Of a stretch of 64,000 nt of DNA, positions 1-64,000 are shown one piece after another. The position numbers were made by a program, and so were the translations under genes. The first letter of the stretch is position 1. Every line of letters starts with the position of its first letter. This DNA comes from Methanosarcina flavescens (GTDB lineage: Archaea > Halobacteriota > Methanosarcinia > Methanosarcinales > Methanosarcinaceae), in the NCBI RefSeq assembly GCF_001304615.2, contig NZ_CP032683.1, positions 310,001-374,000 of the forward strand, given 5' to 3'. The notes below the pieces were generated by a model, which searched no databases, was not told the DNA's origin, and worked only from the letters and a program-made list of their open reading frames with translations.

Positions 1-2
1 GT

Positions 3-665
3 CAAATTCACACCACACGCTCAGGATTGGGCATGCAGTTTGTAAGCACTACCACCTGTTCTACCTGTCACGGCAAGGGTCAGGTTATTGAATCTCCGTG
101 CCCGGTCTGCAGTGGTACAGGTAGGGTTAGAAATACGAGAAAAATAACAGTAAACGTACCTGCAGGAGCTGATTCAGGCATGAGCCTGAGGCTTAGCGGA
201 GAAGGTGATTCGGGAGAACCCGGAGCTCCGCCTGGAGATCTCTATGTAGTGCTTCATGTTATGGAGCATAAACTCTTTAAGAGAGTAGACTACGATGTAA
301 TCTCCGAGCTTCCGATCTCGTTTACTCAGGCTGCGCTCGGGACTGATATTATGGTAGATACCCTCTACGGCAAGGTCAAGATGAATATTCCTGCAGGGAC
401 TCAGACCCATTCCGTGTTCAGGCTTAAAGGCAAGGGTATCCAGCACCTGCATGGAAGCAGAAAAGGTGACCAGCTCGTCAGAGTTGTAATAAAGACCCCA
501 ACAAAACTCAGCCACGAACAAAAAGAACTTCTTCGCCAGTTTGAAGCACTGAGCAGTGGTAAAAACCCGAATGGAGGCGAAAAAGGCAGGCACGATAAAT
601 TTACAGATAAATCTAAAAAAAGTAAAGGATTTTTTGAGAAAGTAAAGGATGCCTTTGAGAGCTAA
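3..665 (+). CDS. dnaJ: Chaperone protein DnaJ (Hsp40), C-terminal part; 5' end lies outside the window
   Basis: Co-chaperone that delivers unfolded proteins to DnaK and stimulates its ATPase in the cytoplasm. The frame is open from the window edge, so the J domain and the first zinc repeats are missing. Visible are the last two CxxCxGxG zinc repeats (CSTCHGKG and CPVCSGTG), then the C-terminal beta-sandwich substrate-binding domains (GADSGMSLRLSGEGDSG, and later LYGKVKMNIPAGTQ and FRLKGKGIQH). The protein ends in a Lys/Ser-rich tail rather than the usual short end. A hairpin with a T run follows directly. In methanosarcinas dnaJ normally follows dnaK, which would lie to the left of this window. 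The family assignment is secure. Confidence 0.96.
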   Translation, partial: QIHTTRSGLGMQFVSTTTCSTCHGKGQVIESPCPVCSGTGRVRNTRKITVNVPAGADSGMSLRLSGEGDSGEPGAPPGDLYVVLHVMEHKLFKRVDYDVISELPISFTQAALGTDIMVDTLYGKVKMNIPAGTQTHSVFRLKGKGIQHLHGSRKGDQLVRVVIKTPTKLSHEQKELLRQFEALSSGKNPNGGEKGRHDKFTDKSKKSKGFFEKVKDAFES

Positions 666-679
666 AAGCGTTTTTAGCT
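660..679 (+). terminator. Hairpin terminator after dnaJ
   Basis: AGCTAAAA and TTTTAGCT form an 8 bp stem with a tiny loop that overlaps the dnaJ stop codon; T-rich sequence follows. Confidence 0.55.
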
Positions 680-737
680 GCATTTCAATCTTTTTAAAGG
701 TATTTTTCTCTTTAAAGCTGAAATTCTGTAATATTGG

Positions 738-857
738 GATTCTTAGTACTGAGATTCTTAATATTAAGATTCTTAGTATTAAGATTCTTAGTATTAAGAT
801 TCTTAGTATTAAGATTCTTAGTATTAAGATTCTTAGTATTAAGATTCTTAGTATTAA
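738..857. repeat. 15-bp tandem repeat array, 8 units
   Basis: Eight head-to-tail copies of GATTCTTAGTATTAA. The last six (768-857) are identical and the first two differ by one or two bases. More degenerate copies trail to about 950. A reading frame through the array would encode a monotonous Ile-Lys-Ile-Leu-Ser repeat and is not a gene. Confidence 0.9.
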
Positions 858-1336
858 GATTCTTTACTCGGATTCTTAACACTCAAATTCTTAATATTTA
901 GGTTCTTAACATTCAGGTTTTTAATACTCAGATTTTTAATACTGAGACTTTTCCCTTTAATCCCAAATATACTTCCTTTTTATATTTTTCCCTGATCCTT
1001 TTCCTTTTATTTCCACGCTGACTTCTTATCCTTAGTAAAATGTTTTTTGTTTATCATTGCCTGGATTTCTGTCTTTTTAGCTTTTTCAGGTAGTTTTCTT
1101 TCCTGTTTATCATTTCTTTCTGCCTTTTCCTTTCATCTTTTATTTTTACAGTTTCGCTTACTTTCATATTTATTTTTTCAAATATCTAAAAAAAATTATA
1201 TATAGCCGCTCAATTTTAAAACTTTACTAAAGCTTCAACCTGAAATTGCTTTGCAAGAAGTATAGTCTTTTATATTCATTCGCAAAATATCTAATTTCGA
1301 GAGATGGTCAACATGCGGGTTATTTTATCAAAAATG
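858..1336. other. AT-rich spacer without a gene
   Basis: Low-complexity, T-rich sequence with decayed 15-mer repeats at its left. A TATA-like string (TTATATATA) lies at about 1196-1204 on the plus strand with no coding frame behind it, so a small untranslated transcript is possible but not demonstrated. Confidence 0.4.
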
Positions 1337-1472
1337 ATTTATTTGGCTCTGTAGAAATCCTCTGAAATAACCAATCTTAACAAATTAAAACTGAATTGCC
1401 TGATTCAATTTTGCTGAGAACTTTAAGTCTATTAATGACGATTAAGTAGGTTTTCTACAGAGCCATTTATTT
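1337..1472. mobile_element. 120-bp MITE with terminal inverted repeats and 8-bp target duplication
   Basis: The element spans 1345-1464. It starts with GGCTCTGTAGAAA and ends with TTTCTACAGAGCC, a perfect 13 bp inverted repeat. It is flanked by the direct repeat ATTTATTT at 1337-1344 and 1465-1472. It is too short to encode a transposase and has no significant frame. The 8 bp duplication and a terminus starting GGCTCTGT resemble IS6-family elements, so it is probably a non-autonomous derivative moved by a transposase elsewhere in the genome. The family assignment is an inference. Confidence 0.85.
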
Positions 1473-1583
1473 AACTATATTCTACAACTTTGTCCTGTCC
1501 ATGTTCTCTTAACTTCACACATTTTTTCATTATATTTGTCCTATCCTGATTTATTCCGTACTTTTTGCTTCTGGACCGCAAGG

Positions 1584-1594
1584 TTTTATAATAT
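1584..1594 (+). promoter_or_regulatory. Probable TATA box for trkA1
   Basis: TTTTATAATAT lies about 40 nt before the trkA1 start codon, which suits an archaeal promoter with a short leader. An AAGGTG ribosome site follows just before the ATG. Confidence 0.45.
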
Positions 1595-1630
1595 CAGGTT
1601 AGTTAAAAACAGATCTTCTGAAGGTGTGCT

Positions 1631-2977
1631 ATGAAGATTATAATTATTGGCGCTGGGGAAGTAGGTTATCACATTGCAAAAGCCCTTTCCCCCAAAAACG
1701 ATGTAATAATTATTGAAAAAGCTGAAGAAGCATTAAAAAGGGCAGACGAACTCGATGTCCTTGCTATAGAAGGAAATGGTGCAAACGCTGAACTTCTCTC
1801 AAGATTTCTTCAGGATACTGATCTGCTTGTGGCTGTGACCGGTCTCGATGAAGTTAATATTGTTGCCTGCATGACAGCGAAGCTAGTCACCCGAAGCAAG
1901 CCCGGATGGAAGGATATTAAAACCATTGCCAGGGTCAGCAACCCAGACTACATAGATTCACCTGTAACTTCCAGGGCTCAGGTTGGAGTCGATCTTATGA
2001 TCTGTCCAGAGCTTGCGCTTGCTTCCGAAGTCGCTGAAATTCTATCAAGCCCGTCCGCAATAAATGCCGAGATGTTTGCTGAGGGAAAAGTTCGAATGAC
2101 CGAGTTTGCAATAAGCCCCGAAAGCAAGCTTGTAGGAAAGCAGATGCAGGATCTCAGGCTTGCTGACTGCTGCATTGTAAGTGCGGTTTTTCGGGATCAT
2201 GAAATAATTATTCCTCACGGAAGTGATGTTATAAAAGCAAATGACCATATGGTGGTTGTTGGTAAGCCTGAAGCTATGGAAAGCTTGAGCAGTGTTTTCG
2301 GGAGCGAAATACATCATAAAAATAGAGTTCTTATCATAGGCTGCGGAATTGTAGGTTTCTATCTGGCTAAGTTAATAGGCAAAGAAGAAAATGCTGACCT
2401 TAAGATTATTGAGCAAAAGAAGAGCCGCTGTATTGAGGTAGCGGAAACACTCGAAGGTGCTCTTATACTTAATGGGGATGGCACTGATCTCAACTTGCTC
2501 AGAGAAGAAAATATAGAGAATATGGATGTTGTTATTGCAGTCACAGACAGTGATGAGAAAAACCTTCTGTGCGCTCTGCTTGCAAAACAGCTAGGGGCAA
2601 AGAAAGTAATTGCCAGGGCTGACCGCTCGGATTATCTTCCTCTCTTTGAAATGGTCGGCATAGATATGGCAGTCAGTCCCAGGGAAGCGACTGTAAATGA
2701 AGTATTGAAGCTTACAATGGGCAGGGGAATACAAACCCTGACAACTATTGAAGGCGAAAGAGCAGAAATCATAGAATATACGGCTTCTGAAAGCTCTAAA
2801 ATTGTCGGGAGACCGTTGAACAAAGTAAAGTTCCCAAGAGGAGCTCTCATCAATATGGTAGTTCGGGGAAAAGAGACTGTAGTCCCGAGAGGGGATTTTG
2901 TTATTGAAAATCAGGATAGAGTGGTTATCTTTTCTATGTCTTCTGCAATACCAGAAATTGAGAAATTTTTCAGATAA
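1631..2977 (+). CDS. trkA: Trk potassium uptake protein TrkA, copy 1
   Basis: Cytoplasmic NAD(H)-binding regulatory subunit that gates the TrkH potassium channel. The 448 residues form two tandem RCK units. Each begins with a Rossmann glycine motif (IIIGAGEVGYHIAKAL at about residue 4 and LIIGCGIVGFYLAKL at about 235) and ends in a TrkA-C domain. This is the usual full length for a double TrkA. The ATG has an AAGGTG site and a TATA-like box upstream. The second copy begins 190 nt downstream and trkH follows that, so the three probably work together in K+ uptake, used by methanosarcinas for osmotic balance. The assignment is secure; whether this copy or the next is the main TrkH partner is unknown. 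Confidence 0.95.
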   Translation: MKIIIIGAGEVGYHIAKALSPKNDVIIIEKAEEALKRADELDVLAIEGNGANAELLSRFLQDTDLLVAVTGLDEVNIVACMTAKLVTRSKPGWKDIKTIARVSNPDYIDSPVTSRAQVGVDLMICPELALASEVAEILSSPSAINAEMFAEGKVRMTEFAISPESKLVGKQMQDLRLADCCIVSAVFRDHEIIIPHGSDVIKANDHMVVVGKPEAMESLSSVFGSEIHHKNRVLIIGCGIVGFYLAKLIGKEENADLKIIEQKKSRCIEVAETLEGALILNGDGTDLNLLREENIENMDVVIAVTDSDEKNLLCALLAKQLGAKKVIARADRSDYLPLFEMVGIDMAVSPREATVNEVLKLTMGRGIQTLTTIEGERAEIIEYTASESSKIVGRPLNKVKFPRGALINMVVRGKETVVPRGDFVIENQDRVVIFSMSSAIPEIEKFFR

Positions 2978-3168
2978 AATCATGTTTTTCATAGAGCTGC
3001 CTTTTCCTCTCACTATGGGTAAAATCTCACTTCTTCCCATTGAAGGTTTATTATGGTATTACTGCATAACACTCATCATAAACATGACCATTTACTTTTT
3101 TCTTTTTCCATGATTATTTAAGCAAGCAGGTTAATTTACCTGAAACCAAGCTTTTTTGAGGAACTCTT

Positions 3169-4515
3169 ATGAAAGCTGTAGTTATAGGGGCAGGCGAAGT
3201 TGGATACCATATCGCAAAATTTCTCTCTCTTACACATGATGTGATTGTTGTTGAGAAAGATGAGGAGGTTGCACAGAGGGCGGATGAACTTGATGTTCAG
3301 GTTCTGGAGGGAAATGGCGCAAACGCTGATATTCTCTCCAGTATCCTTCATGATGCGGATATTCTGGTCGCTGTCACAGGGGTCGATGAGGTCAATATCG
3401 TTGCCTGCATGACTGCAAAGCTTATAATAAGGTCCCATCCAGGTTGGAAAGAAACAAAGACAATCGCGAGAGTAAGTAACCCGGATTATATTGATGTGCC
3501 TGTAACTTCAAGGGCTCAGGTTGGAGTTGATATCATGATCTGTCCTGAGCTTGCGCTTGCTTCTGAGGTTGCTGAGGTGCTCTCAAGCCCATCAGCTATA
3601 GATGCGCAGGTTTTTGCCGAGGGAAAAGTTCAGATGATGGAATTCGCTATCCATCCAGACAACAGGCTTGTAGGGCAGCAGATAAAAGACCTCGAGCTTG
3701 ATGACTGCTGCATTGTAAGTGCGATCTTTCGGAAAAACGAAGTAGTTATTCCTCATGGGGATGATGCTATTAATGCAAATGACCATATGGTAGTCGTAGG
3801 CAAACCCAGAGCCCTGGAAGAACTTGGTCGTATCTTCGGGAATGGAGAGCCCCACAGGAATAAAATTCTCCTTATAGGCTGCGGAATTGTAGGATTTTAT
3901 CTTGCTAAACTGATTGATAAAGATGAGAATGCAGACCTCAAGATTATCGAGTACAGGAAAAGCCGCTGTATAGAAGTGGCTGAAATGCTGGAAAATGCCC
4001 TCGTTTTAAACGGGGATGGTACAGATGTCAATCTTTTGAGGGAAGAAAATATCGAAGATATGGACGTTGTGCTTGCAGTTACGAATAGCGATGAAAAAAA
4101 TCTACTGTGTGCTCTGCTTGCAAAACAGCTTGGGACAAAGAAAGTAATTGCCAGGGCTGATCGTCCGGATTACGTGCCTTTGTTCGAAATGATTGGGATA
4201 GATATGGCAGTCAGTCCCAGGCAAGCAACAGTAAATGAGGTTTTGAAGCTTACAATGGGGAGAGGGATTGAAAAACTTGCCACTCTTGAAGGCGAAAAAG
4301 CCGAAATCATCGAGTATACAGCATCAAGAAGCTCAAAAATAGTCGGGAAGTCCCTTGATAGGGTCAAGTTTCCCAAAGGAGCGCTTGTTACAATGGTAGT
4401 CCATAATGATGATACTATTATACCTAGAGGAGATACCGTAATTCGGGAAGGAGACAGAGTAATAATCTTTGCTTTATCTTCCGCTGTTCCGGCTGTGGAG
4501 AAGTTTTTTAAGTAA
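3169..4515 (+). CDS. trkA: Trk potassium uptake protein TrkA, copy 2
   Basis: Same length and architecture as the upstream gene (448 residues, two Rossmann/RCK units with GAGEVGYHIAKFL and LIGCGIVGFYLAKL). The two proteins match over their whole length with mostly conservative changes, so this is a tandem duplication that has begun to diverge. Charged surface residues differ most, mainly around residues 160-230 and at the C terminus. It lies 55 nt before trkH, closer than copy 1, and is probably co-transcribed with it. The GAGGAACTCTT before the ATG is a modest ribosome site. Confidence 0.95.
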   Translation: MKAVVIGAGEVGYHIAKFLSLTHDVIVVEKDEEVAQRADELDVQVLEGNGANADILSSILHDADILVAVTGVDEVNIVACMTAKLIIRSHPGWKETKTIARVSNPDYIDVPVTSRAQVGVDIMICPELALASEVAEVLSSPSAIDAQVFAEGKVQMMEFAIHPDNRLVGQQIKDLELDDCCIVSAIFRKNEVVIPHGDDAINANDHMVVVGKPRALEELGRIFGNGEPHRNKILLIGCGIVGFYLAKLIDKDENADLKIIEYRKSRCIEVAEMLENALVLNGDGTDVNLLREENIEDMDVVLAVTNSDEKNLLCALLAKQLGTKKVIARADRPDYVPLFEMIGIDMAVSPRQATVNEVLKLTMGRGIEKLATLEGEKAEIIEYTASRSSKIVGKSLDRVKFPKGALVTMVVHNDDTIIPRGDTVIREGDRVIIFALSSAVPAVEKFFK

Positions 4516-4570
4516 AAAGTAAATACAAACGATCCAAAAGGGTCTAACAGCTTTAAAACAGTGGATCTGC

Positions 4571-6001
4571 ATGAATTTTAGAATTGTTTTATATGTGCTT
4601 GGCGGTCTGCTCAGGCTCCTGGGGCTTTTCATGATAATCCCTCTCGGAGTCGCATATTATTACGGGGAGAGTTTAACTCCTTTTCTGATTTCAATTCTTG
4701 TAACCACTATAACAGGCTTTCTCCTGCTCTCCTATAAGACCGAAGAGGAATGGATGCGCAAGGAAGGCTTTGCAATCGTTGCCCTGGGCTGGCTTGCAGC
4801 TGCCATTTTCGGAGCAATTCCTTTTATTATGGACGGAATCTCTCCTTTGAATGCGTTTTTCGAATCCATGTCAGGATTTACCGCTACAGGCTCAACAATT
4901 CTTACTGATATTGAAAGCCACCCTAAAAGCATTCTCTTCTGGAGAGGCATGATTATGTGGCTTGGGGGCATGGGTATTATCGTGCTTTTCATTGCTATCT
5001 TGCCCAAACTAGGGGTTGCAGGACGCCAGCTTTTCCGCGCTGAGATGCCCGGACCTACCGAGGAGAAGTTGAAGCCCAGGGTAAGGGAAACTGCAAAAAT
5101 TCTCTGGATAATTTACTTTGTAATTTCTTTCCTGCAGGTTATCGCTCTTATGCTTGCAGGAGTCTCCCTATATGATTCACTTAATCTTATGTTTTCTACA
5201 GTGTCCTGTGGAGGTTTCTCCAATTACGCTCTGAGTGTTGGAGCATTTAACAGCCCTCATATAGAGTATATAACAGCATTATTCACTTTCATTGCCGGTG
5301 TAAACTTTGCCCTTTACTACCGAGCAATGTTTGTAGACAAAAATACCCTTCTTAAAGATGAAGAATTCCGGTTTTATACTGCCCTGATCCTTGCTGCAAG
5401 CGGGCTTCTCACCTTCCTGCTCTGGCGAGATTTTGGTACAAACCTTTCAGATTCATTCCGACTTGCAATCTTTCATGTAATCTCAGTTATGACAACTACC
5501 GGGCTCGTGACAACGGATTTCAATCTCTGGTCTGATTCTGCGAAAATGATACTTATTATAGTTGGGTTTATTGGAGGCTGTGCCGGCTCTACAGGCGGAG
5601 GCATCAAGGTTGTACGCGTTCTTATCCTTCTCAAGCACAGTAGAATGGAACTCTTTAAGGCCCTTCATCCGAGAGCCATAAAAGGCGTTAAATTAAACAG
5701 TAAAAACGTGCCCGAGGAGATTGTCAATTCCATAGTTTCATTTGTTGTCATTTATCTACTTATCTTTGTCTCAAGTGCCCTTGTTCTCTCTGTTCTGGGC
5801 ATGGACATAATAACCTCGTTTACTGCGTCCATAGCTACGCTTGGTAATGTAGGACCAGGCATGAATGTCGTAGGCCCTATGGGCAGTTTTGATTCTATCC
5901 CCCTTCTCGGGAAATTAGTTCTGATTGCGAATATGTGGATTGGAAGGCTTGAAGTTTATACTGTAATTTTACTCTTCACTCCTGAGTTCTGGAAAAAGTG
6001 A
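4571..6001 (+). CDS. trkH: Trk potassium uptake system membrane subunit TrkH
   Basis: K+ channel-like pore subunit in the cytoplasmic membrane. The 476 residues contain about ten hydrophobic segments and four pore-loop signatures of the SKT superfamily: SGFTATGSTI (about 97), STVSCGGFSNY (about 213), VMTTTGLVTTDF (about 305) and a fourth around NVGPGMNVVG (about 427). Each pore loop keeps its selectivity glycine. It follows two trkA genes and is convergent with the geranylgeranyl reductase gene; a GC-rich hairpin lies between them. The family is certain. Confidence 0.95.
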   Translation: MNFRIVLYVLGGLLRLLGLFMIIPLGVAYYYGESLTPFLISILVTTITGFLLLSYKTEEEWMRKEGFAIVALGWLAAAIFGAIPFIMDGISPLNAFFESMSGFTATGSTILTDIESHPKSILFWRGMIMWLGGMGIIVLFIAILPKLGVAGRQLFRAEMPGPTEEKLKPRVRETAKILWIIYFVISFLQVIALMLAGVSLYDSLNLMFSTVSCGGFSNYALSVGAFNSPHIEYITALFTFIAGVNFALYYRAMFVDKNTLLKDEEFRFYTALILAASGLLTFLLWRDFGTNLSDSFRLAIFHVISVMTTTGLVTTDFNLWSDSAKMILIIVGFIGGCAGSTGGGIKVVRVLILLKHSRMELFKALHPRAIKGVKLNSKNVPEEIVNSIVSFVVIYLLIFVSSALVLSVLGMDIITSFTASIATLGNVGPGMNVVGPMGSFDSIPLLGKLVLIANMWIGRLEVYTVILLFTPEFWKK

Positions 6002-6184
6002 TATACCTGAAATGTGTCTCCCGAGCCCTGTCTTGCCCGAATTGCATTCCAGAACCAGAGAACTTTGATTTTTCTTTTAGTTGCTGCGCAATCGCAATAG
6101 TACGCGCCTGTGAGGTTATAAAATAAATTTGAATACGGGAAATCCTTTGAGGAAAGTTAAAGAAAAAATATAAAAACAGAAAAT

Positions 6185-6200
6185 GCCCGGGTTTCCGGGC
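6185..6200. terminator. GC-rich hairpin between convergent genes
   Basis: GCCCGG-GTTT-CCGGGC makes a perfect 6 bp GC stem with a 4 nt loop, directly beyond the 3' end of the geranylgeranyl reductase gene and downstream of trkH. T-rich sequence lies on the plus-strand side, so it could serve both genes. Confidence 0.55.
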
Positions 6201-6201
6201 G

Positions 6202-7425
6202 TTATATTTTATTTTTTGCTACTTCTTTTGCGGCGTCCTTGAAAAGGACTCGAAGGTCCCAGAGCAGTTTTTTATTGGCTTTAAAGAGAGCCTGTAATAA
6301 ATCGAGAAGGTTCATTCTGTCAAATTTTACATCTTTCAGGGAATGGGCAAGGGAGTTCAGGTCATCGTCACTCAGGTTGATAAAGCAATTCTTTACTATG
6401 AGGCTCATGTCAATATCATGCCCTATGGTCGCTCTCCAGCGCTTCTCATAAACCTCTTCAAGTTTCTGGAAGGAAACGTCCCCTGCGGAAATAGCCGCAT
6501 ATGCAGCTTCACCTGCAAGCTTCCCTGCTTCCATAGCGTTCAGGATTCCGCCGCCTGTGATCGGGTCGGATTGACGGGCAGCGTCCCCGATTAGCATTAG
6601 ACCGTTAGCCGACGTTTTCTCAATGCTGCCAGATACCGGGACTCCCCCATAAACCATCTCAATAATTCTAGCATCGGGAAATTTCTTTTCCATAAAGCTG
6701 TTAAGGTAGTCTACAGGCCTTGGCTTGAATTTTCCTGCCCTGCTTCCGAGGATACCAACCCCTACATTGGCTTTGCCTTCGCCCTTAGGAAAGATCCATA
6801 TATAACCACCCGGTGCAATCTCGTTTCCTACATAAAACTCGCAATGGTCCTGGGCTATATCCACTCCAGCTATCAGGTACTGGGTACAGGTTTCTATGTC
6901 TATGGGCTTCAGGGAAGTATCGATGCCTGCCCATCGACCCACCTTTGATTCGATTCCGTCAGCACCTATAACTATCTTGGCACGCACGTCATATGTTTTT
7001 CCCAGATGCATTAGTTTGGCTCCCCTGACGAAACCATCCTCGAGTATGAGGTCAGTTGCTCGGGTTTTTACTCTTACTTCAGCCCCCGCACGGGCAGCCT
7101 GTTCTGCAAGTGCCCTGTCAAACACTTTTCTCTCAAGGACATAGCCTACTTCTCCACCAGAGATTTCTTCTGCCATCTCTATCCTTGTACCGTCTGGGGC
7201 GTAGATGTGAGAAGCTTTAAGGTCCGCGCAAATCCACATTTTGTCAATTTCCACATGTTTCTTGAGGCATTCTTTGCTCACGCCTTCGGCACAGCGTACA
7301 GGATCGCCTATCTCCTGGCGTTTTTCAATTAGAAGTACATCAAGCCCTTTTTCAGCTGCGTTTCTCGCAGCAATGGAACCTGCAGGACCTGCTCCTATTA
7401 CTAGAACATCGTATCTGTCCTTCAT
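6202..7425 (-). CDS. Digeranylgeranylglycerophospholipid (geranylgeranyl) reductase
   Basis: FAD flavoprotein that saturates the isoprenoid chains of archaeal membrane lipids. The N terminus has a dinucleotide-binding motif ([19 protein letters not shown]), followed by [17 protein letters not shown], which carries the PxxCGGV-like Cys segment of the family. [19 protein letters not shown] (about residue 275) is the second FAD contact. The 407 residues match the family. The start ATG overlaps the stop of the upstream ferredoxin gene (ATGA). Family knowledge from M. acetivorans is that this reductase works with the neighbouring small ferredoxin, and the coupling here agrees. The assignment is strong; exact chain-saturation specificity cannot be read from sequence. 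Confidence 0.93.
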
Positions 7426-7598
7426 TTCATTACCTCAATTGCTCCCACAGGGCAGATGCGATCGCATATCCCGCATGCCATGCACGTGCTTTCATCTACT
7501 TCGACCCATGTCTCTACAAGTTCGAGTGCTCCCTTAGGGCAGACTCCCACACAGGCACCACAATATCCACATTTATATCGGTTTATCTCGATGCTCAC
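7422..7598 (-). CDS. 2[4Fe-4S] ferredoxin paired with geranylgeranyl reductase
   Basis: Small electron carrier with two CxxCxxCxxxCP clusters: [16 protein letters not shown] and [17 protein letters not shown] prefer the GTG at 7598 because an AGGTGA ribosome site lies four bases before it, giving 58 residues; an ATG at 7634 would add 12 residues with no family resemblance. The stop overlaps the reductase start, so the two are translationally coupled, and this ferredoxin probably supplies electrons for lipid saturation. Confidence 0.9.
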
Positions 7599-7634
7599 CA
7601 GCTCACCTGTAACTTTTAAAGGCAAATAAGGCAA

Positions 7635-8307
7635 TTATGGCATGTTAGGCAGTTTGGCAAATCATGGTAATTTTAAGGCAGTAATAACAGCCCTCTACCA
7701 TATATTTTTTGTTGATTAAAACTACCAGATCTAAACATTTTTCATTTCCAACCTTTAACTTCCGAGTATCAAAGCTTTTTCTTACTTATAAATACGTATT
7801 TCTGGAAGACAAGCTCGATTTGTTTACAGGTCAGTTACCTGAATACTTAAAGCTCAGACTATTAGTTTGTTTCCATATTATTCAATTTCAAACCAACTAG
7901 TAAATTGTATTTATAATTTTTGATCTGAAGCCGGGTTGAAAAATTCAACACATGGTTTTTCTAGTCCTAGCATAACTTCTCTAATATAAGCTTTGAATAC
8001 AAGGTTTAAGTGCAAGGTTTGAATAAAGGTTCTAATATAAAGGTTCTAATATAAAGTTTTTTAAAGTTCCAATGTAAGTTTTTTAAGGTCCCAATGTAAG
8101 TTTTTAATATAAGGTTTCAATAAAAGGTTTCCAAATTAAAATTCTGAAACGAACATCTATCCACGCAAAACTGATTTTGCGCCCCAGAGCCATATCCAAC
8201 CAGCCCAATTCCACTAGTCAGGTAGTTATTTACCCCATAATAGTTTATTTCAAATTTCATATAATCTTTCTGTTTTTCCAGTTATTTGAGAACTGCCCCT
8301 GCTAATC
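7635..8307. other. Long AT-rich spacer with short tandem repeats
   Basis: No gene. Two 22-bp units (8054-8075 and 8076-8097, AAGTTTTTTAA(A/G)GT(T/C)CCAATGT) and two copies of AAAGGTTCTAATAT just before them are the clearest repeats. The left part holds the presumed promoter of the ferredoxin-reductase operon, which I could not place confidently. Confidence 0.6.
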
Positions 8308-8934
8308 TCATACCGGAGCCAGCCTTACTCTTCCTCTGCTAATCTCAAGCCTGAATTTTTTGCTAATATACTCTTTCGAAGCTCCGCTTCCATGTATAAG
8401 CAGTTCTACCAGGTCTTCGGGTTCATCTATATCTATACCTGCAAGGAAAGAGTCGTAAATCTCAACATTCTGCCCTGCTTCTTCCGCAATCGAACAATGA
8501 GTCAGGAAACTTGAACCGTAGTACCTGACCCTGTAGCCTGAAGGATTTTTGATAAACAATACATTTGTGCCCCCACCTTTTCCCGGGACGATGCAAACGT
8601 CTCCTTCAGTTGAAGTTATCCCTTTAACATGATCTGGAGACAGAAGGGGAAGATCAGCCATAACAATCATAACCGGCTCCTCAGCCTGCTCCAGATACCA
8701 GTTAAGAGCCTCATTGAGGTCGTTTCTATCCAGAAGCACAGTGGCTTTCGTCATGTTCTCAAGTCCATACATCGAAGGACTGAGAATATCAATAGTCTCT
8801 ATTCCGGCTTCCTTAAGGGTATCTATTACCTGATTCAACATCAGTTCCACAAGTTCTTCTCTCTCTTCCTGACTCAGGACAGGTGATAATCTGGATTTTG
8901 CACCGGCTTTTTTATAGGGGATTACGGCTTTCAT
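8308..8934 (-). CDS. cofC: 2-phospho-L-lactate guanylyltransferase CofC
   Basis: Activates 2-phospholactate (or phosphoenolpyruvate, in related enzymes) with GTP to give the guanylylated donor used to build the F420 side chain. The protein starts MKAVIPYKKAGAKSRLSPVL, the family's nucleotide-binding N terminus, and carries IVMADLPLLSPDHV, the metal-binding Asp motif of this nucleotidyltransferase fold, then CIVPGKGGGTNVLF. About 208 residues, as usual. I start at the ATG at 8934 because AGGAG lies six bases upstream; the frame stays open for 13 more codons. It lies near cofH/cofG but a ~400 bp spacer separates them, so it is probably its own transcript. Confidence 0.93.
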   Translation of the reverse strand: MKAVIPYKKAGAKSRLSPVLSQEEREELVELMLNQVIDTLKEAGIETIDILSPSMYGLENMTKATVLLDRNDLNEALNWYLEQAEEPVMIVMADLPLLSPDHVKGITSTEGDVCIVPGKGGGTNVLFIKNPSGYRVRYYGSSFLTHCSIAEEAGQNVEIYDSFLAGIDIDEPEDLVELLIHGSGASKEYISKKFRLEISRGRVRLAPV

Positions 8935-9340
8935 CTGAACTCCTGAAAATATAATTAGGACATAAGTAAACATGAATATTAAACATAATTTATTGAAATT
9001 TATATAATTAAACTCCTGCAGCCCGAAAAAGTTAATTAATTTTTCTATTAGTTCAGCTTGCAGGTAGTTCTCAACGGCCCTGGTTTATCTGATCTAGTCA
9101 AATCACATGGAAGAGACACCTGGTAATCAATAATTAATAAGACTCACCCTACCAAGTAAAATTCTGAACCTTCTCATATCAACTAAGTGAGATCTGGTTT
9201 ATCTTTCCGATAAATTTATAGATTAATCTATTGAGCTAACGAAGCAAGCGAAACGGACAATGCTCCCGAGTCGGAACTTGGGGGCTACAATTCTGTCTAA
9301 ACTGAATTCAGGCCGTTCTCACGACGCGGGACTCGAGCGG
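8935..9340. other. Spacer with a palindromic repeat remnant
   Basis: No gene. The segment 9236-9335 (AACGAAGCAAGCGAAACGG, then TGCTCCCGAG) is GC-richer and resembles the intergenic repeat at about 40160-40340, so it is probably a member of the same dispersed repeat family. Confidence 0.45.
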
Positions 9341-10507
9341 TTACTCTTTACTGCTTATCTTTGCCTTTCCGAAAGCAGGCAATGAGCCTACTTTATTCGA
9401 GAAGCCTGGTTCCACTTTCCGGTAAAGGGTATCTCTCTGTACAGGGATTCTTCCTGCCCCTTTTATCATCCATTCGAACTCGGCAGGAGACATGTATTCT
9501 CCGTGATTCCCTCCAGACGCGGTTGAAATCTGGTCTTCCATAAGCGTGCCTCCTAGATCATTAGCTCCGCACTCGAGGGCAAACTGAGCAAGCTTTTTCC
9601 CGAGTTTAACCCAGGTAGCCTGAATATTATTTATGTGGGTGTGCAGGATTATGCGGGAAATGGCAATGAGCTGCAAGTCTTCAAGCCCTGTGCTTGCGAA
9701 TTTTCCAGATGCTAACATTTTCTCCCCTATCCTGTTATTATGGGGCAAAAAGGACATCGGGATAAACTCTGAAAATCCACCGGTCTCTTTCTGTATTTCG
9801 CGGATAGTAAAAACATGATCAAGACGCTCTTCGACCGTTTCAACATGTCCGTACATAATAGTTGCATTTGTGGAAATTCCGGTTTTATGTGCGGTCTTTA
9901 TAATATCGATCCATTGCTGTGTATTGATTTTTTCGGGACAGATTATATTTCTCACCCTGTCGGAAAGAATTTCAGCTGAAGTTCCGGTAAGGGAATCAAG
10001 CCCGCTTTCTTTAAGCTTACGAAGAGCCTCTTTTATGGACATGCCTGAGATTTTTGCCGCATAGTGTATTTCCATAGGAGAAAAGGCATGAATACAGAGT
10101 TCTGGATATTCAGCTTTTATTGACTCTACAATCTCCAGGTAGAATTCCATGTCAATTTCCGGAATATAACCTCCCTGGATGCAAACCTCAATAACTCCGG
10201 CTTTCCAGGCGTCACCCACCTTTTTCAGGATTTCTTCCACGCTCAGTATATACCCTTTTTCTGTCCTGTAAGCGCAAAATCCGCAATTTCCTGCGCATTT
10301 ATTTGTAATATAAATATTTCTGTTCGTGATATAACTAACAATATCACCTGTGGTACTGGCCCGAAGGTTATCGGCAAGTTCGAATAACTCGAATGGGCTT
10401 CCTTCAAGCAGGATAAGTGCATCCTCTTTTGTGCAGTTTCCCCGATGTGCCCTTTCAAGGACATCATCAGGAATTGCTGCCGGCCTCTTCATGTACATCC
10501 CGATCAT
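9341..10507 (-). CDS. cofH: FO synthase subunit 2 CofH, second copy
   Basis: Radical SAM enzyme that joins 4-hydroxybenzyl from tyrosine to the ribityl-diaminouracil in making the F420 chromophore FO. The [4Fe-4S]-SAM motif is CAGNCGFCAY (CxxxCxxC) at about residue 71, followed by EVCIQGGYIP and INNIQATWVKLG, both typical of CofH. The 388-residue length is normal. ATG codons occur at residues 1, 4 and 6; the second has the best spacing from an AGGA. It follows the other cofH by about 37 nt in the same operon. The two copies are clearly paralogous over their full length, so this one may be redundant or may have another substrate in the CofH/MqnE-like group. Confidence 0.9.
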   Translation of the reverse strand: MIGMYMKRPAAIPDDVLERAHRGNCTKEDALILLEGSPFELFELADNLRASTTGDIVSYITNRNIYITNKCAGNCGFCAYRTEKGYILSVEEILKKVGDAWKAGVIEVCIQGGYIPEIDMEFYLEIVESIKAEYPELCIHAFSPMEIHYAAKISGMSIKEALRKLKESGLDSLTGTSAEILSDRVRNIICPEKINTQQWIDIIKTAHKTGISTNATIMYGHVETVEERLDHVFTIREIQKETGGFSEFIPMSFLPHNNRIGEKMLASGKFASTGLEDLQLIAISRIILHTHINNIQATWVKLGKKLAQFALECGANDLGGTLMEDQISTASGGNHGEYMSPAEFEWMIKGAGRIPVQRDTLYRKVEPGFSNKVGSLPAFGKAKISSKE

Positions 10508-10544
10508 TCCTGTTTATCTGATATATCTATCCCGATAGATAGGC

Positions 10545-11696
10545 TCACTCTGAGACTCTGAACCCTGATCGCCTCGGATTTCCCGAAACCAGCTCATTCA
10601 CTCTTCCGTACAGAGTGGTTCTTTCTTTTGGAACTCTCCCGGCTCCATAGATCATCCACTCGAGTTCTTCTACAGATAGCGCTTCTCCATTAGAGGCTCC
10701 TGCAGACCTTGAAATACTTTCCTCCATAAGGGTACCCCCAAGATCGTTAACCCCACAGTGAAGAGCAAACTGCGCAAGTTTTTTCCCTAACTTCACCCAG
10801 CTTGCCTGAATATTGTCTACGTACCCGTGGAGAAGAATACGAGAAACAGCATAATTCTTAAGATCCTCAAGACCAGGCGTAGCGTATCTACCTTCTCTCA
10901 TTAATTTCTCCCCTACAGGGTTGTTATAAGGCATAAAAGGCAGGGGCACAAATTCCGTAATTCCACCCGTTTCCTTCTGAATTTCCCTGATGATCAATAT
11001 ATGTTCTATCCTTTCTTCAAGAGTTTCGACATGCCCGTACATCATCGTTGCAGTCGTAGGAATGCCTGCGGCATGTGCCTGGGTAACCACCTCTATCCAT
11101 TCCGAGGTTTTGATTTTTGAAGGGCAGATAATCTCCCTTACCCTGTCCGAAAGAATTTCGGCTGCCGTGCCGGGCATGGTGTCAAGCCCGCTTTTTTTAA
11201 GTCTTAGCAGGGCTTCTTTTACAGGGATTCCACTGATACGGGAAGCATGGTAAACCTCCATCGGTGAAAAGGAATGGATATGCATCTCAGGGAATTCGGC
11301 TTTTATGGCTTCTACAATCCCGAGATAAAAGTCAATGCCAGCGTCAGGCAGAAGTCCTCCCTGGATGCAGACTTCAGTAGCATTTGCCTGTGCCGCCTCC
11401 CTTACTTTTCCCATTATTTCTTCAAGGGTCAGAACTTTGCCGTTATTCGTTCTAAATGCGCAGAACCCGCAGGTCCCTACACACTGGCTGGTAAAGTTAA
11501 TATTCCTGTTTACGACGTAAGTAACCATATCCCCTGCTGTAAGGGAGCGGAGTTCATCCGCAAACCTGAAGAGTTCGAAAGGAGGTACCTCAAGGAGTAG
11601 AAGCCCGTCTTCTTTTGTGCTCTTCCCCTGGTATGCGCGTTCTATAAGGTCTTCGGGAATTTTGCTGTTCATTTTTCTAATTCTCCGCATGCCCAT
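10545..11696 (-). CDS. cofH: FO synthase subunit 2 CofH, first copy
   Basis: Same reaction as the downstream paralogue. It has CVGTCGFCAF (the radical SAM CxxxCxxC), EVCIQGGLLPDAG and VDNIQASWVKLG. 383 residues. The ATG begins one base after the cofG stop codon, so cofG and this gene are translationally coupled and probably form the working two-subunit FO synthase of archaea. An alternative start is the ATG at residue 9. Nothing suggests decay in either copy. Confidence 0.92.
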   Translation of the reverse strand: MGMRRIRKMNSKIPEDLIERAYQGKSTKEDGLLLLEVPPFELFRFADELRSLTAGDMVTYVVNRNINFTSQCVGTCGFCAFRTNNGKVLTLEEIMGKVREAAQANATEVCIQGGLLPDAGIDFYLGIVEAIKAEFPEMHIHSFSPMEVYHASRISGIPVKEALLRLKKSGLDTMPGTAAEILSDRVREIICPSKIKTSEWIEVVTQAHAAGIPTTATMMYGHVETLEERIEHILIIREIQKETGGITEFVPLPFMPYNNPVGEKLMREGRYATPGLEDLKNYAVSRILLHGYVDNIQASWVKLGKKLAQFALHCGVNDLGGTLMEESISRSAGASNGEALSVEELEWMIYGAGRVPKERTTLYGRVNELVSGNPRRSGFRVSE

Positions 11697-11697
11697 T

Positions 11698-12699
11698 TCA
11701 GGGCTGTTTCCTATAACCCTCCGAGTCCGAGAGCTGTGCTATCAGCCCGGATAACCTGTCTGAATACCACCCTCTTTTCACATACTGGGGGTAAATCGGC
11801 AGGCGTTCCCTGAGCAGAATCGATCCGAGTTTCTTTTGCAAATCCCTTACATCCGGCCATTCTGCTTCAGGATTAATCCAGTCAATTGTCAGCGGGGATA
11901 TACCTCCAAGGTCACTAACCCCTTTCGCGATAAGGGCCTTAGGGTCTATAAGGTTTGGGGCAACCTGCACTGCCACATCAGGAGGAAGGATCTGCCTGGC
12001 AAGGCATATAGTATCAACTATTTCCTCTACCGCAGGTTCTGGAGAGTTTTCCATATATGTTCCGGATTTTGGGATAAAATTCTGGATAATAACTTCTTGG
12101 ATATGCCCATATTCCCTGTGAAGACCTGCAATAGCCTCAAGCGACTCAATTCTGTCCTCTCTTTTCTCCCCTATCCCTACAAGAATGCCGGTAGTATAGG
12201 GAATTCTGAGCTTTCCGGCTTCCCGGATAGTATCAAGCCTGAGTTCGGGAAGTTTGCCAGGGCAGTCTTTATGTGCATCAAGAGCTGCCATGCTCTCAAG
12301 CATCAACCCCATGCTTGCATTCAAAGGCTTTAAAGCCTTAAGCTCCGAGTGCGTCATGATACCCGCATTCGTATGAGGAAGAATTCCAATATCGATCGCA
12401 GCTTCACAGAGAAAGAGAAGGTATTCAAGAGTAGAAGAATAGCCAAGTTCTTTTAGCCAATTCCTGTACTCCGGCACCTCATCTGGAAACTCGCCAAAGG
12501 TGAAAAGGGCTTCAGTGCACCCCGCCTTTGCCCCATTCTCAAGCACAGGAAGAATTTCTTCAGGCTTCATGAGCCTGGCGTCCGGTTGCCCGGGTTCCCT
12601 CCGAAAGCCGCAGTACCCGCAGCGGTTCCTGCATATATTGGTCACAGGGATGAAAACGTTCTTCGAGTAAGTTACAAAATCGGGATTTTTTGGTGGAAT
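11698..12699 (-). CDS. cofG: FO synthase subunit 1 CofG
   Basis: Radical SAM enzyme for the first half of FO synthesis, acting with CofH. The motif CRNRCGYC supplies the iron-sulfur cysteines, followed by EALFTFGEFPDE, HTNAGIMTHSEL and GVSDLGGISPLT, all CofG signatures. The first conventional start codon is a GTG at 12645, but it falls inside the first conserved beta strand (SKNVFIPVTNICRNRC). Eighteen further in-frame codons upstream read like the family's N terminus, and the only initiators there would be ATT (12699) or ATC, about seven bases after an AGGTG. I take ATT as the likeliest start. The CrtI-like gene ends just upstream. Confidence 0.9.
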   Translation of the reverse strand: MPPKNPDFVTYSKNVFIPVTNICRNRCGYCGFRREPGQPDARLMKPEEILPVLENGAKAGCTEALFTFGEFPDEVPEYRNWLKELGYSSTLEYLLFLCEAAIDIGILPHTNAGIMTHSELKALKPLNASMGLMLESMAALDAHKDCPGKLPELRLDTIREAGKLRIPYTTGILVGIGEKREDRIESLEAIAGLHREYGHIQEVIIQNFIPKSGTYMENSPEPAVEEIVDTICLARQILPPDVAVQVAPNLIDPKALIAKGVSDLGGISPLTIDWINPEAEWPDVRDLQKKLGSILLRERLPIYPQYVKRGWYSDRLSGLIAQLSDSEGYRKQP

Positions 12700-12722
12700 G
12701 ATAGAACACCTGCTGAATTTGT

Positions 12723-14000
12723 TTAACCAAGAATTTTTTTCATGGTTGCAGCCACGCCGAGAGCCACGCCTTCAACTTCTATGCCCCCTTTTCCTTTGGC
12801 TCCATCCCCCACGACGTAGAGCTCTGGAATCGGGGTTTCATTACCAGGGTCAGTACCAGATGTTGCCCTGTTTACTGGCCAGCTGTCATAGTATGACTGG
12901 ATAAGCAGGACTTCATATCTCTTATCGGGGAAGATTTCCTTAAGATCCTGAAGCCCTAATTCGATTTCAGCCTCGAGATTTTTTATATTCTCAGGGGCTA
13001 CGTACTGATGGGACATTGTAAGGTGTTTGCCCGGTGGAGCAAGTCTCGGGTCAACCTGGGTAACCTCATTTATCCCATTTACCCTTTTCGCATATGGGGT
13101 GAGAAGGATGCCTGAATGCCCTACAAGTGGCTCATCTGCAGCAAGGCAGATCTTTATGCCAGCAGACGGTCTCAGGGTCTCAAGCTGTCTCAAGTATCCT
13201 GAGTTTTTCTCTCCTGAAAGGGCCTCTCGGCAAAGGCGGGCTGTTGCAACATGCCCGAGATTACTGATGATCAGGTCGGCTTTATGAACTTCCTCGCCAA
13301 TAAGCACACCTGCAGCTTTACCATTCTGCAGAAGGATTTTTGAAACCTCAGCTCTGGTATGGATCTTTCCGCCGTGTGCGGCAATCACACTCTCCAGGGC
13401 GTCGATTATTCCTTTGCATCCGCCTACAGGAACACCAGGCCCGCCGAACCTGTACATGTTTTCGATTATCTCGAAAATTTCTTCTACAGGCACTTCGTCA
13501 CTTCTGAGACTCAGCGCCCAGCCGCAGAAAGAGTCGGCAAATCTCACAAGCCATTCGTCCTTAATCTGGCTCCTGATCCAGGCCTGGAGAGTGCTCCCTG
13601 TCGGTCGGTTCTTTCGCGTACTCACTGTAAGAAGGGCAATCTTCAGGCGGTCTTTATGCGAGAGAAGTGTGGGAAAATCGGAAAAAGGAATATCTTTGAA
13701 ACCTTTACTGTAATCTGGGCTGTTCTTCTTCAGGGGAACTCGCACTGTTGTTATGTCTGACCGCACGATCTCAATGTCAGCTCCGACTTCACTGAGAAAC
13801 TGTGCTAGAGGGCCTGAAGGTCCGTGGGGCAGGATGTGGAGAGCTCCACTCGAGAGTTGGAATCCTTTATAATTCAGGTTTGTAAACCTTCCTCCTGTGA
13901 TAGGAAGTCTCTCATAAACCTCAACCTGATATCCTGCCTTTGAGAGCCTGGCTGCGCTTAAGAGCCCTCCAAGCCCTGCACCAATTACAATTGCTTTCAC
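12723..14000 (-). CDS. CrtI-like FAD-dependent oxidoreductase in the F420 operon
   Basis: Flavoprotein of the phytoene desaturase/NAD(P)-binding Rossmann group. It begins KAIVIGAGLGGLLSAARLSK, a perfect dinucleotide-binding motif, then ERLPITGGRF. The C terminus has LYVVGDGAKGKGGIEVEGVA, the second FAD contact. 425 residues, somewhat shorter than carotenoid desaturases. The start is a GTG that overlaps the ferredoxin stop (GTGA), and the 3' end lies immediately before cofG. The tight coupling to a ferredoxin and to FO synthase suggests a ferredoxin-linked redox step on an isoprenoid or a cofactor precursor, but its substrate is not known to me. Confidence 0.85.
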   Translation of the reverse strand: MKAIVIGAGLGGLLSAARLSKAGYQVEVYERLPITGGRFTNLNYKGFQLSSGALHILPHGPSGPLAQFLSEVGADIEIVRSDITTVRVPLKKNSPDYSKGFKDIPFSDFPTLLSHKDRLKIALLTVSTRKNRPTGSTLQAWIRSQIKDEWLVRFADSFCGWALSLRSDEVPVEEIFEIIENMYRFGGPGVPVGGCKGIIDALESVIAAHGGKIHTRAEVSKILLQNGKAAGVLIGEEVHKADLIISNLGHVATARLCREALSGEKNSGYLRQLETLRPSAGIKICLAADEPLVGHSGILLTPYAKRVNGINEVTQVDPRLAPPGKHLTMSHQYVAPENIKNLEAEIELGLQDLKEIFPDKRYEVLLIQSYYDSWPVNRATSGTDPGNETPIPELYVVGDGAKGKGGIEVEGVALGVAATMKKILG

Positions 14001-14158
14001 GCCGGCACCTCTATGGCTTTAACAGGGCAGTAGATAGCACAGATCCCGCAATCTATACAGGCATCGGTAGTTCGTGCCTTCCCTTTTACCTCTATTGCTC
14101 CTTTCTTACAAAAAGAAGCACACTGGCCGCATCCTACACAGTTATCATTGATCTTCAT
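13997..14158 (-). CDS. Small 2[4Fe-4S] ferredoxin, first gene of the F420 operon
   Basis: A 53-residue ferredoxin with two clusters, CVGCGQCASFCKKGAI and CIDCGICAIYCPVKAI. ATG at 14158. Its stop overlaps the start of the CrtI-like flavoprotein gene by the sequence GTGA, which strongly suggests that they form a redox pair, mirroring the ferredoxin and geranylgeranyl reductase pair at 6202-7598. Confidence 0.9.
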   Translation of the reverse strand: MKINDNCVGCGQCASFCKKGAIEVKGKARTTDACIDCGICAIYCPVKAIEVPA

Positions 14159-15127
14159 GCGATTCCACCAGCTTTCCTATCATGAAAGACTTATTATAAT
14201 GTGTTGGTACAGTGTGTTCTCAGGCTTATATCCCGGCGTGAATTTTCCCTTTGCCGTGAATGCGGCAACTATATGTTGTAATCAGCGATATGTGATTTAT
14301 TTATTCCCTGTTGAATATTTTATAATGTAATGTTCGGAATATATCATAATTTCAGCATTACAAGCGAAGCAGAAATGAAATCTCTCGCCCCAGCCTTCAA
14401 AGGTAGCTTAAAAATATTTTAAGCTCATTATTTTATACTTCAATGCTTACTATTAAATTTTTAACCTTTAGATTTATTACGATTATTCATAATATTTATG
14501 TGATTCTTTTATTCAATTTGAAATAATTAATTTGTATATATAATTATTCATACCGTATAGGATTAATTATATATGTAATAAATTATATTATTAGAGTTGT
14601 GGCATTCTATGGAGAATAACATAATTAAGGGTAATATAATGTCATAGACGAGCAAGTGTTTTTATTCTATTTTTTAAACATGCTCATATTCTAAAAGAAC
14701 ATCTTTAATTACTTAAACTCAGATTTATATAAATAAAAATTATCTAGTAAATAATTATAAATATCTCCTAATACAATTGCAGGATTAACTATAGTGTACT
14801 GTAATGATAATTATTAATTATACTAATTTCACGCAACTGAATTAATACTGTCTAAAACAAGAAATATCCGCACTTCCAACAATTTATTATACAACTCCGG
14901 GCAATGAATCAAATTTTTCAGAGCCCGAAAGCAAATGTCTGAAAACAGGAATCCTTTTACTGCAATTAAGGATTAGTGGATTCAGGTGTTTCCAGAAAGG
15001 CCTGTGTCTTGACTGAACACGATTTGCTTAAAACCCGGGTGTTCGGACGCAGTTTATGTCCAAAACCCCGCAGTCGATGTCATGTAACGCTGCAATCCAG
15101 GTTGCTGCATTTCAATAGGTGATATTA
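14159..15127. other. Long AT-rich divergent promoter region between the F420 operon and fpo
   Basis: About 970 bp with no gene, between divergent operons. 14330-14850 is very AT-rich with many TATA-like strings, for example TTTATATAAATA at about 14723 (plus strand). The last 250 bp before fpoA (about 14880-15127) are distinctly GC-richer and contain short self-complementary pieces, so a long, structured 5' leader of the fpo mRNA is likely. I cannot fix the transcription start. Confidence 0.5.
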
Positions 15128-15502
15128 ATGTCTGGAATAATTGATAGTTACATACCAGTCGCCATATTTCTTTTTGTGGCACTTGTTATGCCACCAATGA
15201 CAATGTTTATGGTAAAGCATCTGAGTCCGAGGAGCAAGGCAGCAGGCAAGTACACGACATATGAATCGGGTTCGGTTCCCACAGGAACTGCAAGGATCCA
15301 GTTCAATGTTGAGTATTATCTCTATGCGATCGCTTTTGTGATCTTTGATGTGGAAGTGCTTTTCCTTTATCCGTGGGCCACAGTCTATAAGGGACACGGG
15401 ATTACCTCTATCGCAGTAGCTGAGATGTTTCTTTTTGTTTTTGTACTGCTTTTTGGATACATTTATCTTTGGAAGAAGGGGGCTCTCACATGGGTGAAGT
15501 GA
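15128..15502 (+). CDS. fpoA: F420H2 dehydrogenase subunit FpoA
   Basis: Membrane subunit, homologous to NuoA/ND3, of the proton-pumping complex that oxidises F420H2 and reduces methanophenazine. The ~124 residues have three transmembrane helices; the family signature YESGSVPTGTARIQFNVEYY lies between the first and second. The ATG at 15128 follows an AGGTGAT ribosome site; an upstream in-frame GTG is part of that site. First gene of the fpo operon. The 3' end overlaps fpoB by 13 nt. Confidence 0.95.
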   Translation: MSGIIDSYIPVAIFLFVALVMPPMTMFMVKHLSPRSKAAGKYTTYESGSVPTGTARIQFNVEYYLYAIAFVIFDVEVLFLYPWATVYKGHGITSIAVAEMFLFVFVLLFGYIYLWKKGALTWVK

Positions 15503-16041
15503 AGGAGAAAAAAACGAATAAAAACAATGAAAAGTCTGAAGAAATTCCTGGGGTCATCACGACAACAACCAGTGCTATTCACAATCTTCTCAAGAAATCC
15601 AAGGTTCAGGACATTATCAACTGGGGAAGAAAAAACTCGCTCTGGTTTATGACTCAACCTATGGGCTGTTGCGGTGTTGAGATGATCGCTACAGGCTGTG
15701 CACACTATGACACTGACCGTTTCGGGATAATTCCGAGGAACTCCCCGAGGCATGCTGATGTCATGATAATCAGTGGGTATGTGACAAAGAAATACCTGCC
15801 TGCTTTAAAGAGGCTCTGGGAACAGATGCCTGCTCCGAAATGGGTAATCTGTATGGGAGATTGTTCCATTAGTGGCGGGCCTTTCTACGAATCCTACAGC
15901 ACTGTGCAGAATATTGATGAAATCTTCCCGATTGATGTTTACATTCCTGGATGCCCTCCGAGGCCCGAAGCCCTGATTCAAGGATTTGTGGAGCTTCAAG
16001 AGAAAATTAAAGCCAAAAAAGACCGAGGCACGGGATACTAA
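15490..16041 (+). CDS. fpoB: F420H2 dehydrogenase subunit FpoB
   Basis: NuoB/PSST homologue carrying the N2 [4Fe-4S] cluster next to the quinone-like (methanophenazine) site. The cluster cysteines are in MGCCGVEMIA (about residue 60), CMGDCSISGG and VYIPGCPPRPEA. 183 residues from the ATG at 15490, which has a purine-rich site upstream and sits inside the end of fpoA. The N terminus is a Lys/Glu-rich hydrophilic stretch. Confidence 0.95.
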   Translation: MGEVKEKKTNKNNEKSEEIPGVITTTTSAIHNLLKKSKVQDIINWGRKNSLWFMTQPMGCCGVEMIATGCAHYDTDRFGIIPRNSPRHADVMIISGYVTKKYLPALKRLWEQMPAPKWVICMGDCSISGGPFYESYSTVQNIDEIFPIDVYIPGCPPRPEALIQGFVELQEKIKAKKDRGTGY

Positions 16042-16088
16042 GACTGTTGAGGCTCTTTTTGACCTTCAGATTCATTCGAGGGAAAATT

Positions 16089-16565
16089 ATGGATGTTACA
16101 GAAATTCTTAAGTCACTAACAGGTGCGTTTCCTGAGGCAATTTTCGAAGCAACAGCCGAATCCAAAATCCGCGCCAGGGCTTACGTCGATAAAGAGAAAG
16201 CAAAAGAAGTCTGCCAGTACCTGAAGGATTCCCTTCAATTCGACCACCTCTGTTCAGTCTGCGGGGTGGATTACATAAAAAGGAATGAGTTTGAGGTAGT
16301 CTATCATATTGCATCATATAACCATCCTGTAGTTCTTACGCTCAAAGCCAGACTTCCGAGAGATTACCCGGAAATCGAATCAATTGTATCGGTATACTGG
16401 AATGCAAACTGGTATGAAAGGGAAACATACGAACTTTTTGGGATCCTGTTCAAAAACCACCCTAATCTGAAGCCACTTGTACTTCCCGAAGATATGCTCG
16501 GAGAATGGCCTCTCAGGAAAGATTACGAGGGCTTCCCTAATAAAACAGCAAGAAATCTGGTATGA
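16089..16565 (+). CDS. fpoC: F420H2 dehydrogenase subunit FpoC
   Basis: NuoC/30-kDa homologue of the peripheral arm, about 158 residues. Signature ANWYERETYELFGILFKNHP is the conserved NuoC stretch, followed by EDMLGEWPLRKDYEG. The ATG at 16089 is preferred over an upstream frame extension because homology begins with DVTEILKSL. The stop overlaps the start region of fpoD. Confidence 0.95.
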   Translation: MDVTEILKSLTGAFPEAIFEATAESKIRARAYVDKEKAKEVCQYLKDSLQFDHLCSVCGVDYIKRNEFEVVYHIASYNHPVVLTLKARLPRDYPEIESIVSVYWNANWYERETYELFGILFKNHPNLKPLVLPEDMLGEWPLRKDYEGFPNKTARNLV

Positions 16566-16576
16566 GGGGGTGGAAA

Positions 16577-17701
16577 ATGGAAGAAAAGCTTGAACCAAAT
16601 GAGATGATTATACACCTGGGCCCTCAGCATCCCATGCAGCCCGGACCCTTCAGGTTGAACCTGAGATTAAAAGGAGAAACAGTCGTGGATGCCGAGGTAG
16701 AACTGGGATTCATTCACAAAGGTATTGAAAAAATTCTGGAGAATAAGACCTACCTCCAGGGAATTACAATCGTGGATAGGATATGCTACCTTGCAGCCCT
16801 TGTAAACGAAGAATGTTTTGTAGGCTGTACTGAGAAACTGCTGGACATCGAGCCGCCTGAGCGGGCTCAGTATATTAGGGTCATTCTTGAGGAACTCACA
16901 AGGATTCAGAGCCACTTGCTGGGTATGGGTGAATTTGGAGAATTCATTGGCTTCGTGTCCATGTTCATGTACACAATCAGGGAAAGAGAAGAGGTTCTTA
17001 GCCTTATCGATATGGTCACAGGAGCCAGGATTACTCACAGCTACCTGAGATTTGGAGGGGTGCGTGACGACCTTCCGGATGGCTTTAAAGAAAAAGCGAT
17101 TCCTGTCCTCAACAATCTGAAAAAATCCATCGATGACTTTGAAGAAATGTTCCACACTGACAGGATCTATAGGGAAAGGACCGTTGGAATCGGTGTCCTG
17201 ACTGCAGACATTGCAAAGGAACTTGGGGTTTCAGGGCCTCCCCTGCGTGCAACCGGTGTACCTTTTGACATTCGGAAAAATGAGCCTTATCTGGTTTATA
17301 AAGATCTGGACTTCAAAGTCTGCACGGAAACCGCAGGAGATTCTTTTGCAAGAGTGCAGGTCAGGCTCAATGAGATGAGGGAAAGCATCTACATAGTAGA
17401 ACAGTGTCTTGACCAACTTCCAGGCGGCTCAATTTTTCCGGAAGATACCCTGTACGGCAGGAGAACCCCGGTGATGAGAGTTCCGCCAGGTGAGGTATTC
17501 CACAGAGTGGAAGACCCGAGAGGGGAAATGGGAATGTATATGATCTCCGATGGCTCGGACAAACCGTACAGGGTAAAGATCAGAGGTCCTCACTACCCAA
17601 CCCTGCAAGCTCTGCCTCCGCTTATCAAAGGCACGACTGTTGCAGACGTAGCGGCAATTTCGGGCAGTATGGACGGCTGTACCAGTGAAGCGGACAGGTG
17701 A
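16577..17701 (+). CDS. fpoD: F420H2 dehydrogenase subunit FpoD
   Basis: NuoD/49-kDa homologue, forming the methanophenazine-reduction cavity with FpoB. It has IHLGPQHPMQPGPFRLNL at the N terminus, ELGFIHKGIEKILE and RGEMGMYMISDG, all conserved in NuoD. As in other energy-converting dehydrogenases it lacks the [NiFe] cysteines of hydrogenases. 374 residues from the ATG at 16577, which follows GGGGGTGG; another in-frame ATG at 16562 overlaps the fpoC stop. Confidence 0.95.
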   Translation: MEEKLEPNEMIIHLGPQHPMQPGPFRLNLRLKGETVVDAEVELGFIHKGIEKILENKTYLQGITIVDRICYLAALVNEECFVGCTEKLLDIEPPERAQYIRVILEELTRIQSHLLGMGEFGEFIGFVSMFMYTIREREEVLSLIDMVTGARITHSYLRFGGVRDDLPDGFKEKAIPVLNNLKKSIDDFEEMFHTDRIYRERTVGIGVLTADIAKELGVSGPPLRATGVPFDIRKNEPYLVYKDLDFKVCTETAGDSFARVQVRLNEMRESIYIVEQCLDQLPGGSIFPEDTLYGRRTPVMRVPPGEVFHRVEDPRGEMGMYMISDGSDKPYRVKIRGPHYPTLQALPPLIKGTTVADVAAISGSMDGCTSEADR

Positions 17702-17706
17702 TTACA

Positions 17707-18747
17707 ATGCCAATAGAAATTCCTGAATTTATACTTCCTTTACTCCCCTGGATTCGCGGAACTGTCGGCCTTTCTCTGGTTGGATTTATCTTCATAGCAG
17801 CTATGGGAGCTGTGTGGCTCGAAAGAAAGCTTTCTGCCGATATCCAATCCAGGATGGGACCCTGCCGTGTAGGAAAATACGGGCTTTTGCAGCTCGTAGC
17901 CGACGCAATCAAGCTCTTTACAAAAGAAGACTTAAGACCACTGAATGCTGACAGCTTGCTTTTCAATAATGCTAACATCTTTATGATCAGTTCGGTCTTT
18001 CTTATGCTGGTAGCCATCCCCGTGGGCGCGGTCTTTATTAATGGGGTCGAATACCCGCTTGCGGTCACTCAGATGGACATAAGTGTGCTTTATATTGAAG
18101 CGATGTCCGCAATCTCAATCTTCGGGATTTTCATGGTGGCTTACGGCTCGAACAATAAATATTCCCTGCTCGGAGCTTTCCGAAACTTCGCCCGGATGGT
18201 CGGGTATGAAGTGCCTCTCGGATTAAGCGTGGTAAGTATAGCTATCATGACAGGCTCCCTGAGTATTGTGGAAATATCAAGATCACAGGGACTTCTATGG
18301 AATATCTTCCTTCAACCTATTGGATTCTTCGTGTTCTTTGTATCCCTTATGGCTGATATGGGAAGGCTTCCCTTTGACCAGAATGAGTCCGAAGAAGAAC
18401 TCGTAGCAGGCTGGATTACGGAGTACTGTGGAATGCGGTTCGGGCTCGGTTTCTTTGCCGAATATATCCACATGATCCTCGGTTCTTTCCTTGTAGCCCT
18501 TCTCTTCCTAGGCGGCTGGAACGTACCTTCCTTTGTTGCAAACAACCCTGTGCTTGGTCTTATAGCCCCAACAGGATTCCTGCTTGTGAAAACTGTCTTT
18601 GTACTTATGGTAATTATAGGTCTCAGATGGGCTATTCCGAGATTCAGGATCGACCAGGTTGTTGACCTGAGCTGGAAGAAACTGCTTCCTCTTGCCCTTT
18701 TAAACCTTGTCTGGGCTGTGGTGCTCGGACTCTACCTGGGAGCGTGA
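17707..18747 (+). CDS. fpoH: F420H2 dehydrogenase subunit FpoH
   Basis: NuoH/ND1 homologue, the membrane subunit that links the quinone-like site to the proton pumps. About eight transmembrane helices; conserved segments are ERKLSADIQSRMGPCRVG (about 41) and DMGRLPFDQNESEEELVAG (about 217), which carries the acidic loop. The ATG at 17707 follows AGGTGAT, which overlaps the fpoD stop. 346 residues. Confidence 0.96.
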   Translation: MPIEIPEFILPLLPWIRGTVGLSLVGFIFIAAMGAVWLERKLSADIQSRMGPCRVGKYGLLQLVADAIKLFTKEDLRPLNADSLLFNNANIFMISSVFLMLVAIPVGAVFINGVEYPLAVTQMDISVLYIEAMSAISIFGIFMVAYGSNNKYSLLGAFRNFARMVGYEVPLGLSVVSIAIMTGSLSIVEISRSQGLLWNIFLQPIGFFVFFVSLMADMGRLPFDQNESEEELVAGWITEYCGMRFGLGFFAEYIHMILGSFLVALLFLGGWNVPSFVANNPVLGLIAPTGFLLVKTVFVLMVIIGLRWAIPRFRIDQVVDLSWKKLLPLALLNLVWAVVLGLYLGA

Positions 18748-18754
18748 TGAAATC

Positions 18755-19165
18755 ATGGTTCTTAAAAACATTAAATACGCGGTTAGAAACATAACAAGGC
18801 CTCCCGTTACCAGGATGTATCCGGAAAAAACTACAGAACTTTCCGACCGGTTCAGGGGGCTTCAGATACTTAATAAAAGTAAATGCATAGGCTGTGGTAT
18901 CTGCGCCAATACCTGCCCTAACGCCGCAATCAAGATTGTAAAAGCTCCTATTGCGCCAGGCAGTGAGAAACAACGCTGGTTCCCTCAGATTGACATAGGA
19001 CACTGCCTTTTCTGCGGGCTTTGTATAGACCAGTGCCCGAAAGGCGCGCTTTCAAGTGGTAAGGAATACGCTAAAGGTCTCGTTAAATGGAAGCATAAAG
19101 ACTTGCTTATGACCCCTGATAAACTCGCCAGAGAAGTCGATCTTCAGAAAGGTGACGAGAGATGA
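18755..19165 (+). CDS. fpoI: F420H2 dehydrogenase subunit FpoI
   Basis: NuoI/TYKY homologue with two [4Fe-4S] clusters in the arm that conducts electrons from the F420H2-oxidising FpoF towards FpoB. Cluster motifs are CIGCGICANTCPNAAI and CLFCGLCIDQCPKGAL. About 136 residues. The ATG at 18755 follows GTGATGA, a site overlapping the end of fpoH. FpoF itself is not encoded in this window. Confidence 0.95.
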   Translation: MVLKNIKYAVRNITRPPVTRMYPEKTTELSDRFRGLQILNKSKCIGCGICANTCPNAAIKIVKAPIAPGSEKQRWFPQIDIGHCLFCGLCIDQCPKGALSSGKEYAKGLVKWKHKDLLMTPDKLAREVDLQKGDER

Positions 19166-19479
19166 TCTGGCTCGAAGCGATGGGACTCGAGACTATAGGA
19201 CTCGAAATTGGAGCAGCTGTGCAAATGGCTGTTTTCGGGCTTCTTGCAGTTATCACAATATTTTTTGCAATCTTTGTGGTAATTGCAAAAGATGTTGTCC
19301 GGGCTGGACTTGCTCTTATTATGTGCATGTTCGGAATAGCTGCTCTCTATATCCTCTTAAACGCCCAGTTCCTGGGAATTATCCAGGTGCTGATTTATAT
19401 AGGAGCTATCGGAGTACTGATCCTCTTTGCAGTTATGCTTACAAAACGTGAGATAGGGGGTGAACCAGGTGCGGACTAA
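19162..19479 (+). CDS. fpoJ: F420H2 dehydrogenase subunit FpoJ, N-terminal protein
   Basis: First half of the NuoJ/ND6 homologue. 105 residues with three transmembrane helices and the conserved YIGAIGVLILFAVMLT stretch, which ends the conserved NuoJ core. The ATG overlaps the fpoI stop (ATGA). In Methanosarcina the NuoJ function is carried by two separate small genes, and this pair follows that pattern. Confidence 0.93.
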   Translation: MIWLEAMGLETIGLEIGAAVQMAVFGLLAVITIFFAIFVVIAKDVVRAGLALIMCMFGIAALYILLNAQFLGIIQVLIYIGAIGVLILFAVMLTKREIGGEPGAD

Positions 19480-19720
19480 TCAGCTTCTAGCCTTTTTTGT
19501 AGCCCTGCTCTTTACAGCTGTAGTGATAATCGGAGCCTTCGGAACCTCCTGGAATACAGTTTCCGAACTTCCTGCAAATCCTGCCGACCAGAGTAATATA
19601 GAGGGTATAGGTGTGCTGACCTTTACTCAGTATGTAGCGCCTTTTGAGGTCCTTTCAATTGTCCTACTAGCATCCCTTATAGGAGCGATCTACATGGCAA
19701 AAGGGGAGGGAAAACGATGA
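19469..19720 (+). CDS. fpoJ: F420H2 dehydrogenase subunit FpoJ, C-terminal protein
   Basis: Second half of NuoJ: an N-terminal hydrophobic helix, a short polar loop, then [18 protein letters not shown], the last conserved NuoJ helix. I choose the GTG at 19469 because GGGGGTGA lies five bases upstream; a GTG at 19460 is the alternative. It overlaps the end of the first fpoJ gene in another frame, so the split is an established gene fission rather than a sequencing error. Confidence 0.9.
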
Positions 19721-20019
19721 TTCCTTTAGGTTTTTACCTCGGGCTTGCAGCCCTGCTTTTCTCAATCGGACTCTATGGTGTAATGACGCATAAAAACGGC
19801 ATCAGGATGATAATGTGCATTGAACTCATGCTCAACTCCGCAAACCTGAACCTTGTAGCTTTCTCAAGTTATACAAATACGCTTGACGGTCAGGTCTTCG
19901 CTATGTTCTCAATTGCCCTTGCAGCTGCCGAGGCAGCAGTTGGGTTTGCAATCTTCATGGCAATCTACAGAATGCACGACAATATCAACCTTGATGAGCT
20001 CAACATCCTGAGGTGGTAA
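19717..20019 (+). CDS. fpoK: F420H2 dehydrogenase subunit FpoK
   Basis: NuoK/ND4L homologue; 100 residues with three transmembrane helices. Conserved acidic residues lie in the second ([18 protein letters not shown]) and third ([12 protein letters not shown]) helices and form part of the proton path. The start overlaps the fpoJ stop (ATGA). Confidence 0.95.
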
Positions 20020-22031
20020 AAACGGCTCTGGAAGAGTTCGCATTTTTAATCCCCCTGCTTCCTGCACTGGCTTTTGTAATCACTTTCTTCTTCGGCAAAA
20101 AAATGTCATCAGGCGGTGCAATCGTTCCTATCCTGGCAATTGCTGCCTCCTTCATAATCTCTTTAGTGATTACGCTCAGGCTGCTGGCAAACCCGGAAGA
20201 GGTTGTAAGCCAGTCCTATTCCTGGTTTGCAGTGCTCAATATCGGAATATTGATTGACCCTCTGGCTGCAGTAATGCTGTCAATGGTCTCCTTCGTGAGC
20301 CTGCTTATCCATATCTATGCAGTCAGCTATATGTCCCATGACCCGGGAAAACCCAGATACTTTGCAGAAACTGCGCTCTTTACTGCGGCAATGCTTTCCC
20401 TTGTGCTTTCGGACAATATTCTTCAATTCTTTGTCTCCTGGGAACTTGTAGGGTTATGTTCCTATCTCCTTATTGGCTTCTGGTACGAAAAGCCCTCGGC
20501 TGCAGCCGCTGCCAAGAAAGCTTTCCTGACAACCAGGGTCGGAGATGTGATGTTCCTTACCGGGATAGTCACACTGACATCTGATCTCCTGAGACTTGCA
20601 GGAGGTTTCCAGGACGGAACATACCTGCTCCGTTTTGACGAGATCTTCAGCTACATCCCGCAGCTTTCAGCTCTTCAGGCAAATATTTTTGGCTTTGAAG
20701 TAAGCCACCTTACTATTATCACTCTGCTCTTCTTCGGAGGAGCCGTAGGAAAATCCGGGCAGTTTCCCCTGCATGTATGGCTGCCTGATGCAATGGAAGG
20801 CCCAACAACCGTCTCAGCCCTTATTCATGCTGCAACAATGGTTACTGCCGGGGTCTACCTGGTCGCAAGAACCTTCCCGATGTTTATTGCAGCCCCTGAA
20901 TCCCTTATGGTGGTTGCCTATCTCGGAGGCTTTACCGCGCTTTTTGCAGGCACTATGGGCATTGTAATGAACGACCTCAAACGTGTGCTTGCTTACTCAA
21001 CCATAAGCCAGCTAGGGTACATGATGCTCGGTCTTGGAATGGGTTCAGCAATAGGGCTTGAAGCCGTCGGCATTTCCATATTCCATCTGATCAACCATGC
21101 TTTCTTCAAAGCGCTTCTTTTCCTCTGTGCTGGCAGCGTAATCCATGCCGTCGGCACTCAGGATATGAGGGAGCTCGGAGGCGTAGGAAAGGTAATGCCG
21201 ATTACGGCAGTTACTATGGCAATTGCAGCCCTGGCTCTTGCAGGGTTTGGAATTCCAGGGACTTCAATAGGAGCAAGCGGCTTCTTCTCAAAGGATGCAA
21301 TTATTGAAGCTGCCTATATCTTTGGAGAGCACAGCAACAACTGGATTCCCTATCTGTTCGCAATTGCAGCCGCACTCCTCACGTCGATTTACATCTTCAG
21401 GCTGATCTTCATGACCTTTACTGGAAAGCCCAGAAGTGACTATCACGGACACGAATCTCCTGCCATTATGACCATCCCCCTTTCCATTCTGGCAGTCTTT
21501 GCCCTAGTGTTTGGAGGGCTGACACAGACAGGGTTTATGGCTTTCCTTGAGGAGACCTTTGTCAACACTTTCGTGAATCTTGACATAGGAAGCCTTGCAG
21601 GCATCGGCGGATATGAGCTTGTAGAGGCAGCAGGGCATGAGCCTCTTCTTGTCCTGTGGATGCCTTTGATTGTAGCCGTTGCAGGTCTTGCAGTCGCTTT
21701 TATAATCTATTATCTGAGGATAATCAAGCTCGGACCTCTCGCTTCAATGAAGAATCCGGTTTACAGGCTGCTCTACAAACGCTATTATCAGCACGAGATA
21801 TATACTGAGTTCTTCTCACTCGGAATAGTATACGGTGTAGTTGCTCTTCTTACTCAGGTGCTTGATGTAATAGTTGACAGCATCGTGGAAGGAATCGGAA
21901 TTCTTACAGTCGGTGTAAGTGAGGAACTCCGGAGAATTCAGACCGGAGTTGTCCAGACTTATGCAACTGCCTTAATTGCAGGTGTGAGTTTGCTAATTAT
22001 ACTTGTTAAGTTAATAATGGAGGTGCTCTGA
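20013..22031 (+). CDS. fpoL: F420H2 dehydrogenase subunit FpoL
   Basis: NuoL/ND5 homologue, a Mrp-antiporter-like proton pump subunit with the long lateral helix at its C terminus. 672 residues, many transmembrane helices. Signatures: [20 protein letters not shown] (about 140), [20 protein letters not shown] (about 259) with the pump residues, and STISQLGYM. The start is GTG and overlaps fpoK by 7 nt. Confidence 0.96.
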
Positions 22032-23518
22032 TGCTGCCGGTTGCATCACTGTTGATTTTGGTGCCGCTGATTTTCGCAGCCGTGACCTTTTTCACAAAAA
22101 CGAAAAAACAAGCTGCAGGCCTGGGCTTTTTAGGGTCCATTGCAACTCTTGGTCTTACCCTGTATGCCTACCTGAACTTTGACAGCAGTACTGCTACCAT
22201 TCAGTTCTTTGAGTCTATAGAATGGATTCCCTCTCTCGGGGTTAACTATTCAGTAGGGATCGACGGCATTTCCATGCCTCTCATCCTCCTGAATTCGATT
22301 GTTATCCCGTTCCTGATCCTTTACAGCTGGAAGGAAGACAGGGAAGCCCCTAACAGGTTCTATGGTCTGATCCTTACCATGCAGGCTGCAGTTATAGGAG
22401 TCTTCGTAGCCCTTGATTTCCTGGTCTTCTATATCTTCTGGGAGCTTACCCTTATTCCCCTCTTCTTCATGGTGAATATCTGGGGAGGAGAAAAGCGGGT
22501 ACATGCGTCGTACAAGTTCTTTATATACACGCATGTAGCCTCCCTGATAATGCTGCTTGGGATCTTCGGTCTCTTCTACGCCTCCTGGCAGCAGACAGGG
22601 GCTCCCAGCTTCGATATAAGAGAACTGGTTGCGCAGTTCAAGTTCTTTGAATCCAGCCTGTTGAGGGATGCGATTTTCCTCTCGATTATCTTCGGGTTCC
22701 TGGCAAAGCTGCCGGTTTTCCCCTTCCACTCCTGGCTTCCGGATGCTTATACCGAAGCCCCTACGGCAGGCAGTGTACTTTTTATCCTGCTTAAAATCGG
22801 AGGGTACGGGCTTTTCAGAATCTCGCTGCCCATGCTCCCGAATACAGGCAGCCCTGAACTTATAATTAACATGCTGGGATTGCTCGGAACTTTCAGCATA
22901 GTGTACGGGGCGCTTGTGGCTCTGAGGCAGAAAGACCTCAAACGCATGATCGCTTACTCCAGTCTGAGCCACATGGGATTTGTCGTACTGGGTTCGGCTG
23001 GCTTCATTGCACTGTCAGTTTCAGGTGCTATGTTCCAGCAGTTTTCCCACGGGCTTATAATGAGCATACTGTTCATGTCTGCGGGTGCAATCCAGACCAC
23101 AACAGGCACACGGATCATCAACAATCTTGGCGGGCTTGCAAAGAGAATGCCGAAACTGACTGTGCTTATGATGGTCGGATTTATGGCATCCCTCGGCCTG
23201 CCCGGGCTTAGCGGCTTTATAGCCGAGTTCCTAGTGTTTACCTTTAGTTATGTCAACCTGCCTGGTTTTGTCCTGTTTGCCCTGCTGGCAATAGTGATTA
23301 CTGCAGGTTACCATCTCTGGGCAATGCAGAGGGCGATGTTCGGAGTGTACAATGCGAAACTCGGGGATATCAGCGATATTAACTCCCTTCAGGTCTTTTC
23401 AATGGGGGTAATTGCCCTCCTTGTGATTTATTTCGGCTGGAACCCGAATCCGGTGCTTAATATGATGATTACGAACTCGGAAGCAATAGTTAGCCTTGGG
23501 GCTGCCCTGGGGGTGTAA
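22031..23518 (+). CDS. fpoM: F420H2 dehydrogenase subunit FpoM
   Basis: NuoM/ND4 homologue, the second antiporter-like proton pump. 495 residues with about 14 helices. Conserved segments include FYIFWELTLIPLFFMVNIWG (about 136), FHSWLPDAYTEAPTAGSVL and AYSSLSHMGFVVLG. The ATG is coupled to the fpoL stop (TGATG) and has GGAGGTG upstream. Confidence 0.96.
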   Translation: MLPVASLLILVPLIFAAVTFFTKTKKQAAGLGFLGSIATLGLTLYAYLNFDSSTATIQFFESIEWIPSLGVNYSVGIDGISMPLILLNSIVIPFLILYSWKEDREAPNRFYGLILTMQAAVIGVFVALDFLVFYIFWELTLIPLFFMVNIWGGEKRVHASYKFFIYTHVASLIMLLGIFGLFYASWQQTGAPSFDIRELVAQFKFFESSLLRDAIFLSIIFGFLAKLPVFPFHSWLPDAYTEAPTAGSVLFILLKIGGYGLFRISLPMLPNTGSPELIINMLGLLGTFSIVYGALVALRQKDLKRMIAYSSLSHMGFVVLGSAGFIALSVSGAMFQQFSHGLIMSILFMSAGAIQTTTGTRIINNLGGLAKRMPKLTVLMMVGFMASLGLPGLSGFIAEFLVFTFSYVNLPGFVLFALLAIVITAGYHLWAMQRAMFGVYNAKLGDISDINSLQVFSMGVIALLVIYFGWNPNPVLNMMITNSEAIVSLGAALGV

Positions 23519-23524
23519 AAAATA

Positions 23525-24967
23525 GTGAATTTTATGTTACTTGCACCTGAAATCGCAGTCGCTGCAACCAGCCTGATTATACTGCTAATAGGGGTCTTCA
23601 TGTCCCCCAGGACCAAGAATGTGCTCGGTTACTTGGCAACCCTGGGAGTGCTTGCAGCTCTGGTACTGACTGTACAGAGTTTAGGGACCGAAGCTGTGAT
23701 ATTCTATGATACTGTCAGTATCGATGCCCTTTCCCAGTTCTTCAAGCTGGTATTCCTGGCAGTTGCACTGATCGTCTCGGTTGCTTCAATAAAGTACAAC
23801 GAAAACAGCGACCATACCGAAGAGTTCTACTGCCTTGTGCTCTTCGCAACTTTCGGGATGATGGGTGTGGCATCCGCAAATGATTTGATCCTGCTCTTCT
23901 GTGCCTTTGAGCTGGCAAGTCTTGCTACTTTTGCGCTTGCAGGTTTTGAGAAGCAGAATGCAAGGTCGCTCGAAGGCGCCATGAAATATTTTGTAATAGG
24001 TGCAATCTCTTCAGCGCTCATGCTTTTTGGCATCTCTTTTGTCTACGGGGCAACAGGCACTACCAGAATTCCTGCAATTGCTGAAAATGCCGCTTTTCTG
24101 GCTCAGAATCCTATCGGGCTTGTCGCCATCGTGCTGCTTATTGCAGGTTTTGGCTTCAAGATGGCGCTTGTGCCTTTCCACATGTGGGCTCCTGATGCCT
24201 ATCAGGGCTCGCCTTCAGTAGTTTCCTCCCTGCTTGCAGCCGGGTCGAAAAAGATGGGTTTTGTGGCAGCTTTCAGGGTTTTTATTCTGGCTCTTCCAGC
24301 CCTTCAGGTTGACTGGCAGCTTGCATTTACAATTCTTGCAGTCGTTACCATGACCTTCGGAAACGTGGTTGCAGTATCGCAAACAAGCGTAAAACGCATG
24401 CTTGCCTATTCTTCCCTTGCCCAGGCAGGGTATATCGCAATGGCTTTTGTGGTAATGACCCCAATGGCGCTTACAGGTGGGATCTTCTATACCCTTGCCC
24501 ATGCCTTTATGAAAGGAGGAGCATTTATTGCAGCCGCAGCCGTTGTCTGGATGGTAACCTCACAGAAGACAGGGGATCTAATCACTCCGGATCATCTGGA
24601 CAATTTCAGAGGTCTTGGAAAAACAATGCCGCTGGCAGCTCTTTCAATGACGGTTTTCGTCTTTGCCCTTGCAGGTATCCCCCCAACTGCAGGTTTCATG
24701 GCAAAGCTGTTGCTCTTCTCTTCGACTATTGAAGCAGGAATGGCATGGCTTGCAGTAATCGCAGTCCTGAATAGTGCCCTTTCGCTGTTCTATTATGCAA
24801 GGCTTGTAAGATACATGTATTTCCTGCCCCCCGACGGCAAAAAGATAGGAATGCCTTTCCAATATGCGGCAGCTCTCCTGATTGCAGTAGCCGGCGTGCT
24901 GGTAATGGGAATCTGGTCCGAACCCTTCCTGCAGTGGGCAATGGATGCAGCACAGGTATTAGCCTAA
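23525..24967 (+). CDS. fpoN: F420H2 dehydrogenase subunit FpoN
   Basis: NuoN/ND2 homologue, the third antiporter-like pump subunit. 480 residues. Conserved segments: LFCAFELASLATFALAGFEK (about 121), VPFHMWAPDAYQGSPS and YSSLAQAGYIAMAF. The start is GTG, six bases after the fpoM stop, with GGGGTG upstream. Confidence 0.96.
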   Translation: MNFMLLAPEIAVAATSLIILLIGVFMSPRTKNVLGYLATLGVLAALVLTVQSLGTEAVIFYDTVSIDALSQFFKLVFLAVALIVSVASIKYNENSDHTEEFYCLVLFATFGMMGVASANDLILLFCAFELASLATFALAGFEKQNARSLEGAMKYFVIGAISSALMLFGISFVYGATGTTRIPAIAENAAFLAQNPIGLVAIVLLIAGFGFKMALVPFHMWAPDAYQGSPSVVSSLLAAGSKKMGFVAAFRVFILALPALQVDWQLAFTILAVVTMTFGNVVAVSQTSVKRMLAYSSLAQAGYIAMAFVVMTPMALTGGIFYTLAHAFMKGGAFIAAAAVVWMVTSQKTGDLITPDHLDNFRGLGKTMPLAALSMTVFVFALAGIPPTAGFMAKLLLFSSTIEAGMAWLAVIAVLNSALSLFYYARLVRYMYFLPPDGKKIGMPFQYAAALLIAVAGVLVMGIWSEPFLQWAMDAAQVLA

Positions 24968-24980
24968 GGAGGTATGAGAA

Positions 24981-25376
24981 ATGACAGATTGTGATCTTTG
25001 CGGACGTGCACTCCCGACCGTTATCCCGGTCAAAACCTTCCCTCCCCTCCTCAAATTCGCCTATCCAGAGGGTGTGTGGAAAGGACTCTGTGCAATCTGC
25101 CTCGATTCCGCCCAGAAAACCTACATAAGCATTGATAAAGAAGAACTTTCCTGCAGGAGAAGCAAATGTGCTCTGTGCGGAAGAAAAGGCAGGGTTTACC
25201 CTGTAGAACTTCAGGTCCCCGATTTCTCAAAAGGAATCGTGAAAAAAGAAGCAAATGTCTGTACAATTTGCCTTAAAGGAATCAATGAGGCTTATATCAA
25301 GTTTAAAAGAGAACAGATCGAGCAGGCTCACGAAGAGGGCAGAATACACGGGCACGAGCATGTGCATGAGCATTAA
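24981..25376 (+). CDS. fpoO: F420H2 dehydrogenase subunit FpoO
   Basis: Last gene of the operon, without a counterpart in bacterial Nuo. 131 residues with four CxxC pairs (CDLCGRAL, CAICLDS, CALCGRKG, CTICLKG), consistent with metal or iron-sulfur binding. FpoO is regarded as a methanogen-specific redox or assembly subunit. The C terminus is His-rich (HGHEHVHEH), which could bind metal. GGAGGT precedes the start. A terminator follows at once. Confidence 0.93.
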   Translation: MTDCDLCGRALPTVIPVKTFPPLLKFAYPEGVWKGLCAICLDSAQKTYISIDKEELSCRRSKCALCGRKGRVYPVELQVPDFSKGIVKKEANVCTICLKGINEAYIKFKREQIEQAHEEGRIHGHEHVHEH

Positions 25377-25379
25377 GTG

Positions 25380-25398
25380 AAGCTGCGTTTTGCGGCTT
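25380..25398 (+). terminator. Terminator of the fpo operon
   Basis: AAGCTGC and GCGGCTT form a 7 bp stem (one G-T pair) with a 5 nt T-rich loop, followed by a long pyrimidine run of mostly T. It lies four bases after the fpoO stop. Confidence 0.75.
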
Positions 25399-25914
25399 TA
25401 TTTCTTTTCTTTTTTTGAATTAATTGTTATTTTTAAGATTCAATGTGCAAATCTGTTAATCAAAATTTGTAATTGGTGCACAGTTAACTGGACTTTTATT
25501 CCTTGCGGATGAGTTGAAGAATTGGTTAATATTCTTCTTACAACGCCCTCTGAATTTTTCCGGTTTTCTGGTCTTGTTTTTAAACAATCCCTACGTTCAT
25601 CCCTTCTTTAATATTTGCTCTGATAGTACCGTTGCTCATGCTGGGAGGTAAGTTCAGGATTATATAAAGGTGTGAGTTTGAAAAAAGTAAATTTCGAATT
25701 AGTTGGAACAGTACCGTAATACTGTATCCAGAATGTTCCTTTGGTTGGAGGATAAAGAAAGAGATAGGGAGGGGTGAGAAGGAAAGATGAGTTTTTTACC
25801 ATTATTGTACTCCGACTCTGTCAACTGCAGCTCTTAATATAATAATTAGAAAATTAAATATCTATAAATACATTAGGAAGTAACTGGCATTAATTACTAG
25901 TGGAAGTAATTAAA
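25399..25914. other. AT-rich spacer before the accessory island
   Basis: No gene that I can support. Base composition shifts here from the GC-richer fpo operon to AT-rich sequence that continues through the island. A TATA-like TATATAAAGG lies at about 25660 without a convincing frame downstream. Confidence 0.4.
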
Positions 25915-27651
25915 GTGAAGATTAAACAGCTAGAAATTGATGGTTTTAGGTGTTTATGTAACTTAACAATTGCATTTGAGAATGATATTACTCTAATAGT
26001 TGGAGAAAATGACAGCGGTAAAAGCTCTATCATCAGCTGTTTAAATCTTTTTACGGAAGATTATTCATTAGAACTTGATGACTTTAATTATGGACGTGAA
26101 GAAATAGAAGTAAAACTAGTTACGGAAGACTTTGAATTTATAAAAAAATACAGCAAAGAAAAATTTCCTGACTCTAGTTTTATAATAAAACCAAGTCAAA
26201 AGTTCATTCAAGAAACTAAAGAATTTCTAAATTCTTTACCAGGTAGCTTAACTGAAGCTCAAGAATCTAAGATCAAAGATTTAGCTAAAATGTTTGGATT
26301 GACTGTACGCGTAAATAGTAGCATCCAAACTTTAAAAAATCAGTTAGTTTCGAAATTATCTGAAGATGAAATAACCATTAGTAATGGGCGTTTTTTTGGA
26401 TTAAATAAAATTCAACTCGATGGAAAACAATTTGAAAATGTGGAATTTTTTTTTAAGGAAGTTTTTCTCAAAGACAAACAAGCTAATATTTGGGACACAA
26501 AAATTCAAGATGAGAAAACAATTAAAGAAATAATTCAAGAAGAATTGGATCGTTATGCCAAATCAATTTCTGAAAACCTTGAATCAAAAGGAATAAAAGA
26601 AAAATTGAAACAGTATTTAAATCGACTTACTGATATTAAAATAGAACCCCTGTTTGAACCTAAGAATTTAAATATCTATTCAAAAGTTAAATTTTTAGAA
26701 AATGGAAATGAAATTTCCGTTGAAAAAAAGGGGGATGGAACCAAAAGAAGAATTTCTTTAGCATTACTTGAATACAAAATGGAAAGTGAAGAGCCATGCA
26801 AAGACTCAAAATTGTATATACTAGATGAGCCAGACACACACTTACATGTAAAAGCACAGTTAGAACTATTAAACATTTTAAAAGAATTAGGTAAAAAAGG
26901 CTGTCAAATTATCATAACTACTCACTCACCCTTTTTAATAAATGCTATAAAGCCAAAACAAATACGTCTATTAGTCCAAGAGAACGCAAATGAAACAAAG
27001 ATCAAATTTCTAAAAAATGAACCGGAAACTTCAGATGAGATCTTAAGAAAACTTGGAATTGAAAATATCTACTTGTATTTTGCCAAGAAAATTATTATTG
27101 TAGAAGGTGAAACAGAAGAATCATTTTTGCCAAGGATTTATGAAAAAATATATGATGTTTCATTAAATAGTGATTTAATTAAGGTAATAAATACAAGAGG
27201 AATAAAGAATATTCCTGGTTTTGCAAAAGCTTTGTTAGAGTTAGTGGACGAAAATAGTATTTACGTCGTTAAGGACAATGACGCAAGCGAAGAAACTTTA
27301 AAATTAATCGATGAGCTAAAAATCCACCCAGATAGGCAGATCACTGTAGGAACAAAAGAATTTGAAGATTCATTTAGTGATGATGTTATATATGAATCTT
27401 GGAAAAATTACTTAGTCGAGTGTGGAAAAGATATTAGCAAATCCAGATGGACTTTGGAAAACATAAATAAATTAAGAGAGGAATGTAGCTCTAATCCTGG
27501 CAAAAAGTTCAGTTCAGAACTTCAATCTTTAAATAGTGGCAGTGGAAAAAAATTCAGGAAAATAATTTTTGGAGAAGTATTAGGTAATTATTGTGATAAA
27601 ACAAAAATCCCTAGTGAAATAAACGAATTATTGCTTAAGTTATCTAATTAA
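25915..27651 (+). CDS. OLD-family ATP-dependent endonuclease (AAA ATPase plus TOPRIM)
   Basis: Overcoming-lysogenisation-defect type nuclease, a family linked to phage defence. N-terminal ABC-type ATPase with Walker A GENDSGKSS (about residue 32), Walker B LYILDEPDTHLH (about 300) and switch His ITTHSPF. The C-terminal TOPRIM domain has IIIVEGETEESFLPRI (about 399), with its catalytic Glu, and the acidic motif VVKDNDAS (about 455). 578 residues. I choose GTG 25915, since a GTG at 25900 has no ribosome site. The gene is far more AT-rich than fpo, a sign of horizontal transfer. No UvrD-like helicase gene is adjacent, so it looks like a stand-alone class 1 OLD rather than a Gabija pair. Confidence 0.9.
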   Translation: MKIKQLEIDGFRCLCNLTIAFENDITLIVGENDSGKSSIISCLNLFTEDYSLELDDFNYGREEIEVKLVTEDFEFIKKYSKEKFPDSSFIIKPSQKFIQETKEFLNSLPGSLTEAQESKIKDLAKMFGLTVRVNSSIQTLKNQLVSKLSEDEITISNGRFFGLNKIQLDGKQFENVEFFFKEVFLKDKQANIWDTKIQDEKTIKEIIQEELDRYAKSISENLESKGIKEKLKQYLNRLTDIKIEPLFEPKNLNIYSKVKFLENGNEISVEKKGDGTKRRISLALLEYKMESEEPCKDSKLYILDEPDTHLHVKAQLELLNILKELGKKGCQIIITTHSPFLINAIKPKQIRLLVQENANETKIKFLKNEPETSDEILRKLGIENIYLYFAKKIIIVEGETEESFLPRIYEKIYDVSLNSDLIKVINTRGIKNIPGFAKALLELVDENSIYVVKDNDASEETLKLIDELKIHPDRQITVGTKEFEDSFSDDVIYESWKNYLVECGKDISKSRWTLENINKLREECSSNPGKKFSSELQSLNSGSGKKFRKIIFGEVLGNYCDKTKIPSEINELLLKLSN

Positions 27652-27937
27652 TTTTTGCTGTTGGGTACTTATCTTTTATACACACATTGAAATACTTTCC
27701 ATGTGAACCTGCACGAAGAAGATTTTGAAGAATATTGTAGGAACGCCTTTATATTGATATATACTTTCTTATTTAAATTCAACTTCTAATACTTTTTACT
27801 CTCATCACAACCTATCGATTCAATATTTGATGATAAAACTGTTCTTTCTATCAATCCATCTTTTTAATAAAATAGACCTTCAACTATATAATTTTTTTAC
27901 AATTTGGATTTTCATAATATACATGATATAAAAACTT

Positions 27938-28696
27938 TCAAAAATCAAAAAGTTCCTTCTGCTTTTCGTCTTTTTTCTTTAAATAGAAAATCCCAATAAT
28001 CATCCAAGTCTTGAAGCGGAAATGGGTTCCCATTACAAAATAAAGATCTCTTTCCTTCATGAAGTCATAAAACCTGTTTCGAATCTTTTTTTCAATGGAT
28101 GCAGGATTTGCGTCAGTCCGCATAATATTTCTTGCAAGTTCGTTAAATTCCCAGTCAAGCAGGATAATCTGGTGTCCTCTGCAGGCAGGATTGTTTTTGC
28201 ACCTGAAATTATATCTTAATTCGACAGGCATTTTGACTTTTTCTCTTTTCTCGACCAGATAATCGCCCATCAAATTAAAGTACTGCTGCTTGTCATATAT
28301 TTCAGTACTATTTATTTCTACCTTTACATCAATAAGTTCAGGCTTTACTACTCCAAGACTTGCATTCTCTTCTGTTAATTTTTCTATTGAACTTACTTTC
28401 GACCGGAGTAAATTTCTTAGCTCTTCGTCCTCAACAGGAGAATGCAGGTTCTTGTAGCGGATTTGCTTTCTGCTTTCTTTTCTTTGGTCGTTATCCGGTT
28501 CTGTAAGGACAACTTCAATCCTGTCTTTCTTCTTAAAATCGATTGACTTTTCCCCATAACTGAATTCGAAAGGATAAACTCTCCTGAACTCTCCCTTCTC
28601 ATTTATTCCGGCAACACATACAAGATAACCATGTTTTTTACTTTCTTCTGGTGTAGCCCTCACCAGAACTAAGATTCTCTCGGTTTCCTGTTTCAA
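27938..28696 (-). CDS. Uncharacterised protein with CxGH motif, partner of the DUF488 gene
   Basis: I do not recognise a named family. The 252 residues are soluble and charged. The N-terminal half starts RILVLVRATPEESKKHGYLV and looks like a small beta-rich fold; the C-terminal half has FRCKNNPACRGHQIILLDW (two Cys and a His) and then FVMGTHFRFKTWMIIGIFY, a pattern I associate with unnamed accessory-gene proteins. The start is a TTG with GGAGG ten bases upstream. It lies 55 nt after the DUF488 gene on the same strand, so the two form an operon. Low GC and location beside an OLD nuclease suggest a defence or mobile-element role, which is inference. Confidence 0.7.
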   Translation of the reverse strand: MKQETERILVLVRATPEESKKHGYLVCVAGINEKGEFRRVYPFEFSYGEKSIDFKKKDRIEVVLTEPDNDQRKESRKQIRYKNLHSPVEDEELRNLLRSKVSSIEKLTEENASLGVVKPELIDVKVEINSTEIYDKQQYFNLMGDYLVEKREKVKMPVELRYNFRCKNNPACRGHQIILLDWEFNELARNIMRTDANPASIEKKIRNRFYDFMKERDLYFVMGTHFRFKTWMIIGIFYLKKKDEKQKELFDF

Positions 28697-28750
28697 TCAG
28701 GAAAAGCCTCCAAAAAATATGACAATAGTATTATATGGCATTTATGTGTT

Positions 28751-29614
28751 TCAGATATTTAAAACTTCCACATTTTCTTTTTGGACTATATTTCGTGCAA
28801 TAACTCCACGATGACACCTATTTACGTCCGCCTCAAAACACATTAGTGCAGCACGATGGTTTCGGCTTAACTCCACAATTTTATCTAAAAGTTCAGGGTT
28901 TTTTTTTATTGTGGTTTTCTCGTAATTTTCAAAGAGCTTTTCGTAATCTTTGTATGTGGCAAGGGCTTTTCTTTTTTCTCCTTCTATTCCAAGCTCAGGA
29001 ATGTGAATATATTGAATCTCTGAGTTCTCAAGATAATTTTTAAGTCTATTTTTTGTAAAACTAAACTTCATACTGAAGGGATTCTTCCTAACGTCAATAA
29101 GAATATCTATGGAATTCTGAATTAAGATATTAAGGAAAAGGTCAATGTCTCTTCCTTCATATCCTATGGTGAAAAGACATGGTTCCTGTTTTCTCTCCTC
29201 TTGAGGGGGTAGAAGCTTACTTCTTATCGTATAAGCAGGGAATTTTCGATAGACATATGCCTTAATTTCTTTGTCAGAATTAAACTTCCCGACAACTCTG
29301 TTTATTTTTAGAGCTACCTTCTTGTCAATTCCCTTTAGAAATGCCTTACCATTTTCGGTTAGTTCAAGTTGCTTATCCTTCTCTATGATATAGCTTTCTT
29401 TTTGCAGCTTGGAAATATCGTTATAACAAACGATAGAGAAAGGTCCATAGTTATAAGGGAAAAAATTGTAGAATTTAATTAACTTATCAATTCGTTCTAC
29501 GTGCACTAACAAAAAAAGACTCTTCACTACCATAAACTTAGAAGATAAGTCCCGTTCATGTAGTTTATATATAGTGTAAAGAAGAGCTCTTTGTTTGTGG
29601 TTTAAATTTTTCAT
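28751..29614 (-). CDS. DUF488 domain protein with N-terminal helical domain
   Basis: Two parts. Residues 1-130 are helical, with FMVVKSLFLL and FYNFFPYNYGPFSI, then ELTENGKAFLKG, and resemble a winged-helix or SocA/Panacea-like module. Residues about 145-287 are a DUF488 domain: LFTIGYEGRDIDLFL, ILIDVRKNPFSMKFSF, YIHIPELGIEG and CFEADVNRCHRGVIA, with the family's conserved DVR and Cys-His residues. The biochemical activity of DUF488 is not established to my knowledge. It is the first gene of a two-gene operon. AT-rich, like the rest of the island. Confidence 0.8.
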   Translation of the reverse strand: MKNLNHKQRALLYTIYKLHERDLSSKFMVVKSLFLLVHVERIDKLIKFYNFFPYNYGPFSIVCYNDISKLQKESYIIEKDKQLELTENGKAFLKGIDKKVALKINRVVGKFNSDKEIKAYVYRKFPAYTIRSKLLPPQEERKQEPCLFTIGYEGRDIDLFLNILIQNSIDILIDVRKNPFSMKFSFTKNRLKNYLENSEIQYIHIPELGIEGEKRKALATYKDYEKLFENYEKTTIKKNPELLDKIVELSRNHRAALMCFEADVNRCHRGVIARNIVQKENVEVLNI

Positions 29615-29807
29615 TAAATTACCATCTATTGATTGCTTGTTTATGTTCAGAATATTTTCATTTGATTATTTTACATTCTTTTTGAATTAGCAAGTTTGTG
29701 TAAATTTTTACCAAATGACTTTTAATGTTTTATTTATTATGATTCTAGCAAAATTATAGATTACGATTACATTAAGCTTTAGGTCCAATAAGAATTCATT
29801 TAGTTAA

Positions 29808-29984
29808 AATGTCAATCAAAAATCGAACGAACTCGAAAAACCTGCGTTTTCCGGTCAACTTGTTGAGACAGAGGCTGAGATTGCAAGAAGAGAAGGCAGG
29901 GAATATGAGACGGCGGAGGTTTTGCTTGAGAGAATAAAAGCGGAAAAGAGGAAAATAGAAAATGTGAAAAGCAAGAAAAAATGA
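29808..29984 (+). pseudogene. Remnant of a type I restriction specificity gene (hsdS), 3' end, copy 1
   Basis: Open frame without a start that reads FSGQLVETEAEIARRE followed by GREYETAEVLLERIKAEK and a Lys-rich end. This is the characteristic C terminus of HsdS subunits. The rest of the gene is missing. A second, shorter copy of the same 3' end lies at 32963-33067. Confidence 0.75.
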
Positions 29985-30201
29985 CAATGTTATATCTTTT
30001 CGAATTTAATCTCTTTTCTTCTTTATTTTTCAGGAAAGGCCGCCTGCTGCGCAGCCGTTGAGTATCTCGGAGTCCAAGAATTCTATAATTTTCCGGTTCG
30101 CAAGCTCAAAATTAATTAGTTTGACATTTTTCTTCTGCTAAGATTTTAAGATAACGAAGATCCAGCCAGGATTTATGGTCATGCCATAATCGTTTAATAT
30201 A

Positions 30202-30217
30202 TTGAATGATCATTCAA
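30202..30217. promoter_or_regulatory. Perfect 16-bp palindrome upstream of the MNT gene start
   Basis: TTGAATGATCATTCAA reads the same on both strands and ends nine bases before the ATG of the split MNT gene. The half-site ATTGAATGAT is repeated at 30221-30230, overlapping the start codon. This looks like the autoregulatory operator of a toxin-antitoxin operon, and the restored MNT protein has an N-terminal helix-turn-helix that could bind it. Confidence 0.6.
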
Positions 30218-30225
30218 CATATTGA

Positions 30226-30247
30226 ATGATAGACGAATTTAACAAAT
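30226..30247 (+). pseudogene. First seven codons of the MNT nucleotidyltransferase gene, cut off by IS605
   Basis: ATG at 30226 encodes MIDEFNK and then runs into the insertion element. Joined to the sequence from 31972 it gives MIDEFNKYKILGWFLSHPT in one frame, a typical start for an archaeal HTH-nucleotidyltransferase. Confidence 0.75.
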
Positions 30248-30370
30248 GTGTTGGTAGTGAACTACCACTGAGCTAAAGACTCAGTGGCTTCCTGTTTCAT
30301 TCCCCTTTCTACTGAAAGCAAGTCAACAGGCTCTTCCCCGCGTTCCGCAGGTGTTGAATAGGTTTCAAAC
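30248..30370 (-). ncRNA. Putative omega RNA (reRNA) of TnpB at the right end
   Basis: In IS605 elements the 3' end of tnpB and the right end encode the TnpB guide RNA, whose guide segment is the flanking DNA. Here the region beyond the tnpB stop contains GGTTTGAAACC (self-complementary) and the CCACTGAG hairpin, and ends at 30248. The guide would then be the complement of 30228-30247. Left boundary inside tnpB and the exact processing site cannot be seen. Confidence 0.5.
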
Positions 30371-31474
30371 CCCTATTAGGTTTTGATCTATGAGAGCGAA
30401 TTTCTTAATGTTGATAGCGGCGTTAATGTCCCTATCATGCTTTGTTTTACAATCTGGGCAAGTCCATTCTCTATCTTTCAATTGAAGCTCTTTATTGTGG
30501 TATCCACACACACTACAGAGCTTAGAAGAGGGTTCAAATTGTCCTATTCTCAGAACAGTTTTCCCAAACCATTGAGCCTTATATTCCAACTTTGTTACAA
30601 AACTACTCCATGCAGAATCACTTATAGCCTGTGCTAAATGATGATTCTTAACCATGCCTTTAACATTTAGAGTTTCCAGAGCTACAGCTTGGTTTTCGCT
30701 AACAAGTCTAAAAGAGAGTTTGTTCTGGAAGTCATTTCTCTGATTTGTTATTTTGTCATAGAGTACAGCAAGTCTTCGTTTAGCTTTTGCTCTGTTCTTA
30801 GAGCCTTTCTGTTTCCTTGATACTCTTTTCTGTAATACTTTGAGCCTTTTAAGAGAGTTTTTCAAGTACTTTGGATTCTCAACCGTTTCTCCTGTTGAAA
30901 GGACAGCAAAGTCTTTGATACCTACATCAATTCCTACTGTTGTTGATTCTGTGAAAGTTTCCTTTACTGGAAGTTCTTTTCCATCTTCAACAAGGATACT
31001 AATGTAGTAATCTCCTTTACAAGTCTTTGAAACGGTTGCTGTTTTCAACTCACCTTCAAAGTGTCTGTGCAGAACTGCTTTAATCTCTCCAATTTTAGGA
31101 AGCTTAACAGTGTTGTTTTCAAAATCAACACTATAGTGCTGAGGTACTGGGAAAGACTGTATAGGATTCTTTTTAGACTTAAATTTAGGGAATCCGTTCT
31201 TTTCTCTAAAGAATCTAGTGAAAGCGGACTCTACTTGTTTAGTCATTCCCTGTAATGATTGAGAGTTTACCTCACCTAACCATTCATTAGAGGTTTTTAA
31301 AGCTGGAATTAATTTGTTTAAGTCAAACCTAGAAATAGACTTTCCAGTTTGTTCATATGTTTTAATTTTCTGACTGAGTGCCCAGTTATAGACAAAGCGG
31401 CAGCTACCTATGTGCTGATTAAGTTTACCAGCTTGGGCTTCTGTCGGATATAGTCTAAACTTGAACGCTTTCAT
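30365..31474 (-). CDS. tnpB: RNA-guided nuclease TnpB of the IS605 element
   Basis: Compact RuvC nuclease, ancestor of Cas12, that cuts DNA matching the omega RNA next to a TAM and favours retention of the element. 369 residues from MKAFKFRLYPTEAQ, the usual start; a second ATG lies one codon upstream. All catalytic parts are present: VGIDVGIKDFAVLS (RuvC-I Asp), ALETLNVKGM (RuvC-II Glu), the zinc ribbon CSVCGYHN and CPDC, and KHDRDINAAINI (RuvC-III Asp). There is no frameshift. The upstream frame stays open through the tnpA start region but carries no homology. Confidence 0.93.
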   Translation of the reverse strand: MKAFKFRLYPTEAQAGKLNQHIGSCRFVYNWALSQKIKTYEQTGKSISRFDLNKLIPALKTSNEWLGEVNSQSLQGMTKQVESAFTRFFREKNGFPKFKSKKNPIQSFPVPQHYSVDFENNTVKLPKIGEIKAVLHRHFEGELKTATVSKTCKGDYYISILVEDGKELPVKETFTESTTVGIDVGIKDFAVLSTGETVENPKYLKNSLKRLKVLQKRVSRKQKGSKNRAKAKRRLAVLYDKITNQRNDFQNKLSFRLVSENQAVALETLNVKGMVKNHHLAQAISDSAWSSFVTKLEYKAQWFGKTVLRIGQFEPSSKLCSVCGYHNKELQLKDREWTCPDCKTKHDRDINAAINIKKFALIDQNLIGV

Positions 31475-31522
31475 CATACATGGTATTATATGCTTTACCA
31501 ACATATATAGTTTTTGGTAAAT

Positions 31523-31918
31523 ATGGAGTATGAGCACAAGAATCACAGTAAGTTTTTGCTTATGTACCATGTTATTTTTGTTTGCAAGTACAGGAAAAAG
31601 ATATTAGAACCACTTAACGCAGAACTTAAACAGACTATTCACGATATTGAAAAAGAGTCTGACTTTGAAATACTGGAAATGGAAACTGACAAAGATCATA
31701 TCCACATGTTAATTAAGAGTGAGCCTAAAGTTTCAGTTGTATCTATAGTTAGAAAACTGAAACAAGAGACTACAAATAGGTTATGGAAAAGTCAAGGCAA
31801 CTATCTTAAAAGATATTATTGGGGAGAAAAGACTTTGTGGAGTGATGGGTATTTTGCCTCAACTATAGGAAATGTTAGTAAGGAAATAGCTGAGGCATAC
31901 ATCAGGAACCAAGGTTAA
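31523..31918 (+). CDS. tnpA: IS200-type Y1 transposase TnpA
   Basis: Single-strand DNA transposase. It starts MEYEHKNHSKFLLMYHVIFV, with the family's HVIFVCKYRKK opening, has the HUH metal site as HIHMLI, and the nucleophile Tyr near the C terminus (AEAYIRNQG). 131 residues, full length. It diverges from tnpB, whose start is about 45 nt away. Confidence 0.92.
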   Translation: MEYEHKNHSKFLLMYHVIFVCKYRKKILEPLNAELKQTIHDIEKESDFEILEMETDKDHIHMLIKSEPKVSVVSIVRKLKQETTNRLWKSQGNYLKRYYWGEKTLWSDGYFASTIGNVSKEIAEAYIRNQG

Positions 31919-31971
31919 GTTGACGCTTACATCCACTAGGCTAAAGACCTAGTGGTTTTACGCTTCTTCCT

Positions 31972-32486
31972 ATAAAATCCTGGGATGGTTTCTTTCCCAC
32001 CCTACCAGTTCCATAAACATTAATGAGCTTTCCCGTGAGCTTGAGGTTTCACCCGGCAGCGTCAAGAGGTTCACAGATTTGTTTTACAGAGAACAACTTG
32101 TGGACATGGAAAAAATCGGTACGGCGCATATGTTTACCCTTAACAATTCCAGCTATATAGCAAGGGAATTGAAAAAAACTTTTATGGTGCTGAAGCTGTG
32201 GGAAGGAAAGCTGGAAGAACTGGCTCCAAATGCGATTTCTCTTGCAGTGTACGGGAGCATAGCATCTGGAAGTTTTGATGAAAAAAGTGATATTGATGTT
32301 CTGGTAATTGGAACAGAGCAGGACGTTAATTATGCACTCGTTCCAGAAATTGAAACAAATGTCGGGCATGAGCTTCAAGTGACTGTTATCCCTTACTATG
32401 AATGGGAGAGTCGAAAGAAAAAAGATGATCCCTTTGTCCTTAGCGTACTCACCAAACACATTCTTTTCACGGGTGCGGAACTATGA
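31972..32486 (+). pseudogene. MNT-type nucleotidyltransferase (antitoxin), 5'-interrupted by IS605
   Basis: Antitoxin of the MNT/HEPN type. An N-terminal helix-turn-helix (INELSRELEVSPGSVKRF) is followed by the nucleotidyltransferase core VYGSIASGSFDEKSDIDVLV with GS and DxD. The gene has lost its ATG and operator to the other side of the insertion. Translation could restart at internal codons such as TTG 32079 or ATG 32106, giving a protein with the catalytic domain but without the DNA-binding part. The stop overlaps the HEPN start (ATGA). In MntA/HepT pairs the enzyme AMPylates and silences the toxin; whether that still works here is unknown. Confidence 0.85.
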
Positions 32487-32908
32487 ACTGGAAGGAGTGC
32501 CAAGCCGAAAAACTGATTAAGCATGATTCCCGAGCTTGGGAAAGAATACCTGTATCGATATCAGCGGCAGAACGTTTTCTGCGCTCCGCACAAAAGAATT
32601 TGGAAATCGACGAGTATGAAATGGTGCAGCTAGCTGCATATAATAGTGCATTTCATAGTGCTAGAGCTTTACTTTTCTCAAAAGGCTATACAGAACGCAG
32701 CCACTCCTGTCTCAGTATCGCACTTAAACATCTGTATAAAGATGATCCTCTCCTACTAAAACTCGTAAACGTCTTCGATAAGATGCGCATCTCTCGTCAC
32801 AACGTCCAGTACGGCGGAACTTTTGTTACTTTCGAAGAAGCCGTATTTTCTATAAATTTTGCGAAAGAAATGTATGATACCGTCTCTAAGATTCTGCGAT
32901 CATATTGA
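32483..32908 (+). CDS. HEPN domain protein (putative toxin)
   Basis: 141-residue all-helical HEPN protein, the partner of the upstream MNT gene and probably a ribonuclease toxin. Features are the helix with ERFLRSAQKNLEIDEYEMVQ, then YNSAFHSARALLFSKGY, and the active-site region KMRISRHNVQYGG. The Arg-His-Asn group is present, but spacing differs from the classical RX4-6H, so catalysis is not certain. Start codon overlaps the MNT stop, so it normally depends on MNT translation. With MNT disrupted, its persistence suggests weak toxicity, residual MNT activity or low expression. Confidence 0.82.
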   Translation: MNWKECQAEKLIKHDSRAWERIPVSISAAERFLRSAQKNLEIDEYEMVQLAAYNSAFHSARALLFSKGYTERSHSCLSIALKHLYKDDPLLLKLVNVFDKMRISRHNVQYGGTFVTFEEAVFSINFAKEMYDTVSKILRSY

Positions 32909-32962
32909 TGACTTTTTTGGCACTTGCATGCACTTTGCTTTCTCTGTCAATCCAAAAACTAA

Positions 32963-33067
32963 ACAACAAGAGAAAAAACAGAAAAACTGAGGCAGTCCAT
33001 TCTTGCAATGGTTTTTTCCGGTCAACTTGTTGAGACAGAGGCTAAAATTGCAAGAAGGGAAGAATAG
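32963..33067 (+). pseudogene. Remnant of hsdS 3' end, copy 2
   Basis: Reads EKLRQSILAMVFSGQLV and then ETEAKIARREE before a TAG stop. The core matches copy 1 at 29847-29896 almost base for base. It includes upstream spacer-helix residues that copy 1 lacks, but ends earlier. No start codon and no specificity domains. Confidence 0.72.
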
Positions 33068-33257
33068 AAACTAAATATACGTTAAAAAGCTAAAGAGATA
33101 ATCTCGAAGCATATAAACCTAGGTGCGTACAGCCCATTTACAAGCTTTATTAGCTCCTCGTACTGTCGCACTCTTTTACAAACCGTATTAATGCATGGTC
33201 TATGTTATTACAGTTGACAAAGAGAGGTTTGTCCGTAACCGTAATTGTAAGGTTCGA

Positions 33258-33494
33258 CTATCCATCCCACTCGAATTCTGCAGTAAAACCCTGTCCCGAA
33301 AGCTCTCCCTCATTCCCAGGCGGGACTGTTATTCCGGCGTCCTGAAGTCTCTCCTTCATGCACTCAAATCTGTCAGGTGTGACATTAACGAGTTTAATAG
33401 GCATGCACCCGCTCCCTCCTAACTGCACCTGAGCAAATCCCGCAGAGAAAACCAGAAACAGGACTAGCAGAAAAAATACCAGTTTGATTTTCAC
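33258..33494 (-). CDS. Small secreted protein of unknown function
   Basis: 78 residues. The N terminus is a clear Sec signal peptide (KIKLVFFLLVLFLVFSAGFAQ), leaving a ~55-residue mature part with two Cys, which might form one disulfide. The GTG start has AAGGGGG a few bases upstream. No family recognised. Confidence 0.65.
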   Translation of the reverse strand: MKIKLVFFLLVLFLVFSAGFAQVQLGGSGCMPIKLVNVTPDRFECMKERLQDAGITVPPGNEGELSGQGFTAEFEWDG

Positions 33495-33881
33495 TTTTTA
33501 CCCCCTTTCCGAATTCAGCTATTTTATTCGACTATTTATTCGGTTATTTACTTGGCTACTTATTCGACTACTTATTCGGCTATTTGATTCAGCTAATGCA
33601 TCGATATAATAAAGTAAAATAATCAATGCAAATAAACGATATCAAAATTAATTTTTGTAGGATTAATAATAGATTAATTATATATTTAAGCGCTCTTAAT
33701 TATCGAATTTCTATTGTATATGAATATTCTGGTTTTCAGGAGCGACAGGAATTTTATACATCTAAAGTTTTTGAATCATCTTTCCTACGCTTCTGGTTTG
33801 CTGAAGTTAATTATATAATTCTATCAGAGCATCATGAGTTAAAAAAGAGTAAGAAAGAGTAAGAAAGTAAAGAATAGGGAG
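33495..33881. repeat. Spacer with degenerate TTATTCG(A/G)CTA repeats
   Basis: 33520-33600 is made of imperfect 12-16 bp units built on TTATTCGACTA and TTATTCGGCTA. The rest is AT-rich; a short open frame at 33626-33862 has no ribosome site or recognisable content and I do not call it. Confidence 0.55.
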
Positions 33882-35321
33882 TCAGGAGCCCATAACTTCG
33901 TCATTTTCCAGCTCATCAAGGTATGGAGCAAGCGAGGATAAGGCTTCAGCTTTTTGATATTCAGATTTAATTCCTGACGCCATATCAAAGGCTTTTTTAA
34001 GAATTTCTTTTCTCTGTGGTTCATCCAGATATGGAAGAATGTATGAGAGGGCCTCAGGCCTCATGTCTTTATCCTTAAGAGTGAAAGCCAGCTCAAGCGC
34101 CTGCTCTATAACTTCCTGTTTTCTCTGTTCACTCAGGTATATAATAAGAGATGAGAGAGCCTGTACCCTTTGATATCTGGAGTGAATCACTGTTACCAGT
34201 TCAAGAGCTTTCTCAATAAGTTTTTCATTCCTTGATACGTAGAGATGAGGAAGAAGCGAGGAAAGAATCTGGAATTTTATATCCCCATACTTAAGGAAGT
34301 AGGCAAAGCCAAAGATTTTTTCAATAAGCTCTTCTTTGCCCTGACCTCTCAGGTGGGGGAGAAGTGAAGAAAGAACAAGGGCTCTTTCATCCTCGTCATG
34401 AATATGGGAGGCGGATTCAAGGGCTTTCCTGATAAGTTCGGCTTTCTCTGGTCCGATAAGATATGGAATAACCAGGGAGAGAGCCTGTGATCTCAGGTCC
34501 CCGTACTGGATCCTAGAAGCAAAATCAAGGGCCTTTTCCAATACCTCTTGTTTTTCCGGCTTCTCCAGATAAGAAATCTGCAACAAAAGGGTCTTTGTCT
34601 TCTCGTACTCATTTTGGAGTTCAGCCTCGGCTTTCACAACGCCTGTGTTTCCAAAATAAATTTTTGCAAGATTATTCTTTGCGGCGTAAGCTCTTGCAAA
34701 GTCCGTTTTTTCGATTTGTTTAATTTCTGCGATTTGCTCAATTCTCAGGGCACTTGCACTTTTTTTACCTGTAATGCCCGAACCAGCAAGCTTTTCGATA
34801 TCAGGCATTTCAGACCGCTCCGGACCCTCAGAAATGCCCTTTCTTGCTGCAAATCCTTCAAGCAGTCTGTTAAACTCCTCAAACACTCTAAGTCTATCAA
34901 TGAGGGTTTGTCTCGAGATCTGTTTTGATTCCTGTTTTGAATTCTGATCTGTAGCCCTGGCCAGATTATATTCGGTCACCAGCCTCTGTATGGATTTATC
35001 TTCCATAAAAGACGAAATTTCTTCAGTTAAATCAGGGTTTTCTTCAAGCAATTTTAAAATCTCCTGAGTCAGAACTTGCCTTACCTCCATATCAGAAGGT
35101 GCAACAATCATATCTTTTGCGGCTTCTTTCAACCCAACGCACCCTGTCGAACATAGTTTTCCCCATAATTTTCTCTTAATCTCCCAGACTTCAGGTCCCA
35201 CCTGTTTGCTGGCTTCCTCAATCGCTTTTTTGGACCCTACGACCAGATAGGGGATAACAGGTTCAATAAAATCTGTTACTCTTTGCGCCAGTTGTTTGGC
35301 TATTATATCCTGTTGCCGCAT
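33882..35321 (-). CDS. Helical-repeat (HEAT-like) protein with N-terminal adaptor-like domain
   Basis: About 479 residues from an ATG at 35321 with AATGGAAGG upstream; the frame is open for 19 more codons. Residues 1-100 are helical and include EILKLLEENPDLTEEISSFM, reminiscent of small effector-associated domains in bacterial conflict systems. A charged linker follows. From about 240 to the end there are six repeats of 35-36 residues of the form KALxxAxxIxxxxxRxxALSxLxPYL, making an alpha-solenoid. No catalytic motif is visible; a scaffold or protein-binding role is likely. It is divergent from another solenoid gene at 35875. Confidence 0.75.
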   Translation of the reverse strand: MRQQDIIAKQLAQRVTDFIEPVIPYLVVGSKKAIEEASKQVGPEVWEIKRKLWGKLCSTGCVGLKEAAKDMIVAPSDMEVRQVLTQEILKLLEENPDLTEEISSFMEDKSIQRLVTEYNLARATDQNSKQESKQISRQTLIDRLRVFEEFNRLLEGFAARKGISEGPERSEMPDIEKLAGSGITGKKSASALRIEQIAEIKQIEKTDFARAYAAKNNLAKIYFGNTGVVKAEAELQNEYEKTKTLLLQISYLEKPEKQEVLEKALDFASRIQYGDLRSQALSLVIPYLIGPEKAELIRKALESASHIHDEDERALVLSSLLPHLRGQGKEELIEKIFGFAYFLKYGDIKFQILSSLLPHLYVSRNEKLIEKALELVTVIHSRYQRVQALSSLIIYLSEQRKQEVIEQALELAFTLKDKDMRPEALSYILPYLDEPQRKEILKKAFDMASGIKSEYQKAEALSSLAPYLDELENDEVMGS

Positions 35322-35874
35322 TATTTCAGCCTTCCATTTAACATAATATGTTAGTCTTATTTTCCCCTTCGGTCTCAATAAACTGGTAGAGGCAGGTGCA
35401 ACACACCAAGTGTAACACCCTCAATGACTACATAATTCACAATTATATAAGTCCATATTCAAATAGTCCTATAAGTCTATATTCAAATAGTCCTATATTA
35501 GAAGAACATTTTTAAAAATTCCTCAGAAGAGAAAATAAGGTCAAGGTAGGATATTTCCATTCAGGACTCCGCTTTTGAGATGATAATATTCTTTTAACTA
35601 TACTTCTGATTTTTTTAGTATACTAAGGAGCGCTTCTCGTTTCCTGGGCATTGTGTTTGCAGGTATCCCGAAAAAGAGATTATCCTGCCTCCTGCCTGAG
35701 AAATTTCTGATTCAAATATGATTTGCCCAGTTTTCTACTTAGTCTGACATTTCATCATTCTTTATTGCCAGTTGAAATCTGGAATCAATAATTATAAGAG
35801 GAAATCTGCCAGATTGAATTGTAAATAGGAGCTTGTAAACAGGACAGCGTTAGAGCAGAGGTCGGTGGCAATTC
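35322..35874. other. Divergent intergenic region with a 24-bp direct repeat
   Basis: Two tandem copies of a 24 bp unit (35450-35473 and 35474-35497, core ATATTCAAATAGTCCTATA) lie near the start of the minus-strand gene. A perfect palindrome TTAGTATACTAA is at 35615-35626. These may be regulatory sites for the two divergent helical-repeat genes. Confidence 0.5.
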
Positions 35875-38667
35875 TTGAGTGAGCAGCCAGGGATACATAA
35901 TAAAACTTACAGTCAGGTTTCGGATGAGAGAATAGAGGCCGCAAAGCAGTTGGGAATCTTTTTTGAGGCTTTTCCTGACAGGAGATTGGCTTTTGAAGAT
36001 TTACTAAGGCTTTGTTCTGACAGGGACAGTGCAGTCAGGGAAGAAGCCATCAACTCCCTTGTAACCGTTTTTCCGAATGCCCCGGATAAGGAACTTGTGT
36101 GGAACAAGTTCGTTAATCTGACAGCTTATCCGGCAGAAAATGTAATGAGAGCTGCAGCCAATGCTCTGGTTAGCGTTTTTTCTCTCATGCCGGATAAAGC
36201 CATGGCATGGAGGGATCTTATCGGGCTGATAAGCTCCAGATCAAGCATGGAGGACGTAAATAACGAAATTGTCAATTCGCTTTACTATTTGATAAAAGAA
36301 ATTCCTGATAAAAAGCAGGTATTGAGAGACCTGCTTGCAATGGGAACTTCAGAGTATTCTTATGTGCGGGAAAAGTCGGCTTCATTTTTGAGTCTTGTTT
36401 TCGCGGAACTGACAGATGAGGGAAAAAAAGAAGCCTGGAACGAGGTACTGGAACTGGCTACGGAGTCTGAGGATGAAAAAATCAGGAAACAGGCTGCGCG
36501 TGTTCTTGGAACTGTTTACACCCGGATGCCGGATGAGATGAAGGATGAAACCCTTGAGACTCTGCTGGAACTTGCAGTATCGGGAAATCCTGAGGTTCAG
36601 AGGGAAATCCTTCTGGCTCTACCTTCGGTTTTTTTTCACATCCTGGATAAGAAAAAAGCCTGGGACGATATCCTCAGGCTTACGAGAGACGAGGATGGGC
36701 ATATCCGGAAGCAGGCGATAGATGCCCTGATTTTTATATTTCCTGATATGCCTGACAAGAGAAAGGTCTGGGAAGATTTCCTGAACCTGATAAGGGTCAG
36801 TGACAACCAGGTCAAGAGTGCGGCAGCTGATGCGCTTATATCCTTATTCCCGGGTATGGATAACAAAGGCTCACTCTGGATGGAACTCCTGGAATTCTCA
36901 GGGGATGAGGAGGAAGATATACGGAGCATAGCGGCCTGCATTCTCACAAAGGTTTTCCCATATCTCTCCTTAAGGAGCGAGGCATATTCCGAACTTGTAC
37001 GCCTGGCTGAAACGAAGGAGAGTTCTGTGCTCCGAAAGGTTGTAGATACGCTTATTTCTGCTTATCCCGAACTATGTAATGAACGTGAGGCAAGGGAGTG
37101 GGAAGAGATAGGAAAATATGATTGGAGAGAGCTGGATAAACACCGGAGGAAGTGCAAGTCCGGAGAAGATTACAAATCCAAAGAAGACCGGGAGCTGGGA
37201 GAAGACGATTTCTTCGGAGATAAAGAAAAATCCGAAAAACAGGTTAAGCCCGAAAAAAGAGGTAAGACTGGAGAAGCCTATCAAACTGCATCAGAAAAGG
37301 GTACTTTTCTTCGAAAGGAAGCAACTAATTCCCTGAGTTCTGTCCTCTCCGGGGAAAATGAGGAAAACGGCAGACGACAGGTTAAAGAAAAGGGTCGTAA
37401 CAAGCTTGCCTCCAAAATTGCCAGGACTGAGCCTGACAGCAGGGCATACATACTAAAGAAAGATATGGCTGACCTGTTTGCAGGGTCAGGCTCCATTCCG
37501 GACAGGGAAGAAATTATAAGTAAGCTCATATGCCTGAGTTCTGATCCGGATCCTCAGAGACAAAAAGTTGAAATAGAAGCTCTGCTTGCGGCTTATTCAC
37601 GATATAACGGCAGAGCGCAGGATATCTGGGGCGAACTCCTTGAGTTGACCGGGGATGAGGACACAGGCACCAGAAGGGATGCTGCAGACCTGCTTACGAA
37701 TATCTTTCCGGCAGTAGAGGATAAATCTGTAATTTTTTATGACCTTGTCAGGCTTACTGAAAGCCAGGATGCCCAGATCCGTAAAAGAGCAGCAGAACTT
37801 CTTGCTGCCGCTTTTGCTTACTCTGAAAATAAGCAGGCAGCCTGGAACGAACTTATCAAGCTCGTGTCCGTTGAAGACCGAGAAGTCAGGAAAGGGGCTG
37901 TTCTCGCTCTATCTTCAGGCTTTGCAGAGGTTCCAGATAAAGGAAAAGCCTGGATGGATCTGGTAAGGCTTTCTGATCATAGCGATAGTTTTGTGCAGAG
38001 GACGGCGGCACATGTGCTTGGATCTGCCTTTTTCCATGTACCGGACAAAACCCAGGCCTGGAGGGACTTGAAGACGCTTACTGACAAGCCGTACATTTAT
38101 GTTCGAAGGTATGCTCTTCGTTCCCTTGGAAAAGCTTCCCTCTGGAGGTCATTGAGGGCGGAAAACGAGGCAACTTACATTTTTGGGTTAAAAGAAGCGG
38201 TCAATTACTTTAAAGAGGCATCCGAAGCTTCTATAGGCTTCCATATTCCTGAATTCTATTATCATTTCTATCAGGCTCTGTTATTCATCCTTTTCAGCGA
38301 CAGACCTAGCATAGCAAGAATTGAGAGCGAGAAATACCTCTCAAAAATGGCTGAAGAAATCAGCAGTGAAGATAAAAAATTACTTGGAATTTTTGAACAG
38401 TTTGCAGAACTTCTCACACGTGCTGGAAAACTCAGCCCTGGCGACCTGTCCGGGCAAAAAAAGCTTCTTCAAAACTCTATTCAAACTTTTGATACATATT
38501 CAGCGCTTTTAGAGAATAAAGAAGAGGAAGTTATTTTTACTCAGAAAACTGCGAAAAAAGAAAAGCCTGTAAAAAAAGAATACTCAAACCTTGGAAAAGC
38601 CCTTCTGGAACGGGTTGAGCAAAAGAAGTCATCCTTAACAAAAGACCGCAAGAAAAAAAGGTTCTGA
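35875..38667 (+). CDS. Large HEAT/PBS-lyase-type repeat protein
   Basis: 930 residues, TTG start with GGTGG upstream. Residues ~10-400 and ~540-760 are repeats of 35-38 residues with the consensus PDKxxAWxDLxxLxxxxDxxVRxxAAxxLxxxF, each a pair of helices. Residues ~400-540 form a highly charged, probably disordered linker rich in Lys and Glu. The last ~160 residues are helical and end in a Lys/Arg-rich tail (KSSLTKDRKKKRF). No enzymatic motif. Such proteins are usually scaffolds; long repeat proteins of this kind are common in Methanosarcina. It differs in repeat sequence from the minus-strand neighbour. Confidence 0.82.
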   Translation: MSEQPGIHNKTYSQVSDERIEAAKQLGIFFEAFPDRRLAFEDLLRLCSDRDSAVREEAINSLVTVFPNAPDKELVWNKFVNLTAYPAENVMRAAANALVSVFSLMPDKAMAWRDLIGLISSRSSMEDVNNEIVNSLYYLIKEIPDKKQVLRDLLAMGTSEYSYVREKSASFLSLVFAELTDEGKKEAWNEVLELATESEDEKIRKQAARVLGTVYTRMPDEMKDETLETLLELAVSGNPEVQREILLALPSVFFHILDKKKAWDDILRLTRDEDGHIRKQAIDALIFIFPDMPDKRKVWEDFLNLIRVSDNQVKSAAADALISLFPGMDNKGSLWMELLEFSGDEEEDIRSIAACILTKVFPYLSLRSEAYSELVRLAETKESSVLRKVVDTLISAYPELCNEREAREWEEIGKYDWRELDKHRRKCKSGEDYKSKEDRELGEDDFFGDKEKSEKQVKPEKRGKTGEAYQTASEKGTFLRKEATNSLSSVLSGENEENGRRQVKEKGRNKLASKIARTEPDSRAYILKKDMADLFAGSGSIPDREEIISKLICLSSDPDPQRQKVEIEALLAAYSRYNGRAQDIWGELLELTGDEDTGTRRDAADLLTNIFPAVEDKSVIFYDLVRLTESQDAQIRKRAAELLAAAFAYSENKQAAWNELIKLVSVEDREVRKGAVLALSSGFAEVPDKGKAWMDLVRLSDHSDSFVQRTAAHVLGSAFFHVPDKTQAWRDLKTLTDKPYIYVRRYALRSLGKASLWRSLRAENEATYIFGLKEAVNYFKEASEASIGFHIPEFYYHFYQALLFILFSDRPSIARIESEKYLSKMAEEISSEDKKLLGIFEQFAELLTRAGKLSPGDLSGQKKLLQNSIQTFDTYSALLENKEEEVIFTQKTAKKEKPVKKEYSNLGKALLERVEQKKSSLTKDRKKKRF

Positions 38668-38742
38668 TCTGGGAGGAGAGAATTGAAACGCTTGCAGACT
38701 CCTTACATGGCAATTTATATCCTATCCTGACATCCTTTTTTT

Positions 38743-38964
38743 ATGTACGAGGCAGGAATCGAAGTAAGCGACACGGACTTTGAGTTTGCAAAACCTCCCC
38801 TCTCAAAAAAGTTCCTTCGCCTGGTATTCGAAAAATATCAACTCAATTCTATTACCTATTTCGGCGAGAATATGTTCTATATTGCAAGGCAAAACTCGGA
38901 GCCTTTCACACCTATGTATCCGGGTGCAAGATACCCTCAAGAAATCGAGCTCATATTAGATTAA
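38743..38964 (+). CDS. Small hypothetical protein
   Basis: 73 residues, ATG start, no family recognised. Mixed composition with SITYFGENMFYIARQ in the middle and an acidic end. It follows the large repeat protein by 75 nt and may be its operon partner, though no strong ribosome site is visible. Confidence 0.5.
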   Translation: MYEAGIEVSDTDFEFAKPPLSKKFLRLVFEKYQLNSITYFGENMFYIARQNSEPFTPMYPGARYPQEIELILD

Positions 38965-39240
38965 TGGCAAAGGAGAGAATCCGCAGATTAAGGTATGAAA
39001 ATGGTATACTCTTTCGGTCCGAAATTCCGGAATTATACGATTCTAAGATAGAGTAAATCTCACTTAAAAAATAGAACGCAGAAAAGGGGAAATGGAATAA
39101 ATGAATCTAGATAAAAAAGATATAGCTTAATTCAGGGGGAATACCTGATTGTTTTTTTCCTTTTGTTCGGGTTATTTATAGTTTTATTTCAATATAAACA
39201 TTAAAAATTTTATCTTTATCATTATCTGGAGGGGTATTAA

Positions 39241-39426
39241 ACGATACATCTATGGGAGTATGATTCTCGCAAACTTGATGGCTTAAGTCTGCCACAGATG
39301 ATGGGAGAACTTGAAAGAATCGGAAATGAGGGCTGGGAACTGGTTTGGATAAAGGACAACATCGATGAGGAAGGGAAAGTAATCGGGATTTTCAAACGGC
39401 AAAAAAGTGAGGTAATCTCAGTATAA
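39241..39426 (+). CDS. Small DUF4177-like protein with a non-standard start
   Basis: The frame reads HLWEYDSRKLDGLSL, then MGELERIGNEGWELVWIKD and ends with VIGIFKRQ. The combination of WEY, LxxxGNEGWELV and IFKR is the pattern of DUF4177 proteins. A TAA stop directly precedes the frame, and there is no ATG, GTG or TTG before the internal Met pair at residue 20. A strong GGAGGGG lies six bases before the first codon, ACG, and nine before ATA, so initiation at one of these is likely. 61 residues. Confidence 0.6.
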   Translation, partial: TIHLWEYDSRKLDGLSLPQMMGELERIGNEGWELVWIKDNIDEEGKVIGIFKRQKSEVISV

Positions 39427-39627
39427 AGACTCTTTTTTATTTGCTATCTTTTTTATTTACTACCTTTTTACTCTCTTTTTTATTGCTTTTACAGTTTTCT
39501 GCTGATTTTTACTGCTCTTTACCGTTTTGATCTTCTAGTACTTAATATATATTCTGATATTTAATTATCTTTCAATATTCTTACTATCTTGAAAAACTAC
39601 AGTGATACTTTGTCTAGAGAAAAGATT
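39427..39627. other. AT-rich spacer
   Basis: Nothing but T-rich low-complexity sequence. On the minus strand this lies downstream of the first RNA unit, where the T run in AATCTTTTCTC could end its transcript. Confidence 0.35.
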
Positions 39628-39821
39628 GCGTTCTCATCTGGAAATTTCTGGAAGTTCCGAACGGCACTTATCAGGTCTTGTTCAGGAAGAGGTGTGGCAC
39701 TGGACTCACGGGTTGCGAGCTTTTTATCTTGTCTCTTCACTTTTCTAGTAATTTTTCGGAGTAGGCGTTGAAGTATTTCTTGTGGAATAGGTCTTGCTAT
39801 GTGGTCTTGCGATGAGAACGC
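39628..39821 (-). ncRNA. Candidate structured RNA gene, copy A (about 194 nt)
   Basis: Minus strand. The unit begins GCGTTCTCATC and ends GATGAGAACGC, an 11 bp perfect closing stem. A TATA box (ATTATATAT, plus 39843-39851) is centred about 26 nt before the first base, the archaeal promoter distance. A second copy at 40357-40542 has the same ends, the same promoter spacing and conserved internal blocks, notably CCGTTCGGAACTTCCAG near the 3' end and ACCTCTTCC before it. No coding frame is conserved between the copies. I read this as a structured RNA; a MITE-like repeat is the alternative. I do not recognise an Rfam family. Confidence 0.6.
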
Positions 39822-39834
39822 AAATTATACTATG

Positions 39835-39860
39835 TTCGCACCATATATAATATTTTTAAC
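39835..39860 (-). promoter_or_regulatory. TATA/BRE promoter of RNA copy A
   Basis: On the minus strand: GTTAAAAATATTATATAT, with a purine-rich BRE before the TATA core. The same string is upstream of copy B at identical spacing. Confidence 0.6.
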
Positions 39861-40356
39861 ACATAATGTTATTTAAACTACTTTTTCTTAGTATAAGATT
39901 CTAATCTTTTTTCACCAACCTAACCTTATAGCATTGAACTACCTGAGAACCGCTGCCCGAGTCACCACCCGAGTCGCTGTTTTTTCTGAAAGTTTACGAT
40001 AAAACCTTTTCTCAGAAGGTTTTCGCTCAAGCCTTTTTTGAGAAGGCTCGTGATCAAACTTTTTAGAAAAAGGTTCATACCAAGTTTTTTAAGGAGGCCT
40101 GTTAAAAGGCTTGCAGGATCCGGGCAAAAATAAGTAAAATTTCTGTCCAAAAATAAGCCCTCTTGAGCGAACAAAGTGAGCGAAAAGGGCAGCGTGCTCC
40201 CGAGGCGCAATTCGGGCGAGACGGATCTCGGGCAGCGCCTCGGGCGATGATTCGGGATTTGATCAAAAATCAGCATGACGGCGTGATCGACCGGCACAAT
40301 GGTCGTGGTTAAACAGTTTATCCTGAGGATTCTAAAATCTCTTTTAAAATGAGGTA
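39861..40356. repeat. Spacer with palindromic repeats between the two RNA units
   Basis: 39990-40110 holds inverted copies of the AAGCCTTTT/AAAAGGCTT hairpin family, ending in GTTTTCGCTCAAGCC, plus AAACTTTTT hairpins. 40150-40340 is a GC-rich repeat (GTGCTCCCGAGGCGCAATTC, CGGCGTGATCGACCGGCAC) related to sequence at 44766-44830 and 9236-9335. A 134-codon frame across it is repeat-derived and not a gene. Confidence 0.6.
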
Positions 40357-40542
40357 GCGTTCTCACCGAAATCCTGGGAGTTCCGAACGGTGTTCAAGAG
40401 ACTCACTTCTCTCTAGCTGGGGAAGAGGTATTGAGGCATTTTAATTCATGGAATGTGAGTTTCTCTTTTTATCCCTTTACAGTGGAGTAATGTCCTGAAG
40501 TAGGTGTTATTTGCTAGTGGGGTATTAAAAAGATGAGAACGC
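40357..40542 (-). ncRNA. Candidate structured RNA gene, copy B (about 186 nt)
   Basis: Same organisation as copy A: starts GCGTTCTCATC and ends GGTGAGAACGC (10 of 11 bases pair canonically, with the remaining position able to form G-T). The TATA core at plus 40565-40572 is again about 26 nt upstream. Shared internal blocks are ACTAGCAAA/ATAGCAAG near the 5' end, GATAAAAAG in the middle, ATACCTCTTCC and CACCGTTCGGAACT towards the 3' end. Intervening sequence has diverged, as expected for an RNA conserving structure. Confidence 0.6.
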
Positions 40543-40555
40543 AGATTATACTATG

Positions 40556-40581
40556 CACTTATTGTATATAATATTTTTAAC
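40556..40581 (-). promoter_or_regulatory. TATA/BRE promoter of RNA copy B
   Basis: Minus strand GTTAAAAATATTATATAC, the same as at copy A apart from the last base. Confidence 0.6.
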
Positions 40582-40632
40582 AGTTAATATTATTTCATTT
40601 ATTTTTTTTTGTATACCTTTCTAACCTCAGTT

Positions 40633-40690
40633 CATTGATCTAATGCTTATCTCATTGATCTAATGCTTATCTCATTGATCTAATAGTTAT
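40633..40690. repeat. 20-bp tandem repeat, nearly three units
   Basis: CATTGATCTAATGCTTATCT occurs at 40633-40652 and 40653-40672, with an 18 bp diverged third unit to 40690. Confidence 0.85.
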
Positions 40691-41025
40691 ATTATTACAC
40701 GAACTGTGCATCAAACCGAAGAAAAAAATCTCAACTATTAGACACTTAAAACTGGTTTCAGGGCAGCTCCAGAATATAACGTTACGGGGAATAGAATATT
40801 TGCATTTCGATATGTTAGAACGTGTAACATGTCAGGTGCAATATTTTCTGCAGTCGTTTGAGAGACCAAAGATCTCTTCTCTGTAGGTTGCTGGCATGGT
40901 ACCAGCAAATCAATATGTATCTTTGACTTCCTTGATAGATCCTGGCACATATATTGATCTTATTCAAAGTCCAGTGTTGTATAGGACATCCAGTTTACGT
41001 AGATACCTAGGCTTGTGAAGAATAT
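40691..41025. other. Spacer without a supported gene
   Basis: A 70-codon minus-strand frame (40738-40950) has no ribosome site and no recognisable domain; it might be a decayed fragment. Nothing else stands out. Confidence 0.35.
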
Positions 41026-41784
41026 TCACTCTTGAATTATTCCATCTTTTAACCTTATTATCCTGTCTGCATAATCAGCATGCCATTCTTCATGGGTAAC
41101 CATTACAATGGTCTGCCCCTGTTCCTTGTTGAATTTTTTAAAGAGGTCAAGGACTTCCTTTGAAGTCTGGGAGTCCAGGTTGGCACAGGGCTCGTCTGCA
41201 AAAAGGACTCTTGGGGAGTGGGCAAGAGCCCGAGCTATTGAAACTCTTTGTTGCTGGCCTCCACTCATTTTGGAGGGAAGCTGCTGCAGGCGGTCTCCAA
41301 GTCCAACTGCGGTAAGAATTTCTGCGGCTGTGGTTTCGCATTCGGCTTTGCTCTTTCCCTGCATCATGAGGGAGATATAGACATTTTCCGAAGCATTGAG
41401 TTCGGGAAGAAGGGCATAGTCCTGAAAGACATAACCCAGGTTACGAAGCCGGAATTTGCCTTTCTCACTGTCGGACATGCGTGAGGTATCCGTGCCTTCT
41501 ATAATGACTTTTCCCGAGTTTGGAGTATCAAGCAAACCAAGCTGGTTTAAAAGGGTTGTCTTCCCTGAGCCGCTAGGGCCCATGATTGCAATAAAATCTC
41601 CATGTGCAATTCTTACATTTACGCCGCGAAGGGCACGAACCTGTACCTCTCCCATCCTGAAGGTGCGCACTATATCGATGCCCTCAATGATCGGAACCTG
41701 TGCAGGTAGGTTAAGGTTCTGGGTTATGGTCTTACCCTCGTTTTCTTTTTCAGGCACAATTCCGGCTTTTGTCAGAGATTCCAT
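41026..41784 (-). CDS. ABC transporter ATP-binding protein, MacB/LolD type
   Basis: ATPase of a three-gene exporter. Walker A GPSGSGKTTLLN (about residue 73), signature MSGGQQQRVSIARAL (about 172), Walker B VLFADEPCANLD and the switch VMVTHEE. The N terminus has a ~30 residue extension before the core. The 252-residue length and sequence EVQVRALRGVNVRI place it in the LolD/MacB family that works with FtsX-type permeases rather than classical solute importers. Last gene of the operon; the permease gene ends 16 bp upstream. Confidence 0.92.
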   Translation of the reverse strand: MESLTKAGIVPEKENEGKTITQNLNLPAQVPIIEGIDIVRTFRMGEVQVRALRGVNVRIAHGDFIAIMGPSGSGKTTLLNQLGLLDTPNSGKVIIEGTDTSRMSDSEKGKFRLRNLGYVFQDYALLPELNASENVYISLMMQGKSKAECETTAAEILTAVGLGDRLQQLPSKMSGGQQQRVSIARALAHSPRVLFADEPCANLDSQTSKEVLDLFKKFNKEQGQTIVMVTHEEWHADYADRIIRLKDGIIQE

Positions 41785-41799
41785 TTTTTCACCTCAGTT

Positions 41800-43005
41800 T
41801 CACTTTTCCCAGATAAGTTCCAGGAGATTTTTATTTGCCAGTCTATATGCAGGGATTACAGAACCCACCACTGAAGCCAAGAAAAGTAGTATAGCGCGAT
41901 TTAAGGCTTCAAGGCTATCCAGCTCCAAACTGATCGCTCCTGCCGGAACCTGTAGAGGATGGGAAACCGTGTACGGGACGATTCCGTAATTCATCAGTAT
42001 GTAACCGAAAATCACACCCGCACCTGCATAAAGCATTGCCTGAAGGACAAAGGAACCTATTATTACGTTTTGCTCGATCCCTATCGCTTTCTGAACACCT
42101 ATTTGTCTTTTTTTATTTACAATATTGACGTAGATAACTACAAAAATTATAACAAAAGCTATCAGTAGACCTATCAAGTTCATAATGTTCCTAACCATCC
42201 CCAGAGTGTCTTCTATCATGCCCAGTATACCGGCAAATTCCCTCCAGGTGCGGACATTTTCTCCTATCCCGAGAGAAAAGAGTTTCTCTCGGGTTACGGT
42301 CTCGTCCGTACCTGGGATAGTCCTGACAGCAATTTCCTGAGCCAGATCTTGGTTCTGTATGCCGAGCATTTCCTCCATGTCAGCTCTGGTTATATAGGCA
42401 CCAGCATCGATCATAAAAAAGAGAGTGCTATAGATTCCCTTAACCCTGAACTCTTTAGTCCTACCCTGGATTGTGACCTCAACTCTGTCTCCGACTTCTA
42501 CACCACCAAGGGAACGAGATTCCATCAGGCCTCCAAAGCCTCCTGAAACTTCCCTGCCCAGTATGATTTCGCCCCTATCCGGTTTGCTTAAGAACTCTCC
42601 ACTTATCATAGCTCCTTCAAGACCCGTGACAAAGCTCTCTTCCGTCGGGTTTACGCCGTATACAGTAGCTCCCATTTCTTTTTCCTTGTAGCGGAAGGAG
42701 CCCGATGACTTCAGGCGAGCAGAAGTCCCTGTGACCTCAGGTAAACTTTCGATTTTTTTCTGTAGAGCGGAAGCGTCTTCAATATATCTTTGCTCTTCTC
42801 TGGGTTCGATTACAACGTCTCCGGTCTGGAAGTCTACAAGGAGCTTGTTGAATTGTGCCGTAACTCCTGCAAGTATGGTTGAAAAGAGCACAAGTTGCAC
42901 AAAGATCAGGGTCAGGACAAAGACCGTAAAGATCGTAATCCCTTTATTGCCCCTGATTATGGAGCGGCTGGCAAGGAAGAAGGAAACTCTCGCTTTCTCG
43001 AGCAT
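41800..43005 (-). CDS. FtsX/MacB-type ABC permease
   Basis: 401 residues. One N-terminal transmembrane helix, a large extracellular MacB-like periplasmic-core domain (about 60-270), then three helices at the C terminus, the FtsX arrangement. FVIIFVVIYVNIVNKKRQIG and KAIGIEQNVIIGSFVLQAM are typical. I start at ATG 43005, where AAAGGATG has correct spacing; an ATG at 43014 is too close to it. Such transporters export peptides or lipoproteins or transmit force; the substrate is unknown. Confidence 0.9.
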   Translation of the reverse strand: MLEKARVSFFLASRSIIRGNKGITIFTVFVLTLIFVQLVLFSTILAGVTAQFNKLLVDFQTGDVVIEPREEQRYIEDASALQKKIESLPEVTGTSARLKSSGSFRYKEKEMGATVYGVNPTEESFVTGLEGAMISGEFLSKPDRGEIILGREVSGGFGGLMESRSLGGVEVGDRVEVTIQGRTKEFRVKGIYSTLFFMIDAGAYITRADMEEMLGIQNQDLAQEIAVRTIPGTDETVTREKLFSLGIGENVRTWREFAGILGMIEDTLGMVRNIMNLIGLLIAFVIIFVVIYVNIVNKKRQIGVQKAIGIEQNVIIGSFVLQAMLYAGAGVIFGYILMNYGIVPYTVSHPLQVPAGAISLELDSLEALNRAILLFLASVVGSVIPAYRLANKNLLELIWEK

Positions 43006-43059
43006 AACAGGCATCCTTTAGGGTTAATAATATTTTTCGGTTTTTTTAATCTCCGCATC

Positions 43060-44436
43060 TCAGATTTTGCCTTTCTTTTTCATATAAAAAACTATAGCTG
43101 CAAGAATGAGGACTGCTCCGAGCACAAGCGGAATAATGCTTCCCTTCTGTCTTTCCACACTGAATGTAAGGTCCTCGCTAAGTTGATGTTTACCGAAGTC
43201 ATCCTCATACTCAACCAGCAGCGTCACTTCCTGCTCACCTGCTTTTTCAGGGGTAAAGGTAAAAACTGCAGGAGCATCGTCATCCTTATCCAGGCGTCCA
43301 AGGAAGGCGGTAGTACTTCCCGAACCCTCAAGCCCCTCAAGCCTGGCTTTAACCGAACGGGCTTCCCCTTTTCCAACATTCTCAAGCCTGATAGTCATGG
43401 ATACCTGTTGTCCTCTCACAGGCATTCCAGGATCGAATTTCAGGCTTGAAACATCGATTTTCGCCCGGTTAAGCACATTAATCCCGATCTCCTGGACCTT
43501 GTCTATCTGGAAGGTGTCGGTGTTATTCGAGGCTGTTATCCGCAGTGGAATCCTGTAGGGCTGCACATCGGCATTACTGCCGAGCAAAAGTTTGAACGAC
43601 AGGTTTCCGGAGCTGCCTGCACTAAGGTTCTCAAAAAAACGGACATTATCTTCCAGCGGGATCAAAGGCGAGGAGCTGTTAAGGTTAAGTATTACCCTGA
43701 CATTTTTCGCGTCCCCATTTCCTGCATTCTTAACGGCTGTCCTGAGGTAAAACTCCTGTCCCGGAACTATGGCTCCCGAAGAGTAATTATTTCCGTTTGC
43801 AGGAAAGATTTCAGTGCCTGTAAGCACAAGGTCAGGATTTCCTTCCACTCGAATCGGGATTCTTCTCGAAAAACTTGTCCCGCCCTTGTCCTTGACAGTA
43901 AATTCTAGCTGATAGATCCCGGATTCAGTCTCAGGATCCGCTCTGAAATAGAAGTTAAGTTCGACTTTGGAACGCTGCCGTATCTGTTGAATCTGGAAGG
44001 TTCGCTCCATGTTAGTCCCGGAGCCGTACACTTCTGATGTACTGTACTTAAAAACGAAAGGAGAAATTTCCTCAATCCCTATAATTACGTCCTCTGCAGG
44101 CTCATCTCCGATATTATGTATATTGACCCTTATAAGCAGGTCTTCGCCTGGCCTGGCAGGATTGGGAGTGATTTCCGAGATCTCAATTACAAGCTGCGTG
44201 CTTCCGGACACTACAATTGCAAATACCGGGCCTGTCAGAAAGACAGATACCATTAACACGGCAACTGCAAAACGAAGAGCTGACGCCTGTGCTCTATTTA
44301 CAGGCATTTTATACACCGATTTTCTATCTTTCAGCTTTTCACTATCTGAAGATCCTCTTTTTGCCGACACTCGATCTATCAGTTTATGCTTCTTTTTCTC
44401 GGGGCAGGAACTTTTTTCTGAATAGGAGAGCTTCAT
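43060..44436 (-). CDS. Extracellular CARDB/NEW3-type (COG1361-like) protein with C-terminal anchor
   Basis: Membrane-anchored surface protein, first gene of the ABC operon. A hydrophobic segment (RFAVAVLMVSVFLTGPVFAIV) is followed by repeated Ig-like beta domains with ITPNPARPGEDLLIRVNIHN, LRTAVKNAGNGDAKNVRVIL and MTIRLENVGKGEARSV, and the protein ends in a transmembrane helix with KMKKKGKI-like basic tail (FYMKKKGKI). The first 43 residues are charged and atypical before a signal, so the true start may be the ATG at 44307, which has GGTG upstream. Likely an adaptor or substrate-binding part of the exporter. Confidence 0.85.
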   Translation of the reverse strand: MKLSYSEKSSCPEKKKHKLIDRVSAKRGSSDSEKLKDRKSVYKMPVNRAQASALRFAVAVLMVSVFLTGPVFAIVVSGSTQLVIEISEITPNPARPGEDLLIRVNIHNIGDEPAEDVIIGIEEISPFVFKYSTSEVYGSGTNMERTFQIQQIRQRSKVELNFYFRADPETESGIYQLEFTVKDKGGTSFSRRIPIRVEGNPDLVLTGTEIFPANGNNYSSGAIVPGQEFYLRTAVKNAGNGDAKNVRVILNLNSSSPLIPLEDNVRFFENLSAGSSGNLSFKLLLGSNADVQPYRIPLRITASNNTDTFQIDKVQEIGINVLNRAKIDVSSLKFDPGMPVRGQQVSMTIRLENVGKGEARSVKARLEGLEGSGSTTAFLGRLDKDDDAPAVFTFTPEKAGEQEVTLLVEYEDDFGKHQLSEDLTFSVERQKGSIIPLVLGAVLILAAIVFYMKKKGKI

Positions 44437-44510
44437 AGGTAACAGTCCTAATACCTGGTTTATAATGTTTGCACTTTATTTGCAACCTCTGACATGTTGT
44501 ATTTTTCTAT

Positions 44511-44766
44511 CACAAGCCTTTTCAAAAAAGGCTTGAGCGAAAACGGCATAAGCATCGAATTTGAGAACCTTATCTCCCAAACCCTATCCAGCGTGATATA
44601 CGCAAATTTTTTAAGAAAAAGTTTAATCACAAGCCTTTTGAAAAAAGGCTTGAGCGAAAACCCCGAGCAACAGCGTGGTCAAGCGGTACAACGCTTGGTG
44701 ATAAACACAAACTTTTTAAGAAAAAGTTTGATCACAAGCCTTTTGAAAAAAGGCTTGAGCGAAAAC
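44511..44766. repeat. Cluster of palindromic hairpin repeats
   Basis: Three copies (44511-44544, 44628-44661, 44733-44766) of a unit CACAAGCCTTTTGAAAAAAG followed by GCTTGAGCGAAAAC, each a hairpin of AAGCCTTTT with AAAAGGCTT. Two copies of a second hairpin, AAACTTTTTAAGAAAAAGTT, at about 44603-44623 and 44709-44729, precede copies two and three. Related units occur at 39990-40110 (inverted) and 55711-55771. Downstream 44767-44830 resembles 40280-40325. Confidence 0.85.
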
Positions 44767-44835
44767 AGCTGGTAGGCGCGGTCGGCGTGATAAACCGGCG
44801 CAACGGTTTCGGCTCAACGATCGCGGTGCAACAAT

Positions 44836-46236
44836 TTATTTCGATACCTTAGGCGTTTTTGAGGTTTCAACCTCCAGCTTCTTAAAATACTGCCTGGTTT
44901 CAGAGGCAATTACTCTCCGCAGAGCCAGGAGGGCAATGAGGTTTGGAATTGCCATGAGACCGTTTACGATGTCTGCAAGCACCCAGATGACATCGAGAGC
45001 CAGGAAAGCGCCTGAGGCAACAATAAGGATATAAACTAGCTTGTAAGGGAGAATTCCTTTTACCCCGAAGAGAAATTCCGTACAGAGCTCACCATAGTAA
45101 TTCCATCCCAGAATAGTTGTAAAGGCAAAGCAAATTAACCCGATTGTTACGATATAGCTTCCGGTTTCTGAGAGTACAGTAGAAAAAGCGTAGCTTGTCA
45201 TATAGGCACCTGCAAGTTCGCCTGTCCAGGAATCCGTTATAATCAGTACTGTTCCGGTCATGAGGCAGATGATAAAGGTATCAAAGAAGGTTCCTGTCAT
45301 GGAAATAAGGCCCTGTCTGGCTGGCTCTTTTACCTTCGCAGCCGCGGCAGCTATGGGGGCACTTCCAAGCCCTGACTCGTTTGAAAAAATCCCACGAGCA
45401 ATTCCCATTCTTACTGCAAGCATCACCCCTACCCTAAGGAAGCCGCCCTACGCAGCCGTTCCTGTAAATGCGGAGCTTATTATCAGGGTAAGAGTTTCAG
45501 GAAGTTTTTCAAGGTTTAACCCTATAATTAACATGCAGCCCAGTACATAGCCTGCTGCCATGAAAGGCACTAAAAACTGGGCTACGGCTGCAATTCTCCT
45601 GATCCCGCCAAGCGTGACAAATGCTGCAAGCAGGCTTATTACAGCCGCACTAAGGACTTCAGGAATATCAAAGGCAATCCTTGCTGAATCGACTATGGCA
45701 TTTACCTGCGGAAAAGTACCTATCCCGAAAAGAGCTACACTTACTCCAAAGAAAGCAAAGGCGGTTGCAAGAACACGGCTATACTTTTTTTCTTCCAGCC
45801 CGTCTCTGATATAATATATGGGTCCTCCTGACATCTGTCCGTTTGCATCCACAGTCCTGTATTTGACTGCAAGCAGGGATTCGGAATACATGGTTGCCAT
45901 TCCGAAAAAAGCTGCAAGAAGCATCCAGAAAAGAGCTCCTGGACCCCCGGTTTTTATTGCAGTTGCAACCCCGACTATATTCCCAGTTCCTATTGTTGCG
46001 GACAGTGCAGTGCTGAGCGCCGCAAAGCTGGAAACATCCCCCTGTACTTCAATTTCAGATTTTCTTGAATTTAACACATATTTGAGTGCAAGGGGAAGCC
46101 TGAACACCTGGATCATTCCGAGTTTCCATGTCAGGAAAATCCCGGTCCCCACAAGCAAAATCAGAAGTGGTGGTCCCCAGATAAACTGGTCTATCGCTGT
46201 AAGAATATCAAGTATGTCAATACCTGCCAGTTCCAT
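44836..46236 (-). CDS. Sodium/alanine symporter (AGCS family) with an in-frame TAG codon
   Basis: Na+-coupled amino acid uptake protein, about 466 codons and ten or more helices. The N-terminal part (46236-45451) has SATIGTGNIVGVATAIKTGG and GPGALFWMLLAAFFGMATMY, the family signatures. It ends at a TAG at 45448-45450. Reading on in the same frame gives GGFLRVGVMLAVRMGIARG, then FSNESGLGSAPIAAAAAK, exactly the expected AGCS continuation to the normal C terminus. So the frame is unbroken apart from the single amber codon. Either it is decoded as pyrrolysine, or this is a nonsense-mutated gene. FLRVG just after the TAG deviates from the usual FAGA(G/T), which could hint at relaxed selection. Confidence 0.85.
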
Positions 46237-46763
46237 AAAGCTAGCCCCATAAGCAAGGAAATGGTTTTAGAAAAAAATAGCTTTGGTTCAGTATTGTCCA
46301 GGGATGATCTTAAACATTGATGTCCGTAATTCAGAATTTGAAAAGCAGGCTTACGGAGTTAAATAATTCGAAACATGTCCATTTAATAAGCTTCCCATAT
46401 GAAGTCTACTGGTCTTACTTTCTCTTAATTTATTATCTCGCCTTCCAAGAAAAAGATTATTGGAAAAAACAACTGTTTACGGCATTCGTTCCTCACAATG
46501 TCCTGAGAATGTTGTCTAATTGCCAGAGGATGAACATTTCTTTAACTTTCACATGGCAGGAAACTCATTTCTTTGATTAGCGCATAAATATATTTGGAAC
46601 ATTAGTGTACCATTGATGGTATCAAACATGCGATTAGGAAATTGAATTTTATAAGGAACATCCTGACCTTAGCCAGGGGTTTATAAATTTAACATGAAAG
46701 TTTAAATGTGTTGCCGCACTTTTACATTACAGTAAATAATTTTAAAAGGGGATTTTCTGGGAG
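46237..46763. other. Divergent spacer between the symporter and ppsA
   Basis: No gene supported. A short 87-codon frame (46317-46580) has no ribosome site. TTTATAAATTT at 46680-46690 is a plausible TATA box for ppsA, which would give a ~50 nt leader. Confidence 0.4.
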
Positions 46764-49175
46764 ATGTTTGAGAAAGAAAGCAAATACATCCGCTGGTTTG
46801 AAGAGACCACGATTGATGACATCCCACTTGTGGGCGGGAAGAATGCTTCGCTTGGAGAGATGTACAGGGAGCTTACCAAGAAGGGGGTGAGGATTCCAAA
46901 CGGGTTTTCAGTTACTGCTGATGCTTACTGGCATACACTTGAAGCCGGAGGTATTCTGGATAAACTTAAAAGGACAATGGAAGGGCTCGATACCTCGAAC
47001 ATTGCAGACCTTGCAAGAAGGGGAAAAGCTGCAAGAGACCTAATTCTTGGAGCTAGAATCCCGGATGACCTCTGGGAGGAAATTAAAGCCGCTTACGACC
47101 GCCTCTGTGAGCAATACGGGGAAAATACGGATGTAGCAGTGAGGAGTTCGGCGACGGCTGAAGATCTTCCCACAGCTTCTTTTGCAGGTCAGCAGGAGAC
47201 TTATCTGAATATCCGGGGCTATCCCGGGCTTCGTGACGCCTGTATCCGCTGTTTTGCTTCACTCTTTACGGATAGGGCTATTTCCTACCGTGTAACCAAC
47301 AAGTTTGACCATTTTAAAGTAGCTCTCTCCATAGGAATTATGAAGATGGTCAGGTCGGACCTGGCTTCCAGCGGGGTTATCTTTACCCTTGACACGGAGA
47401 CCGGTTTCAGGGACGTGGTTTTCATCACAGGTGCATATGGGCTCGGGGAAAATATCGTTCAGGGGCAGGTTAACCCTGATGAGTTCTATGTCTTCAAACC
47501 GACATTCAGGAAAGGATACAGACCGATTATCCAGAAAAAAGTAGGGAGCAAGGAAATCAAGATGATCTATGGCCAGGGTGGCTCCAAAATACTTACCCGC
47601 AACGTTGAGGTTCCCGATGCTGACAGGCTGCGATTCTGTATTAATGACGACGAAGTGCTCAAACTTGCCGAGTATGCGATAGCCATAGAAGATTATTACT
47701 CTGAGAAGTTTGGGGAACCCAGGCCCATGGATATTGAATGGGCAAAAGATGGTATAACAGGGGAACTCTTTGTAGTACAGGCAAGGCCGGAAACGGTCCA
47801 GTCCCAGCGGAGCAAAGATGTCCTTGAGACCTATGTACTTGAAAAAAGATCAGAAGTCCTTGTGATTGGCAGGAGCGTAGGCGACAAGATTGCATCTGGA
47901 AAAGCGCATGTAATTCCGGATATCTCAGACCTGCCTTCTTTTAAACCCGGGGAAATCCTGGTTGCGGATACCACAACTCCGGATTGGGAGCCTGTAATGA
48001 AAACCGCGGCTGCTATTGTTACAAACAAAGGAGGAAGAACCTGCCACGCAGCTATTGTCAGTCGAGAACTCGGAATTCCTGCTGTTGTGGGAGCAGGCAA
48101 TGCAACCGAAGTGCTTGAGACAGGTAGGGAGATCACGGTGAGCTGTGCCGAAGGTGAAGATGGGCTTGTATATGACGGTATTCTTCCTTTCCATAAAGAC
48201 ACCCTGAGCCTGAAAGACATAAAACGCCCGAAAACCAAGATTATGATGAATCTGGGAAATCCGGAAGAGGCTTTTGGTTTTTCCATGATCCCAAACGACG
48301 GAATAGGGCTTGCGAGGCTGGAATTCATCATTACAAGCTATATAAAAATCCATCCTATGGCGCTTGTGCACCCTGAGAAGATCAAAGACCCTAAAGTCCT
48401 TCAGGAAATTGAACAGCTTACTCAGGGCTACAGGAAAGAAGATTACTTTGTCGAACAGCTTGCTCAGGGAGTCGGGACTATTGCTGCGGCTTTCTATCCG
48501 AAGCCTGTTGTAGTCCGTATGAGCGATTTCAAGACCAATGAATATGCAAGCCTTATAGGGGGTAGTTATTTCGAAATGGAGGAAAGCAATCCCATGATAG
48601 GGTTCAGGGGAGCTTCCCGCTACTTCGATGAACGCTACAGGGAGGGATATGCCCTTGAGTGCAGAGCTATGAAAAAAGTCAGGGATGAAATGGGGCTTAC
48701 AAATCTTATTCTTATGATTCCCTTCTGCAGGACGGTCGAAGAGGCACGGAAGGTTATTGCCGAAATGGAGAAAAATGGGCTCAGAAGAGGAGAAAACGGA
48801 CTTCAGGTCTATGTTATGTGCGAGATTCCGAACAATGTTCTCCTTATCGATGAATTTAGTGAGTTCTTCGATGGCATTTCCATAGGCTCAAATGACCTGA
48901 CCCAGCTGACCCTCGGAGTTGACAGAGATTCCGAACTCCTTGCCGCAGAATTTGATGAGCGAGACCCAGGGGTTATGAAAATAATGGCAATGGCTGTGCA
49001 GGGAGCAAAACGGAACGGAAGGCACAGCGGAATTTGCGGTCAGGCTCCGAGTGACTTTCCAGAAGTTGCAGAGTTTCTGGTGAAACAGGGAATAGATTCA
49101 ATTTCACTCAATCCTGATTCGGTTATGAAGATCACCCTTAAAGTTCTGGAAACAGAAAAAGAACTGGGAAGGTAA
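46764..49175 (+). CDS. ppsA: Phosphoenolpyruvate synthase
   Basis: Converts pyruvate, ATP and water to PEP, AMP and phosphate, the entry to gluconeogenesis for a methanogen growing on C1 compounds or acetate. 803 residues in the usual order: ATP-grasp N-terminal domain (VGGKNASLGEM, VAVRSSATAEDLPTASFAGQ), swivelling phosphohistidine domain (GGRTCHAAIVSRELGIPAVV with the catalytic His, about residue 430) and C-terminal PEP-binding barrel (GFRGASRYF, SIGSNDLTQLTLGVDRDS, SGICGQAPSD). The quadruple-residue pattern of pyruvate, phosphate dikinase is not evident, and length fits PpsA better. Confidence 0.94.
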   Translation: MFEKESKYIRWFEETTIDDIPLVGGKNASLGEMYRELTKKGVRIPNGFSVTADAYWHTLEAGGILDKLKRTMEGLDTSNIADLARRGKAARDLILGARIPDDLWEEIKAAYDRLCEQYGENTDVAVRSSATAEDLPTASFAGQQETYLNIRGYPGLRDACIRCFASLFTDRAISYRVTNKFDHFKVALSIGIMKMVRSDLASSGVIFTLDTETGFRDVVFITGAYGLGENIVQGQVNPDEFYVFKPTFRKGYRPIIQKKVGSKEIKMIYGQGGSKILTRNVEVPDADRLRFCINDDEVLKLAEYAIAIEDYYSEKFGEPRPMDIEWAKDGITGELFVVQARPETVQSQRSKDVLETYVLEKRSEVLVIGRSVGDKIASGKAHVIPDISDLPSFKPGEILVADTTTPDWEPVMKTAAAIVTNKGGRTCHAAIVSRELGIPAVVGAGNATEVLETGREITVSCAEGEDGLVYDGILPFHKDTLSLKDIKRPKTKIMMNLGNPEEAFGFSMIPNDGIGLARLEFIITSYIKIHPMALVHPEKIKDPKVLQEIEQLTQGYRKEDYFVEQLAQGVGTIAAAFYPKPVVVRMSDFKTNEYASLIGGSYFEMEESNPMIGFRGASRYFDERYREGYALECRAMKKVRDEMGLTNLILMIPFCRTVEEARKVIAEMEKNGLRRGENGLQVYVMCEIPNNVLLIDEFSEFFDGISIGSNDLTQLTLGVDRDSELLAAEFDERDPGVMKIMAMAVQGAKRNGRHSGICGQAPSDFPEVAEFLVKQGIDSISLNPDSVMKITLKVLETEKELGR

Positions 49176-49272
49176 TGAAATGAAGGAAAAACAAGGCTAG
49201 TACAGTTGAAAAATGTCCAAATAATAATTTGAGGGAATTTTAATTAATAACTTTTACTGGGAGCGATTTTGA

Positions 49273-49413
49273 ATGTCTATCTTAATACATTGTCCGGAGT
49301 GCCACTCCAAGCTTGAGAATAATCTTTTCAAGGAATTTCAGTACTGTCAGGTTTGTGGGTACTGGACAAAAAAGGAAACTGTGAGGCTTGAGCCACTTAT
49401 TATTATGGAGTGA
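49273..49413 (+). CDS. Small zinc-ribbon protein 1
   Basis: 46 residues with two CxxC knuckles, CPECHS and CQVCGYW, 18 residues apart, followed by a short tail. ATG start; GGGAGCGATTTTGA upstream contains a ribosome site. It lies about 100 nt after ppsA and eight bases before a second tiny zinc-ribbon gene. Function unknown. Confidence 0.65.
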   Translation: MSILIHCPECHSKLENNLFKEFQYCQVCGYWTKKETVRLEPLIIME

Positions 49414-49420
49414 GACTGAG

Positions 49421-49567
49421 ATGTTTGAATCTTCTGTAGAATGTACCCGGTGCAGCACACCTCTTAAAAAGCAGGTAATTGGTTCAAATATATTTTATTA
49501 TTGCAGGAAATGCGGGTGTACTTCTTCGGCTGCATTTGCAAGTGTGTCTTCTCAATGTACAGCCTAG
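49421..49567 (+). CDS. Small zinc-ribbon protein 2
   Basis: 48 residues with CTRCST and CRKCGC knuckles. ATG just after the preceding gene, with GGAGTGAGACTGAG upstream. It ends in TAG, but a TAA follows three codons later, so readthrough would add only a few residues. Function unknown; probably co-transcribed with protein 1. Confidence 0.6.
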   Translation: MFESSVECTRCSTPLKKQVIGSNIFYYCRKCGCTSSAAFASVSSQCTA

Positions 49568-49632
49568 CCTATCAAATAATTAATTTTGAAAATCTGCATC
49601 CTGAAATAACTGTTTTAGAATCAGAGACTTTC

Positions 49633-49693
49633 AGCAAAACCAGTCCTCATAAACTCTAGTCGATTAACCAGTTTATGACCTGCTGGTTTTGCT
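49633..49693. terminator. Long imperfect hairpin after the zinc-ribbon genes
   Basis: AGCAAAACCAG pairs with CTGGTTTTGCT and, inside it, CATAAAC with GTTTATG, separated by a small internal loop. T-rich sequence follows. A terminator or an RNA-stability element. Confidence 0.55.
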
Positions 49694-50116
49694 TTAAATC
49701 TTTTGCGTTCGGCTCTGGCTTCCATGCATATTATCTTGCTGTACTTCTTGATTTTTGTCCCCATAATATTTTTCAATCCTTCTTACTTTTCTCTGTCTTC
49801 TGAAAATGGTTCTGGCACTATCCGGAAGAAAAAGGTATGTTATTCAAGATTTTACCTGTTTTTCCAGATCCTGAAAACAAATTATATTTAATAAGATATA
49901 ATGAATCAAAATGCAGAATTATTCGAATTTGGATAAAAACAGTGCTGCTTTATTAACCGTCATTATAATTATCGAGCTGTTAGCCCGCATGTATCATTAA
50001 ATTGAAAACAGCTTTTATTGATAGCAGCTTTTGCCCGCAATTTCTGAGCCTGCTGGATTTCTATCTTTTAAACCTTAATCTCTATATCTCCCTGGGCTTG
50101 TTTAGAAGGGCACTTC
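49694..50116. other. AT-rich spacer
   Basis: No gene supported; a 62-codon frame at 49703-49891 is hydrophobic by base composition and lacks a ribosome site. Confidence 0.35.
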
Positions 50117-51265
50117 TTACTCCATACTGATGATCATTATCATGAAGCCGAAATAGAGAAGGAGCATGACAACCCCCTCTAACCGTTTTACTTTCCAGCC
50201 CGTTCGGATAAATAAAAGGAACAGGGTGCTTATTATCAGCATAAAAGGTGCTATGTAAAAAGTGCCGATGTCTGTTGTCATTATAGGATGGACAAGCCCT
50301 GAGCAGCCTAGAATCAAAAGTATATTCGCAATATTTGATCCTATTACATTTCCAAGGGCAATTCCACCGTAATCGCTCCGCGCTGCCGAGACAGTTACCA
50401 TAAGTTCTGGAATTGAAGTCCCAACCGCAACAAGGCTGATCCCTATAATCGTCTCCGGAACATCGAACAGCATAGCAAAGAAGATTGCCTCTTCGACAAA
50501 GTAATTTGCCCCAATTATGATTGCAGCTAAGCTTGCAATCAGCTTGAAGAATTCTGCTAAAAGGCTAGTTTCTTGAAGATGTTCTTCTGTAACATCGATG
50601 TCAACATCTTCATATTCCTCGGTTACGGATTCGGTCTCTGATTCGGTTATAGCTCTCTTTTCGGTTCCGTTTTTCCTTTCAGTTTTTTTTCCTGCTCCCT
50701 GCTTTTCTTCTCGGTATCTCCGGGCCTGAAGGTTAATTCTTGATATTAGATCAAAAATATATTCGAATTTGATTATATAAATCATAAAATCTTTAAAATA
50801 TATATCTCCTTCGTGCTTTTTCACTTTTTCAAACAGGAACAAAAGATAGATGAGGTATAATAAAATAAAAATTAAGGCTTCTAACCTCGAAATTTTAAAG
50901 TCAAGCATAAAAAGGAAAAGAAGAAAAGAGGAAAATAGCATTATATAGCCGTCCCTTCTCAGCATGACTTCCTCAGTTCTGATATTTGTCAGGAGAGCAG
51001 CCATACCTGCAATCAGCCCTATATTTGCGATGTTTGACCCAAGTATATTGCCCATGACTATTCCGCTTGCCTGCTGAAAAGATGCCGCAAGGGAAGATGC
51101 AAGTTCGGGCACTGATGTGCCCACAGACACAAGAGTCAATCCTATTACGAATTCGGATACTCCGAACCTTCTTGCAATTAGGGACGAAGTTAATACGAAA
51201 AGGTCTGCTCCTCTTACGAGCAATACTAGCCCGCCAAGAAATACAAGGATATTAATTACAGGCAC
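50117..51265 (-). CDS. Ca2+/cation antiporter (CaCA family, YrbG-like)
   Basis: Membrane exchanger, 382 residues, ten helices in two inverted halves. Each half has the alpha-repeat: GTSVPELASSLAASFQQ with GNILGSNIANIGLI, and GTSIPELMVTVSAARSD with GNVIGSNIANILLI. The acidic residues of the ion site (the two PEL Glu) are both present. Between the halves is an unusually long cytoplasmic loop of about 90 residues, rich in Lys, Arg and Glu, ending with VTEEYEDVDIDVTEEHL, whose acidic cluster might sense Ca2+. The exchanged ion cannot be told from sequence. Confidence 0.9.
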   Translation of the reverse strand: MPVINILVFLGGLVLLVRGADLFVLTSSLIARRFGVSEFVIGLTLVSVGTSVPELASSLAASFQQASGIVMGNILGSNIANIGLIAGMAALLTNIRTEEVMLRRDGYIMLFSSFLLFLFMLDFKISRLEALIFILLYLIYLLFLFEKVKKHEGDIYFKDFMIYIIKFEYIFDLISRINLQARRYREEKQGAGKKTERKNGTEKRAITESETESVTEEYEDVDIDVTEEHLQETSLLAEFFKLIASLAAIIIGANYFVEEAIFFAMLFDVPETIIGISLVAVGTSIPELMVTVSAARSDYGGIALGNVIGSNIANILLILGCSGLVHPIMTTDIGTFYIAPFMLIISTLFLLFIRTGWKVKRLEGVVMLLLYFGFMIMIISME

Positions 51266-51681
51266 ATTGAAGTGTGAGCCCGAGATTTATTTAAATATAT
51301 CTTAAAGCATAAAGTTAGTATGAGCAGTATTTAATAATCTGAAAATGTATTCAAGAAAGATACAAAGAATATCAACATTGTCTCACTTAGCACTGTACGT
51401 AGATCGATTTATTAGCAAAATCAGTCAATTAATAAATCTAGTTATTAATAATTAATAATCCAGTTATTTAATAAATTCAGTTAATTAATAATTAATTAAT
51501 AACCCAGTTATTTAACAAACCCAGTTACTTAATATTCATTTTCAAATAATCAGTTCATTAACAAATCTGTTTCATCACTGAAACTTGCGATATCGTGGAG
51601 AACCAGAAAGTTGAGAATTAACCTTTAAGAAAGTGCGGAAAATTTGCCAGAGCAGAAAAACAGGTCACACAGGGAAAAGCT
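51266..51681. repeat. AT-rich spacer with degenerate TTAATAA(A/T)CCAGTTA repeats
   Basis: 51420-51540 consists of imperfect repeats of CAGTTATTTAATAAA and ATTAATAATTAA. No gene. Confidence 0.5.
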
Positions 51682-52251
51682 TCAAGCGAGTCTCAATCCC
51701 ATCTCATAACATTTTTCATTCTGGCCGCATATGTTTTCTACCTGTTTAATTATGCGAAAGCCAGTTTTTTCGTATAACTTTATAGCAGGAAGGTTATTTA
51801 CGTTGACATATAAGTGAATGAAGGTTATTCCGTTCACCTTCATTTCTTCAATGCTGCCCTTTAATAATCTCTCAGCAAAACCTTTGCCTCTAAAATTTTT
51901 ATCCGTTGCAATTGAGGATATTACTGATTGTTTCTCAAAGCCTTTGAGAGAGAGTACAGGTTTCAGGTAGTAAACACAGTAACCCACAATTTTATCCTTA
52001 TCCTTGATGACGTAAAAAATATTTCTTGATTTTTTAGAATATTTTATCAGTTTTTCCTCGTTCCCGTTTTCAAATCCGTCAACCTGGATTCTAAGAACTT
52101 CAGGAAGCATGGAGTCCTCAATTGGCACAATGTCTTCTTTTTCTATCAGTTTCCATTGTTTTACCAGAAGACTGCCAGCGGTATCTTGCAGTAGCCTCTT
52201 AAAACTCATTAAGTATATAGCTGATCGAGTGTGAATTTTTGTAAGACCCAT
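51682..52251 (-). CDS. GNAT-family N-acetyltransferase, copy 1
   Basis: 189 residues; the acetyl-CoA loop is ATDKNFRGKGFAERLL (R/QxxGxG/A) at about 115-130, followed by FIHLYVNVNNLPAIKLYEKT, the RimI-like motif B. An N-terminal ~45 residue segment precedes the GNAT core. AGGTGAT lies four bases before the ATG. Substrate unknown; N-terminal protein acetylation is possible by similarity to RimI. A clear paralogue lies 375 bp upstream on the same strand. Confidence 0.88.
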   Translation of the reverse strand: MGLTKIHTRSAIYLMSFKRLLQDTAGSLLVKQWKLIEKEDIVPIEDSMLPEVLRIQVDGFENGNEEKLIKYSKKSRNIFYVIKDKDKIVGYCVYYLKPVLSLKGFEKQSVISSIATDKNFRGKGFAERLLKGSIEEMKVNGITFIHLYVNVNNLPAIKLYEKTGFRIIKQVENICGQNEKCYEMGLRLA

Positions 52252-52625
52252 AGGATCACCTTAGAATAAAAAGCTGGTGAAATTAGCTTTAAAAAATTTT
52301 TAATTAGGAGCTATTAAAATTATTACCTTTGAGGCAACAGAAGTTTCCAATAGCCAGGCAATTAAACATATATAGATAATTCAATCTTTATTAAATATAT
52401 CTTTTAACAAAATTTTCCCAAATATCGTAATGAAAGAGAGAAAATCCAGGTAAAAAGTGTTATATCAGGTAAAAAAACATTTGAATAAAATCAGTTTTCC
52501 ATAACTACTTATTTATCTAAAAGTTGGTATCAAGAAGTTTTAGGAATATTGCGGAAGCGATGAAGATCAGGGAATGATGAAGATGAGAGAGTTATGAAGA
52601 TCAGGGAATGACAGAGAGCCTGAGA
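52252..52625. other. AT-rich spacer between GNAT paralogues
   Basis: No gene. A direct repeat ATGAAGATCAGGGAATGA appears at about 52559-52576 and again, slightly changed, at 52593-52610. Confidence 0.45.
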
Positions 52626-53195
52626 TTAAAGAATTTTCAATTCCATCTCATAACATGTCTCTTTCAGGCCGCATATATCTTTTATTTCATTAGTCGTCTT
52701 GAAGCCTATTTTTTCGTATAACTTTATTGCAGGAAGATTTTTTGTGTTTACATATAAAAGAATTGAGGTTATTCCATTTACCCCCATTTCTCTGGCACTT
52801 TCTCTTAAGAGTTTTTCACCATAACCTTTTCTTCTAAAATCCTTATCAATTGAAATTGAGTAAATTACCGACTTTTTCTTAAAGCCCTTTAGAGACAGGA
52901 CAGGCTTTATATAATATATGCAGTAACCTACAACTCTGTCCTGGTTTATTGCCACGTAAAAGATTTTTCTCAGTCGTTTCGAGTATCGCCTGATGCCGTT
53001 ACGGCTTTTAGTTTCAAAACCTTCTGCTTGAATTCGGATAATCTCAGGAAGCATGGAATCCTCTATAGATACAACATTTTCTTTTTCTACCTGTCTCCAT
53101 TTCCTTATGCATAAAGTGGCAATAATATCCCGTACCAATCTCTCAAAACTAATCAAATACACATTTAACGTGAAATGAACTTTTGTCAGGCCCAT
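52626..53195 (-). CDS. GNAT-family N-acetyltransferase, copy 2
   Basis: 189 residues from the ATG at 53195, which lies behind a GTGATC ribosome site like that of copy 1. Core motifs: SIDKDFRRKGYGEKLL and SILLYVNTKNLPAIKLYEKI. The two copies agree along their whole length, including the N-terminal segment, so this is a local duplication. A TATA-like string on the minus strand (TTTATATACTG, about 53296-53306) suggests this copy has its own promoter. Confidence 0.88.
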   Translation of the reverse strand: MGLTKVHFTLNVYLISFERLVRDIIATLCIRKWRQVEKENVVSIEDSMLPEIIRIQAEGFETKSRNGIRRYSKRLRKIFYVAINQDRVVGYCIYYIKPVLSLKGFKKKSVIYSISIDKDFRRKGYGEKLLRESAREMGVNGITSILLYVNTKNLPAIKLYEKIGFKTTNEIKDICGLKETCYEMELKIL

Positions 53196-53413
53196 GCAGA
53201 TCACTTTTAGTCAAATTGACAATTAGCGAATCTATTTCTTGTTAATTCTTAAATTTCACATCACGTGAATTGAGTTACCCGCATACTGAACCGCAGTATA
53301 TAAATTGTTTTCGATTCGGTGTTTTTCCGGACGTTCAAAGCTTTTAAAGTGGAATTTACAATTTTAAATTGAAAATAAAATATGCTTCGAACTATTTCAG
53401 GACTGGAAGGCTT

Positions 53414-53845
53414 TTAAGGCGTCTTTTCAATTTTTTCTTTAGGGACAGTCATTAGTCTGGAGTGCTTAACTCCTTTCAAACTCAAGATTTTTTCAGCCAG
53501 CGCTACAATTTTCTCCCCTTCGCCCTGCAAAATTATCACTTCAAAGCAGGAGTTTGGCTCAATATGGAAACGTACTGAGGAGTTTATCAGGTCTATGTTT
53601 TCATGCTGAATTTTTGCCAGATCGTTCGATACTCCTGTTTTTGAGCAATCGTATACAATCGAAATCGTTGCAACTCTTCTGCCCCTTATCTGCTACATCC
53701 ACTCGTAGTGCTGGTTGTATGTCCTTATGGAATCCCTTATTCCTTCAGACCGAGATGAATAACCTCTCTTCAGAAGAGTTTTATCAAATTTGTCCAGAAG
53801 TTTCCCTGGCAGGGAAATTCCTATTCTCATGAGCTTCTTTTCCAT
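53414..53845 (-). CDS. NikR-like ribbon-helix-helix regulator with an in-frame TAG codon
   Basis: Nickel-responsive type regulator of 143 codons. Residues 1-50 are the ribbon-helix-helix DNA-binding domain ([20 protein letters not shown], then [13 protein letters not shown]). Codon 51 is TAG (53693-53695), right at the hinge after HYEWM. The same frame continues as the ACT-like NikR core: [59 protein letters not shown]. Compared with E. coli NikR metal ligands, one His is replaced by Arg (VRFH) while His and Cys remain, so metal specificity may differ. GGAGAGGG precedes the ATG. Pyrrolysine decoding or a truncated 50-residue DNA-binding protein are both possible. Confidence 0.85.
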
Positions 53846-53874
53846 ATACCCTCTCCTGAAAACGAAAACTTTCT

Positions 53875-53923
53875 GTTAAGTATCCTCACAGTCCGGCTGA
53901 TGAAATATAAAAGTATACTTAAC
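53875..53923 (-). promoter_or_regulatory. Promoter and putative autoregulatory operator of the NikR-like gene
   Basis: GTTAAGTAT (53875-53883) and its exact complement ATACTTAAC (53915-53923) form a 9 bp inverted repeat with a 31 bp spacer. The minus-strand TATA-like box CTTTTATATTTC (53902-53913) lies between them, about 60 bp before the start codon. Spaced inverted half-sites are the usual operator form of NikR proteins. Confidence 0.6.
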
Positions 53924-54452
53924 GGGAAAAACAAATATTACATTCCCGAATAATTACATTCCCGAATTCCCCAAATTATACCCTGAATCATATTCTAATA
54001 TTTTATTGTAATTTAGTGGCATAAATAGTAATCGAAAGACATATGGAATATAAGAAAGTGATTTAGACTTAGAAGTATATCAGACTTAAAACACAGTAAT
54101 ACGAATTTTTGTGCCCGAACTTTTGCTTTTGCCCGGGCAATTTGCAGGAGAGAGCATTCTGCAAAAGCTGGCGATCCCTATAAATATAATAAAAAGGTTT
54201 TATCTGTTCACTTCCAGAACCGTTGTTTATACAAAGTGAATTTTGTGGTCAATCGGCGCTGATTCAGATAAAGCTGTTCAAGAGCCTAATGTTTTCAGAA
54301 CTGTTCTTATAATAGGCAGTAACCCCATGGATTCCCAAAAAGCTTATTAAAGGCAGAGTTCTATAGCGTGAAACACTTTATGCTGAATTTGGCTGACAGT
54401 GAATAGCTATCTTGCTTATCAATTTAGTTAATTTATGAAAGAGTTGAGAATT
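53924..54452. other. Spacer upstream of the FKBP gene
   Basis: No gene. TATAAATATAATAAAAAGG at about 54179-54197 is a candidate TATA element for the FKBP gene with a long leader. Confidence 0.4.
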
Positions 54453-55211
54453 ATGGCAATCCAGAAAGGCGACTTTATAAAGTTGAACTACACAGGTAAG
54501 TTCGAAGATGGCAGGGTTTTCGACACAACAGACGAAGATCTTGCAAAAAAGGAAGATATTTTTAACCCGCGTGGGCTTTACGGCGGAGACGTTGTTATTG
54601 TCGGAGCAGGTCATACTATTGAAGGTCTTGACGAGGATCTTGAAGGAAAGGAAGTCGGTTATAGTGGAACCATTGTAATCCCTCCGGAAAAAGCCTTTGG
54701 CCCGAGCAACCCCAAACTTGTAGAGACCATTTCCATTACAAAACTAAAAGACCGTAACGCCCACCCCGGCCTTGCAGTTGAGGTAGATGGCAGAAGAGGT
54801 ATTGTCACCAGGGTTATAGGCCGCAGGGTAACTGTAGACTTTAACAGCCCTCTCGCAGGCAAAACCGTTACTTATGAATATACTATCGAAAAAGTTCTTG
54901 AGACCGACATTGAGAAAATCCAAGGCCTGCTCGCCCTCTACACCGGCTTGAGGGATCTGGAAATCGAAACAGCTGATGGCGTCGCAAAAATCTACATCCC
55001 CACTGGCCTTACCTTCAACCAGCGCTGGCTCATGGCAAAGAACAGGGTCGCATCCGAACTCTTTAAGTACGCCGGCTTTAAGGAAGTCCAGTTCATTGAA
55101 AAGGTGACTGCTGAATCCGAAGCTGAAGTACCAGCCGAGCCCGGAGCTGAAACCGAAGCTGAACCTGAGCCCGAAGCTGAAACTGGCGGATCCTCAGAAT
55201 CTGAAGCCTGA
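54453..55211 (+). CDS. FKBP-type peptidyl-prolyl isomerase (SlyD-like, long archaeal form)
   Basis: Folding catalyst and chaperone, 252 residues from ATG 54453 (an in-frame ATG lies six codons upstream). FKBP core: IKLNYTGKFEDGRVFDTT, VGAGHTIEGLDEDLEG and IVIPPEKAFGP. An inserted-in-flap chaperone domain follows with GRRGIVTRVIGRRVTVDFN and FNSPLAGKTVTYEYTIEKV. The C-terminal domain (about 145-220) is the archaeal extension, ending in an acidic Ala/Glu/Pro tail made of short repeats (ETEAEPEPEAET). A strong hairpin follows. Confidence 0.92.
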   Translation: MAIQKGDFIKLNYTGKFEDGRVFDTTDEDLAKKEDIFNPRGLYGGDVVIVGAGHTIEGLDEDLEGKEVGYSGTIVIPPEKAFGPSNPKLVETISITKLKDRNAHPGLAVEVDGRRGIVTRVIGRRVTVDFNSPLAGKTVTYEYTIEKVLETDIEKIQGLLALYTGLRDLEIETADGVAKIYIPTGLTFNQRWLMAKNRVASELFKYAGFKEVQFIEKVTAESEAEVPAEPGAETEAEPEPEAETGGSSESEA

Positions 55212-55234
55212 TTTCACCTTAAATCTTCAAAAAA

Positions 55235-55256
55235 GCGAAGAGTTCTTCCTCTTCGC
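55235..55256 (+). terminator. Terminator of the FKBP gene
   Basis: GCGAAGAG and CTCTTCGC form a perfect 8 bp stem around TTCTTC, followed by AAATTTTATAT. Confidence 0.7.
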
Positions 55257-55360
55257 AAATTTTATATATCTTAATAGGGTTGTCTGTATACGCTTGCGGG
55301 AATCTCAAGATGATTTGATCATAACCCTACCAGGAGCTATAAAGATAATTCTATCAACCT

Positions 55361-55445
55361 GCTGAGGTAGCCAAGTGGACTACGGCGCCGGTCTTGAAAA
55401 CCGGTAGCGCTTCGCGCTGCGGGAGTTCGAATCTCCCCCTCAGCG
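55361..55445 (+). tRNA. tRNA-Ser (anticodon TGA)
   Basis: 85 nt with the long variable arm of a class II tRNA. Acceptor stem GCTGAGG pairs with CCTCAGC, discriminator G. The anticodon stem CCGGT/ACCGG encloses CTTGAAA with anticodon TGA (55395-55397), reading UCA. Variable arm AGCGCTTCGCGCT; T arm GGGAGTTCGAATCTCCC. The CCA end is not encoded. Confidence 0.97.
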
Positions 55446-55793
55446 TCTCTTCTCATGCATTTCTCCAAAAGTTGCGTTCGTTCTTACTTTTACACTTGCG
55501 TTTTACGGGTTGCCGCATCAGTTACCCAGTTAATATTTTTCTCTTTCTTCCTCTCGCTGCAATTAAACTCCATGGTTCCACCACTCCATGCTCTAAACAT
55601 TGTCAGGCACGGCAAACTCCCTCAGATTAAAATACCCGGAGTACCTCGGAAAATACTGTAAAACAAAAAATGAAGTCTCTAAGTACTCTCTTTTACTCAG
55701 CTGCTTGCACGCAAGCCTTCCCAAAAAAAGCCTGACTGCAAACCTTTTCGTAAAAAGGCTTGAGCGAAAACTGCTGTATGGGCTTGGAGGGTT
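55446..55793. repeat. Spacer with palindromic repeat copies
   Basis: 55711-55771 carries two members of the AAGCCTTTT hairpin family, the second ending in GGCTTGAGCGAAAAC as at 44511-44766. No gene otherwise. Confidence 0.6.
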
Positions 55794-57095
55794 TTAAAGC
55801 TTCGATCTTCTTCCAGGCACTTTCGACCGGCTGCTTGCTAACTTGCCGGTGTCGGTTGTGGAGTCTGTAAGGGAGAAATCCCTGTGAGGGGCTTTTTTGT
55901 GTGAGAAGGACTTCTTCAGATTTAATTCCAGAATCTGGAAGTGATACGAGATCAACAGCAGGAGTGGTAAAGCTACAAATATTACGATGGCATCATGCAA
56001 GAATGGATTGCTTATAAAGTTTGTAGCCGAATTCCAGAGTGCCAGGAAAGGTCTGTGGAAGAGGTAAATGCAATATGAAGCTGTAGCGATATACGTAAGG
56101 GCAGAGCTCCAGGAATTTGATAATTTATCATCAATGAATTTCATTGCAAACCCGTACTCCAGAATACAGAAAGTAATTATAAAAACATTAAGAAGTACAG
56201 AGTCGATGATAAATTTCAAGGTAACGTACCCCAGGCCCAGAGAGTTCGCAACGCTTTCCAACATCGATACAACTGTAGAAGAACCAATAGTGCCGCTGCC
56301 TGCTGACGTAATGGTTAACGAAACCTTGGGGTCAAGAAGTAGGGCTGTTCTTGAGCCCAGAACAATAATCAGTACGAATATAATAGGAAGGGCTGCCAGG
56401 AATATCTTGACAAAGGGAATCCTCAAGATAAATGTCATTGACTTTTCAAACAGACTCTCTTTACAGGTAAGGATTCCAAATATAAATACAGGGAAAAACA
56501 TAAAAAAACGGTGTTCAATAATGTTAAAACTCCTTGAGATTAATAAAAACCCTAGGAATACTAGAGAAGAATAAAGTAACAGCTGCTTTGAATCTTTTGA
56601 AAGCATTATTATCAATGGATAAACCGCATAAAAGACAATAATCAGACCTATAAAGTACAGTGTCAGCATAGGAGATGCATAAGCAGGAGCAAGGAAAATC
56701 TGCAGTCCCAGTATATGCACTATTACGTTATGAAAAGTAAACACATGCTCAGCATTAGGGTATACAAAGCCTGAGTTTAACTTCGGGGCAAATATAAAGA
56801 ATACAAGTGTAAAAGCGGCAATAGCAGCCCAGTAAAGAGGGAAAATCCTCAGAAGTCTTTTCCTGTAGAAAGACAATATATTCTGGAATGAATGTATTGA
56901 GTGATTATTAAAGTATAGCAAGTATCCACTCATGAATATAAAAAGTCCCAGACCCATGTTTGCGACATAAGGGTCAACCGCGTAAAGGGCTAACTTGCTG
57001 TAAGTAGAAGACAAAAAGTTACTTAAGTGAGCCGGAATGATCATTGCTATTGCTAAAGCCCTAAGAAAATCAAATGCTATTATTTTGTTTTTCAT
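55794..57095 (-). CDS. Membrane acyltransferase, acyltransferase-3 (OafA-like) family
   Basis: 433 residues with about ten transmembrane helices. The N terminus IIAFDFLRALAIAMIIPAHL contains the family's conserved Arg and active-site His. Further family features are FFIFAP-adjacent loops and an LFHRPFLALW segment near residue 350. It ends in a ~40 residue charged, Ser/Lys-rich cytoplasmic tail. Such enzymes O-acylate surface glycans or lipids; the acceptor is unknown. It stands alone on the minus strand. Confidence 0.85.
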   Translation of the reverse strand: MKNKIIAFDFLRALAIAMIIPAHLSNFLSSTYSKLALYAVDPYVANMGLGLFIFMSGYLLYFNNHSIHSFQNILSFYRKRLLRIFPLYWAAIAAFTLVFFIFAPKLNSGFVYPNAEHVFTFHNVIVHILGLQIFLAPAYASPMLTLYFIGLIIVFYAVYPLIIMLSKDSKQLLLYSSLVFLGFLLISRSFNIIEHRFFMFFPVFIFGILTCKESLFEKSMTFILRIPFVKIFLAALPIIFVLIIVLGSRTALLLDPKVSLTITSAGSGTIGSSTVVSMLESVANSLGLGYVTLKFIIDSVLLNVFIITFCILEYGFAMKFIDDKLSNSWSSALTYIATASYCIYLFHRPFLALWNSATNFISNPFLHDAIVIFVALPLLLLISYHFQILELNLKKSFSHKKAPHRDFSLTDSTTDTGKLASSRSKVPGRRSKL

Positions 57096-57736
57096 AATCT
57101 CAACTCTGTAAATTAAAGCTCAATAGTTGTGAGGTTCATACAGCGCCTGTTTACTGAAGAGTGAACTTATGATATAATTTTTATTTATAACCATAAATAC
57201 TTTAAACAGATATTAATCGTTTTATATATAAACTCTATGATTTTTTATTTTGATTTCCATATAATAATCATCCAGGTGCCAGTATTGCATATTTATATTA
57301 TTAAGCCTGCAAGTTCTTGTTCCCTTTGGAGAATTTATGTTTTATCCTGCCCCCTGTATACAGACCTCTTAGAAAGCACAGGATAAAAAGGATAATAAGC
57401 TCTTATTCCGAATATTCAGGGTTTTAAAGTTATACCTGACCTTGCAGAAGGTTGTCATATTATAAATGAGAGTACAAAGGCGAGATAAAAAAATAGTGAA
57501 AGTTTATTGAAATAACAGAAGATTATGTGAAATACTGGAGAACTTGCTGCAGAAACATTAATAAGAGTGAATTATTGCAGGTAACCAGGGTTATTGATTA
57601 ACTCTGATAGGAAGCTTTTTCCATATTTAGAAGCTATTCTCATACTTACAATTTCAGTAGCCCCCTTCATGACCTTTTAGAAGAACCTTACTGCCTCCAG
57701 ATCAAGCTCAAGGGACAAATAATAAAAAGTTCCAGA
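57096..57736. other. Spacer without a gene
   Basis: AT-rich at 57160-57300 with several TATA-like strings that could drive the acyltransferase gene; otherwise featureless. Confidence 0.4.
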
Positions 57737-59542
57737 TCAATATTTTCTGCACTTTCCTTTTATGAATATTACAGAAAGCCCAGGAAGTGCAAGTTTCGCT
57801 TGGATCAGTTCAGAGAGCCTGGTACTCGGAATATGGTATTCTATTCCATTCCTCGCTTCTTTATCATTCCCGGTCCTATCTGTCGTTTTTTCTGTCTCAT
57901 ATGTCATTTTCCCAGTTCTATCTATTACTTCCCCTGTCTTGTCCTGCACTCTTTCTTCATCTGTGTCGATATCAAAAAATGAAACATCAGGAGTTATTGC
58001 CTCAACCACTTTACTGAGATCAGGGACAGTTTGCCCACCGGTCATGGCTGCAACTTCGTTCTGGAGTACGAGCACAAGCAAATCGCAGCCTGTAGTCGCG
58101 GCATTTAGCAGCCCGAGAATGCCCGAATGTGCAAGGGCAAAATCCCCAATTATGGCTATGCCTTTTTTCCCAAAACCGCAGGCAACCGAGACTGCCGAGC
58201 CAAGGGCAAAGCTAACATCGATTGCAGCAAGGGGCTCGGGTGCACTTAGGACGGAACAGCCCATATCGCCTGCAACCCTCACGTCAAGCCTGCTAAGCAG
58301 GTGATAAAGGGGAAGATAGGGGCAGTCGTTGCAAATTAAAGTCCTGTCTCCGGCTTTAAGTACTGCAGAAATTGCAGGTTTTAAGATCTCTTCTCCTATA
58401 TGCTCAAGGGCAAATTCGAGATCTTCAGACTTTACCTGCCCGTATGGAAGATGCCCTGTCTTTTTCCCGTAAACCTTGCCTGCGATCCGAATCTGTTCTT
58501 CTATAAAAGGTTCAGACTCTTCGACAACGAGTACCTTATCGTTGTTTTTCAAGAAAGCCTTAATTTTCTCAAGGGGGAGCGGGTTCACAAGGGTAAGGGA
58601 TAGATGCGAGATCTCAGGACAGGAATCCTCAGCATGGGGCTTAATCTGTTTTTTGAGAATTTCTTCGACAGTCGAGGATGTAAAACCTGAGGAAATAATC
58701 CCTATCTTTTCATGCTCCCGACCTGATGCATGTCCTGTGTTTTCAGTTGCTTTTTCCTTTACCTTACTAAGGTCCGTATTTTCGGCTACTCTTCCCCTTA
58801 CCTCATTTAGGTACGTGCCCTCAGCTTCCTTTTCTAGCAGTGGATAGGTTATGGAGTGAAAGAGCTGGTGTTTTTCTACCATCCGTTTTTTCCAGATTGT
58901 GCGGTCGAACTCAGGATGGAGAGTTGGAGCTTCTGGAAGGCGTTCTAATTTCCCTTTACTTTTTTCCAGGCCTGCAGTAACTCTGAGGATAACAGGTGTC
59001 CTGGTCTCTTCTGAAAGCTCGTAAGCCCGCCTTAGAGCCCTGTATGCCATATTAGGGTTAGCCGGGTCAAACACAGCTACCTCTGCTATCCGGCCGTACC
59101 AGCGGGAGTCCTGTTCATTCTGAGAACCTTTTGCGCCAGGGTCATCACCTGCAATTATAACAAGACCGGCTCCTATGGTGTGTGTAATCGAGGTTATAAG
59201 TGGATCTGAGAGGAGGTTCATCCCTACATGCTTTACAAGCACAAGTGCTCTTCTGCCCGAAACCGATGCTCCGAGAGCGATTTCCAGGGCAACTTTCTCA
59301 TTTGTCAGCCACCTGGCGCTATAGTCCCTCGGTATCTCAGAAGCAGGTGACCTGGAAAACCGGGGCTTATCTTTAGAAACTTCGACAGGCTCCTTTTCCC
59401 CGGGCTTTCTCAAAAAAAGTTCCATAAGGGAGGTAATCGGGTACCCGGGAACACCTGTTATAAGGCTGACATCACTATCAAGGGCTGCAAGGTAAAGGGC
59501 TTCAAATCCGGTGCACTCTGATACTCCTTCTTCTTTTTTCAA
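57737..59542 (-). CDS. IorA-like thiamine pyrophosphate enzyme lacking the ferredoxin domain
   Basis: Resembles the alpha subunit of indolepyruvate:ferredoxin oxidoreductase, a 2-oxoacid oxidoreductase. N-terminal domain with GFEALYLAALDSDVSLITGV and GYPITSL, then RWLTNEKVALEIALGASVSG. TPP-binding domain near residue 440: GDMGCSVL, AIIGDFALAHSGILGLLNAA, NEVAAMTGGQTVPDL. True IorA ends in an eight-Cys ferredoxin domain; here the protein ends instead after a Lys/Thr-rich stretch, and a low-complexity insertion sits near residue 280. No iorB is adjacent. I prefer TTG 59542 (after GGGGTC); a TTG at 59584 is also possible. It may be a paralogue with a separate electron carrier. Confidence 0.8.
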   Translation of the reverse strand: MKKEEGVSECTGFEALYLAALDSDVSLITGVPGYPITSLMELFLRKPGEKEPVEVSKDKPRFSRSPASEIPRDYSARWLTNEKVALEIALGASVSGRRALVLVKHVGMNLLSDPLITSITHTIGAGLVIIAGDDPGAKGSQNEQDSRWYGRIAEVAVFDPANPNMAYRALRRAYELSEETRTPVILRVTAGLEKSKGKLERLPEAPTLHPEFDRTIWKKRMVEKHQLFHSITYPLLEKEAEGTYLNEVRGRVAENTDLSKVKEKATENTGHASGREHEKIGIISSGFTSSTVEEILKKQIKPHAEDSCPEISHLSLTLVNPLPLEKIKAFLKNNDKVLVVEESEPFIEEQIRIAGKVYGKKTGHLPYGQVKSEDLEFALEHIGEEILKPAISAVLKAGDRTLICNDCPYLPLYHLLSRLDVRVAGDMGCSVLSAPEPLAAIDVSFALGSAVSVACGFGKKGIAIIGDFALAHSGILGLLNAATTGCDLLVLVLQNEVAAMTGGQTVPDLSKVVEAITPDVSFFDIDTDEERVQDKTGEVIDRTGKMTYETEKTTDRTGNDKEARNGIEYHIPSTRLSELIQAKLALPGLSVIFIKGKCRKY

Positions 59543-59606
59543 ACTGACCCCACACTGACGGAATTCAAAGAATATTGAATTCAACCTTTATAACGTAAGT
59601 TCTATA

Positions 59607-59657
59607 ATTCAAAGTTTCATGTAGCTCAAAGCTTCATGTAATTCAAAGCTTCATGTA
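59607..59657. repeat. 17-bp tandem repeat, three units
   Basis: (A/G)(T/C)TCAAAG(C/T)TTCATGTA occurs at 59607-59623, 59624-59640 and 59641-59657. Confidence 0.85.
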
Positions 59658-59841
59658 ACTCTATTTTTATACTTTAAAATTTCGAATAATTAAGCTTTCA
59701 TAATAAAACTCTTTATAAACTGAAATTCCTATAGCTTGCAATTCGATAGTTAATAATTCGATAATTTATAATTTCGATAAATTAAATTTAATATTTTAAG
59801 TCTCGGCTGAGGTTTCTATTTCAAGTTTCTTGTTTTGCTAT

Positions 59842-60837
59842 TTACTGCTTCTTAAATGTCGTTTTAATCTTTTTCATGGTAAGGGGCTTGATCTGAGTAC
59901 CGGAAATTATAGACTCTTCAGGTCTTGCGAACCAGGGGAGAGAAGCAAGCGCACCTATTACTCCGTTGCCATCAAGCAGGACTCCCACGCCGTTTTCTCT
60001 GGCACACTGCAAAGCCTCAGCTTTCGAAATCCTTTCAGTCCGACTGCGGTTGCTGTATTCATATAATCCTTTTGCATAGAAATCCGAAAGGACAACCATT
60101 CCGGTCTGGGATGAAGCACTGTACTTTTCAAGGGTTTTTTTGAAAGTGTTTACCAGCCTTGATTTAGCTTTCTCGTCCACGCAGCCGAATTCGAGCACTG
60201 TAGACATGCAATTCTGGGTTTTTTCCGGAACCGGAAAAAGCTGGACAAGCGCATGGGAAAGATAAACAGCTTCCAGACAGTCGAGTTCCTTTGCAATATT
60301 GTGAGTCAGGGTCCAGGTCGCTCCTACTTCTTTTGAGTCGGTGTCATCTATGCCTATAAGGACGCGGTCCCTGCGTGGAACAGTAATCGTTCCTCTTGCG
60401 CATCTCTCGCCTCCCGACTCAGAGATGTTATAACGAAGCACTCCGTCTGCAAATGCCCTGCAGCGGGTTGCGCCCACGCCTCCACCTCCTAGCCCAGCAT
60501 AAGTGATTTCTACCTCATCTCCCTGCACAATCACGGATTCAATGCCCGCAGCTGCAACCGATGGTTTGAGTTCAAGCTTTGAGGATCCGGTTTTCATGAG
60601 ATAACGGATCATATTTCCAGTCGAACGGACTTTCAGGACAAGAGGTGCTTTTGCATAATGATAAAGGGACCAGGCGGCCCCGCTGTAACAGTTAGAGTGC
60701 TCAATGATCTCCGCATATTCATTTGCTGCATCACAGATAGCGTAAATGCCCTTATAAGGTACAGTATAAGGATCATCCAGGGTTATTCCCTCAATCTCTC
60801 TGCTATCCAGTGTACAGGCGTTTATATGTTTTGTAAT
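59842..60837 (-). CDS. Methanogenesis marker protein 11
   Basis: Conserved in methanogens, function not established. Key segments: MKTGSSKLELKPSVAAAGIE, DEVEITYAGLGGGGVGATRC and VLIGIDDTDSKEVGATWTL, where GIDDTD also occurs in archaeal TiaS-like proteins. The first conventional start is an ATG at 60612, but 75 in-frame codons upstream also read like the family N terminus (LDDPYTVPYKGIYAICD, YSGAAWSLYHYAKAPLVL). No ATG, GTG or TTG occurs among them. GGAGG lies eight bases before an ATT at 60837, directly after an in-frame stop, so ATT is the best candidate. 331 residues from there. Confidence 0.85.
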   Translation of the reverse strand: MTKHINACTLDSREIEGITLDDPYTVPYKGIYAICDAANEYAEIIEHSNCYSGAAWSLYHYAKAPLVLKVRSTGNMIRYLMKTGSSKLELKPSVAAAGIESVIVQGDEVEITYAGLGGGGVGATRCRAFADGVLRYNISESGGERCARGTITVPRRDRVLIGIDDTDSKEVGATWTLTHNIAKELDCLEAVYLSHALVQLFPVPEKTQNCMSTVLEFGCVDEKAKSRLVNTFKKTLEKYSASSQTGMVVLSDFYAKGLYEYSNRSRTERISKAEALQCARENGVGVLLDGNGVIGALASLPWFARPEESIISGTQIKPLTMKKIKTTFKKQ

Positions 60838-61312
60838 TCAGAAAACCTCCTTTTTAAAGGGGATAGGGACTGGGAGGAAAATTTGTTTAATCGAAAAGCC
60901 CATTTCTTATAAATATATATAGATATCGTAATTTTAGTAAGTCCGATAAAACGAAATTCAATAATACAGATTTGACAGGATGATAAACTGAAGGTAAAGC
61001 AATTGATTCTGGCATTTGTTACTATAGCCCCTGAGAACAGAAGTCTGCAGATCTCGATTTAATAAATTCGCTCACATTAAATGAGTTTTTCCCTGACAGT
61101 TAAATGGGTCAGGTTTAAATCTCCACTTTTGTCAATTTCTCAAATAAGGTTTGAGCAGGATTGCATTGCTGTCTGTTTTTCACAGGATTTCATTATACCA
61201 GCATTTTCAGAGTTTTCAACTGCCTTGACAGTCTCTATATTGATAGTCTCTATATTGATAGTCTCTATATTGATAGTCTCTATATTGAGAGTTCTTGTCT
61301 TTAAGCCATATT
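60838..61312. repeat. Spacer with a 15-bp tandem repeat (4 units)
   Basis: GTCTCTATATTGATA is repeated at 61231-61245, 61246-61260, 61261-61275 and, with one change, 61276-61290. The left part has a TATA-like TATAAATATATAT at about 60909-60921. No gene. Confidence 0.8.
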
Positions 61313-62002
61313 TTACCTTACAAAACCCTCATCTTTAAGGCTCACATATCTGCCGTCCCCAATAATAATATGGTCAAGCACGTCAATCCCAAGGAGTTTT
61401 CCTCCTTCTACTATTTTCTCGGTTACCATTATGTCTTCCCGGCTCGGGCTAGGGTCTCCTGAAGGATGATTATGAACCATAATTACCGATGCCGAGGATT
61501 CCATAAGGGCGGACTTGAAAACCTCACGCGGATGAACAATACTTGCATTCAGGCTGCCGATGGATACGACTTCTTCCTTCAGAACCTGGTTTTTTGTATC
61601 AAGGCAAAGCGTTATAAACTTTTCTTTTTTCTGCTCCCGCATTTTAGGGTACATCAGGGCATATACATCTTTTGGGGAACAAATTTTCCTTTTCGGCTCT
61701 TCCACAAAAGTCTCAAGCCGGAGGGCAAGCTCGAAAACTGCAGCTATCTGGGCAGCTTTTGCCTTCCCGACTCCATGAACCTGCGTAAGCCTTGAAACAT
61801 TTGTAAGACTGAGCTGTTTAATATTATATTTCGAGAGTATTTGGTTGGCCAAGCTGACAGCATTTTCTTCCCTTGATCCTGTTCTCAGGATAACTCCAAG
61901 CAGTTCAGCGTTTGAAAGCGATTCCGGCCCGTTTCGAATAAGCCTCTCTCTAGGGCGCTCCTCTTCAGGGATATCGCGAATCCTGATCTTACTTATTTCC
62001 AT
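61313..62002 (-). CDS. radC: RadC family (JAB/MPN domain) protein
   Basis: 229 residues. N-terminal helix-hairpin-helix region (SNAELLGVILRTGS, LTQVHGVGKAKAAQI) and a C-terminal JAB metalloprotease-like domain with VIMVHNHPSGDPSPSREDI, which keeps the HxHxnD zinc motif, and the upstream Glu in KEEVVSIGSLNASIVHPRE. Despite the old name, a role in DNA repair is not established. ATG with GGGGG upstream. It is divergent from mobB. Confidence 0.93.
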   Translation of the reverse strand: MEISKIRIRDIPEEERPRERLIRNGPESLSNAELLGVILRTGSREENAVSLANQILSKYNIKQLSLTNVSRLTQVHGVGKAKAAQIAAVFELALRLETFVEEPKRKICSPKDVYALMYPKMREQKKEKFITLCLDTKNQVLKEEVVSIGSLNASIVHPREVFKSALMESSASVIMVHNHPSGDPSPSREDIMVTEKIVEGGKLLGIDVLDHIIIGDGRYVSLKDEGFVR

Positions 62003-62208
62003 AAGTTACCCCCTCTTTTTCCCATCTTGATTTCAATTCTTTATATAGATTAAACTGATTAGACTGGTTAAACCCTTTACAGATAATATCAAAGTTTCAA
62101 TATTTGAATCTTCACAAATGCCCGGTAAAATCAAGAAGAGAAAAGAAGAGAGAAGATGAGAAAAAGTGCCGGCCCTTACTTATACCGGGAAGTATATAAC
62201 GCTCTTTA

Positions 62209-63054
62209 ATGAAAGTCATCTCAGTTGTCGGGTATAAGAAATCGGGCAAAACTGCCCTTGTCTCCGCTCTTGTCCGAAACCTTTCCGGGCTCGGGACCGT
62301 AGGCACTGTAAAACATATGGGGGAACAGCGTCTCAATCCCGCAGATACCGATACGGGAAGGCACTTTGATGCAGGCGCTGACGTGGTAATAGGAATAACA
62401 GGCACGGAAGCAGCAGGAACCGAACTTGTCAGCTTTTCCAGGAATTTTAATCTTGAGCATGCACTTGACCAGCTTTGCGACCAGGGCATAGATTTTGCCG
62501 TGGTAGAAGGTTTTAAGGAGAGCAAGCTCCCGAAAATCGTGATTGGCGATCTGCAGGAAATTTCAAATGTAGTTTTTAGAGTGCCTACCGATATTGATAT
62601 GCATGAAGAGCTTACATCCTCCCTTGTAGGAGTCGCCCTTGCCCAGCCAGACCGCTATACCCTGGAAGCCCTTATAAAGAAAGCCCGGAAAAATCCTGCC
62701 ATCCGAAAAGCAGGCGCAATCGGCACTTTTACCGGAATAGTCCGCGAGCTGGCAGGAAATGAAAGAACCTCAAAGCTCGAGTTCGAGAAATACGAACCCG
62801 AAGCCTCAAAAGCCCTTGACTGCATCCGGGAAGACCTGAAAAAGAAAGAAGGCATCCTTGAAGTCCTGATCCATCACAAAACAGGCGTTATCAAAGCCGG
62901 AGAAGACATAGTCTACATCGTCATCGCAGCCGCCCACAGAACCGAACTTTTCCCTGCACTCAACGAAGCCATAGAACGCATAAAAGCCGAAGCCCCTATC
63001 TGGAAGAAAGAATTTACGGAAAAAGAAGAATTCTGGGTGCACGACAGAGAATAA
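62209..63054 (+). CDS. MobB-MoaE fusion protein
   Basis: Two molybdenum cofactor proteins in one. Residues 1-150 are MobB, a GTP-binding adaptor (VVGYKKSGKTALVSALV Walker A, VVEGFKESKLPKIVIG). Residues ~155-281 are MoaE, the large subunit of molybdopterin synthase (GAIGTFTGIVRELAGNE, LEFEKYEPEASKALD, HHKTGVIKAGEDIVYIVIAA, APIWKKEFT with the conserved Lys). In methanogens the cofactor serves formylmethanofuran dehydrogenase. The fusion recurs in archaea. A mobA gene follows 115 bp downstream. Confidence 0.93.
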   Translation: MKVISVVGYKKSGKTALVSALVRNLSGLGTVGTVKHMGEQRLNPADTDTGRHFDAGADVVIGITGTEAAGTELVSFSRNFNLEHALDQLCDQGIDFAVVEGFKESKLPKIVIGDLQEISNVVFRVPTDIDMHEELTSSLVGVALAQPDRYTLEALIKKARKNPAIRKAGAIGTFTGIVRELAGNERTSKLEFEKYEPEASKALDCIREDLKKKEGILEVLIHHKTGVIKAGEDIVYIVIAAAHRTELFPALNEAIERIKAEAPIWKKEFTEKEEFWVHDRE

Positions 63055-63169
63055 GATGAAAAACAGATAAGAAACAAACCTGAGAGAGAAGATAAGAATT
63101 AAAAACCATAGGCAAGCAGAAGAAAAACAGAAAATTACACTAGAGCAATAAAACCCCGGAAATGAGCAA

Positions 63170-63835
63170 ATGAGCGGAAAAACAGAACCAGACAGGGAAC
63201 AGACAGAATTCAGAAGCGCAGTCGTGCTGGCGGGTGGCAGGGGCAGGCGAATTGGCATGGTTGAAAAATCCCTTCTAAAATTCGAAGAAAAAACTATTCT
63301 TGAACGCCTGCTAGAAAGCCTTTTCCGGGCTGTGGACGAAGTTATTCTCTCAGTCCGGGACAAAACCCAGGAAGAAAAGTTCAGACCTGCGCTTGAAAAA
63401 TTCCCTGCGTGCGAGATCCGTTTCTGTTTTGATACCCTGAAAGACGCCGGCCCCCTTGAAGGCATCCGGGCGGGACTGCTAGAATCCAGAGCAGAATACT
63501 CTTTTGTCTGCGCGGGGGATATGCCTTTTGTAAATTCCAGAGTTGTAGACCTGCTGTTTGAGAAAGCAAGTGGGCACGATGCTGCCCTTCCTAAATGGGA
63601 GAATAAGAAGTTTGAATCTCTGCATGCGGTTTATTCAAAGAAACTGATTCCTGAAATCGAAAAAGCCTTTGAGAGAGAAAAAAGATCTGTACTTGCGCCG
63701 GTTTTTGAAATGAAGGATGTAGTGTTTGTTGAGGTTTCGGAAATTAGGGAGATTGATCCTGAATTAAGGACTTTTGTGAATATTAACACGGTTGAGGATA
63801 TGAGAATTATTATAGGGTCTATGAGTAAAAAATAA
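63170..63835 (+). CDS. mobA: Molybdenum cofactor guanylyltransferase MobA
   Basis: Transfers GMP from GTP to molybdopterin. It has VVLAGGRGRRIGMVEKSLL, the nucleotide-binding signature with the conserved Lys, DAGPLEGIRAGLL, and VCAGDMPFVNSRVV with the metal-binding Asp. 221 residues with a ~14 residue N-terminal extension. It pairs with the MobB-MoaE fusion upstream, and both act in the final steps of bis-MGD synthesis. Confidence 0.93.
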   Translation: MSGKTEPDREQTEFRSAVVLAGGRGRRIGMVEKSLLKFEEKTILERLLESLFRAVDEVILSVRDKTQEEKFRPALEKFPACEIRFCFDTLKDAGPLEGIRAGLLESRAEYSFVCAGDMPFVNSRVVDLLFEKASGHDAALPKWENKKFESLHAVYSKKLIPEIEKAFEREKRSVLAPVFEMKDVVFVEVSEIREIDPELRTFVNINTVEDMRIIIGSMSKK

Positions 63836-64000
63836 GAAACTGAATTAAAAAGTGACTGCATATTCTCAATAATTTCCGAAATATCCAGATGACAGAACTT
63901 TATGTCCTATTCTTTTTGCCTTATATTTCCCAATTATCGCCTAATGTTAATTAGAGTAGGAAAGTATTTAAGTAAAAACTTATATTTTAAAATTTGGCAT

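Follow-up and report, generated by a model that had tools for sequence, protein, structure and literature searches.

In Y RNAs the two ends are paired in a stem, the loop is pyrimidine-rich and the 3′ end is U-rich; in the CsrB/RsmZ RNAs, the motif read by CsrA is a GGA in hairpin loops. Few archaeal regulatory RNAs have been characterised, and most known multicopy families that combine a common promoter with an open motif loop come from bacteria. The LhrC1-5 RNAs of Listeria are near-identical copies under common control, 111-114 nt long and G-poor, that combine stem-loops with a terminator hairpin, carry a repeated single-stranded C-rich motif and act on known targets such as lapB (PMC4132741). 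In Methanosarcina mazei, sRNA162 and sRNA171 are two homologous intergenic RNAs with their own promoter, a length of 191 nt and three serial stem-loops with a single-stranded linker; sRNA162 adjoins an ArsR-family gene, and M. acetivorans and M. barkeri are the only species for which BLAST homologs are reported (PMC3510493).

Here we describe a family of small RNA genes identified in a 64,000-nt stretch of the Methanosarcina flavescens genome (the window; contig NZ_CP032683.1, positions 310,001 to 374,000). The LhrC RNAs come nearest to it in logic, sharing multiple copies, a G-poor composition and a repeated single-stranded C-rich motif, and we liken their near-identity and common control to those of our family; the family is archaeal rather than bacterial, however, and has one end-joining stem in place of stem-loops and a terminator. 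The M. mazei pair comes from the same genus and resembles the family in length, copy relationship, intergenic position, promoter and linker, but differs in its serial stem-loops, as the family consensus has a single closing stem; this comparison is by description, not by sequence, and none of the annotated neighbours at the other places occupied by the family is an ArsR gene. The likeness to CsrB/RsmZ is in logic only, a repeated short single-stranded motif and several copies in some genomes; the C-rich interior of our RNAs, with 11% G, and its enriched motifs, CYAYUYC and ACCUNYUCC, tend to speak against membership. We found no paper describing the family, though the 2009 M. mazei transcriptome tables may list single transcripts.

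Comparative sequence analysis makes it very likely that the two units in the window, A and B, are genes of a multicopy, vertically inherited small noncoding RNA family of Methanosarcina. A first-pass annotation had proposed two minus-strand units at 39,628-39,821 and 40,357-40,542, and both are borne out, with ends refined to 39627-39822 for A (196 nt, closing stem end to end) and 40356-40543 for B (188 nt); all features of A and B given below lie on the same strand. They are flanked by a HEAT-repeat gene (35875-38667, plus strand) and an ABC transporter operon (41026-43014, minus strand). The similarity between A and B is far above chance (BLAST, E = 4e-14), and the internal blocks CCGTTCGGAACT, ACCTCTTCC and GATAAAAAG are found in both in the order originally described. 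A further 79 nt of 5′ flank, including GTTAAAAATATTATATA, is common to the two at 80% identity. The twin units stand as a pair, but not as a total of two, as the M. flavescens genome holds four copies; C (C1:1151784-1151962) and D (202901-203083) were found with BLAST and a covariance model.

Rfam 15 gives no match at A or B; at a relaxed threshold the best score is a chance match of 15 bits, where the cut-off is 50. A covariance-model search, which the first-pass annotation had recommended, was run with a model of 39 copies in which the closing stem is the sole structure; A and B match it with E-values of 3e-35 and 8.5e-23, respectively, both being members of its seed. Each of the 31 Methanosarcina genomes searched yields between 1 and 11 matches, ≈130 copies in total, and almost all of them span the full length (≈150-205 nt). 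The earlier suggestion of a new RNA gene family is thereby supported, with promoter, stem and U-rich flank all kept. Across the order, 35 of 186 genomes match, comprising Methanosarcina and all four genomes of one sister genus; nothing passes E 0.01 in the remaining 25 genera, in a search filtered more strictly at the cost of some weak matches. In a pattern scan of named genomes the matches come from Methanosarcina and a few "Euryarchaeota" bins, apart from some in single bacteria that look fortuitous.

Inheritance follows the locus. Syntenic places recur across species, namely the A/B place, a place between cobW-like and radical SAM genes, and a third, often occupied by tandem copies, 3′ of an FAD-dependent oxidoreductase gene; in a tree the copies cluster largely by locus. 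The neighbouring genes differ from place to place and give no functional hint. Among class A orthologs (n = 14), the RNA shows 93% mean pairwise identity compared with 48% in the flank 21-45 nt downstream, a difference which argues that selection acts on the RNA.

An archaeal promoter at fixed spacing and a U-rich 3′ flank are present in the family over 114 distinct copies. The TATA box that had been noted upstream of both units is there, centred at about -27 to -29 rather than the proposed ≈26 nt; in A it lies in TAAAAATATTATATA, -36 to -22 (39844..39858), a near-invariant region in which information across the 114 copies reaches 1.93 bits per base, and the corresponding region of B is at 40565..40579. 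A second promoter element missed by the first-pass annotation, TAGTATAA, occupies positions -10 to -3 in A (39825..39832) and B (40546..40553), is near-invariant across the 114 copies and is conserved at least as well as the TATA box. Such a near-invariant element at this position is unusual, and it suggests that one signal governs all copies. We considered it as a commonly used promoter element and rejected this, because at two mismatches it is no more frequent in the rest of the genome than a reversed control. Directly after the stem lie U-rich tracts, AUCUUUUCU in A (39617..39626) and ACCUCAUUUU in B (40346..40355), which are probable terminators, and T is enriched at +4 to +9 past the stem across the 114 copies. 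From these signals we infer that A and B would be transcribed as discrete RNAs terminating at the U-rich tract. In class C promoters (e.g., L080, L086 and L089), AACATTATGTGTTA sits ≈11 bp further upstream than in class A, as a movable operator (TAACA-N5-TGTTA) might.

The complementary ends reported for the units prove to be a perfect 13-nt inverted repeat in A. The paired ends of A (39627-39822) form 12 bp between UGCGUUCUCAUC (39811..39822) and GAUGAGAACGCA (39627..39638), while those of B form 11 bp between UGCGUUCUCAUC (40532..40543) and GGUGAGAACGCU (40356..40367); the one end position that differs in B is a U-G wobble that retains pairing, and its outermost pair is a U-U mismatch. Over the 114 distinct copies, standard pairs make up 98.6% of stem cells, and pairing is lost when the partner strand is slid by any 1-3 columns. 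Read on the minus strand, the variation comprises 130 G-U cells but only 3 A-C cells; were the opposite strand the RNA, those 130 cells would turn into mispairs. Double-changed cells number 8, compared with 2.1 in shuffles, and occur at pair 2 (G-C to A-U), pair 6 (U-A to C-G) and pair 11 (U-A to C-G). Compensatory changes, which had been named in advance as the kind of support to look for, are thus present but few, because the stem sequence itself is conserved beyond the needs of pairing. That stem changes are nearly all minus-strand G-U wobbles, with few double changes, indicates that the family acts as RNA, in the predicted direction.

The interior behaves differently. Measured against dinucleotide shuffles, the folding energies of A and B have z-scores of -2.9 and -2.5, but the interior without the stem has a mean z of only -0.25, compared with -2.9 for the whole RNA, and RNAalifold on 39 diverse copies returns the closing stem as the sole conserved structure. 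Small hairpins (such as CUCGC-AACCC-GUGAG) appear in some classes and are absent from others, and no further conserved hairpin was found. The proposal of a structured RNA thus holds for the RNA and its closing stem, but not for the interior, which folds no better than shuffles. The interior is nonetheless conserved. Its bases are A (39%), C (27%), U (23%) and G (11%), C outnumbers G in every one of the 114 copies, and ACCUACUCC/ACCUCUUCC motifs are repeated. Over the 114 copies, CYAYUYC occurs 1.21 times per copy (0.19 in shuffles), ACCUNYUCC 1.10 times (0.03) and UUCGGAA 0.61 times (0.01; present in 69 copies), an overall enrichment of 6 to >30 times that is descriptive and not a test, since the shuffle controls ignore the kinship of copies. 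Motif enrichment over dinucleotide shuffles marks the C-rich arrays of A (GACCUAUUCC..UACUUC..CCUACUCCG; 39757..39793) and B (CCCCACUAG..ACCUACUUC..UUACUCC; 40482..40523), and the array of A recurs with little or no change in class A orthologs. These are followed by the ACCUCUUCC block (39685..39693 in A, 40421..40429 in B), with CUCUUC in 96 of 114 copies, and by blocks marked by the UUCGGAA enrichment, CCGUUCGGAACUUCCAG in A (39643..39664, just ahead of the 3′ stem strand) and CCGUUCGGAACUCCCAG in B (40369..40390). Tandem ACCUACUCC units vary from about 1 to 4 among orthologs of one clade.

A MITE or other mobile inverted-repeat element would also present terminal inverted repeats and multiple copies in a genome, in part tandem, but the homology runs ≈60 nt past the inverted repeat into the promoter, as that of a MITE would not, copy number is low, and the stem changes are biased to the G-U wobbles of one strand. 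Nor did we see the dispersed copies without TATA boxes that the first-pass annotation took to signify a MITE; essentially all copies have a TATA box, the loci are fixed and syntenic genus-wide, and descent is by locus, so that we reject a mobile origin as having next to no likelihood. A leaderless small-protein mRNA, in which translation of a short ORF (LRSH...) would begin at the TTG spanning -1 to +2, draws on the presence of that TTG in 103 of 114 copies and on the leaderless sORF reported for sRNA154 of M. mazei (PMC11456600). The closing stem explains the conserved TTG, however; the length of the frame varies between 0 and 68 codons, indels do not respect the triplet phase (class A lengths are mixed modulo 3), and shared codons are limited to those in the stem. 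No reading frame is kept across the family, as had been noted for A and B, and a small-protein gene, very improbable on this evidence, was likewise rejected. Conserved loci, vertical descent and the lack of a kept frame together make the family neither a MITE nor a small-protein gene.

Its function is probably regulatory, as we infer from this architecture. In the account that we favour, to which we assign a probability of roughly 0.45, the RNA gene family is combined with a decoy or scaffold mechanism. Each gene would be transcribed from its own TATA promoter with the shared -10 element, and the transcript would probably end in the U-rich tract past the stem. Its ends would then pair, the sequence-conserved 12-bp stem shutting off a long, G-poor, C/A-rich and mostly single-stranded interior that displays the repeated ACCUACUCC/ACCUCUUCC-type motifs. 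The RNA would serve as a ribonucleoprotein decoy or scaffold that the stem protects or positions, with the C-rich motifs as binding sites for an RNA-binding protein, in one copy or several, which might thereby be titrated as by the CsrB/RsmZ RNAs; the dose would come from having multiple genes with the same type of promoter. By analogy with those RNAs, protein titration may be the main action, a proposal that we hold at somewhat less than even odds. Variation in ACCUACUCC repeat number is as expected for a modular protein-binding motif; on the other hand, the family motifs match none of the known titrating RNAs tested, and antisense sRNAs carry such motif arrays too. More tentative is the extension to genus-wide archaeal titrating RNAs, in which C-rich motif arrays in a closed loop, expressed from multiple genes with one dedicated promoter type and its fixed -10 element, sequester a global RNA-binding protein. 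If true, the Csr/Rsm logic would have an archaeal equivalent in this family, built around a different protein.

Those same arrays might instead belong to a multicopy antisense sRNA of the LhrC/RsaE type, whose C-rich motifs mask purine-rich ribosome-binding sites and block translation, and we regard this as a serious possibility that nonetheless falls well short of even. The LhrC RNAs, multicopy and G-poor, block a Shine-Dalgarno sequence with a repeated CU-rich motif (PMC4132741), and known Methanosarcina sRNAs cover ribosome-binding sites via single-stranded linkers (PMC3510493), with sRNA162 and sRNA41 of M. mazei as models of such blocking. The motifs of our family are not plain anti-Shine-Dalgarno sequences (CCUCC), however. 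A first test on 55 ribosome-binding-site regions gave an apparent z of -2.5 to -3 for three of the four copies; with 294 regions, the advantage of A and B over shuffled loops is slight (z of -1.8 and -2.1), A pairs equally well with in-gene regions (z of -2.2), C and D show no preference (-0.7 and +0.3), and an early strong match proved to be an ORF that is overlapped by a longer antisense gene. As the signal largely vanished with the larger set and the in-gene control, general anti-Shine-Dalgarno action was not supported, and the weakness of the pairing preference tips us slightly towards protein titration over antisense action. A catalytic or housekeeping ribonucleoprotein RNA (6S-like, Y-RNA-like or a guide RNA) with a dedicated enzyme or chaperone partner seems unlikely. 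The closing stem, pyrimidine-rich loop and U-rich end do recall Y RNA architecture, and conservation of the stem sequence beyond pairing fits such a partner, but the family has no similarity in the Rfam scan and is limited to Methanosarcina and one sister genus. A TROVE (Ro) protein was found in 0 of 186 genomes of the order by a search that was positive in the control Deinobacterium, and a Y RNA with a Ro partner was therefore rejected.

Several observations concern the surroundings of the family. Tandem arrays of 2-3 copies ≈0.5-1.3 kb apart occur in L109 and L124 (both of the sister genus) and in L102, L084 and L103, and the two identical tandem copies in L109 suggest a recent local duplication. 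The Methanosarcina genome with the most matches (11) is G017, a bog metagenome bin, which also holds a closely related pair of a divergent class (L107:4070-4259 and 10446-10605). Next to the cobW-like gene, and to either side of it in some genomes, lies a protein of ≈100 aa without a Pfam match (L074:2280-2588; L083:4508-4813 and 6288-6596). Within the window, a degenerate repeat region (AAAAGGCTTGAGCGAAAACCTTCT...) lies between A and B at about 39962-40200, and the 15-mer GAGCGAAAACCTTCT, found 10 times in the genome at ≤1 mismatch compared with 0 in the reversed control, is a dispersed repeat. Upstream of B, ≈50-115 bp from its TATA box, TCATTGATCTAATGCTTATC occurs as three direct copies of a 20-bp unit (40632-40696) that are not seen before A and are possible binding sites.
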